In this document: piece by piece, positions 1-35,910 of the stretch | Layout: every line of letters begins with the position of its first letter | Position numbering within the stretch: the first letter of the stretch is position 1 | Assembly: GCA_017508975.1 (NCBI GenBank) | Contig: JAFWQU010000010.1 | Span: 1-35,910, forward strand | DNA: 35,910 nt | Direction of reading: 5' to 3' | Source: Clostridia bacterium | Lineage (GTDB): Bacteria > Bacillota > Clostridia > Christensenellales > Aristaeellaceae | Program-made: the position numbers and the translations under genes | The notes under the pieces: model-generated | What the model was told of the DNA's origin: nothing | Databases searched by the model: none | The model's input: only the letters and a program-made list of their open reading frames with translations

Positions 1-570
<570 letters not shown>

Positions 571-599
571 GGATATTTCCTCCTAAATCATCTGTCGAT

Positions 600-2717
600 T
601 CAGTTCTTGCGGCGGTCGCCGCTGATTTTCTCCGCGATGGACTTGGGCACTTCCTCATAGTGGTCGAACTGCATGGTGAACATGCCGCGGCCCTGGGTGC
701 GGGAGCGCAGATCGGTCGTGTAACCGAACATCTCGGAGAGGGGGACGAAGCAGTGGATGATCTGATCCGAACCGCGCACCTCGGTGCCGTCCACGCGGCC
801 GCGCCGGCTGGAAACGTTGCCCAGCACGTCGCCCAGATACTGGTCGGGAACGATGATCTCCACTTTCATCACGGGCTCCATCAGATAGGGGTCGGCTTTC
901 TCCATGGCGTTCTTGAAGGCCATGGAGCCGGCGATGGTGAAGGCGGCCTCCGAGGAGTCCACGTCGTGGTACGATCCATCGTAGACGCTCGCCTTGAAGC
1001 CCACCACCTCGAAGCCGGACAGGGGACCCGACTTGGCGCTGTCCCGGATGCCCTGGTCGATGGGGCCGATGAATTCCTTCGGGATCGAACCGCCGATGGT
1101 CTTGTTCTCGAAGGTGTAGCTCTCGCCGGGACCGATAGGCTCGATCTCAATGAGGCAGTGGCCGTACTGGCCGTGGCCGCCGGTCTGGCGGACGAAGCGG
1201 CCCTCGCCCTTGGCGGCCTTGCGGATGGTCTCCTTATAGGTGACCTGCGGCCGGCCGACGGAGGCCTCCACCTTGAACTCGCGGAGCAGACGGTCCACGA
1301 TGATCTCCAGGTGCAGCTCGCCCATGCCGGCGATGATGGTCTGGCCGGTTTCCGCGTTGGTGTAGGTCTTGAAGGTGGGATCCTCCTCGGCGAGCTTGAG
1401 CAGCGCCAGGGTCATCTTCTCCTGACCCGCGCGGGTCTTGGGCTCGATGGCCACCTCGATCACCGGGTCCGGGAACTCCATGGACTCCAGGATGATCTGG
1501 CTCTTCTCGTCGCAGAGGGTGTCACCCGTGGTGGTATCCTTCAGGCCGATGATGCCGGCGATCTCTCCGGTGTACAGGTCCGTGATCTCCTCGCGGGTGT
1601 TGGCGTGCATCAGCATGATGCGGCTGATGCGCTCCTTCTTCTGCTTGGTGGAGTTCAGGACGTAGGAGCCGGAGGCGATATGGCCGGAGTAGACCCGGAT
1701 GAAGGCCAGACGGCCGACAAAGGGGTCGGTCATGATCTTGAAGGCCAGGGCGGAGAAGGGCTCGTCATCGGACGGATGCCGCTCCATCGCCACGCTGGAG
1801 TCGTCCACCGACGTGCCGCCGATGGCCGGGATGTCCAGGGGGGAGGGCATATAGTCGATGATGTTGTCGAGCAGCATCTGCACACCCTTGTTGCGGTAGG
1901 AGGTGCCGCAGGTGACGGGGTTCATCTCGCAGGCGATGGTCGCCTTGCGGATCGCCCGGCGGATTTCTTCCTCGGTGAAATCCTCACCCATGGTCTCCAG
2001 ATAGCGCTCCATCAGGTCCTCGTCGGCCTCCGCGACCTTCTCCAGGAGAATCTCGCGGTACTGCTGGGCCTGCTCGAGCATGTCCTCCGGAATCGGCTCA
2101 TCCCGCACGTCGTTGCCCTGGTCGTCGTAGTAGACCTCCGCGCGCATGCGGATCAGGTCCACGATGCCGCGGAAGGTGTTCTCCTTGCCGATGGGCAGCT
2201 GGATGGCCACGGCGTTGGATCCTAGGCGGTCCTTCATCATGTCGATGCAGAGGAAGAAGTCCGCGCCGGTGATGTCCATCTTGTTCACGTAGGCCATGCA
2301 GGGGACGTGGTAGGTGCGCGCCTGCTTCCAGACGGTCTCGGACTGGGGCTCGACGCCGCCCTTGGCGGCGAAGACGCACACCGCGCCGTCCAGAACGCGC
2401 AGGGAACGCTCGACCTCGACCGTGAAGTCCACGTGGCCGGGCGTGTCGATGATGTTGATCCGGTAGGTCTTGTCCTTGTTCTGCGGATCGTGGGGATCGT
2501 GCCAGATGCAGGTGGTGGCGGCGGAGGTAATCGTGATGCCGCGCTCCTGCTCCTGGACCATCCAGTCCATGGTGGCGTTGCCGTCATGGACCTCACCGAT
2601 CCGGTGGGTTTTTCCGGTGTAATAGAGAATGCGCTCCGTGGTAGTGGTCTTTCCTGCATCAATGTGAGCCATGATGCCGATGTTCCGTACCCGTTCGAGC
2701 GGATGGCTCCTGGGCAT
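600..2717 (-). CDS. fusA: Elongation factor G
   Basis: EF-G is the ribosomal translocase and also acts in ribosome recycling. The 705-residue protein has normal full length. Its G domain shows [19 protein letters not shown] (P-loop), [11 protein letters not shown] (switch I), [21 protein letters not shown] (G3) and NKMD (G4). Domain IV has the typical HGQYGH and GGSIPKEFI stretches, and the C-terminus has RGRVDGTEV and the conserved end region with [13 protein letters not shown]. The ATG at 2715-2717 follows an AAAGGAG site (about 2727-2733). It lies between rpsG and tuf in the str operon, with 33 bases to rpsG. Nothing unusual was seen. Confidence 0.99.
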
Positions 2718-2750
2718 AGTGTTCGCTCCTTTCGGATTCCGAAGGGAAGA

Positions 2751-3221
2751 TTACCAGCGGTAATGGGCGAACGCCTTGTTAGCCTCGGCCATACGGTGCA
2801 TCTCTTCCTTGCGCTTCACAGCAGCGCCTGTGTTGTTGGAGGCGTCCAGGATCTCGCCGGCCAGGCGCTCGGCCATGGTCTTCTCGCCGCGCTTGCGGGC
2901 GAAGTCGACGATCCAGCGCAGCGCCAGGGTCTGACGGCGCTCGGGACGGATTTCCATAGGTACCTGGTAGGTGGCGCCGCCCACACGGCGGGCCTTGACC
3001 TCCAGGGAGGGAGCCACATTGGCCAGGGCGGCCTGGAAGACTTCGTTGGCTTCTTTGCCGGTCTTCTCAGCCAGGGTCTCGAAGGCGCTGTAGCACACGT
3101 TCTGTGCGATTCCGCGCTTGCCGTCCAGCATAATCTGGTTGATCAGCTTGGTGACCACCGTGTTCCCGTAGACGGGATCCGGCAGCACTTCACGCTTGGG
3201 TATGAAACCGCGACGGGGCAT
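2751..3221 (-). CDS. rpsG: 30S ribosomal protein S7
   Basis: S7 nucleates assembly of the 30S head by binding the 3' domain of 16S rRNA. The 156-residue length is standard. The start [19 protein letters not shown], the central [18 protein letters not shown] and the end [12 protein letters not shown] are diagnostic. The ATG at 3219-3221 has AGGAGGG (3227-3233) just upstream. It is part of the str operon, but an unusually long 245-base spacer separates it from rpsL. In enterobacteria S7 autoregulates from the rpsL-rpsG junction; whether this spacer does so here is unknown. Confidence 0.98.
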
Positions 3222-3466
3222 AATATCCCTCCTGAAAATTCTTGTTGCGGGGCATAGCGGTTGGGCACTCCGCTTCAGCCCGGGTTCGGCGGACGTTCCC
3301 TCTCCTCCGGACGCGCGTCAGCATCACGCGTCCCCGGCGCCAGTTCGGACCGGATCCCTCGATGGGCTCGCCGCGGTCCTGTCCCTCCCCGGTTCCAGGG
3401 GGAGAAACACTTCCGCGCGCCCAAGGCAGAGAGACGCAGGCGGCAAGGGGCGGTCAGCCCGTGGGC
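3222..3466 (-). other. GC-rich intercistronic spacer between rpsL and rpsG
   Basis: This is a 245-base stretch with no convincing gene, inside an otherwise tightly packed operon. It holds a 7-bp perfect stem (3309-3315 with 3327-3333, GGACGCG/CGCGTCC, 11-base loop) and G/C-run pairs near 3385-3405. There is no T-run typical of a terminator and no clear promoter. It could be a translational control site for S7, by analogy with the E. coli str operon, but the sequence alone does not show that. Confidence 0.4.
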
Positions 3467-3841
3467 TTACTTCTTCGGCCGCTTGGCGCCATACCGGCTG
3501 CGAGCCTGCATGCGCTTCGCCACGCCAGCGGTATCCAGCGCGCCGCGGATGATGTGATAGCGGACGCCGGGCAGGTCCCGCACACGGCCGCCGCGGATCA
3601 GCACCACGCTGTGCTCCTGCAGGTTATGGCCTTCGCCCGGAATGTAGCACGTACCCTCAATGGAGTTCGTGAGACGGATACGGGCGATCTTGCGGAGGGC
3701 GGAATTCGGCTTCTTGGGCGTCTTCGTCTTGACGCTCAGGCAGACACCGCGCTTCTGCGGGCAACCCTGCAGAATCGGAGCGGTGGACTTGCGGACAGCC
3801 ACATCCCGTCCCTTGCGAACCAACTGATTGATCGTGGGCAT
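3467..3841 (-). CDS. rpsL: 30S ribosomal protein S12
   Basis: S12 sits at the decoding centre and controls accuracy. The 124-residue protein starts at the ATG at 3839-3841 ([11 protein letters not shown]), preceded by GGAGGT near 3850; an in-frame ATG 39 bases further upstream has no such site. Diagnostic motifs are [11 protein letters not shown] (K43 and K44 present), [20 protein letters not shown] and [11 protein letters not shown], with Asp89 being the usual beta-methylthiolation site. Residue 88 is Arg (codon CGG), where E. coli, B. subtilis and M. tuberculosis have Lys. This is the position whose Lys-to-Arg change gives streptomycin resistance in M. tuberculosis. It is the second gene of the operon, after rplGB. 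Confidence 0.98.
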
Positions 3842-3919
3842 GGAAACACCTCCATCGTAGTATCCCCAAAATTTCCGCAACCCTCGGAAACTTGCAGGCA
3901 GAAAGGAATGCGTGGACCC

Positions 3920-4162
3920 TCAGGCGCCGATGCCCGCCGCCGCGGTCTCCACCGCGACGCCGCAGGCCTGGCCCAACTCCTTCATGGTGGCGACCCGGAC
4001 GACCGGGATCCTCGCGGCCTCCGCCGCGCGGACGACGCGCTCATAAAGGAAGGTATCCACATCGTTGGCAATGTACACCCGGGTGAGTGTGCCGGCTTTG
4101 ATCCCGCGGAGCACCTGCTTGGTGCCCACAACCCGCTTCTGACTGGCCTTGAGGGTTTCCAT
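3920..4162 (-). CDS. rplGB: L7Ae-family ribosomal protein (YbxF/RplGB-like, K-turn binding)
   Basis: This 80-residue protein begins METLKASQKRVVGTKQVLRG and contains VYIANDVD and the later IPVVRVATMKELGQACG, the pattern of the L7Ae/L30e/S12e/Gadd45 fold. Bacillus YbxF/YlxQ proteins of this family bind kink-turn RNA. The ATG at 4160-4162 has GGAGGA about seven bases upstream; an earlier in-frame ATG (4190-4192) gives a 10-residue extension without a better site. It is the first gene of the str operon, just as ybxF precedes rpsL in B. subtilis. rpoC is not adjacent: the gene has its own promoter instead. The family assignment is firm; the exact RNA target is unknown. Confidence 0.9.
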   Translation of the reverse strand: METLKASQKRVVGTKQVLRGIKAGTLTRVYIANDVDTFLYERVVRAAEAARIPVVRVATMKELGQACGVAVETAAAGIGA

Positions 4163-4237
4163 CCGGCATCCTCCTCCCGTGGGGCAGAACACATCTCAAA
4201 AGAGCGAATCTGCCCGAGTGCAGCATTCAACCTCTGC

Positions 4238-4266
4238 ATTCTACTTCATCAGAACAGGTTTGTCAA
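4238..4266 (-). promoter_or_regulatory. Sigma-A-type promoter of the str operon
   Basis: On the minus strand, TTGACA (4261-4266) and TAGAAT (4238-4243) are separated by exactly 17 bases. This lies about 70 bases upstream of the rplGB start and downstream of the rpsR terminator, so it should drive rplGB-rpsL-rpsG-fusA-tuf. Confidence 0.85.
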
Positions 4267-4326
4267 CGCTTTTCCAGGGCCCGGCGCGAGAAAATTCCGC
4301 GTCTTTTGGGCGCGTTTTGGGCACAG

Positions 4327-4353
4327 AAAAACCGGCGGACCGAAGCCCGCCGG
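4327..4353 (-). terminator. Intrinsic terminator of the rpsF-ssb-rpsR operon
   Basis: Read on the minus strand, a 9-bp GC-rich stem (4345-4353 with 4332-4340, one G-U pair) closed by a TTCG tetraloop is followed by a run of five T (4327-4331). It begins 11 bases past the rpsR stop codon. Confidence 0.88.
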
Positions 4354-4364
4354 CAGATAGCGCA

Positions 4365-4622
4365 TTATTCAGCGGTGTAGGGCAGAAGCGCGATGGCACG
4401 GGCGCGCTTGATGGCCTCACCCAGCTGACGCTGATGCTTGGCGCAGTTGCCTGTCATTCTGCAGGGAAGGATCTTGCCGCGCTCGTTGATAAAGCGGCGC
4501 AGGCGGTTCACGTCCTTGTAGTCGATGTAGGCGATCTTATCTACGCAGAAGCTGCAGACCTTGCGGCGCGGACGGCGTCCGCCCCGGGGCCGCGGCCGTC
4601 TCTCTTCGCGATCCTCAGACAT
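4365..4622 (-). CDS. rpsR: 30S ribosomal protein S18 (zinc-binding C+ form)
   Basis: S18 binds the 30S platform as a heterodimer with S6. The 85-residue protein has an Arg/Pro-rich basic N-terminus. It then has the conserved core with [39 protein letters not shown] and the [13 protein letters not shown] end. Four cysteines (C23, C26, C54, C60) are spaced as in zinc-containing S18 proteins. The start ATG (4620-4622) has AAAGGAGG seven bases upstream. It is last in rpsF-ssb-rpsR, the classical order, and is followed directly by a terminator. Confidence 0.97.
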
Positions 4623-4663
4623 GGGGTTGCCTCCTTTCGGCTTTCAATCGGGGAAACCGTTCC

Positions 4664-5119
4664 TCAGAACGGCAAATCGTCGGCGACGGCGGCGGTAAAG
4701 CCGTCGTTCTGTGCGGTGGGGGAGGGCTGCACGGGAGCCGCGGGCGCGCTGTAGGCGCCGGTGCTTCCGCCCGCTTCCTCGCCGCGCGCGGAGCAGAACT
4801 CGAAGTCCTCCACCGTCACTTCCAGCGAGACACGGGTCGAGCCGTCATTGGCCTGATAGGTCCGGGCGCTCAGCGGTCCGGCCACATAGACCTTCTTCCC
4901 CTTGCTGGCGTAACGGCTGATCACGTCGGCGAGCCCGCGCCAGGCGGTGCAGCGGATGAACACGGTGTCATCCTGCTGGCCCTGGTCGTTGTTCTGCCCG
5001 CGACGGCGGCCGTTCGCCGCGACTGTGAAATCACACACGCTCACCGGGCCGCTGGCGGTGTTAACCGACCGCAGCTCGGGATCCCGGGTCAGGTTGCCGA
5101 TCATCGTCATCTTATTCAT
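4664..5119 (-). CDS. ssb: Single-stranded DNA-binding protein
   Basis: SSB coats single-stranded DNA during replication and repair. The protein starts MNKMTMIGNLTRDPELR and has the OB-fold core with FTVAANGRR, DTVFIRCTAWRGLADVISRY and KGKKVYVAGPLSARTY. A disordered Gly/Ala/Pro/Gln linker leads to the acidic tip DDLPF, which in other bacteria recruits partner proteins. The ATG at 5117-5119 is preferred because GGAGG (5128-5132) lies eight bases upstream; an ATG five codons earlier overlaps that site. Length is 151 residues. It sits between rpsF and rpsR, as in most Bacillota. Confidence 0.97.
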   Translation of the reverse strand: MNKMTMIGNLTRDPELRSVNTASGPVSVCDFTVAANGRRRGQNNDQGQQDDTVFIRCTAWRGLADVISRYASKGKKVYVAGPLSARTYQANDGSTRVSLEVTVEDFEFCSARGEEAGGSTGAYSAPAAPVQPSPTAQNDGFTAAVADDLPF

Positions 5120-5166
5120 CTTCCAAGCCTCCACTCATCTATCGATCAGCAAACGTTGAACCTGTC

Positions 5167-5613
5167 TTACTCCTCAGCCGGAGCGGCGGGAGCTTCCTCG
5201 ACGGCGGGAGTCTCCACGACGGGAGCTTCCTCGACGGCGGGGGCGGCCTCCACAACGGGGGCCTCCTCGACGGCCACGGGAGCCGGCGCCTGACGCACGG
5301 GCCGCGGCTTGACCTTGGAATGCTTCTCCACCAGCTTCACGGTCAGATACCGCAGCACGCTGTCGTTGATGCGCATGTTGCGTTCCACCTCAGCCGGGAC
5401 CTCGACGGGCGCGGTGTAGGTCACCAGCACGTAGTAGCCTTCCGTCTTATGATCGATCGGATAGGCCAGGCGCCGCTTCCCCCACGTCTCATCCACCTTC
5501 TCCACCTCGCCACCGTTGGCAGCGATCAGGGAGGAGAACTTCGCGATCAGCTCCTTGCGGGCTGTCTCCTCCAGCGTGGCGTCGATGATGTAGGTCAGTT
5601 CGTACCTATTCAT
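5167..5613 (-). CDS. rpsF: 30S ribosomal protein S6 with an acidic Ala/Pro/Val tail
   Basis: S6 is the partner of S18 on the 30S platform. The first ~100 residues are typical: MNRYELTYIIDATLEE, then VDETWGKRRLAYPIDHKTEGYYVL and NMRINDSVLRYLTVK. Residues ~108-148 form an unusual tail of repeated VEEAP/VVEAAP-type units ending APAEE, rich in Glu, Ala, Pro and Val; typical S6 proteins end near residue 95-100. Repeats in the DNA (around 5195-5280) match the protein repeats. The ATG at 5611-5613 follows GGAGGT. It is first in the operon with ssb and rpsR. Acidic tails occur in some S6 proteins (E. coli S6 receives Glu residues through RimK); the role here is unknown. Confidence 0.96.
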   Translation of the reverse strand: MNRYELTYIIDATLEETARKELIAKFSSLIAANGGEVEKVDETWGKRRLAYPIDHKTEGYYVLVTYTAPVEVPAEVERNMRINDSVLRYLTVKLVEKHSKVKPRPVRQAPAPVAVEEAPVVEAAPAVEEAPVVETPAVEEAPAAPAEE

Positions 5614-5638
5614 ACTTTCACCTCCTCACGGACATATG

Positions 5639-5661
5639 GCGCTGCACCTTGCATGCAGCGC
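5639..5661 (-). promoter_or_regulatory. Hairpin in the rpsF leader
   Basis: An 8-bp perfect inverted repeat (GCGCTGCA, 5639-5646, with TGCAGCGC, 5654-5661; 7-base loop) lies in the predicted 5' leader of rpsF, between its promoter and its ribosome binding site. It is not followed by a T-run. The rpsF leader is a known place for S6:S18 autoregulation in other bacteria, but I cannot match the published motif here. Confidence 0.4.
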
Positions 5662-5680
5662 AAGGATGTGCCGAGCATGA

Positions 5681-5709
5681 ATTGTATCAGGTTTTGGATC
5701 GGAATGCAA
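5681..5709 (-). promoter_or_regulatory. Sigma-A-type promoter of rpsF-ssb-rpsR
   Basis: On the minus strand, TTGCAT (5704-5709) and TACAAT (5681-5686) are 17 bases apart. The start of transcription would lie about 60 bases upstream of the rpsF ATG. It is divergent from the plus-strand promoter at 5729-5757. Confidence 0.75.
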
Positions 5710-5728
5710 GCCCTTTTTTTCCGCCGGC

Positions 5729-5757
5729 TTGACGATCTTTGAAAACCGTGCTATCGT
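5729..5757 (+). promoter_or_regulatory. Probable promoter of the metallo-beta-lactamase-fold gene
   Basis: TTGACG (5729-5734) and TATCGT (5752-5757) are 17 bases apart, about 65 bases upstream of the start at 5824. The -35 box is good and the -10 box is moderate. It is back to back with the rpsF promoter. Confidence 0.5.
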
Positions 5758-5823
5758 AGGAAGAACCGCGGCCGTTCCCGGAGGGCCGCGCAATCCTGTA
5801 TATAATTGGAAGGAATGGTTGCG

Positions 5824-6987
5824 ATGCGGAGAGGAATCTGGGGCGTGGCCGTGCTGCTGGCGCTCTTGCTGCTGATGTCCGCTGCCGCGGAAACGCCGCG
5901 CCTGATCGCCGGAACCCCGCATCCGGAGACGACCTCCCGCATTCAGCTGACCCCCGCGCCGACGCCGACGCCTGTCCCGACCTCCGCGCCTGAATCGACC
6001 CCCGCGCCGGAGGAACCCGAGGAGACCGGGAACGGACCCCGGATCCGCCCGCGCTATCCCGCGCAGACCATCCAGCCGTCCCTGCCCACGGATCCGCCCA
6101 TCATCACGCGCGCGCCGACCCCGACTCCCAGCCCCACCCCCAAGCCGACCCCGCTGCCCACGCCGCCGCTGATCGTCAGCCGGGCAGACAACCCGGATGC
6201 CTGGAGCTGGTTCTCCTTCCCGAAGAACGCGGAGCTGATGAAGGTCGTGATGCCGACGCTCTACGACGCGGACGCCGCGCTGATCCTCTGCGGCGGGAAA
6301 GCCGCGCTGATCGACTGCGCCGACTACGGGCAGGAGCGCGACGTGGTCAGCATGCTCGAGACTATGGGCGTGAAACGCCTGGAGTTTGTGCTGATCACGC
6401 ATCCGCACCACGACCACACGGAGGGCTTTGGCGCCGTGGCCGCTGCGGTCGAGGTGGGCGAGGTGCTGATCAGCTTCCCCGAGGACTATAACGAGCGGAT
6501 GACGGATCTGCTGCTGCGGGCGGAGGCGTTCAAGATTCCCGTGCGTCATGTGGCGGACGGGGACGTGCTGCGCATCGGCGAGGCGAGCCTCACGCTGATC
6601 GACCGTGTGCCGGAGGATTACGGCGCCAACAACCGCTCCCTGCAGGCCGTCCTGCGCTACCGGGGGCGGAGCATGTACTTCTCGGCGGACATCGAGCCCA
6701 TCGGGATGGACGCGCTGCTGCAGAATGTCCGGCCGGGCGAGCTGCGGGCGGACATCCTGAAATACCCGCACCACGCCCTGAACAACCTCCACACCGGCTT
6801 TATCGGAGCCGTGCGGCCGAAACTCTGCGTCATCACCAGCCGCAGCAACGATACGGCCAGCAAGCGCGCCCTGCGGGACAACCAGATCCCCTACGTCAAC
6901 ACCCGCACCGGCGGCGTGATCCTGTCCACCGACGGCCGTCACTGGCTGGTGGAGCGCCTGATCCCCGGCTGGCGGCTGGATTATTAA
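5824..6987 (+). CDS. Exported metallo-beta-lactamase-fold protein, ComEC-C-terminal-like
   Basis: This 387-residue protein has a signal peptide or membrane anchor (MRRGIWGVAVLLALLLLMSAAAE). A ~100-residue Pro/Thr-rich linker follows, full of TPAPTPTP-like repeats, and then a metallo-beta-lactamase fold. The metal-binding HPHHDH motif begins at residue 193 (HxHxDH type), and FSADIEP and KYPHHALNN match later metal-ligand segments. This layout resembles stand-alone relatives of the ComEC/Rec2 C-terminal hydrolase domain; the substrate is unknown (nucleic acid or phosphodiester is possible). The start at 5824 is chosen because AAGGA (5810-5814) is nine bases upstream and adjoins the alternative ATG at 5815. 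It is expressed divergently from rpsF and is not obviously in an operon. Confidence 0.85.
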   Translation: MRRGIWGVAVLLALLLLMSAAAETPRLIAGTPHPETTSRIQLTPAPTPTPVPTSAPESTPAPEEPEETGNGPRIRPRYPAQTIQPSLPTDPPIITRAPTPTPSPTPKPTPLPTPPLIVSRADNPDAWSWFSFPKNAELMKVVMPTLYDADAALILCGGKAALIDCADYGQERDVVSMLETMGVKRLEFVLITHPHHDHTEGFGAVAAAVEVGEVLISFPEDYNERMTDLLLRAEAFKIPVRHVADGDVLRIGEASLTLIDRVPEDYGANNRSLQAVLRYRGRSMYFSADIEPIGMDALLQNVRPGELRADILKYPHHALNNLHTGFIGAVRPKLCVITSRSNDTASKRALRDNQIPYVNTRTGGVILSTDGRHWLVERLIPGWRLDY

Positions 6988-6996
6988 TGGAAGCAT

Positions 6997-7021
6997 AAGA
7001 GTTTTGCGCCTGCGGGCGCGG
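6997..7021. repeat. Fragment resembling the end of the palindromic repeat elements
   Basis: The AAGAGTT...GCGCCTGCGGGCGCGG segment here matches the outer end of the elements at 10404-10645 and 12409-12655 and forms the same small hairpin (GCGCC-TGCG-GGCGC, 7006-7019). Similarity stops at about 7021, so it looks like a solo or decayed end. It lies just after the stop codon at 6987. Confidence 0.45.
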
Positions 7022-7128
7022 AACCCTTTGCACGATTATGAACGATTTATTCTACATAATATAAATACGCAGCGTAACATAATTACCGCAGAATTGTAAA
7101 AGCGTACGGAAAACAGCAAAAGATAGAC

Positions 7129-7157
7129 TTGACAATGTAACATTTTCGCAATAAAAT
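7129..7157 (+). promoter_or_regulatory. Strong sigma-A-type promoter of the SH3-repeat protein
   Basis: TTGACA (7129-7134) and TAAAAT (7152-7157) are 17 bases apart within an AT-rich stretch (7025-7157), in contrast to the GC-rich surroundings. The start codon is 63 bases downstream of the -10 box. A GTAACAT sequence occurs inside the spacer and again near 7075; an operator role is possible but untested. Confidence 0.85.
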
Positions 7158-7173
7158 GGGGGCGGACAGTCGT

Positions 7174-7198
7174 GCTCCGCGCATTTGTCGTGCGGAGC
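7174..7198 (+). promoter_or_regulatory. Hairpin in the leader of the SH3-repeat gene
   Basis: A 7-bp perfect inverted repeat (GCTCCGC, 7174-7180, with GCGGAGC, 7192-7198; 11-base loop) sits in the 5' leader, ending about nine bases before the ribosome binding site. It could stabilise the mRNA or affect translation; nothing further can be said. Confidence 0.35.
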
Positions 7199-7220
7199 GC
7201 AGATCACGAGGTGATGAACC

Positions 7221-10200
7221 ATGACACGTGGTTGGCGCAAGGCCGTTTCCCTCGCCCTCGCGGCGATCCTGCTGATCGTGCTGCTGCCGGAGCTTCCGGG
7301 CGGCGACGCTTTTGCCGCGGCCTCCTACGGCAAGACGACCGCGGCCGATGTGGCGGTGCGCAAGGAAGCCTCCACCAGCTCGGACATCTGGTTCCGGGTG
7401 GACAAGGGCACGGTGGCGCAGATTCTGACGGTTCAGACCATCGGCAAGACCGTGTGGTACAAGGTCCAGCTGGAGAAGCCGGGCTCCGGGACGAAGAACG
7501 TCTACGTGGGGTTCATCCGCGGAGAGTATTTTGCCGAGCTCAACAGCACCGAGACGGCCGCCTGGGTGCAGAACCCGGTGAACACGGTCACCGCCGGCGG
7601 ACAGGCCGCGGCCAGCTCCGGACGGGGTGTGGGCACCATCACCAACAGCGGCGTCAACTTCCGCTCCAGCCCCAGCCTCAAGGGCTCGGTGATTATGAAG
7701 CTGGACCGCGGCGCGACGGTCGAGCTGATCTCGATCCCCGCCGCGAACTCGCCGGATCCCTGGTATGAAATCTGGTACGCGGGGAACACCGGCTTCGTGC
7801 AGGGCCCCTATGTGAAGGTAGTCTCCGTCGGAAGCGCGAATGTGTCGAACAGCACAATCAATGCGGACGGCTCGGTGACCGTCAGCACGAATCCGACGAC
7901 GGACACGGCCCAGACGCAGCCGACGACCGTGCAGCAGCCGACGGTCATCGCCCCCGCGGCCTCGACCAACTATGTCAAGCTGCTGCTCAACCAGACAAAC
8001 CTGTATTCCCTGCCCAACGGGGCGGTTGTGACCCAGTGGACGGGCGTGGGCTCGACGCTGCCGCTGGCCGGCGCGGCCACCATGTACGGCGGTTACGCCT
8101 GGTATCCGGTGCAGTACGGCTCCATCGTCTACTATGTGCGCGGCGACAGCGTGCAGATTACGACCCAGCCGGCCGCGCAGGCGGCCGCGACGGCGACCCC
8201 CGCGCCTACGCAGGGCAGCTCCGTTGTTCCCAGCGCGACCAACGCGCCGGGCACGCTGGGCTATGTGGTGACCACGAGATCCGACGTCAACCTCCGGCTG
8301 AATCCGGCCGGCGAGGTGATCCAGCAGGTGCCGCGCGGCACGATCGTGCCCTTCCTGAGCACCCCGGTGTCGGACTCCGGCTATACCTGGTATTATGTGC
8401 GGGTGGGCAGCGTGCACGGCTACCTGCGCGGCGACTGCGTGCAGCCCTGTGACGCCTCCGGCGCGGTGCTGCCCGGCGCGGTCACGCCCGTCCCGGCGGC
8501 GACGGCGACCGTCAACAGCTACGGCTATGTGCGCACCATCGCCAACAAGGTGAACCTGCGCAACAAGCCCGCCGGCGAATCCCTGGAGCAGATCGCGATC
8601 CGCACGGTGCTGCCCCTGCGCGGGAATCCCGTGCAGAGCGGCCGCTACACCTGGTATCCGGTGGTGGCCGCCTCCGGCCGCACGGGTTACCTGCGCTCCG
8701 ACTGCGTGGTGGTGACGGACGCCTCCGGCGCGGAGATCCCCGGCAGCAGCACGGCGGGCACCACGGTGACCCCCGCGCCCGAGGGCTCGGTCGTCTACGG
8801 CTACGTCCGGGTCACCCGGAGCAACGTCAACCTGCGGGCAACCGCCGCGGGCGAGACCATCAGCCAGGTGGCCCGCGACACGGTCTGGCCTCTGACGGGC
8901 TCCCCGACCACGGTCTCCGGCTACACCTGGTATCCCGTGCGCGCGAACGGCCGCAACGGCTTCCTGCGCGGCGACTGCGTGGCGATGCTCACCGACGAGC
9001 AGGTGCTCGCCTACCTGGGCGGACAGAAGATTCCGGTGATCACGGCCGCTCCGACCGCGACCCCGGATGCCGCCACCGCGTCCGAGTATGTGGTGACGAT
9101 CGTGGACAAAGTCAACCTGCGCAAGGCCGCGACCAAGGACTCTGCCCTGGAGGACCGGGTTCCGCTCGGCACGGTGCTGCACTACCTCAGCACCACCACC
9201 GCCGGCGGCGAGATCTGGTATAACGTGGTGCACGACGGCAAGAAGCTTTGGGTGATGGGCAGCTATGTGCGCATCATGGGCCAGCAGGAGACAAGCGGCG
9301 GCCAGCAGAGCGGCGGCGCCACGGTGACCACACAGCCGGTGCCCACCGGAGAGGGCTTTGTCAAGACCATCAAGAGCGGCGTCAACGTCCGGAAAAAGCC
9401 GGGCGGCGACTCCATGGGCACCATCGCCCGCGGCATCGTGCTGACCTACTCCGAGGCTCAGAAGGGCGACAAGTACGTCTGGTACCATGTGAGAACCAAC
9501 CTGGGTCAGGGCTGGGTGCGCGCGGACTGCGTGGAGGAGTGCCTCGCGGACGGCTCCGCGCTGGGCAGCGCTCCCGCCACGGGCACCACCGGCAATCCCA
9601 ACGGCAGCACGGTGTCCTCCACCGTCGTGGAGGCGAGCTACTCGATCCTGAAGCTGGGCTCCAGCGGCACCCCGGTGACCCGGCTGGTCAACGCCCTGAT
9701 TGCCCAGGGCTATTACACCGGCGCGAGCACCAGCAAGTATACCGAGGACGTGCAGGCGGCGGTCTCCGCCTTCCAGCGCGCCAAGGGACTCTGGGTGGAC
9801 GGCATCGCCGGCAGCGCGACCCAGCACGCTCTCTTTGGAACCGTGCCGGTCGGAACGGCCGCCGACTCCAGCAGCATGAGCATGGTGCTCTATCCGGCGG
9901 AGAAGATCGACTGGTTCACCGGCGGCATCCAGGAACTCTGGCCGCGCGGCGCGAACTGCAAGGTCTACGACGTGCGGACGGGCATCGTGTGGTGGGCACA
10001 CCGCTGGGCGGGCTCCAACCACGCGGACATCGAGCCGCTGACCGCGGCGGATACCGCGCGTCTGTGCCAGATCTACGGCGTGAGCAAGGCGTCGGATATC
10101 GTCAAGAAGGACCTCTGGCAGCGCAGGCCGTGCCTGGTGACCATCAACGGCCACACCTACGCCTGCTCGCTGTACGGCGTGCCGCACAACTACGGCGCGG

Positions 10201-10343
10201 GCGATATCTCCACCAACAACATGAACGGCCAGATCTGCATGCACTTCACCAACTCCAAGACGCATACCTCCAAGAAGGTGGACAGCTACCACAAGGCGGC
10301 GATCCAGTACGCCTGGGAGAATGCGCCGAACGGACACAAGTAA
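7221..10343 (+). CDS. Secreted multi-SH3 peptidoglycan-binding protein with an uncharacterised C-terminal module
   Basis: This 1040-residue exported protein has a signal peptide (about residues 1-34, ending DAFAAAS). Eight bacterial SH3-like repeats follow (roughly residues 38-108, 135-200, 250-314, 347-411, 434-497, 527-590, 622-686 and 712-775). The later ones are very alike, with cores such as VNLR...PAGE and YTWYPV...GYLRGDCV. Ala/Thr/Pro linkers join them. A PG_binding_1-type domain spans about 808-875 (LKLGSSGTPVTRLVNALIAQGYY). The last ~150 residues form a compact module rich in conserved-looking polar residues: NHADIEPLTAADTARL, RRPCLVTINGHTYACSLYG and MNGQICMHFTNSKTH. I have seen similar ends in other clostridial peptidoglycan-binding proteins, but know no assigned function. 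Probably a cell-wall protein. It is monocistronic, with its own promoter and terminator. The ATG follows GAGGTGATGAACC. Confidence 0.88.
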   Translation: MTRGWRKAVSLALAAILLIVLLPELPGGDAFAAASYGKTTAADVAVRKEASTSSDIWFRVDKGTVAQILTVQTIGKTVWYKVQLEKPGSGTKNVYVGFIRGEYFAELNSTETAAWVQNPVNTVTAGGQAAASSGRGVGTITNSGVNFRSSPSLKGSVIMKLDRGATVELISIPAANSPDPWYEIWYAGNTGFVQGPYVKVVSVGSANVSNSTINADGSVTVSTNPTTDTAQTQPTTVQQPTVIAPAASTNYVKLLLNQTNLYSLPNGAVVTQWTGVGSTLPLAGAATMYGGYAWYPVQYGSIVYYVRGDSVQITTQPAAQAAATATPAPTQGSSVVPSATNAPGTLGYVVTTRSDVNLRLNPAGEVIQQVPRGTIVPFLSTPVSDSGYTWYYVRVGSVHGYLRGDCVQPCDASGAVLPGAVTPVPAATATVNSYGYVRTIANKVNLRNKPAGESLEQIAIRTVLPLRGNPVQSGRYTWYPVVAASGRTGYLRSDCVVVTDASGAEIPGSSTAGTTVTPAPEGSVVYGYVRVTRSNVNLRATAAGETISQVARDTVWPLTGSPTTVSGYTWYPVRANGRNGFLRGDCVAMLTDEQVLAYLGGQKIPVITAAPTATPDAATASEYVVTIVDKVNLRKAATKDSALEDRVPLGTVLHYLSTTTAGGEIWYNVVHDGKKLWVMGSYVRIMGQQETSGGQQSGGATVTTQPVPTGEGFVKTIKSGVNVRKKPGGDSMGTIARGIVLTYSEAQKGDKYVWYHVRTNLGQGWVRADCVEECLADGSALGSAPATGTTGNPNGSTVSSTVVEASYSILKLGSSGTPVTRLVNALIAQGYYTGASTSKYTEDVQAAVSAFQRAKGLWVDGIAGSATQHALFGTVPVGTAADSSSMSMVLYPAEKIDWFTGGIQELWPRGANCKVYDVRTGIVWWAHRWAGSNHADIEPLTAADTARLCQIYGVSKASDIVKKDLWQRRPCLVTINGHTYACSLYGVPHNYGAGDISTNNMNGQICMHFTNSKTHTSKKVDSYHKAAIQYAWENAPNGHK

Positions 10344-10356
10344 TCCAGAAAAACAG

Positions 10357-10393
10357 CGCCGCTTCCCCGATCTGTGTGGGGAAGCGGCGTTTT
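10357..10393 (+). terminator. Intrinsic terminator after the SH3-repeat gene
   Basis: A 12-bp perfect stem (10357-10368 with 10378-10389, CGCCGCTTCCCC/GGGGAAGCGGCG) with a 9-base loop is followed by TTTT, 13 bases past the stop codon. Confidence 0.92.
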
Positions 10394-10403
10394 ATTCTAT
10401 AGA

Positions 10404-10645
10404 AGAGTTCCGCGCCTGCGGGCGCGGCCAGAGGGCTTTCCGATCGCCCTCTGGACTCCTTCGGGGATGCACTCTTTTGGAGAAGATTGGAATATCTTGT
10501 GTGAAAACCCTCCCCTGACCCCTCCCTACCGAGGGAGGGGAAAAACGCGGACTCCTCTGCTGCTGTCTCTGAGCCTCCCGAAGAAGATGCTGCCGAAGGT
10601 CCAGGGCGATCGGAAAGCCCTGGTCGCGCCCGCAGGCGCGAAATC
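10404..10645. repeat. Palindromic MITE-like repeat element, copy 1
   Basis: A ~240-base element with long imperfect inverted ends: left arm about 10405-10483, right arm about 10574-10645. Each arm has two hairpins. One is CGCGCC-TGCG-GGCGCG at the outer edge. The other is CCAGAGGGC-TTTCCGATC-GCCCTCTGG, which in the right arm becomes CCAGGGC-GATCGGAAA-GCCCTGG. The centre holds another palindrome (CCCCTCCC...GGGAGGGG, about 10519-10540). No open frame of note. It lies between two convergent genes. A second copy is at 12409-12655. Confidence 0.8.
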
Positions 10646-10669
10646 CCCTGGCAGTGTTTTTTGCGTTGG

Positions 10670-11695
10670 TCAGATCTGCACGGGCAGCTGAATCTCCTCG
10701 GGCCGGAGCAGTTCCGGCAGCTCGCCTGCGTGGCGGGCGGTGAGCGGGACGGGGGAGGGGTCGAGCCAACGGTCGGGGTCCAGCAGACAGCTGAGGGTGC
10801 CCGCGGCCTGCCCGGCCTCCAGGTCCAGTGAGCGGTCGCCGATCATGCAGACCTCCTCCGGCGCGAGACCGTGCCGCGCCATCAGAACGCGCAGCGAGGC
10901 GGGGTCCGGCTTGCGGGGAAGACCGTCCTCGGCGGTGACCCAGCCGGAGAAGAGCGGGAGCAGTCCGTGCGCCTCCAGCGCCTCCAGCGCGCTGTGCCCC
11001 CGGTGGGTCAGCATCAGGTGCCGGCAGCCGCGCCGTCGCAGCTCCCGCAGCGCCTCCGGAATGCCGGGCAGCGGGGGAAACGCCGCCGGGGGCGTCAGCG
11101 CCTCGTGTCTGCGGTAAGCCTGCCGGAGAAGATCCGGGTCGGCCTGCCCGCGCGCGGCGAGCGTGACCAGCGCGTGATGGAGGCTCTGCTTCATCAGGGT
11201 CAGCGCCTCTTCCGGATCGGTCGGGATGCCCAGCTCCCGCGCGGCGTCGGCGAGGGTCCGGCTCAGGACAGGGTAGGTGTCGAAGAGCGTGCCGTCGAAG
11301 TCCCAGACCAGCGCGGTCAGCGGCGGATGGCCCAGGGCCAGTGTCCGGGCGACAGGCGCGTCGGCGGGGCAGAAGGGCAGGGACAGAAGCTCCCGGGGCC
11401 GCGCGAAGCAGATCGCCTCGTGCTCCGTGGGGACGGGCTCCGAGCGGCAGCAGCCGGTGAGAAACGTAAAGCGGATGCCGCCCTCCTCCGCCGTGCGGAC
11501 GGTCCGCAGACCGCTCACTTGCAGGGAGAGCTCCTCCTCCAGCTCCCGCGCCAGGCAGGCAGCGGCGTCCTCCCCGGGCTCGCGCTTGCCGCCGGGGAAC
11601 TCCCAGAGGTGCGCGTTGCGCCGCCCCGGGCCGCGCCGGCAGACCAGGATCCGCCCGTCCGCCCGCTGCAGGATGCCCGCGGAGACCTCAATCAT
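10670..11695 (-). CDS. Nudix hydrolase - HAD phosphatase fusion protein
   Basis: This 341-residue protein joins two phosphate-cleaving enzymes. Residues ~1-125 are a MutT-type Nudix domain (WEFPGGKREPGEDAAACLAR, then ELEEEL). The Nudix box is intact except for the late Gly, which is Ser. Residues ~126-330 are a HAD-superfamily phosphatase of the phosphoglycolate-phosphatase/PGMB type: DFDGTLFDT (nucleophile D132 and D134), a motif II Thr at 230, K262 in RKPDP, and GDRSLDLEAG (D287, D291). MutT-like enzymes clear oxidised or unwanted nucleoside triphosphates, and a HAD partner could dephosphorylate the product; this pairing of functions is an inference. The start ATG overlaps the end of the upstream ribonuclease gene by eight bases, so the two are translationally coupled. 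GGAGG lies about seven bases upstream. Confidence 0.88.
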   Translation of the reverse strand: MIEVSAGILQRADGRILVCRRGPGRRNAHLWEFPGGKREPGEDAAACLARELEEELSLQVSGLRTVRTAEEGGIRFTFLTGCCRSEPVPTEHEAICFARPRELLSLPFCPADAPVARTLALGHPPLTALVWDFDGTLFDTYPVLSRTLADAARELGIPTDPEEALTLMKQSLHHALVTLAARGQADPDLLRQAYRRHEALTPPAAFPPLPGIPEALRELRRRGCRHLMLTHRGHSALEALEAHGLLPLFSGWVTAEDGLPRKPDPASLRVLMARHGLAPEEVCMIGDRSLDLEAGQAAGTLSCLLDPDRWLDPSPVPLTARHAGELPELLRPEEIQLPVQI

Positions 11696-12350
11696 AGGCG
11701 CCTCCGCCGGGGACAGAGGGGAACATCTGGATGAAGGTATTGTAATGGTCCTCGGTGTAGAAGACCAGGCCGTCGTTGGAGAAGATGATGCGGTACGCGT
11801 TGCGCGAACCCCGGGTGTACCAGCAGTCGCACTCGTAATACCGCCGGCCCCGCTGGGTGGGCAGCTTTCCCTCGTAGTTGCCGAAATAGTCGCCGCCGAT
11901 GGACTTGCCGGGCGCCGCGTCGGAGACGTTCCGGTAGCGGGAGCCCCAGCCCAGGGCCTGGGCCTCCTTCTTTGTGATGAAGTTGTCCGGCAGCGTGAAG
12001 TCGTGCGCGAAAAGCCAGTCGGCGATGGCCTGCGGCTCGATGATCGGACCCTCCGGGATGGGGCTGGGCGTGACCGCGTCCGGCTCCGCGAAGGGGGTCG
12101 GGGTGGGTGTGGCCCTGGGCGTGGCGGTGGGCGCCGCGGGATCCGGCGTAGGCTTCGGGGTTTTCTTGGGCTTGGGGGAGGGGGTGGTCTTCCGGCTGCC
12201 GGCGGACTCCCGCATCTCCGTCCGCCGGACGGCAGGCGCGTCGGCCGCGGCCTGGCCGGGCAGGAGCCAGCTCAGGTCCGCCAGGAGCAGAACAAACGCG
12301 GCAAGGAGTGTCAGCGCGCGGCGCAGATTTGATCTGGACAGGAGCTTCAC
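11688..12350 (-). CDS. Secreted barnase-type ribonuclease with a proline-rich linker
   Basis: The last ~115 residues closely match Bacillus barnase (guanine-preferring ribonuclease, N1/T1 family), including LPDNFITKKEAQALGW and AAPGKSIGGD. With the GTG start at 12348-12350 the numbering is barnase plus 100. The catalytic set is complete: K127 (K27), E173 (E73), R183 (R83), R187 (R87) and H202 (H102). Two cysteines (C174, C176) flank the catalytic Glu strand, where barnase has none. Before the domain come a signal peptide or anchor (residues ~1-36) and a Pro/Thr/Lys linker (~53-100). The GTG start is preferred because AGGAAGGA lies about seven bases upstream. No barstar-like inhibitor gene is adjacent. 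The downstream Nudix-HAD gene overlaps by eight bases. The role may be RNA scavenging or antagonism. Confidence 0.92.
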   Translation of the reverse strand: MKLLSRSNLRRALTLLAAFVLLLADLSWLLPGQAAADAPAVRRTEMRESAGSRKTTPSPKPKKTPKPTPDPAAPTATPRATPTPTPFAEPDAVTPSPIPEGPIIEPQAIADWLFAHDFTLPDNFITKKEAQALGWGSRYRNVSDAAPGKSIGGDYFGNYEGKLPTQRGRRYYECDCWYTRGSRNAYRIIFSNDGLVFYTEDHYNTFIQMFPSVPGGGAYD

Positions 12351-12372
12351 GGCAATCTTCCTTCCTAAATAA

Positions 12373-12401
12373 ATGTAACTATCCGGGGAATGGATGATCA
12401 A
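12373..12401 (-). promoter_or_regulatory. Possible promoter of the ribonuclease gene
   Basis: On the minus strand, TTGATC (12396-12401) and TTACAT (12373-12378) are 17 bases apart, placing the transcript start just before the ribosome binding site. Both boxes are imperfect. The sequence adjoins the repeat element that starts at about 12409. Confidence 0.3.
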
Positions 12402-12408
12402 TCAGCAA

Positions 12409-12655
12409 GGGGATTCCGCGCCTGCGGGCGCGGCCAGAGGCTTTCCGATCGCCTCTGGACTCTTCGGGAATGCACCTTTTTGGAGTGAATGGTTAAGCAT
12501 GGTTCAGTATCTTCAGCCTCCCCAGCTTGCTGGGGAGGTGCCCGAAGGGCGGAGGGGCCGTCTCTGCCGCGCTTTCCCCGAACCTCCAAAAGAGGATGCT
12601 GCCGAAGGTCCAGGGCGATCGGAAAGCCCTGGTCGCGGCCCGCAGGCCGCGAAAT
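12409..12655. repeat. Palindromic MITE-like repeat element, copy 2
   Basis: A ~245-base element with the same structure as the one at 10404-10645. The left arm is about 12410-12486 and the right arm about 12587-12655, each with two hairpins. The inner hairpin is CCAGAGGC-TTTCCGATC-GCCTCTGG on the left, one base pair shorter than in copy 1 with both strands changed. The right outer hairpin is CGCGGCC-CGCA-GGCCGCG, again altered symmetrically. The centre holds CCTCCCCAGC-TTGCTGGGGAGG (12517-12538) and diverges from copy 1. The right end abuts the rlmH stop codon (12656-12658). Confidence 0.8.
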
Positions 12656-13135
12656 TTATTTATGGTATCTCTCCCCGGCGGTGATGCGGGCGGCGCGGTA
12701 GAGCTGTTCCAGCAGCATGACGCGGGCCAGCTGGTGGGGAAAGGTCATCGGGGACATAGAGAGCTCCTCGTTGGCGCGGGCAATCACCGCGGGGGAGAGC
12801 CCCAGCGAGCCGCCGACCACAAACACGATCTCCCCGGCGCCGCCCACGGCGAGCGCCTCCAGATGCTTCGCCAGCCCGGGGGAGTCCCATTGCCGCCCGG
12901 GAATCGTCAGCGCGACCACATAGTCGCCGGGGCGGATCTGCTTCAGAATCTGCTCGCCCTCGCGCTGGCGCACCTGTGTCTCCAGCGCCTCCGAGCGGTC
13001 CTGCGGCTCCGGCAGGTCCGGCAGCTCGACTTCGCGGACCCGGCCATAGCGGGTCAGCCGTTTCAGGTACTCGTCCGCCATGGCGCGGTAGGGCTTCTCC
13101 CGCAGCTTGCCCACGGCGATCAGCGTGCAGTTCAC
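12656..13135 (-). CDS. rlmH: 23S rRNA (pseudouridine1915-N3)-methyltransferase RlmH
   Basis: RlmH is a SPOUT methyltransferase that methylates pseudouridine 1915 in helix 69 of 23S rRNA. The GTG start at 13133-13135 gives 159 residues, the usual family length. It has CTLIAVGKLREKPYRAMADEY at the start, VFVVGGSLGLSPAVIARA (the cofactor-binding knot), and the hallmark end MTFPHQLARVMLLEQLYRA with GERYHK. GGAGG (about 13143-13147) lies seven bases upstream. The start overlaps the stop of the upstream glycosyltransferase by four bases (GTGA), so translation is coupled. An open frame continuing upstream is only the shadow of that gene. A palindromic repeat begins directly at its stop codon. Confidence 0.96.
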   Translation of the reverse strand: MNCTLIAVGKLREKPYRAMADEYLKRLTRYGRVREVELPDLPEPQDRSEALETQVRQREGEQILKQIRPGDYVVALTIPGRQWDSPGLAKHLEALAVGGAGEIVFVVGGSLGLSPAVIARANEELSMSPMTFPHQLARVMLLEQLYRAARITAGERYHK

Positions 13136-14820
13136 CGGAGCACCTCCCCGAGCCGGTCGAAATCGACGGTCATGCCGCCCTTGCGGTCGAGCGCGGCGGG
13201 CAGGAAACGCTCCGGCGGATTGCCGTGGAACTCCCTGCGGAAGCGCTGCAGGTCCTCCTCGGGCGCGGGTCCGGCCAGGCAGACGCCCTCCGGCGCCCGG
13301 GCGATGGCCCGCGGCGTCAGCAGGTTGTACAGCCCCTGCTCCCCCGCGCGCAGTCCCAGCGAGAGCGCGCCGAGATCGCTGCGGTAGCGCCCGAGCCCGC
13401 CCAGCTCCAGGAAGAGCCGCCGCCGGACGCACAGGAGCGCTCCGGAGACGCCGCTGACATTGTGAATCTGCCGGTCCTGCAGCTGCCAGCTCGGGCCGAC
13501 CGGGCACTGCCCGAGGAAGAGCGGGATCGCGCCGGCGGCGGGGTCCGCCGCGTAGCCGCAGTGCCGGTAGCGGTTCCGGCGGTCCGTGAGCGGCGCGCCG
13601 ACGCAGGCGATATGTGGATGCTGCGCGTGGCTGAGCAGTTCCGCTAGCCAGCCTCTCGCCGGCATCACGCCGCCCGCGATCAGGACCAGATAGTCCCCGG
13701 AGGCGCGGCGCACCTCGTCGTCCAGCAAGTCCTCGCGGACGCGCAGCACCTCGGTCACGGGATAACCCGCGCGCTGGATCAGGTCGCGCAGCCAGCTCTC
13801 GCTGCCCCCGTGCCGGACGACCAGCGTGACCGTGGCCCGGGCGGGCGGGGCGTATCGGATCTGGATGGCGCGGCGGAGGGTGCCGACCTCGCCGTCCATC
13901 CCCAGACGTTCCAGCTGTTCGCGGACGGACAGCGCGGCCGCCTCCGCGCAGAGCTGTGCCTTCTGATGGCTGCAGGAGGCGTTCAGCTGCCGCCAGTGGT
14001 ACAACACGCGCGGGATGTGCACGATCTTCTGGGCCTTCTCGCTGGCGCGCAGGGCGAGATCGTGGTCCTGGCTGCCGTCGCAGGCGGGACGCAGGCCGCC
14101 CAGCTCGCGCATCAGCGAGGCCTTCAACGCGAAGAAGTGACAGATATAGTTGCCGGCGCGAAGACTGTCCGGCGAGAAGTCCGGCTTCAGGTGCGGGCCG
14201 AAGAAAGTCTCGCCTGTCTCGTCGCACTTGTCCTCGTCGGTGTAGACCATATCCGCGCCCTGGGCGAAGGCGCGCAGCACCTGCCATACCGCGTCCGGCG
14301 CCAGCAGGTCGTCGTGGTCGCACAGCGCGGCCCAGCGGCCCGTGGCCATGAGGAGCGCCTGGTTGGTGTTGCCGGAGATGCCGGCGTTCTCCTTCCCGAA
14401 GGTCACCCGGAGGCGCGGGTCCCGGAGACTCAGCTTCCGCAGTGCCTCCCGCGTGTCCTCCCGGGGGCTCGCGCCCTCGTAGAAGCAGGCCTCCCACTGG
14501 CCGCAGGTCTGCGCCAGCAGGCTCTCCGCCAGGGCCTCGAGATGCTCCGGCTCGGCGTTGTAGACGGGAATCAGGATCGAGAGCTTGTCCGGATAGCGGT
14601 CCAGCGCCTGCCGCCGGCGGACCTCCTCCGGAAGCGGGTGGGCGTGTGTCCACTCGTTCCAGCGGCGGTTCTCCTCCTGCTTCGCGGCGAGCATCTGATG
14701 GGTGACCGCACGGCAGCGGCGGCCCATCCAGGCCACCCGCGCAAGCCACAAAAGCCCCGGCAGGCCGTCCTCCCGCCAGGCGGAGACCGCGTAGCCCCAC
14801 GCGCGCCCGAGCAATGCCAT
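13132..14820 (-). CDS. Family 2 glycosyltransferase, tandem GT-A-like domains
   Basis: This 562-residue protein has a GT2 domain at about residues 75-300: KLSILIPVYNAEPEHLEALAES, NAGISGNTNQAL, the nucleotide-sugar/metal motif CDHDDLLAP, YTDEDK, and QDHDLALRA. A second, more degenerate GT2-like half follows (about 320-560) with YLVLIAGGVMPARGWLAELL and GVSGALLCVRRRLFLELGG. Such proteins build cell-wall or capsule polysaccharides. No signal peptide was seen. The start at 14818-14820 is chosen because AAGGAGG is seven bases upstream; the ATG two codons earlier almost touches that site. It overlaps rlmH by four bases. No other polysaccharide genes are nearby, so acceptor and sugar are unknown. 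Confidence 0.9.
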   Translation of the reverse strand: MALLGRAWGYAVSAWREDGLPGLLWLARVAWMGRRCRAVTHQMLAAKQEENRRWNEWTHAHPLPEEVRRRQALDRYPDKLSILIPVYNAEPEHLEALAESLLAQTCGQWEACFYEGASPREDTREALRKLSLRDPRLRVTFGKENAGISGNTNQALLMATGRWAALCDHDDLLAPDAVWQVLRAFAQGADMVYTDEDKCDETGETFFGPHLKPDFSPDSLRAGNYICHFFALKASLMRELGGLRPACDGSQDHDLALRASEKAQKIVHIPRVLYHWRQLNASCSHQKAQLCAEAAALSVREQLERLGMDGEVGTLRRAIQIRYAPPARATVTLVVRHGGSESWLRDLIQRAGYPVTEVLRVREDLLDDEVRRASGDYLVLIAGGVMPARGWLAELLSHAQHPHIACVGAPLTDRRNRYRHCGYAADPAAGAIPLFLGQCPVGPSWQLQDRQIHNVSGVSGALLCVRRRLFLELGGLGRYRSDLGALSLGLRAGEQGLYNLLTPRAIARAPEGVCLAGPAPEEDLQRFRREFHGNPPERFLPAALDRKGGMTVDFDRLGEVLR

Positions 14821-14850
14821 GCGCATCCCTCCTTGATTGTATCGCTTCCG

Positions 14851-14879
14851 ATTATAGCACGGTTTCGCGGCAGAGAAAA
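14851..14879 (-). promoter_or_regulatory. Extended -10 promoter of the glycosyltransferase-rlmH operon
   Basis: On the minus strand, TGCTATAAT gives a perfect -10 (14851-14856) with a TGN extension. The -35 box at 17 bases (14874-14879) is weak, TTTTCT. Transcription would start about 25 bases upstream of the start codon. It is divergent from the opp promoter. Confidence 0.6.
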
Positions 14880-14917
14880 GGGCGAGTTCGGCGGGCCGGG
14901 AAACGCGAATTTTCTGT

Positions 14918-14946
14918 TTGCTTTTCTTGCACTAGTGTGATACAAT
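14918..14946 (+). promoter_or_regulatory. Promoter of the opp-tld operon
   Basis: TTGCTT (14918-14923) and TACAAT (14941-14946) are 17 bases apart, and the -10 box carries a TGN extension (TGATACAAT). The leader to the oppA start is about 90 bases, AT-rich, and includes a run of seven C (14965-14971). I see no riboswitch or T-box feature in it. Confidence 0.7.
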
Positions 14947-15040
14947 ACTTGCGATTGGTTTTGCCCCCCCTCTTTGTAGTACTTATTATTCAGGCAATGC
15001 CTGCGATAATAAAGAATTTTCCAGAAAGGAAAGATGCAAG

Positions 15041-17185
15041 ATGACCAAGCTTGCGAAGATCCTGTCCCTGGTGCTCGCGCTGACCATGCTGGCCGGTGTG
15101 GCTCTGGGCGAAGGCGCTCAGCTGGCTGCGGAAGCCCAGACTGAGGTCGACATGGACGCCTATGAGGCGACCTCCGCGGAAGTGTATGAGCTCGTCCTGG
15201 GCGAGTTCTACAAGATCTATATGGAGGCGAAGGACCCCACGATCAGCGTGTCCGAGCGTTATGCCAAGATGGCTATCGCCGAGGCCAAGCTGATGGGCTC
15301 CGCCGTCATGATCCCCCTGGAGAGCCGCGGCGGCAACTATGCGATCACCCGCATTGCGCCCCGTTCCGCCAACTCCACCCTGTGGGGCAACGACGCGGAC
15401 CGCGTGCACCAGCTCATTATCGTGAAGGAAGGCATCCTGACCTCTGAGCAGGTCAACCACCTCCGCGATCTGTGGAACGAAGTGCACGGCACCGGCACCT
15501 ACGACGGCCTGGCCAAGGCTTACCTGGCCGAGCAGGGCTACGAGCTGACCGACGTGTACAACTATGCCTATACCAGCGACCCCAACACCTGGGACGTGCT
15601 GGCCACCTCCAAGCAGGCGGACTCCCGCGCCATCATCAACACCTATGATGGCCTGTATGAGTACGACGAGGAGAACATTCAGCAGCCGGCTCTGGCCACG
15701 GGCTATACCGTGTCCGAGGACGGCAAGACCTACACCTTCACCATCCGTGAGGGCGTGAAGTGGGTCGACAGCCAGGGCCGCGAGGTCGCCGACGTGAAGG
15801 CCGACGACTGGGTGGCCGGCATGCAGCATATGTGCGACGCCGCTGAGGGCCTTGAGTTCCTCGTGACCGCCGCCGGCTGCAACATCGTGGGCGCTGAGGC
15901 CTATATCAACGGCGAGACCACCGACTTCTCCACCGTTGGCGTGAAGGCCCTGGACGACTACACCCTGGAGTACACCCTGGTTGATCCCTGCGCCTTCTTC
16001 ACCACCATGCTGGGCTACGGTGTGTTCGCTCCCATGAGCCGCGACTACTACACCTCCCAGGGCGGCCAGTTCGGCGCTGACTTCAACGCGGAAGCCGAGA
16101 CCTACCTGTATGGCAAGGATCCCGACCACATCGCGTACAATGGTCCCTATCTGGTGACCAACTCCACCGCCCAGAACACCATCGTGTTCCAGGCCAACCC
16201 CTCCTACTGGAACAAGGACCACATCAACATCCACACCGTCAACTGGTACTACAATGACGGCACGGACGCCCTGAAGGCCTACAACGACTTCAAGGCCGGC
16301 ATCCTGTGCGGCGTGGGCCTGACCTCCTCCAGCCTGGTGCAGGCGAAGGAAGACGGCCTGTTCGATGACCATCACTACATCTCCGCCACCGACGCCACCT
16401 CCTTCATGGGCTTCTTCAACGTGAACCGTCATGCGTTCGCGAACTTCAACGATGCGACCAAGGCCGTGTCCCCCCAGACTGTGGAAGACGCCGCCCGCAC
16501 CAATGCCGCGATGAAGAACATCCACTTCCGTCGCGCCCTGCTGATGAGCCTGGACCGTGGCGCCTATGAGGCCCAGTCCGTCGGCGAGGATCTGAAGTAT
16601 GCCGCCCTGATCAACTCCTACACCCCCGGCAACTTCGTGTATCTGGAAGAGGATGCCACCGTGGAGATCAACGGCGAGTCCAAGACCTTCCCGGCCGGCA
16701 CCTATTATGGCGAGATCATGCAGGCTCAGCTGGACGCTGACGGCGTCGCTGCGAAGGTCTGGGATCCCGAGACCGGCATGAGCTCCGGCTTCGACGGCTG
16801 GTACAATGTGGAAGCCGCTCAGGCTGAGCTGGCGATCGCTGTGGAAGAGCTGGCTGCCGAGGGCGTTGTGATCGACGCGGATCATCCGATCTACATCGAC
16901 GTGCCCACCTTCACCGGCTCCGAGATCTACAACAACCGTGAGGAAGCGCTGAAGCAGTCTGTGGCTGCCGCCTCCAACGGCTTCATCGTGATCAACAAGG
17001 TTGCCTGCCCCACCAGCGGTGAGTGGTACTATGCCGGCTACTATTTCAACCAGGGCCACGAGGCCAACTTCGACCTGTGCGACCTGTCCGGCTGGGGCCC
17101 CGACTACGGCGATCCGCAGAGCTATCTGGACACCATGCTGCCCGACTATGCCGGCTACATGGTGAAGGCCCTGGGCGTCTATTGA
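15041..17185 (+). CDS. oppA: Oligopeptide-binding protein, apparently circularly permuted
   Basis: This is the family 5 extracellular solute-binding protein of the importer, 714 residues. A signal peptide (residues 1-~24, LALTMLAGVALGEGAQ) lacks the lipobox Cys. Residues ~169-700 follow the normal order of the family: YTSDPNTWDVLATSKQADSR, GYTVSEDGKTYTFTIREGVKW and, near the end, GWGPDYGDPQSYLDTM. The protein then stops at once, where OppA-like proteins usually continue for 100 or more residues. That missing part seems to be at the front instead: residues ~41-148, with SERYAKMAIAEAKLMGSAVM and NYAITRIAPR, read like the family's C-terminal segment. Codon use is strongly biased, suggesting high expression. 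AGAAAGGAAAG precedes the ATG. It is first in the opp operon. Function as a peptide receptor is confident; the permutation is an inference. Confidence 0.9.
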   Translation: MTKLAKILSLVLALTMLAGVALGEGAQLAAEAQTEVDMDAYEATSAEVYELVLGEFYKIYMEAKDPTISVSERYAKMAIAEAKLMGSAVMIPLESRGGNYAITRIAPRSANSTLWGNDADRVHQLIIVKEGILTSEQVNHLRDLWNEVHGTGTYDGLAKAYLAEQGYELTDVYNYAYTSDPNTWDVLATSKQADSRAIINTYDGLYEYDEENIQQPALATGYTVSEDGKTYTFTIREGVKWVDSQGREVADVKADDWVAGMQHMCDAAEGLEFLVTAAGCNIVGAEAYINGETTDFSTVGVKALDDYTLEYTLVDPCAFFTTMLGYGVFAPMSRDYYTSQGGQFGADFNAEAETYLYGKDPDHIAYNGPYLVTNSTAQNTIVFQANPSYWNKDHINIHTVNWYYNDGTDALKAYNDFKAGILCGVGLTSSSLVQAKEDGLFDDHHYISATDATSFMGFFNVNRHAFANFNDATKAVSPQTVEDAARTNAAMKNIHFRRALLMSLDRGAYEAQSVGEDLKYAALINSYTPGNFVYLEEDATVEINGESKTFPAGTYYGEIMQAQLDADGVAAKVWDPETGMSSGFDGWYNVEAAQAELAIAVEELAAEGVVIDADHPIYIDVPTFTGSEIYNNREEALKQSVAAASNGFIVINKVACPTSGEWYYAGYYFNQGHEANFDLCDLSGWGPDYGDPQSYLDTMLPDYAGYMVKALGVY

Positions 17186-17224
17186 TTCCCGGAACCTGAA
17201 AACGGTTTAACCTAATCTAGGCGG

Positions 17225-17249
17225 GGGGATGACGGCTTCCGTCATCCCC
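17225..17249 (+). promoter_or_regulatory. Perfect hairpin between oppA and oppB
   Basis: An 11-bp perfect stem (GGGGATGACGG, 17225-17235, with CCGTCATCCCC, 17239-17249) has a 3-base loop. No T-run follows, so it is unlikely to be a full terminator. Such stems after binding-protein genes commonly protect the upstream mRNA end and raise the ratio of binding protein to permease; that role is inferred here. Confidence 0.7.
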
Positions 17250-17276
17250 TCTGCCGATTCTGATGAGAGTGATCGC

Positions 17277-18845
17277 ATGACAAAATATCTGATTCGGCGC
17301 TTCCTGCACGGCCTGTTTTCCGTGATCGTCGTCGTCGCCATCGTGATGCTGCTGATTTACTCCTGCCTGGACCGGCAGCTGATTTTCGCGCAGGACCCGG
17401 TTTACACCCAGCTGGGCAACAACGCGAAGGTCCTGTACCAGTACCGGCGCTGGGAGTCTTTCGGCTACATCGACTATGTCCCGTATGCTGAGTGGCTCCA
17501 GGAGGTCGCGACGGCCGGGGAGATCGCTCCCGAGGAAGTCCAGGGGCTCTCCGCGATCGGCCGCAAAGCCGCCGATGACGAGGCGTCTGTGGCGTCCTAT
17601 GTCTCCCGCTTCACCCAGGAGTACGAGGCGAAGGGCTACAAGGTCATCCGCCTCGATGCGAAGCTCTCCAAGAAGAAGGTGGCGCCCGGCGGCAACCAGG
17701 CGCTTTTCGCCTATAAAGACAAGCCCCTCCTCGGCCGGCTCTGGAAGTACCTGACCGGCCTGCTTTCGGTGGACAACATCCACTATGTGCAGGAGGACGT
17801 GGGGGCGCGCGGACTGACGTTCACGCTCCACGACCCTGCCTACGGCGGGGAGAAATTCGCGCCGGCCGTGATCGGCAACGGCACGCTGCACAAGTATCTG
17901 ATCTATACCGACGGCAGGTTCCCGTTCATCCACCAGAACCTGCTCACCATCAATCTCGGCAAATCCTACACGGTCAACTCCGGCGTGGACGTGTTTGAGA
18001 GCATGAACGCGCCGCAGGGCTCTTATGTCCGCTCCACCATCACCTATCCCACGGGCCTCGTCGAGGAGAGCGCGGATGACCTGCATACCGCGACCTACGC
18101 CGCCGGCTCCCGCGAGAGCAGCCGCGTCAACATCGACCGCTTCACGGACGATTATACCGCGGTCACCACGGCCAAGAGCGGTCTGAGCCAGATCGGCTAC
18201 TCCTTCGTGATCGGTATTATCTCCTCGTTCCTCGCCTATCTGCTGAGCGTTCCGATGGGCATCGTGATGGCCCGCAAGAAGGACAAGCTGATCGACAAGA
18301 TCGGCACGATCTATATCATCTTCATCATCGCGGTGCCGTCCCTGGCCTACATCTTCCTCTTCAAGGCGATCGGCTACGCCATCGGCCTGCCGACCACCTT
18401 CAACATGGACTCCAATGACTGGCGCATGTATGTGCTGCCCATCGTCTCGCTGACGCTGCCCTCCGTGGCGGGTCTGATGAAGTGGCTGCGGCGCTACATG
18501 ATCGACCAGATGAATTCCGACTATGTCAAGTTCGCCCGTTCCGGCGGACTTTCGGAGCGGGAAATCTTCTCCCGCCATATCCTGAAAAACGCGATCATCC
18601 CGCTGGTGCACGGCATTCCCGGCACGGTGCTCGGATCCCTGGTGGGCGCCATCATCACCGAGCGCGTGTACGTGGTGCCCGGCGCCGGCAACCTGCTGAC
18701 AAAGGCCATCAATATGTACGACAACGGCGTGATCGTGGGCGTCGCCCTCTTCTACGCCTGCCTCACGGTGGTCTCCATTATCCTGGGCGATATCATGATG
18801 TCCCTGGTGGATCCGCGGATCAACTTTACATCGAAGGCGAGGTGA
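17277..18845 (+). CDS. oppB: Oligopeptide ABC transporter permease, large extracytoplasmic insertion
   Basis: A membrane subunit of the importer, 522 residues, against ~310 for typical OppB/DppB. TM1 is at about residues 10-28 (GLFSVIVVVAIVMLLIY). A ~270-residue extracytoplasmic region (about 30-300) follows, then five more membrane segments from about residue 302. The cytoplasmic EAA loop that contacts the ATPases is present (VKFARSGGLSEREIFSRHIL, about 417-436). The size and layout resemble AmiC/OppB of streptococci. The ATG at 17277 (MTKYLIRRFLHG) is preferred on protein grounds; its ribosome binding site (GAGAGTG) is weak. An upstream ATG at 17229 lies inside the hairpin. oppC follows six bases later. 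Confidence 0.93.
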   Translation: MTKYLIRRFLHGLFSVIVVVAIVMLLIYSCLDRQLIFAQDPVYTQLGNNAKVLYQYRRWESFGYIDYVPYAEWLQEVATAGEIAPEEVQGLSAIGRKAADDEASVASYVSRFTQEYEAKGYKVIRLDAKLSKKKVAPGGNQALFAYKDKPLLGRLWKYLTGLLSVDNIHYVQEDVGARGLTFTLHDPAYGGEKFAPAVIGNGTLHKYLIYTDGRFPFIHQNLLTINLGKSYTVNSGVDVFESMNAPQGSYVRSTITYPTGLVEESADDLHTATYAAGSRESSRVNIDRFTDDYTAVTTAKSGLSQIGYSFVIGIISSFLAYLLSVPMGIVMARKKDKLIDKIGTIYIIFIIAVPSLAYIFLFKAIGYAIGLPTTFNMDSNDWRMYVLPIVSLTLPSVAGLMKWLRRYMIDQMNSDYVKFARSGGLSEREIFSRHILKNAIIPLVHGIPGTVLGSLVGAIITERVYVVPGAGNLLTKAINMYDNGVIVGVALFYACLTVVSIILGDIMMSLVDPRINFTSKAR

Positions 18846-18851
18846 GAAGGG

Positions 18852-19877
18852 ATGTCTGAGACGAATAAGACGGTCAGCCTGAAAAAGGCCTCCGAGGGAC
18901 TGTACGACCTGAGCGATCTGGGCATGAGCGAGGACGAGCTGTTCAGCCATGTGGACCACTCGGCCATGGAGTCCGAGAAGATCACCGCGCCCCGGTATTC
19001 CTACTGGAAGAGCGTGTTCCGCGTGTTTTTCCGCAAGCGGATCAATATCGTGATCCTGACCCTGTTTGCGCTGATTTTGATTTTTGCCTACGTTTATCCG
19101 GCCATCATCGGGTATGATCCCACCACGGACCCCTTCAAGAATCTGATGGACTCCTCCGCCAAGCATCTGTGGCCCACCAAGGCGCTGGAGAAGTTCGGCT
19201 ACAGCATCCACTGGATCCTCGGCACGGGCAAATCGGGCGAGTCCACCTTTGACGCGATCTGGTTCGGCAGCCGGATCTCCGTCTCCATGGCCTTTATCTG
19301 CGCGCTGATCAACATGACGGTGGGCATTATCCTGGGCGCGGTGTGGGGCTTCTCGAAGAAGTTCGACCTGGTGATGATGGAGGTCTACAACATCCTCGCC
19401 AACGTGCCGTACATCCTGTTCATATCCGTTCTGGTGCTGATCTTTTCGGCGGGCTTCTGGACCATGGTGTTCGCGCTGACAATCACGGGCTGGCTGAGCA
19501 TCGCCTACTTTATCCGAACGCAGGTGATTATCATCCGCGACCGGGAGTACAACCTGGCCTCCCGCTGCCTGGGCACGCCGATCCTGCGCATCGCGATGAA
19601 GAACATCCTGCCCTTCATGACCAGCGTCATCGTGACCCTGGCCGCCACGGAGATCCCGATCTACATCTCCTACGAGGTGTTCCTCTCCTACATCGGCATG
19701 GGCATGTCGGAAATGTCGCTTGGCCGCCTGATCTACCAGGCGGAGAACGCGATGCTGACGCCGGGCTGGCAGTTTGAGTTCTGGAGCCCGGTGGCCATCG
19801 CCTCCATCATCACCGTCGTCCTCTATGTGGTCGGTCAGAACCTGGGCGACGCGTCCGACCCGAGAACCCATATGTGA
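18852..19877 (+). CDS. oppC: Oligopeptide ABC transporter permease
   Basis: The second membrane subunit, 341 residues. A cytoplasmic N-terminal stretch of ~55 residues precedes TM1 (INIVILTLFALILIFAYVYP, about 64-83). An external loop with HWILGTGKSGESTFDAIWFG (the family's LGTD.-GRD-like region) leads to the permease core. The EAA loop is LASRCLGTPILRIAMKNILP (about 236-255). The end matches the family (LGDASDPRTHM). It resembles AmiD/OppC. A GAGGTGA site (18839-18845) overlaps the oppB stop seven bases before the ATG. oppD starts nine bases after its stop. It should form the translocation pore with OppB. Confidence 0.95.
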   Translation: MSETNKTVSLKKASEGLYDLSDLGMSEDELFSHVDHSAMESEKITAPRYSYWKSVFRVFFRKRINIVILTLFALILIFAYVYPAIIGYDPTTDPFKNLMDSSAKHLWPTKALEKFGYSIHWILGTGKSGESTFDAIWFGSRISVSMAFICALINMTVGIILGAVWGFSKKFDLVMMEVYNILANVPYILFISVLVLIFSAGFWTMVFALTITGWLSIAYFIRTQVIIIRDREYNLASRCLGTPILRIAMKNILPFMTSVIVTLAATEIPIYISYEVFLSYIGMGMSEMSLGRLIYQAENAMLTPGWQFEFWSPVAIASIITVVLYVVGQNLGDASDPRTHM

Positions 19878-19885
19878 GGTGCCGC

Positions 19886-21634
19886 ATGGAAGAGAAGAAC
19901 ATTCTTTTGTCCGCCAGGGATCTGGTGGTCAAGTTCCGGGTCCGCGGCCGCATCCTCACCGCCATCCGGAGCGTTTCACTGGATATCTATGAGGATGAGT
20001 GCATCGCCATCGTGGGTGAGTCCGGCTCCGGCAAGAGCGTTTTCACCAAGACCTTCGCCGGCATGCTGGACGAGAACGGCTTTATCGACCAGGGCGAGAT
20101 CATCTTCGCCGATCCCGAGCTGGCGGACACGCATGTGGCGCTGTCCCCCGCGATCCGCCGCATGATGCAGACCGCGAAGACCCAGCTGGACGAGGCGTCC
20201 AAGCTTGAATACGGCGCGGAGACCTGGCGCGAGATGGAGCGCCTCAAGGCGGACCACGAGGCGGCGGGCAGCCTGACCGAGGAGGAGAAGCAGGCGATCG
20301 AGGACGAGATCAGCGATCTTGTTTTCCAGCGCACGGAGCTGTTCAACCTCAAGCAGACCCTGGACACCCGCAAGGAGAAGGACCGCATCCACGAGACGAC
20401 GAACCAGATCAGCGCGCTGGACGCGAAGATCAAGGCACTGCAGAAAAAGCGCGAGGAGATGATCAAGACCCGCCGCGCGCAGACGAAGCAGAACGCCCAG
20501 CTCCAGCACGACTTCCAGACGCAGATGAACGCCCTGAAGGGCAACTACGAGGATCAGATCAAGAAGGAGATCACCCAGGACCAGCGCAGCCGCAACGAGC
20601 GCCTGGCCAAGGAGATCTGCCTGTCCATCGGCCGCTACAGCAGGGTGAAGCGCTCCCGGTGCTTCCGCGACCTGCTGAAGGCGCTGCGCAGCGCCATGCG
20701 CGAGGGACAGAACCTCTCGGACGAGGAGACGCTGAACAACGTCTTCAGTCCGGTGACCTTCCGTGTGCGCTACCTGGATGAGACCCCCGAGACGCTGCAC
20801 GGCACCTGCGTGATCGACCTGGCGAAGGTCCGGGACGCCACCGACTGGACGTACATCCGCGGCACGCGCATCGCGACCGTCTTCCAGGACCCCATGACCA
20901 GCCTGAACCCGATCATCACCATCGGCAAGCAGATCACCTCCATCATCCTCAAGCACCAGCAGTGCTCCGAGGTGGAGGCCCGCAAGCGCGCGCTGGAGCT
21001 GATGATGAAGGTCGGCATTCCGAACGCCGAGAAGCGCTTCGACGACTATCCCTTCCAGTACTCCGGCGGCATGCGGCAGCGCATCGTCATCGCCATCGCG
21101 CTCTCCTGCCAGCCGAAGATTCTGATCTGCGACGAGCCCACCACGGCCCTGGACGTGACCATCCAGGCGCAGATCCTGAAGCTCCTGAAGGACCTGCAGC
21201 GGGAGTTCGGCTACACGATCGTCTTCATCACCCACGACCTGGGCGTGGTGGCGAACGTGGCGGACCGCGTGGCGGTTATGTACGCCGGGCAGATCGTGGA
21301 GGTCGGCAAGGTGGAGGAGGTCTTCTACGATCCCCGCCATCCCTATACCTGGGCGCTGCTCTCCTCCCTGCCGCAGCTGGCGCAGAAGAACACCCAGCTC
21401 TACTCCATCACCGGCACGCCCCCGTCCCTGTACAACAAGATCGTGGGCGATCCCTTCGCGCCGCGCAATCCCTATTGCATGAAGATCGACACGCTGCTGG
21501 AGCCGCCGATGTTCCGGGTGACCGATACCCACTTCGCCAAGACCTGGCTGGAGGATCCCCGGGCCCCGAAGGTGCAGAAGCCCGAGATCATTGAGAACAT
21601 CCATCAGAAGCTGATCGATGCATTCAACATTTAG
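19886..21634 (+). CDS. oppD: Oligopeptide ABC transporter ATPase with a long coiled-coil insertion
   Basis: One of the two ATPase subunits. All ATPase motifs are present: Walker A GESGSGKS (residues 44-51), Q-loop Q334 in [12 protein letters not shown], signature YSGGMRQR (392-399), Walker [13 protein letters not shown] (412-423) and switch H450. At 582 residues it is ~230 longer than normal. The excess lies between EIIF (71-74) and [16 protein letters not shown] (321-336), normally ~35 residues apart. The insertion is charged and heptad-like (about 95-245), with many Lys/Glu/Gln, so mostly coiled coil. The C-terminal oligopeptide-transporter extension is present, but the usual cysteine cluster is reduced to a single Cys ([12 protein letters not shown]). 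The ATG at 19886 has AGGTG just upstream; an earlier GTG overlaps the oppC stop. Confidence 0.93.
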
Positions 21635-21645
21635 GAGGAACGGCT

Positions 21646-22935
21646 GTGTCTGAAAACATGAGCAATAACGCCGCCCATCTGCCGGAGCACGGGCCGGTGG
21701 GGCCGGACGGCCGCGAAATCCTGCTCTCCCTGCGGAATGTGGACATCACCTTCGGCAAGGGAGACAACGCGGTGCGGGCGGTCCGCAACGCGAGCTTTGA
21801 TATCTACAAGGGCGAGACTTTCTCGCTGGTGGGCGAGTCCGGCTCGGGCAAGACGACCATCGGCCGCGCGGTCATCCGCGTGAACCCCTGCGCCGCGGGC
21901 GAGATCCTCTACAAGGGCGTCCGCATCTCGGGCAAGATCCCGCGCTCCCTGGACCGGGAGGTCATCCGCAACATCCAGATGGTCTTCCAGGATCCGGCGG
22001 CCTCGCTGAACGAGCGCGCGACGGTCGACTACATCATCTCCGAGGGCCTGTACAATTTCCATCTGTTCAACTCCGAGGCGGAGCGCGTGCAGAAGGTCGA
22101 GACCATGATCAACGAGGTCGGCCTGCTGCCCGAGCACCTGACCCGCTATCCGCACGAGTTCTCCGGCGGCCAGCGGCAGCGCATCGGCCTGGCCCGCGCC
22201 ATGGTCATGGAGCCGGAGCTGGTCATCGCCGACGAGCCCATCTCCGCGCTGGACGTGTCGATCCGCGCGCAGGTGCTGAACCTGATGAAGAAGTTCCAGC
22301 AGGAACAGAACATCACCTACCTGTTCATCGCCCACGACCTGTCCATCGTGCGCTTCATCTCCGACCGCATCGCCGTTATCTACAAGGGCGATATCGTCGA
22401 GGTGGCGGAGACGGACGAACTGTTCAACTACCCGCTGCACCCCTATACCCGCTCGCTGATCTCCGCGATCCCGATCCCGGATCCGAAGCTGGAGAAGCAC
22501 AAGCAGCTCTTCACCTACGATCCCTCGGTGCACGATTACAGCGTGGAGAAGCCCGAGCTGACGGACATCGGCCACGGCCACTTTGTCTACGGCAGCCCCT
22601 CCGAGATCAAGCAGTACCGCGCGACCCGCGAGGCCGGCGTGCCGCTCAAGTCGATCACCATCCTCCCGGAGGGAGAGGAGGCGCCTTCCTCCGTGGGCGA
22701 GACGCTGGTGGACGAGGAGTTCCTCCAGACGCCGGTGCACGACACGGGCAATGTCTGGCTGGCGGTGCTGTCGTTCTTCCTGCCGCTGCTGGGCATTGTC
22801 GGGACGCTGCTGTTCAAGAAATACCGCCATTTCCGCAACATGAAGATGTGCAAGAAGGGCACGATTCTCGGCTTCTCCGTGATCGGCGCCGTGATTGTGC
22901 TGATGGCGATCCTGCTGTTCCTCTCGACCGTCTGA
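21646..22935 (+). CDS. oppF: Oligopeptide ABC transporter ATPase with a C-terminal hydrophobic tail
   Basis: The second ATPase subunit, 429 residues. Motifs: Walker [10 protein letters not shown] (63-71), Q-loop in [16 protein letters not shown], signature FSGGQRQR, Walker [13 protein letters not shown] and the switch His in IAHDLS. OppF proteins usually end at ~310-330 residues. Here a linker is followed by ~60 residues with two hydrophobic segments (about 371-389, containing a Pro, and 405-427) separated by a very basic loop ([14 protein letters not shown]). This would tether the ATPase to the membrane; the basic loop suggests the first segment may be re-entrant. The start is the GTG at 21646, with AGGAGG (21633-21638) seven bases upstream. 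It is 11 bases after oppD and 15 before the next gene. Confidence 0.94.
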
Positions 22936-22950
22936 CGGGAGAGAAGCGCG

Positions 22951-24105
22951 ATGCGAAAAGAAAAGAGAATCGAGTCGCTGGAGCTGCCCCAGCAGCATAC
23001 CCGGCTCCGCATGATCCTGATGATCGCAGCCCTGGCGGTAGCCGTCGGGGCTTTCGCGTTTGCCCTGTTTTCCCTGCTGAACGGAGAGCCCGGCTGGCAG
23101 GTCGTGGAGGGGGACACCTCGGGGGAGCTCTCGTTCTGCGACGAGTTCACGCTGCGCTATGAGCTGGGCGCCTCCGGCGCGCGGCCCGCGCAGGAGCGGC
23201 GCGCGCTGGTGCGTGTGTACAGCCAGGCGCAGATCGAGGCCTGGCGGTACTTCTCGCCGACCGCGGCCGTGACGGACGAGCACCCGGGCCTCAGCTGGCT
23301 CAACGCGCACCCCAACACGGAGGTCGAGCTGCCGCCGGCGCTGTGGCAGGCGCTGTCCGACAGCGCGGCATCCGGCCGATGGCTGTTCCTGGGGCCGATC
23401 GCCGAGATGCAGGACGCCCTGGTGCGCAGCGGAGGCGACCTGGAGGCGGCGGCCTACGATCCCCGGAAGAGCCCGGAGATGGCGGACTTCGTCCGGGAAG
23501 CCCTGCGGTGGATCCCCGACGAGACGGCGATCCGGCTGGAGCTGGAGGAGGGAAACCGCGCCTGCCTGCGGATCTCGGACGAATGCCTGGCCTTCGGTGA
23601 GAACTGGGGCGTGACCCGCTGGATCGATTTCCACTGGCTCCGCAATGCCTGGGTGGCCGACTATCTCGCGGAGGCGCTGAGCAGGGCCGGACGCACCCGA
23701 TTCGTGCTCTACAGCAAGGACGGATTTGCCCGCATCGGCTCGGATGAGGGCGGCCTGACGAGCGTGCTGCCGGACGGCACCCAGGCAGTCTGCCGGGGGA
23801 AAGCCACGCTGGCGGTCCTGCAGGCGAACCGGACCGGCTGGACCTACCGCTACGCGGACGGCGAGCGGCGCACAAGCTATCTTTCTGTGGAGGACGGCCT
23901 CGACCACTGCCCGGCGGACTGCCTCGCGGCGGCCTCGCGGGAGCGGAACTGCGCGGCGCTGGCCCGCGCGCTGCAGCCGCTGATCACCCGGGAGAGCCTC
24001 TCCGGGGACGAGCTGCGGGAGCTGACGTGCGCCTGGGCGCTGGTGAAGGCTGATACGATTGTCTCCCAGGCGGCGGACCCCCTGACCCTGATTCCTTTGC
24101 AATAA
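22951..24105 (+). CDS. Membrane-anchored protein, degenerate ApbE-like
   Basis: This 384-residue protein has one N-terminal membrane segment (about residues 20-44) and an extracytoplasmic domain. The pattern of FSPTAAV...LSWLNAHPNTEVELPPAL, a Tyr-Asp-Pro (AAAYDPRKSPEM) and the later WIDFHWLRNAWVADYLAEAL with a following Gly-Asp-type strand recalls the order of elements in ApbE FAD:protein FMN transferases. The Mg/FAD-binding residues of ApbE are not convincingly kept, so it is probably an inactive relative or a different fold. It starts 15 bases after oppF with GGGAGAG upstream, and tldD begins 22 bases after it. Its place in the operon suggests a link with the importer. Assignment is tentative. 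Confidence 0.5.
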   Translation: MRKEKRIESLELPQQHTRLRMILMIAALAVAVGAFAFALFSLLNGEPGWQVVEGDTSGELSFCDEFTLRYELGASGARPAQERRALVRVYSQAQIEAWRYFSPTAAVTDEHPGLSWLNAHPNTEVELPPALWQALSDSAASGRWLFLGPIAEMQDALVRSGGDLEAAAYDPRKSPEMADFVREALRWIPDETAIRLELEEGNRACLRISDECLAFGENWGVTRWIDFHWLRNAWVADYLAEALSRAGRTRFVLYSKDGFARIGSDEGGLTSVLPDGTQAVCRGKATLAVLQANRTGWTYRYADGERRTSYLSVEDGLDHCPADCLAAASRERNCAALARALQPLITRESLSGDELRELTCAWALVKADTIVSQAADPLTLIPLQ

Positions 24106-24127
24106 ACCCCGACAGAGGAGGGATTCT

Positions 24128-25561
24128 GTGAAAGCACCATTTTCGACCTATCTGACGGAGATCGCGCCGGCGCTCAAGCAGCTGGTGGGGCTTCTCCGGA
24201 AGCGTTATGGCTGGGTGAGCCTGCTGGCCACGGACTCCAAGGGCTTCAGCGTGCGCATCTCCCAGCGTGCCAAGAATGTCGGCAGCGAGACCATGATGAC
24301 CGAGCGCGGCTGCGTGGTGCGCGTCTGGCAGGACGGCCTGTACAGCGAGGCGGCGTTCAACCGCTTTGATCCGGCGGACGTGGAAGGCCTCTGCGCGAAG
24401 CTCTGCGCGGAGCTGGACGCGCAGCTGAAGGTTCTGCGGGAGCTGGGCACTGCGGTCTATGAGACGCCCGCGCTGCCGGACGAGGAGCGGACGCTCTTCG
24501 TGGAGATGGAGACCGGACGCCTGCCGGAGGACGAGGATATCCCCGCGCTGATCCGGCACCTGACCGAGGTCTCGGACGCGGGCATGGAGCAGGGCAGGGA
24601 CATGCTGGACTGCATGGTCTCCGCGCAGTCGACGCACGTGTGCAAGATGTTCCTGACCGAGCGGCAGGACCTGCGGCAGAGCTACGTCTACTCCGAGGGC
24701 GGTGTGGTGTGCATGGTCATGCGCGACGGCCGCAACGAGATGTCCCACGAGGGCGTGGCGGAGCGGCTGGGCCCGGAGATTTTCGACGACCTCTCGGACG
24801 CGCTGAAGCAGGCGCTGGAGATCAGCCAGGATCTGCTGAACGCCGAGCGCGTGGAGCCCGGCGAGTATGAGATTATCACCGCGCCGGACGTGACCGGCCT
24901 GATCGCCCACGAGGCCTTCGGGCACGGCGTGGAGATGGACATGTTCGTCAAGGAGCGCGCGCTGGGCGTGGAGTACATCGGCAAGCGCGTGGGCTCGGAG
25001 CATGTGACGATGCACGAGGGCGCGAACACGGTGGTGAACGTGGCCTCCTACGCCTTCGACGACGAGGGTACCCTGGCGGGCGACGTGACCGAGATCGACC
25101 GCGGCATCCTGCGCACGGGCATCTGCGACGCGCTGAGCGCCCTGCGGCTGGGCACGGTCCCCACGGGCAACGGCAAGCGCGAGAATTTCGAGCACAAGGC
25201 CTACACCCGCATGACCAACACGCTCTTCGACAGCGGCAAAGACCGGCTGGAGGACATGATCGCCTCCGTCAGGCACGGCTATCTCCTGCGGGGCATCTCC
25301 TCGGGCATGGAGGATCCGAAGCACTGGGGCATCCAGTGCATCGTCGAGCGCGGCTATGAGATCGTGGACGGCCAGTTTACCGGCAAGATCATCGCGCCGG
25401 TGGTCATGACCGGCTATGTGCCGGACCTGCTGGGCTCGATCAGCATGGTGAGCCCGGACCGCGAGGCCTTCGGTACCGGCGGCTGCGGCAAGGGACACAA
25501 GGAGTGGGTCAAGGTCTCCGACGGCGGCCCCTATCTGAAGGCGAAAGCGAGGTTGGGCTGA
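24128..25561 (+). CDS. tldD: TldD-type metallopeptidase, catalytic subunit
   Basis: TldD/TldE form a cytoplasmic zinc protease that cleaves unfolded peptides, including microcin B17 precursor and CcdA in E. coli. This 477-residue protein has the HExxxH site as HEAFGHGVEMD (H261, E262, H266). The third ligand, Cys453, is in GTGGCGKGHKE, at nearly the E. coli TldD positions. The N-terminal half is the usual substrate-channel domain. The start is GTG at 24128 with GAGGAGG upstream. It shares one base with the tldE start (TGATG), showing tight coupling. As part of the opp operon it may degrade or process imported peptides; that link is an inference from gene order. Confidence 0.95.
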   Translation: MKAPFSTYLTEIAPALKQLVGLLRKRYGWVSLLATDSKGFSVRISQRAKNVGSETMMTERGCVVRVWQDGLYSEAAFNRFDPADVEGLCAKLCAELDAQLKVLRELGTAVYETPALPDEERTLFVEMETGRLPEDEDIPALIRHLTEVSDAGMEQGRDMLDCMVSAQSTHVCKMFLTERQDLRQSYVYSEGGVVCMVMRDGRNEMSHEGVAERLGPEIFDDLSDALKQALEISQDLLNAERVEPGEYEIITAPDVTGLIAHEAFGHGVEMDMFVKERALGVEYIGKRVGSEHVTMHEGANTVVNVASYAFDDEGTLAGDVTEIDRGILRTGICDALSALRLGTVPTGNGKRENFEHKAYTRMTNTLFDSGKDRLEDMIASVRHGYLLRGISSGMEDPKHWGIQCIVERGYEIVDGQFTGKIIAPVVMTGYVPDLLGSISMVSPDREAFGTGGCGKGHKEWVKVSDGGPYLKAKARLG

Positions 25562-26841
25562 TGCTGGACATGATTCTTTCCCTCCTGCGGGAGAGCGGCG
25601 CCGATGCCTGGGAGGTCACGGACAGCCAGGAGCGCGGCTGGGAGTTCTATTTCATTCGGCACCGCCTGGATCAGCACCGCGCGAAGCTGGTGGAGCATAT
25701 CTGGGTGAAGGTTTATGTGCGCAGCGAGGACGGCAAGTTCCTCGGCTCCGCCAGCGCGGAGATCGCGCCGACGGCGACCCGCGCCGAGGCGGAGGCGACG
25801 ATCCGGGAGCTGGTCGGCCGCGCGGCCTATGTGAAGAATCCGGCCTACACGCTGGTCAAGCCCGACGGCGGGGAGCAGCCCGCGGCGGAGCCGGTGGCGG
25901 TGGAGCGGATCGCCCGGGATTTCCTGGAGACGATGGAGCAGCTGCCCGAGACGGAGACCGAGGACCTGAACAGCTACGAGATTTTCGTCAGCGAGGTGCG
26001 CCGCCGCTTCCTCAACAGCGAGGGCGTGGATGTGACGAGCGTGTACCCCTCCTCCATGGTGGAGGCGGTGGTCAACGCGCGGCGCGACGGCCACGAGATC
26101 GAGCTGTACCGCCTGTACAAGAGCGGCAGCTGCGACCGTGAGCAGCTCACCCGCGACCTGAGCGAGACGCTGCGCTACGGCCGCGACAAGCTGGTGGCCG
26201 TGCCGACCCCCGCGATCGGGAAGACGGCGGTGGTGTTCTCCACCGACGCGGCCCGCGAAATCTACGAGTGGTTTATCGCGCGGATGTCCGCGGGGATGCG
26301 CTACCGGCGAATCTCCGACTGGACGGAGGGCAAGCCCATCGCGCCGGAGTTCCGGGGCGACCGGATGACGGTCGAGGCGGTCACGAAGCTGCCGAACTCC
26401 TCCGCCAATGCCGCCTACGACGACGAGGGCGCGCGGATCCGTCCGCGGGTGCTGATCCGCGAGGGCATCGCCGAGGCCTCCTTCGGCAGCCGGCAGTTCA
26501 GCCAGTATATGGGGCTGGAGGACTCCTTCCAGCCGGGCAATTTCGCGGTCTCCGGCGGCACCGCCACGGCGGAGGAGCTGCGGCAGGGCCGCTACCTCGA
26601 GGTGGTGGAGTTCTCTGATTTCCAGGTGAACCCCTTCAACGGCGATATCGCCGGCGAGATCCGCCTGGGCTACTGGCACGACGGAGATCAGGTGACCATC
26701 GTCAGCGGCGGCTCCGTGAGCGGCACCATGGCGGACTTCGTGCAGGACCTGCACTGCTCCCGCGAACAGCGGCAGTACAACAGCCTGCTGATCCCCGCCG
26801 TAACCCGCCTGGAGGGCGTGACGGTGACCGGGGCGGAATGA
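25561..26841 (+). CDS. tldE: TldE/PmbA-type partner of the TldD peptidase
   Basis: The non-catalytic half of the TldD/E heterodimer, 426 residues. It aligns in layout with TldD but has no HExxxH. Features of the family are EIFVSEVRRRFLNSEGVDV, KTAVVFSTDAA and the end segment with GDIAGEIRLGYWHDGDQVTI, GGSVSGTMADFV. The start ATG at 25561 overlaps the last base of tldD. It is the last gene of the continuous opp-tld block; a surface-protein gene with its own GGAGGG site follows 18 bases later. The full pair suggests an active protease. Confidence 0.93.
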   Translation: MLDMILSLLRESGADAWEVTDSQERGWEFYFIRHRLDQHRAKLVEHIWVKVYVRSEDGKFLGSASAEIAPTATRAEAEATIRELVGRAAYVKNPAYTLVKPDGGEQPAAEPVAVERIARDFLETMEQLPETETEDLNSYEIFVSEVRRRFLNSEGVDVTSVYPSSMVEAVVNARRDGHEIELYRLYKSGSCDREQLTRDLSETLRYGRDKLVAVPTPAIGKTAVVFSTDAAREIYEWFIARMSAGMRYRRISDWTEGKPIAPEFRGDRMTVEAVTKLPNSSANAAYDDEGARIRPRVLIREGIAEASFGSRQFSQYMGLEDSFQPGNFAVSGGTATAEELRQGRYLEVVEFSDFQVNPFNGDIAGEIRLGYWHDGDQVTIVSGGSVSGTMADFVQDLHCSREQRQYNSLLIPAVTRLEGVTVTGAE

Positions 26842-26859
26842 TTTACTGGAGGGATTACC

Positions 26860-28872
26860 ATGTCGCGCAAGGGCCTGCTGCTTTTCCTGGTCTGTCTGCT
26901 TGTGTGCGTCTGTGGGCTTGCAATGGCAGAGACCCGGACGAATTCCTATTATGTCATTAACGGCGAGAACTACTTCATCTATCAGGAAGGCGACTGGAAG
27001 TATCTGATCATAGATGGGGAGGATTCCCTCTGCGAGTATACGGGATCTTCCACGGAAATCTCTATTCCGGCGCAGTTGGGCGGCCGAAATGTGACGGCCA
27101 TATACAACAAGAGTAAAGTCATAAAAGATGGCATTACGGGTTTAGAGATTCCGGCGACTTTCCTGAGTGTTCCCAGCCAATTATGTTACGGAAAAACCAG
27201 CCTGCAGTGGGTTACAATTCACGAGGGCGTGGAGGCCATCGGACAGTCCGCGTTCTATGGATGCTCCGGCCTGACTTCCGTGACTCTGCCGGATACGGTG
27301 ACATACATCGCGGATTTCGCGTTTAATCTGTGCACCGGCATCACTTCCCTGGATCTGGGGGACGGCCTCGTCACCGTAGGCAAGCAGGCGTTTTATAACG
27401 CACAGCCGAGCACGCTGATCCTGCCCCAGACGCTGAAGAACATCGGCTATCTGGCTTTCTACTCGGAGGACACCTCCCTGACGGAGGTTGATATCCCGGA
27501 CGGGGTGGAGACCTGGGAGTTCTCGTTTGTCCCCGCCGCCACGACGATGGTCGTCGGTGAGGACTCGGCGATCTATGCGGCGCTGCTGAACTATCCCTAC
27601 TCCATCCGCTACCGGACCCGGAACAGCTCGGAGCTGCCGGAGGCGGGCGAGGGGATTGAAAACGTCGCCGACAAGGTGGATGCCATCGTCGCGGCCTGCA
27701 TTCAGCCGGGCATGAGTGACGAGCAGAAAGCGCTCGTCCTGCACGACTACCTGACGCAGCACGCGCAGTATGATGTGACGCTGAATCTGCCCTATACGCA
27801 CGATCCGGACGGCGTGCTTCTGTACAACCGGGGCGTGTGTCAGAGCTACGCTGAGGCCTATCAGCTGCTGCTGAACGAGGTCGGGATTGACAACTGTCTG
27901 GAATACGGCGAAAATCACGTCTGGAACATGGCCTGCCTGGACGGCGACTGGGTGCATATCGATGTGACCTGGGACGATCCGACGCGCTACGGACAGGGGA
28001 CAAGCCTTGAGCCGAACGCCCGCAGCGGCCGGGAGGGCTATACCTACTTCGGACTGACAACCGAGGCCATCGAGCATGTGAACCAGCACGAGTGCGAGGA
28101 CAGACCCTATCCCGCGACGAGCTATCGGCACAGCTATCTCTGGAAGCACGGCGCGCTGGACAGCCGCATCGCAGAGGTGCAGGGCATCCTGGAGACCCAG
28201 CTGGCAGCGGGTGTGCTGAACTTCACCTGTCAGCCGGAGACCTTCGACAGCTCGGACAACGCGGACGGCATCCGGGAATACCTGACGCTGGCGGTTCTCC
28301 GGGATCAGACGTATACTGTGGACGAGGTGGACTACGAGGCGGACTTCGCCTACGACCTCCAGACAAAGACGCTCACCGTAACTGTCTGTCTGCCGTCGGT
28401 CGAGATCGACCACGGAACCCTGCTGCTGGCTCCCGGGGAGACCCTGTACCTGCCGCTGGCAGACGCGGTCTGGGAGACCACCGGCTGTGTCACCGTGGAC
28501 GAGGACGGCCTGCTGACCGTGACCGACACCGGCACCGGGCAGATCACGGGCAGCGCTTCGACGGAGATCCACCGCTGGACGATCGACTCGCAGGAGATGG
28601 ACACGCTGCGGATCGACAGCGCGACGGTCGAGGAGGAGGCCTTCATGAACACCGCCGCGGTGCGTGTGGTGATCGGCGCGGATGTGGCGGAACTGGGAGA
28701 CCGCGCGTTCGCGGGCTGTGATGCGCTGCTCCTGGTACGGTTCGAGGGCAGCACCGTCGTGGGAGACGACTGTTTCCCGGACAGCGGCACCCTGCTGATT
28801 CTCGCACCGGAGGGATCCCCGGCGGAGGCGTACGCGCAGAGCGAGGAGATCCTCTTCTATCCGGTCAACTGA
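26860..28872 (+). CDS. Secreted LRR_5 / transglutaminase-like protein
   Basis: An exported 670-residue protein with a signal peptide (MSRKGLLLFLVCLLVCVCGL, cleaved near AMAET). Residues ~40-240 are BspA-type leucine-rich repeats (EAIGQSAFYGCSGLTSVTLP, YIADFAFNLCTGITSLDL). Residues ~265-400 are a transglutaminase/cysteine-protease-like domain with the triad C327 (NRGVCQSYAEAYQLLL), H353 (ENHVWNM) and D368 (DVTWDDP). A beta-rich stretch follows, and a last LRR_5-like unit (ELGDRAFAGCDALL). So the catalytic domain is set within an LRR protein. The first ~350 bases are visibly more AT-rich than the neighbours. GGAGGG precedes the ATG. The substrate is unknown; protein cross-linking or proteolysis at the cell surface is possible. 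Confidence 0.9.
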   Translation: MSRKGLLLFLVCLLVCVCGLAMAETRTNSYYVINGENYFIYQEGDWKYLIIDGEDSLCEYTGSSTEISIPAQLGGRNVTAIYNKSKVIKDGITGLEIPATFLSVPSQLCYGKTSLQWVTIHEGVEAIGQSAFYGCSGLTSVTLPDTVTYIADFAFNLCTGITSLDLGDGLVTVGKQAFYNAQPSTLILPQTLKNIGYLAFYSEDTSLTEVDIPDGVETWEFSFVPAATTMVVGEDSAIYAALLNYPYSIRYRTRNSSELPEAGEGIENVADKVDAIVAACIQPGMSDEQKALVLHDYLTQHAQYDVTLNLPYTHDPDGVLLYNRGVCQSYAEAYQLLLNEVGIDNCLEYGENHVWNMACLDGDWVHIDVTWDDPTRYGQGTSLEPNARSGREGYTYFGLTTEAIEHVNQHECEDRPYPATSYRHSYLWKHGALDSRIAEVQGILETQLAAGVLNFTCQPETFDSSDNADGIREYLTLAVLRDQTYTVDEVDYEADFAYDLQTKTLTVTVCLPSVEIDHGTLLLAPGETLYLPLADAVWETTGCVTVDEDGLLTVTDTGTGQITGSASTEIHRWTIDSQEMDTLRIDSATVEEEAFMNTAAVRVVIGADVAELGDRAFAGCDALLLVRFEGSTVVGDDCFPDSGTLLILAPEGSPAEAYAQSEEILFYPVN

Positions 28873-28880
28873 CAGATCCT

Positions 28881-28910
28881 GCCGCGGAGCCCGCGTGGCT
28901 TCGCGGCTTT
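28881..28910 (+). terminator. Weak intrinsic terminator after the LRR/transglutaminase gene
   Basis: An 11-bp stem with one G-U pair (28881-28891 with 28897-28907) and a 5-base loop is followed by only three T, eight bases past the stop codon. Likely to end some, not all, transcripts before the next gene. Confidence 0.5.
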
Positions 28911-28934
28911 CTGAGCGTGTACTGAGGTGAGACG

Positions 28935-30299
28935 ATGCGCATTCTGGTTCTGAACGGATCCCCGGCGGGGGAGGACAGCCTGACGCTCTTCACAGTGCGC
29001 TATTGGGAGAAGCACTTCCCGGAGCACGAGTGGCAGGTCCTGCACGTCGGGCAGCGGATCCGGGCGATGGAGAAGGATTTCACGCCCTGCCGGGAGGCGC
29101 TGGAGGCCGCGGAGCTGATCGTGTTCTGCTACCCGGTGTACACCTTCCTGGTGCCCGCGCAGCTCCACCGCTTTCTGGAGCTGATCCGGGAGTACGGCGT
29201 CGATCTGCGGGGAAAATTCGCCACGCAGCTGAGCACCTCCAAGCATTTCTATGACGTGACCGCACACCGCTTTATCCGGGAGAACTGCGACGACCTGGGG
29301 CTGCGCTCGATCCGGGGGCTCTCCGCGGACATGGAGGATCTCCTGCAGGAGCGGGGAAGGCGGGAAGCGCTGGATTTCTTCAAATTCGTCTGCGAGAGCA
29401 TCGCCGAAGGCTGGACGGAGCCCCCGGCGCTGCCCCCGCTGCCGGAGACGGCCGGGGTCCTGCCCACGGTACCGGAGCAGGCGGCGCCGTCCCCGGAGAC
29501 GCCCCGCGCGGTGATCGTCACCGACCTGCCGGAGCCGGAGGAGGACACGCCCCGGGAGACGCACCTGCGGCGGATGATCGCGCGGCTGATCCGGCAGTTC
29601 CCGGGCGAGAGCGCGGTGGTGAACCTGCGCAAGTTCCCCTTCGCGGGCGGCTGCCTGGGCTGCTTCCACTGCGCGGCGGACGGGACCTGTGTCTACAAGG
29701 ACGGGTTTGACGCCTATCTGCGGGACCGCATCCAGACGGCGGACGCACTGGTCTATGCCTTCATGGTCCGGGATCACAGCATGGGCTATCGGTTCAAACT
29801 CTATGACGACCGGCAGTTCTGCAACGGCCACCGCACCGTGACCATGGGCAAGCCGGTGGCGTATCTCGTGGCGGGCGATCTCGCGCGGGAGACCAATCTG
29901 CAGACGCTGATTGAGGCCCGCGCGCAGGTGGGCGGCAACTTCCTGGCGGGCGTCGCCACCGACGAGCGGAACCCGGACGCGGAGATCGACCGGCTGGCGG
30001 GCACGCTGGCCTACGCCGTGCGGGAGCACCTGCAGCTGCCGAAGAACTTCTACGGGGTCGGCGGCCTGAAGATCTTCCGGGACCTGATCTGGCAGATGCA
30101 GGGCCTCATGCGGGCGGATCACCGCTTCTACAAGGCCCACGGCTTCTACCGCGACTTCCCCCAGAAGCACCGGGGGCGGATGCTCGCCATGTACGCGGTG
30201 GGCTGGATGAACAACAGCCCGAAGCTGCGCAAGAAGGTCGGCGGCAGAATGACCGAGGGAATGACGCTCCCCTACCGGAAGGTGCTGGAGAAAGACTGA
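28935..30299 (+). CDS. Tandem flavodoxin-fold NAD(P)H-dependent oxidoreductase-like protein
   Basis: This 454-residue cytoplasmic protein has two NADPH-dependent FMN reductase/flavodoxin-like halves. The first (about 1-160) begins MRILVLNGSPAGEDSLTLFT, with the FMN-loop-like FCYPVYTFLVPAQLHRFLEL. A Pro/Glu-rich linker (~165-205) joins the second (about 210-454). That half contains the cysteine motif GGCLGCFHCAADGTCVYKD, the usual place for the GC..C motif in this family, but its own phosphate-loop start is not obvious. It may therefore act with the first half on one FMN. GAGGTGA precedes the ATG. The next gene starts 13 bases later. The substrate is unknown. Confidence 0.82.
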   Translation: MRILVLNGSPAGEDSLTLFTVRYWEKHFPEHEWQVLHVGQRIRAMEKDFTPCREALEAAELIVFCYPVYTFLVPAQLHRFLELIREYGVDLRGKFATQLSTSKHFYDVTAHRFIRENCDDLGLRSIRGLSADMEDLLQERGRREALDFFKFVCESIAEGWTEPPALPPLPETAGVLPTVPEQAAPSPETPRAVIVTDLPEPEEDTPRETHLRRMIARLIRQFPGESAVVNLRKFPFAGGCLGCFHCAADGTCVYKDGFDAYLRDRIQTADALVYAFMVRDHSMGYRFKLYDDRQFCNGHRTVTMGKPVAYLVAGDLARETNLQTLIEARAQVGGNFLAGVATDERNPDAEIDRLAGTLAYAVREHLQLPKNFYGVGGLKIFRDLIWQMQGLMRADHRFYKAHGFYRDFPQKHRGRMLAMYAVGWMNNSPKLRKKVGGRMTEGMTLPYRKVLEKD

Positions 30300-30312
30300 G
30301 GAGGCGGTGCGC

Positions 30313-31143
30313 ATGCTCTGGGCACTCGCGGCGCTGGCCTTTGCGGCGGCCGCGCTGCTGCTGATCTGGATGTTCCTGACGATGCCGCAACTGCCCCGCC
30401 GGCCTCTGGGCAACCTGGCCGGACTCTACGCCCACCGCGGACTCTGGAACGAGAAGACCCCCGAGAACTCGCTGGCGGCGTTCAAGCGGGCCGCGGAGAA
30501 GGGCTTCGGCATTGAGCTCGACGTCCAGCGCACGGCGGACGGGGAGCTGGTCATCTTCCACGACGAGGATCTGGAGCGCCTCTGCGGCGTCCGCTGGAAG
30601 GTGGAGCTGTGCACCCTCCGCGAACTGCGGGAGCTGCGGCTGGGAACCTCCGACCAGGGGATCCCGACGCTGCGCGAGGCGCTGGAGACGGTGGACGGGC
30701 GCGTGCCGCTGCTGATCGATTTCAAGCCCTGCCGCGCCGTTGTGCCGATGTGCGAGCGGGCGGACGCGCTCCTGCAGCACTACGCCGGCCCCTACTGCGT
30801 GGAGAGCTTCGATCCCCGCGCGGTCCGCTGGTACCGCCGGCACCGGCCGAACGTGATCCGCGGACAGTTAGCGCGGGGGCTGGAGCGGCCGATCCTGCGG
30901 CACTGGGACAGACGTGCCGCGTGGAACGGCAGCCTCATCCACCATGTGCGGAGCCGCCCGGACTTTGTCTCGATGCGCTGGGAGGACCGGAACCGGCTTC
31001 CTCTCCGGATGGCGCGCGCCTGGAAGCCCTGGCTCGCGGCCTGGACCCTGACGACCCCCGAGGCGCTGGCGGAGGCCCGGCGCGAATGCGAGCTGCTGAT
31101 ATTCGAACAATTCACCCCCGGACAAGAGAAGGAGGAACCCTGA
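30313..31143 (+). CDS. Membrane-anchored glycerophosphodiester phosphodiesterase
   Basis: GDPD enzymes cleave glycerophosphodiesters to glycerol-3-phosphate and an alcohol. This 276-residue protein has an N-terminal membrane segment (about residues 3-23) and then the catalytic motifs: AHRGLWNEKTPENSLAAF (H41, R42, with PEN), GIELDVQRTADGELVIFHDEDL (E68, D70, H83) and later LLIDFKP. The usual TIM-barrel length follows. The ATG at 30313 is chosen because GGAGG (30300-30304) lies eight bases upstream; the GTG at 30307 is too close. It ends directly before the fhs start codon. Confidence 0.93.
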   Translation: MLWALAALAFAAAALLLIWMFLTMPQLPRRPLGNLAGLYAHRGLWNEKTPENSLAAFKRAAEKGFGIELDVQRTADGELVIFHDEDLERLCGVRWKVELCTLRELRELRLGTSDQGIPTLREALETVDGRVPLLIDFKPCRAVVPMCERADALLQHYAGPYCVESFDPRAVRWYRRHRPNVIRGQLARGLERPILRHWDRRAAWNGSLIHHVRSRPDFVSMRWEDRNRLPLRMARAWKPWLAAWTLTTPEALAEARRECELLIFEQFTPGQEKEEP

Positions 31144-32811
31144 ATGCCCAGAGACATTGACATTGCCCAGGCGTGCACCCTGCGGCCCATCCAACAGATC
31201 GCCGAGCAGGCCGGAATCCCGCAGGAGGCGCTGTCCCCGTATGGCAAGTGGATCGCCAAGGTGGACGCCCGGCAGCTGCAGTCTGATGCCCACGGGCATC
31301 TGATCCTTGTCACCGCCATCAACCCGACCCCTGCCGGCGAGGGCAAGACCACGGTCTCCGTGGGCCTCGCGGACGGCATGCGCCGGACCGGCCGCAAGGC
31401 CATGCTGGCGCTGCGCGAGCCCTCCCTGGGGCCGGTCTTCGGCATGAAGGGCGGCGCCACCGGCGGCGGCTATGCGCAGGTGCTGCCCATGGAGAACATC
31501 AACCTGCACTTCACCGGCGACCTGCACGCGATCACCGCGGCGAACAACCTGCTGGCGGCGATGGTGGACAACCACGTGCAGCAGGGGAACGCGCTGGGCA
31601 TCGATCCCCGGCGGATCAGCTGGCGGCGCTGCCTGGACGTGAACGACCGGCAGCTGCGGCAGATCGTCTCCGGCCTGGGCGGCAAGATGAACGGCATGCC
31701 CCGCGAGGACGGCTTTGACATCACCGCGGCAAGCGAGGTCATGGCGGTGTTCTGCCTGGCGGACTCGCTGACGGACCTGAAGAAGCGCCTGGCGCGGCTG
31801 GTGGTCGCCCGGACCTTCGCCGACCAGCCCGTGACAGCGGGCGACCTGCACGCGGAGGGCGCCATGGCGGCGCTGCTGGCCGACGCGCTGCAGCCCAACC
31901 TGATCCAGACCATCGAGGGCACCCCCTGCCTGATGCACGGCGGGCCCTTCGCGAACATCGCCCACGGCTGCAACAGCGTCATCGCCACGCGCACGGCGCT
32001 GCGGCTCTCGGACTGGGTGGTTACCGAGGCCGGTTTCGGCGCGGACCTGGGCGCGGAGAAATTCCTGGACATCAAGTGCCGCCAGGCGGGCCTGTGGCCG
32101 GAGACGGTGGTGCTCGTCGCGACGATCCGCGCGCTCAAGCATCACGGCGGCTGCCCGAAGGACGCGCTGAACAGCGAGAACCTGGAGGCGCTGCAGGCGG
32201 GCCTGAGCAACCTGAAGCAGCACGCGCGCAACCTGAAGGACGTCTACGGCGTGCCGGTGGTGGTGGCGATCAACCACTTCGTGAGCGACACGGAGGCGGA
32301 GATCGCCCTGCTGCGCGAGGCCTGCGAGGCGGAGCGGGTGCCGGTGGCCTTCTGCGACGCCTGGGCCAAGGGCGGCGAGGGCGCGACGGAGCTGGCGGAC
32401 CTGGTCTGCAGCACCGTGGAGGCGAACACCGGCGCCATGCCGCAGTTCTGCTATCCGGACGACGCCCCGCTGGCGGAGAAGATCAAAGCCATCGGCAGCC
32501 GCATCTACCACGCGAAGGACGTGGCGTTCGGCGCGGGCGTGCTGCAGCAGCTGGCGCGCTTTGAGCAGGAGGGCTGGGGAAACGCTCCGGTCTGCATCGC
32601 CAAGACGCAGTACTCCTTCTCCGACAACGCCAAGCTGCTGGGTGCGCCCCAGGACTACACGCTGACCATCCGGCAGGTGCGCCTGAGCGCCGGCGCGGGC
32701 TTCGTGGTGGCCTTCGCGGGTGACATCATCGCGATGCCGGGCCTGCCCAAGGCGCCCGCCGCGCTGCAGATCGACGTGGATGAGAACGGCAGAATCTCCG
32801 GCCTGTTCTGA
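31144..32811 (+). CDS. fhs: Formate-tetrahydrofolate ligase
   Basis: FTHFS joins formate and tetrahydrofolate with ATP to give 10-formyl-THF, for purine and formyl-Met synthesis or for acetogenic C1 metabolism. The 555-residue protein has the full family length and motifs: NPTPAGEGKTT (P-loop, residues 60-70), REPSLGPVFGMKGGATGGGYAQ split over 86-110, NIAHGCNSV, EAGFGADLGAEKF and the end PGLPKAPAALQIDVDENGRI. The ATG touches the stop of the GDPD gene; AAGGAGG is upstream. No other Wood-Ljungdahl genes are in the window, so acetogenesis cannot be claimed. Confidence 0.98.
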   Translation: MPRDIDIAQACTLRPIQQIAEQAGIPQEALSPYGKWIAKVDARQLQSDAHGHLILVTAINPTPAGEGKTTVSVGLADGMRRTGRKAMLALREPSLGPVFGMKGGATGGGYAQVLPMENINLHFTGDLHAITAANNLLAAMVDNHVQQGNALGIDPRRISWRRCLDVNDRQLRQIVSGLGGKMNGMPREDGFDITAASEVMAVFCLADSLTDLKKRLARLVVARTFADQPVTAGDLHAEGAMAALLADALQPNLIQTIEGTPCLMHGGPFANIAHGCNSVIATRTALRLSDWVVTEAGFGADLGAEKFLDIKCRQAGLWPETVVLVATIRALKHHGGCPKDALNSENLEALQAGLSNLKQHARNLKDVYGVPVVVAINHFVSDTEAEIALLREACEAERVPVAFCDAWAKGGEGATELADLVCSTVEANTGAMPQFCYPDDAPLAEKIKAIGSRIYHAKDVAFGAGVLQQLARFEQEGWGNAPVCIAKTQYSFSDNAKLLGAPQDYTLTIRQVRLSAGAGFVVAFAGDIIAMPGLPKAPAALQIDVDENGRISGLF

Positions 32812-32830
32812 TCCGGAGGAGGCGAAGCGC

Positions 32831-33694
32831 ATGATCCGACGGACGCTGGCCCTGCTGGCGGCGCTGGTGCTGGCGCTGGGAGCCGCCGCGGCGGACGGGC
32901 CGGGCTATACCTACCACGCGACCGGGAAAGGCGCCAGCTACCAGAGCGAGAGCCTGACCTATGAGATCGAGATGGGGATGCTCAGCGGCACGAAGGTCTA
33001 TGTGATCCGCCTGTGGATGCAGGAGCCCGGCAAGCAGATCCTGAAGGCCGCCGCGCCCTGGCACGAGCGAATCTACAAGGCGGAGAGCCTGGCGGGGAAG
33101 CTCAAGAAGGCGGCGCTGATCGTCAACGCCAGCGGCTTCGTCAGCCCGCTCTACCCCTGGATTCCGGAGACCTATCCCGGCACCAGCGAGGACTATTACT
33201 ACACGCCGCTGGGGAGCCTGACCATCACCAACGGCGAACTCTACCGGAACCTCGAGGGCGTGCCCTACACCGGGCTGACCCTGGAGGCGGACGGGCTGCA
33301 CATGTACATCGCCGAGGACAATGAGACCGTGCTCGCCCACGAGCCCACGCAGACCTGGTCCTTCTACGAGAAGTGCCCGCTGATTCTGGACGGGGAGAGC
33401 ATCCTGGACCGGGACTGGGATTTCGCGAAGCGCAAGGCCATCCGGACGATCATCGCCAGCCTGGATGCGAACAACTTCGTGCTGCTGATTGTCACGAGCC
33501 TGCACGGCCTGCCGCTGGCGGTCTGCACGGACTTCCTGCTGGGCGAGTTCCGTCCGGACTGGGCCTTCAACCTGGACGGCGGCCCCTCGACGGCGTTCTT
33601 CCGCCGGCTGAAGGGCAAGAAAACCGCGAAACTGATCTACGGCGCCGGTCAGCGCATCGTCGACGTGATGGGCTTCGCGGAATTGGAAAAATAA
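32831..33694 (+). CDS. Exported phosphodiester glycosidase-like (NAGPA domain) protein
   Basis: A 287-residue protein with a signal peptide (MIRRTLALLAALVLALGAAAA). Its domain resembles the NAGPA/YIGL family: an early LTYEIEMGMLSGTKVYVIRL, IVNASGFVS, LTITNGELYRN and the family's hallmark near the C-terminus, FNLDGGPSTAFF. The related mammalian uncovering enzyme removes GlcNAc from phosphodiesters, and bacterial members are associated with cell-wall polymers. The ATG at 32831 follows GGAGGAGG. It lies 19 bases after fhs and 22 before the isomerase gene. Confidence 0.86.
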   Translation: MIRRTLALLAALVLALGAAAADGPGYTYHATGKGASYQSESLTYEIEMGMLSGTKVYVIRLWMQEPGKQILKAAAPWHERIYKAESLAGKLKKAALIVNASGFVSPLYPWIPETYPGTSEDYYYTPLGSLTITNGELYRNLEGVPYTGLTLEADGLHMYIAEDNETVLAHEPTQTWSFYEKCPLILDGESILDRDWDFAKRKAIRTIIASLDANNFVLLIVTSLHGLPLAVCTDFLLGEFRPDWAFNLDGGPSTAFFRRLKGKKTAKLIYGAGQRIVDVMGFAELEK

Positions 33695-33716
33695 GAAAAA
33701 ACAGGAGGACAACATC

Positions 33717-34349
33717 ATGAGAATCGCACTGATCAACGAGAACAGCCAGGCGGCGAAGAACAGCCTCATCGAGGCGACCCTGCGCAAGGTCGTGGAGCCC
33801 ATGGGGCACACGGTGGACAACTACGGCATGTACACGGCGGAGGACGCCTGCCAGCTGACCTATGTGAAGGTCGGCCTGCTGGCCTCGATCCTGCTGGAGA
33901 GCGGCGCGGCGGACTACGTCGTGACCGGCTGCGGCACCGGCGAGGGCGCGATGCTGGCCTGCAACAGCTTCCCCGGCGTACTCTGCGGCCACCTGGTGGA
34001 CCCCTCCGACGGGTTCATGTTCGCGCAGATCAACGACGGCAACTGCGTGGCGCTGCCCTTCGCGAAGGACTTCGGCTGGGGCGCGGAGCTCAAGCTCGAG
34101 ATGATCTTCCAGCAGCTGTTCGGCTTCGGCCACGGCAACGGTTACCCGAAGGAGCGCGTGGTGCCCGAGCAGCGCAACAAGAAGATCCTCGACCAGGTGA
34201 AGACCATCACCTACCGCCCGCTGATCGACATCCTGCACGACATCGACCAGGATTTCCTGCGCGAGACCGTGAGCGGCGAGCGCTTTGCCGAGCTGTTCTA
34301 TCCGCAGTGCAAAAACGACGAGATCGCGGCCTACCTGAAGGCGCTGTAA
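33717..34349 (+). CDS. RpiB/LacA/LacB-family sugar-phosphate isomerase
   Basis: This 210-residue protein starts MRIALINENSQAAKN and has the active-site stretch VVTGCGTGEGAMLACNSFPG with the catalytic-type Cys72. It is followed by QINDGNCVALPFAKDFGWGAEL. This is the long (~210-residue) clostridial branch of the family, rather than the ~150-residue RpiB. The substrate is uncertain: ribose-5-phosphate or another aldose phosphate. AGGAGG lies upstream of the ATG. Its stop is three bases before the ksgA start, suggesting coupled translation. Confidence 0.9.
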   Translation: MRIALINENSQAAKNSLIEATLRKVVEPMGHTVDNYGMYTAEDACQLTYVKVGLLASILLESGAADYVVTGCGTGEGAMLACNSFPGVLCGHLVDPSDGFMFAQINDGNCVALPFAKDFGWGAELKLEMIFQQLFGFGHGNGYPKERVVPEQRNKKILDQVKTITYRPLIDILHDIDQDFLRETVSGERFAELFYPQCKNDEIAAYLKAL

Positions 34350-34352
34350 TCC

Positions 34353-35201
34353 ATGAGCAAGACAAAGGAGCGGATCCGGGAGAGCCAGCTGGAGTATAAG
34401 CACGGCCTCGGACAGAACTTCATCTACGACGAGGGGCTGCTGGCCGCGCTGGTGGAGGCGTCGGGCGTGGGTCCGGAGGACGATGTGCTGGAGATCGGCC
34501 CGGGGACGGGCACGCTGACCCGGCATCTGTGCGCCGCGGTCCACCGGGTGCTCTCCCTGGAGCTGGACGAGCGGCTGATCCCGCTGCTGCGCGCGTTCAT
34601 GGAGTCCCAGCCGAACTTCGAGGCGGTGCAGGGGGACGCCATGACCGCGGACCTGGCGGCGCTGACGGAGCCGCTGCGCAAGCCCTTCCAGGTGGTCTCC
34701 AACATTCCCTACTACATCACTACCCCGCTGATCCAGCGCCTGCTGGACAGCGGGCTTCCCCTGAAGTCGATCGCCCTGATGGTGCAGCGCGAGGTCGCCG
34801 ACAAGATCCTCGCGCAGCCCGGCGATCCCGGCTGGGGGCCTTTGGCGATCCGCTGCCAGATGCGCTGCGAGCCGCGGCTGGCGATGCCGGTGCCCGCCGC
34901 CTGCTTCACCCCGGTGCCCAAGGTGGACAGCGCGTTCGTCGTGATGCCTCTGCGGCAGACCCCGCCGGTGGCTCCGCGCTCGGAGAAGGACTTCGACCGC
35001 GTGGTGCAGGCGGCTTTTGCCCTGCGCCGCAAGACCCTCGCCAACGCCCTGATGGCCACGCTCCGCCTGTCCCGCGAGGATGCCGCCGCGCTGGTGGAGA
35101 CCGCGCAGATGCCTCCGCTGGTCCGCGGCGAGCGCCTGGGCCTGGAGGAGTTCGCCCGGGTCGCCGACGCATACACCGCCTGGAAGGAGGCGCATCCATG
35201 A
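34353..35201 (+). CDS. rsmA: 16S rRNA dimethyladenosine transferase (RsmA/KsgA)
   Basis: KsgA dimethylates A1518 and A1519 of 16S rRNA late in 30S assembly. The 282-residue protein shows KHGLGQNFIYDEGLL, the SAM-binding VLEIGPGTGTLTRHL, and the catalytic NIPYYITTPLIQRLLDSG (the family's NLPY). The C-terminal domain has FTPVPKVDSAFV and AFALRRKTLANAL. No clear ribosome binding site lies before the ATG, which fits translational coupling to the preceding gene. It overlaps dut by four bases (ATGA). Confidence 0.97.
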   Translation: MSKTKERIRESQLEYKHGLGQNFIYDEGLLAALVEASGVGPEDDVLEIGPGTGTLTRHLCAAVHRVLSLELDERLIPLLRAFMESQPNFEAVQGDAMTADLAALTEPLRKPFQVVSNIPYYITTPLIQRLLDSGLPLKSIALMVQREVADKILAQPGDPGWGPLAIRCQMRCEPRLAMPVPAACFTPVPKVDSAFVVMPLRQTPPVAPRSEKDFDRVVQAAFALRRKTLANALMATLRLSREDAAALVETAQMPPLVRGERLGLEEFARVADAYTAWKEAHP

Positions 35202-35683
35202 CCCCCGTCGCCCGTTTCGCCCGCGTCTCGGAAGCGCAGTACCGGAAGGACTGCGAGGGCTTCGACCGGGCGCTGCCGCTGGAGGAGATCCCGCTGCCGC
35301 GCCGCGCCACCGCCGGGAGCGCCGGCTATGACCTGGTCTGCCCGGTGGAGGTGACCCTCGCCCCCGGTGAGATGCGCGTGATCCCCTCGGGCCTGCGCAT
35401 CCTGATGGAGCCCGGGTGGGTGTTCATCCTCTGCCCGCGCTCCTCCATGGGCCGCAAGTACCGGATGCGCTTAGCCAACACCGTCGGCATCGTTGACAGC
35501 GACTATGCCCAGGCGGACAATGAGGGCCACATGCTGACCTCCATCGTCAATGGCGGCTCCGCGCCCTTCACCCTGCACCCCGGCGACCGCTTCTGCCAGG
35601 GCATCCTGCTCCCCCACGGCGTGGCCGAGGAGGAGGAGGTCACCGCGCAGAGGACGGGGGGATATGGATCGACGGGAAAGTAG
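35198..35683 (+). CDS. dut: dUTPase
   Basis: dUTPase hydrolyses dUTP to dUMP, keeping uracil out of DNA. The 161-residue protein has the family motifs in order: AGSAGYDL (motif 1), PRSSMGRKYRMRLANTVGI (motif 2 region), VDSDYAQADNEGHM (motif 3, catalytic Asp), GDRFCQGILLP (motif 4) and RTGGYGSTGK (motif 5, the phosphate-binding tail). An N-terminal extension of ~40 residues precedes motif 1. The ATG overlaps the ksgA stop, and AAGGAGG (35184-35190) lies seven bases upstream within ksgA. It is the last gene before the terminator at 35733. Confidence 0.95.
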   Translation: MTPVARFARVSEAQYRKDCEGFDRALPLEEIPLPRRATAGSAGYDLVCPVEVTLAPGEMRVIPSGLRILMEPGWVFILCPRSSMGRKYRMRLANTVGIVDSDYAQADNEGHMLTSIVNGGSAPFTLHPGDRFCQGILLPHGVAEEEEVTAQRTGGYGSTGK

Positions 35684-35732
35684 GGGAGAACTCGTCGGCG
35701 CTGAAATACCAAATTCATTCATCAATAGAAGC

Positions 35733-35769
35733 AAAAAGCAGGCAAATGAAAAGAATTTGCTTGCTTTTT
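35733..35769 (+). terminator. Intrinsic terminator downstream of dut
   Basis: A 15-bp stem with one G-U pair (35733-35747 with 35755-35769) and a 7-base loop. The stem itself carries A5 on the left and T5 on the right, so it can work in both directions. It lies about 50 bases after the dut stop codon. Confidence 0.9.
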
Positions 35770-35788
35770 ATACTACTCTCAAATTAGA

Positions 35789-35817
35789 TTGACCTTACTC
35801 CCGAAGAGTGGTATAAT
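35789..35817 (+). promoter_or_regulatory. Strong sigma-A-type promoter at the right edge
   Basis: TTGACC (35789-35794) and a perfect TATAAT (35812-35817) are 17 bases apart. GGGGGTG follows and then the ATG at 35837. It drives the gene that leaves the window. Confidence 0.85.
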
Positions 35818-35836
35818 CTCAAAGGGGGTGTATATC

Positions 35837-35910
35837 ATGCAAAGAAGAGCCATCACTGCGGAAGAATATAAGCAGATTGTAGCAGCAGAAAATGCGACGC
35901 AGGACAAGAA
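35837..35910 (+). CDS. Start of an unidentified gene, possibly a transposase (runs off right edge)
   Basis: Only 24 codons are visible: MQRRAITAEEYKQIVAAENA and a few more polar residues. GGGGGTG (35824-35829) lies seven bases before the ATG. The start resembles the helix-turn-helix N-termini of IS630-type transposases, which often begin with a basic stretch and an ITxEEYxxI-like helix. With so few residues this is a guess. The DNA here (35700-35910) is much richer in A and T than the rest of the window, which fits a transferred element. Confidence 0.5.
   Translation, partial: MQRRAITAEEYKQIVAAENATQDK

Follow-up and report, generated by a model that had tools for sequence, protein, structure and literature searches.

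A predicted circularly permuted peptide-binding subunit of an Ami/Opp-type importer in Clostridia

Introduction

Family 5 peptide-binding proteins are common bacterial surface receptors, and the order of segments along their chains is taken as fixed. An open reading frame at 15041–17185 on the forward strand of the window, the 35,910-nucleotide stretch of clostridial DNA analyzed here, raises the question of whether this order can be rotated in nature. The frame is uninterrupted and encodes a protein of 714 residues (P0001). A preliminary description proposed that its C-terminal unit had been shifted to the N-terminus. To address this question, the protein was mapped onto solved structures and family profiles, its relatives were surveyed, and the history of the rearrangement was examined in trees. 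The gene very probably encodes a circularly permuted peptide-binding subunit of an oligopeptide ABC importer of the Ami/Opp type (oppA-B-C-D-F).

Results

Chain order of the window protein

P0001 belongs to family 5, with a match to PF00496 (SBP_bac_5) over residues 215–701 that scored 137.6 bits against a cut-off of 32.4. It is an Ami-type peptide-binding protein in which the C-terminal unit (residues ~44–148) lies ahead of the core (residues ~170–700), so that the collinear order, core first and C-terminal unit last, is inverted. The motifs highlighted in the preliminary description were located at residues 71–90 (SERYAKMAIAEAKLMGSAVM), 99–108 (NYAITRIAPR), 177–187 (YTSDPNTWDVL), and 690–699 (GDPQSYLDTM). 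The chain ends as described, with 15 residues remaining after the last motif and residue 714 closing it, and the placement of residues ~41–148 before YTSDPNTWDVL goes beyond chance.

The single-sequence search of solved structures aligned residues 171–699 with chain positions 14–497 of AmiA (i-Evalue 1.6e-74) and residues 44–146 with positions 515–619 (i-Evalue 0.001). The printed alignments for AliB and AliC from the same search likewise comprised two stretches in inverted order. With a profile built from 42 permuted sequences, the i-Evalues of the unit were 2.5e-6 for AmiA, 2.4e-7 for AliB, 1.7e-6 for AliC, and 3.3e-7 for AliD. On AliD, this profile placed the core, in two pieces, on chain positions 6–499 and the unit on 503–611; the cut has thus cost no more than a handful of residues.

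The canonical profile was derived from 15 unpermuted Ami-type proteins. Native P0001 matched it in two inverted stretches, with profile positions 486–587 at residues 44–148 (44.9 bits) and positions 7–468 at residues 169–700 (309.6 bits). After rotation at residue 171, a single stretch covered positions 10–587 with 359.6 bits, and of 34 points at which the chain was rotated, 151 (360.5 bits) and 171 scored highest. A normal C-terminal segment beyond residue 600, which would speak against a shift of the unit, was looked for and is absent; P0001 terminates ahead of where this unit would begin, and the next open reading frame follows 43 bases downstream. Each part is present once, the order is swapped, and little or nothing has been lost. 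The inverted matches to AmiA, AliB, AliC, and AliD, together with the rotation result, bear out the claim of the preliminary description that the C-terminal unit moved. At the level of sequence, circular permutation is the right reading. P0001, a homologue of Ami-type OppA with a probably similar function, is classed here as its permuted variant. Among relatives, the N-terminal linker is often rich in S, T, and E where a lipobox is present (by eye), and the C-terminal ends are mostly alike (..GYM.K..G(I/V)(Y/F)). The features of the gene and its operon are collected in Table 1.

Table 1. Coordinates of the segments of the permuted gene and of the downstream importer genes in the window
Feature	Position	Strand	Basis
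Signal peptide (residues 1–24), without lipobox Cys	15041..15112	+	Sequence, by eye
Variable N-terminal linker (residues 25–43)	15113..15169	+	Length and composition differ among relatives, by eye
Permuted C-terminal unit (residues 44–148)	15170..15484	+	Corresponds to AmiA chain 515–619 and AliD chain 503–611
Linker between old C-terminus and old N-terminus (residues 149–171)	15485..15553	+	Alignment of 42 permuted proteins
Core, family 5 binding protein (residues 172–700)	15554..17140	+	Structure matches, PF00496
New C-terminus (residues 701–714) and stop	17141..17185	+	AliD mapping
oppB/amiC-like permease gene, 538 aa ORF	17229..18845	+	OppB models from residue ~320 on
oppC permease gene	18852..19877	+	NCBIfam OppC models
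oppD ATPase gene, 586 aa	19874..21634	+	NCBIfam MMSYN1_0167 OppD, 718.5 bits, cut-off 740
oppF ATPase gene, 429 aa	21646..22935	+	NCBIfam OppF models

Position of the cut, linker, and anchor

In the AliD structure (PDB 8qlc), the chain number was taken as the residue number minus 25, because W498, V499, D501, I603, and N608 of its description (PMC11192437) then all fit the aligned letters. According to the available text of that source, Domain I of AliD comprises residues 29–63, 191–296, and 583–617, Domain II residues 64–190, and Domain III (lobe 2) residues 297–582, whereas alpha19 (622–652) packs against Domains I and II. The cut at chain positions 499|503 corresponds to residues 524|528 and lies within Domain III. 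Therefore, in AliD numbering, the moved unit includes the final ~55 residues of Domain III, the closing segment of Domain I, and the start of alpha19. The earlier view that this unit completes lobe I holds for the Domain I segment it contains, but the unit also takes in the end of lobe 2. The old chain ends are both placed at lobe 1, as had been claimed. On this mapping the new chain ends, including the new N-terminus, are placed in lobe 2 instead of lobe 1.

The linker of ~23 residues (~149–171) that joins the old ends is conserved as GTGTY..(W/L)(A/V)K..L..KGY in most of the 42 sequences. Furthermore, W685 and D688 of P0001 are the equivalents of AliD W498 and D501 and are invariant in all 42; in AliD, these residues are described in the available text as holding the N-terminal residues of the ligand peptide (PMC11192437).

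By eye, the window protein is without the lipobox that marks the lipoprotein anchor of Ami proteins. A lipobox-like Cys, defined as Cys after G/A/S/C within residues 9–40, was present in 63 of 80 relatives (the best of 450 encoding stretches) and absent in 17. A shift of the anchor to lobe 2 is thus predicted for most relatives, the window copy itself having no lipobox. Most of the nearest kin of the window protein also have no lipobox-like Cys; by eye, a clear lipobox is often missing from binding proteins of the window's family and present in more distant relatives.

Relatives sharing the permuted order

In 84,980 species genomes, 450 encoding stretches were detected, and the best 80 were kept. 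The search for relatives with the same order, suggested earlier as a means of dating the event, found it in all 80; the event is therefore old for the family and no recent accident. Going by public record titles, most of the kept relatives are gut-derived metagenome-assembled genomes (MAGs) of Clostridia, many of them sampled from ruminants; Roseburia inulinivorans DSM 16841, R. hominis An869, and isolates of Butyrivibrio are also represented. One title (L097) reads Erysipelotrichaceae bacterium and is given here as recorded. The next downstream hit was an oppB-like frame in 77 of the 80 and oppD in one, and two showed no further hit. Permuted Ami-type proteins also form another sub-clade (L009–L013), which is 41–42% identical to the window protein and has a linker of different sequence.

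Within the family of the window genome, a junction profile at 1e-30 matched 71 of 150 genomes with 82 hits. Twenty-two hits span the junction and are permuted, in 22 of the 150 genomes including the window's; the other 60 begin at positions 112–160, in or just before the core, and are assigned to the canonical type from these start positions. Both kinds occur together in 10 of the 22 permuted-bearing genomes. At 1e-40, the class sample (291 genomes) gave 11 matching genomes, five permuted, including the window's, and six of canonical type. The phylum sample (299 genomes, same threshold) gave seven, among which the permuted ones were the window's and G085, of the same class; the five genomes outside this class carry canonical-type hits only. 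This permuted form, hereafter type 1, is thus confined to the window's class in both samples.

Selection was assessed in seven pairwise comparisons with the window gene. In five of these (L035, L036, L037, L041, and L044), dN was lower than dS in all three parts (unit, linker, and core), the linker values being rough owing to its shortness; in the remaining two (L061 and L071), dS was not estimable. The permuted gene is under purifying selection. Additionally, the unit profile identified 13 further frames in 40 relatives, and the coordinates place the unit downstream of the core in all 13, which are classed by these matches as unpermuted Ami-type proteins. The window genome itself carries a second family 5 protein (L003, G000:C7:5097-6707) in a frame of 758 aa, with ~100 additional N-terminal residues and, by eye, a normally placed C-terminal unit.

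Additional permuted lineages

Four additional permuted lineages of OppA-like proteins were found in the same phylum, adding two more cut sites. Their members are L028, L031, L032, L033, and L159 (type 2) and L156, L157, L160, L158, L167, and L170 (types 3–5), and they adjoin opp genes wherever flanks were read. The templates for types 2–4 were OppA (PDB 8are) and DppE (PDB 8ay0), on which the two stretches jointly cover chain positions 17/18 to 508–522. In OppA 8are numbering, the cuts lie at 450|456 (type 2), 364|367 (type 3), and 287|294 (type 4); the window protein is of Ami type instead. The type 2 profile matched 8are with positions 103–552 on 18–450 and 33–97 on 456–520, a cut equivalent to that of type 1. 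For type 3, residues 210–559 of L156 map to 17–364 and residues 52–192 to 367–508. For type 4, residues 273–537 of L158 map to 17–287 and residues 41–271 to 294–522.

The type 2 junction profile, run at 1e-35 on the 291 class genomes, matched 23, and in five of these the match spans the junction: G156 carries type 2 (L159), G096, G152, and G206 carry type 3, and G128 carries type 4. A partial candidate from G218 proved canonical on reading and was rejected. Type 3 occurs in two of the three genomes of G096's order (1e-100), and type 4 in the other genome of G128's family as well, at 78% identity. Among the 299 phylum genomes, three matched; two of the matches begin in the core, and the third, in G387, is type 5 and comes from another class than the window's. 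Cuts within the first ~130 residues of the core would escape these junction profiles.

Type 5 was found in a single draft genome (75% complete), the sole member of its family in the genome set. Residues 1–27 of its protein, L170, align with the signal peptide of canonical L140 (residues 3–29), residues 31–317 with L140 residues 304–590 (70% identity), and residues 319–587 with residues 31–300 (71%); each gene adjoins an oppF-like frame. By this alignment, L170 keeps its signal peptide in place while its mature part is rotated exactly; it is the clearest case among the four additional lineages. The cuts of types 2–5 also seem, by alignment, to lie in the equivalent of lobe 2, those of types 4 and 5 near the start of this domain and close to the hinge. 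Lipobox-like signals were seen by eye in L028, L156, L158, L159, and L170. L031 and L033 have no clear lipobox (by eye).

Number of independent events

In the tree (INDEPENDENCE) built on ~270 residues common to types 1–4 and the unpermuted forms, each type formed one clade (99/96, 100/99, 99/95, and 100/100), which implies at least four changes. Type 1 was sister (97/89) to the unpermuted Ami-type proteins L014, L144, and L148, a relation left unsettled in a thinned tree to which L170–L172 were added and from which L023 and others were left out. The thinned tree, including type 5, requires at least five changes, with L170 sister to canonical L140 (100/100). These counts assume equal costs for gain and loss. 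The permuted Ami clade was recovered on the first ~270 core residues (99/96 and, with thinned rows, 96/92), whereas its support was weak in the long-core trees: 77 in one, and 68/43, beside a long canonical branch, in another from which the long-branch rows L034 and L030 had been dropped.

AU tests were run singly on six pairs of types. A single origin was rejected for types 1 and 2 (p-AU 0.014), 2 and 3 (0.005), 2 and 4 (0.016), 4 and 5 (2.6e-7), and 2 and 5 (1.4e-4). For types 3 and 4 it was not rejected (0.104); they were counted apart because their cut sites differ, and either could have been derived from the other. Similar rearrangements thus seem to have happened several times.

Discussion

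Structurally, the conserved linker of the permuted protein would bridge its old C- and N-termini, which are both placed at lobe 1, and the chain would open in lobe 2, a little downstream of the WGPDYGDP loop, which is expected to hold the N-terminus of the ligand. The same three-domain fold is expected, trapping peptides between its lobes as AmiA and AliD do. The export signal, and in most relatives a lipid anchor too, would then sit on lobe 2 and no longer on lobe 1. The permutation would most likely have begun, much as the preliminary description suggested, with an in-frame tandem duplication of the mature part, after which the outer pieces were lost. L170, rotated exactly with its own signal peptide still in front, fits such a course. 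Intermediates with a unit-core-unit arrangement were found neither in the 40 relatives nor in 125 open reading frames of 128 loci; these loci overlap, so that several frames represent one gene (the window gene itself appears as L002, L005, L115, and L126), and L008 and L125–L128 are partial genes.

Could the N-terminal 150 residues instead be a foreign, separate domain, fused to a protein that lost its true C-terminal unit? Such an origin would account for the blank in Pfam over residues 24–170 at E ≤ 1, and, in the available text, a foreign origin was weighed for the permuted TpMglB-2 by its authors (PMC4990184). However, SBP_bac_5 is a 'Middle' model and also stops before the C-terminal unit in canonical L019; because it covers the middle part only, the permutation is hidden in the Pfam architecture. 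Among the 11 NCBIfam models listed for P0001, none was above its cut-off. A foreign domain also sits poorly with the match of the unit to the C-terminal part of the canonical Ami profile and with the single contiguous match on rotation. Of 11 OppA-type frames, the unit profile matched L030 alone, with 19 bits; since the unit matches Ami-type frames and barely OppA-type ones, both parts of P0001 derive from a single family. We therefore regard fusion with truncation as very unlikely. An artefact of assembly or frame, by which neighboring genes or a mis-joined contig mimic the inverted order, might be suspected in the window genome (G000), a 66% complete draft in 26 contigs. Yet the frame is open throughout, the kept public records that share the order include isolates, and the order recurs in G701 (2 contigs) and in G085 (20 contigs, 100% complete), with dN below dS wherever it could be estimated. 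The artefact reading is so improbable that it is refuted for practical purposes.

A different concern is that the permuted fold no longer binds peptides for transport and serves, for example, as a sensor or decoy. The canonical-type Ami hits accompanying permuted ones in 10 of the family genomes would allow roles to differ. Against this, a complete oppBCDF set lies directly downstream in the window, an oppB-like frame comes next in nearly all of the kept relatives, and the ligand-clamp residues are invariant, so that this alternative, although less remote than fusion with truncation, is unlikely as well. The operon also led us to ask whether the OppA of Mollicutes shares the permuted order, because the window OppB, OppC, OppD, and OppF match MMSYN1 models best, which we take to be models of Mollicutes. 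This candidate was rejected: four of six isolated units matched the C-terminus of the NCBIfam OppA model NF043077 (784–880 of 896), and two, including the window's own unit, gave no match. A genome search with this model gave no matches in 398 genomes and likewise none in controls, so that its blank carries no information.

Circular permutation of an Ami-type protein can be set beside known systems. AmiA, AliB, AliC, and AliD of Streptococcus pneumoniae (PDB 8a42, 8qlj, 8qlh, and 8qlc) resemble P0001 in the core, the C-terminal unit, and the ligand-clamp W and D; they differ in that the parts of P0001 are inverted, its old ends are joined by a linker, its N-terminus is predicted to lie in lobe 2, and it has no lipobox. 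A natural counterpart is the 'Cluster Bc' protein TpMglB-2 (Tp0684) of Treponema pallidum. This binding protein of an ABC transporter is circularly permuted and, according to the available text, still binds sugar, has relatives in Gram-positive gut bacteria too, and was suggested by its authors to reflect adaptation to tethering (PMC4990184). The likeness lies in being a naturally permuted binding protein, which P0001 is by sequence; TpMglB-2 has a cluster B sugar-binding fold and another cut, whereas P0001 belongs to family 5 (cluster C). The 30 PDB sequences matched at E ≤ 1e-10 are, by name, peptide-, heme-, and related binding proteins, and none is named as a sugar-binding protein. In a literature search that included few subscription papers and covered no preprints, no report of a naturally permuted family 5 protein was found, and TpMglB-2, as portrayed in the available text (PMC4990184), was the only natural permuted binding protein encountered.

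More broadly, the family 5 binding proteins of Bacillota may be recurrently permuted, with at least five independent events at three cut sites (two used twice), all opening lobe 2 and thereby shifting the anchor there from lobe 1, through selection on the position of the tether relative to the permease. We put this forward tentatively and with some doubt. Provided that the fold is kept, each event would have transferred the point of N-terminal anchoring to the opposite lobe. Domain III, however, makes up 286 of about 625 residues and is so large that five cuts within it, at three sites, are only mildly unexpected. By record titles, an entire clade of Lachnospiraceae and other gut Clostridia carries the rotated chain. 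The apparently independent rotations, one with an unrotated sister that is 70–71% identical (L170 and L140), give matched pairs, a natural experiment on moving a membrane anchor and on why the tether point of a receptor matters. They also bear on how natural permutations arise and how often family models hide them, and the permuted proteins are natural scaffolds for biosensor design.

The neighboring genes have features of their own. Matches to NCBIfam OppB, OppC, OppD, and OppF models extend over 17229–22935, none of those listed above its curated cut-off, and place the permuted gene in an Ami/Opp importer context. The window OppB has a long N-terminal part outside the OppB models, as in S. 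pneumoniae AmiC, for which the available text describes a long extra N-terminal part (PMC11192437). The window OppD matches MMSYN1_0167 over residues 11–582; by eye, its P-loop and signature are separated by a long, charged stretch resembling a coiled coil. OppD frames measure 582–618 aa in L073 and in the six listed permuted loci with an oppD frame and flank, and that of the canonical L162 operon measures 364 aa. The window OppF is extended at its C-terminus by a segment in which two hydrophobic, membrane-like stretches can be seen by eye, unusual for an ABC ATPase.
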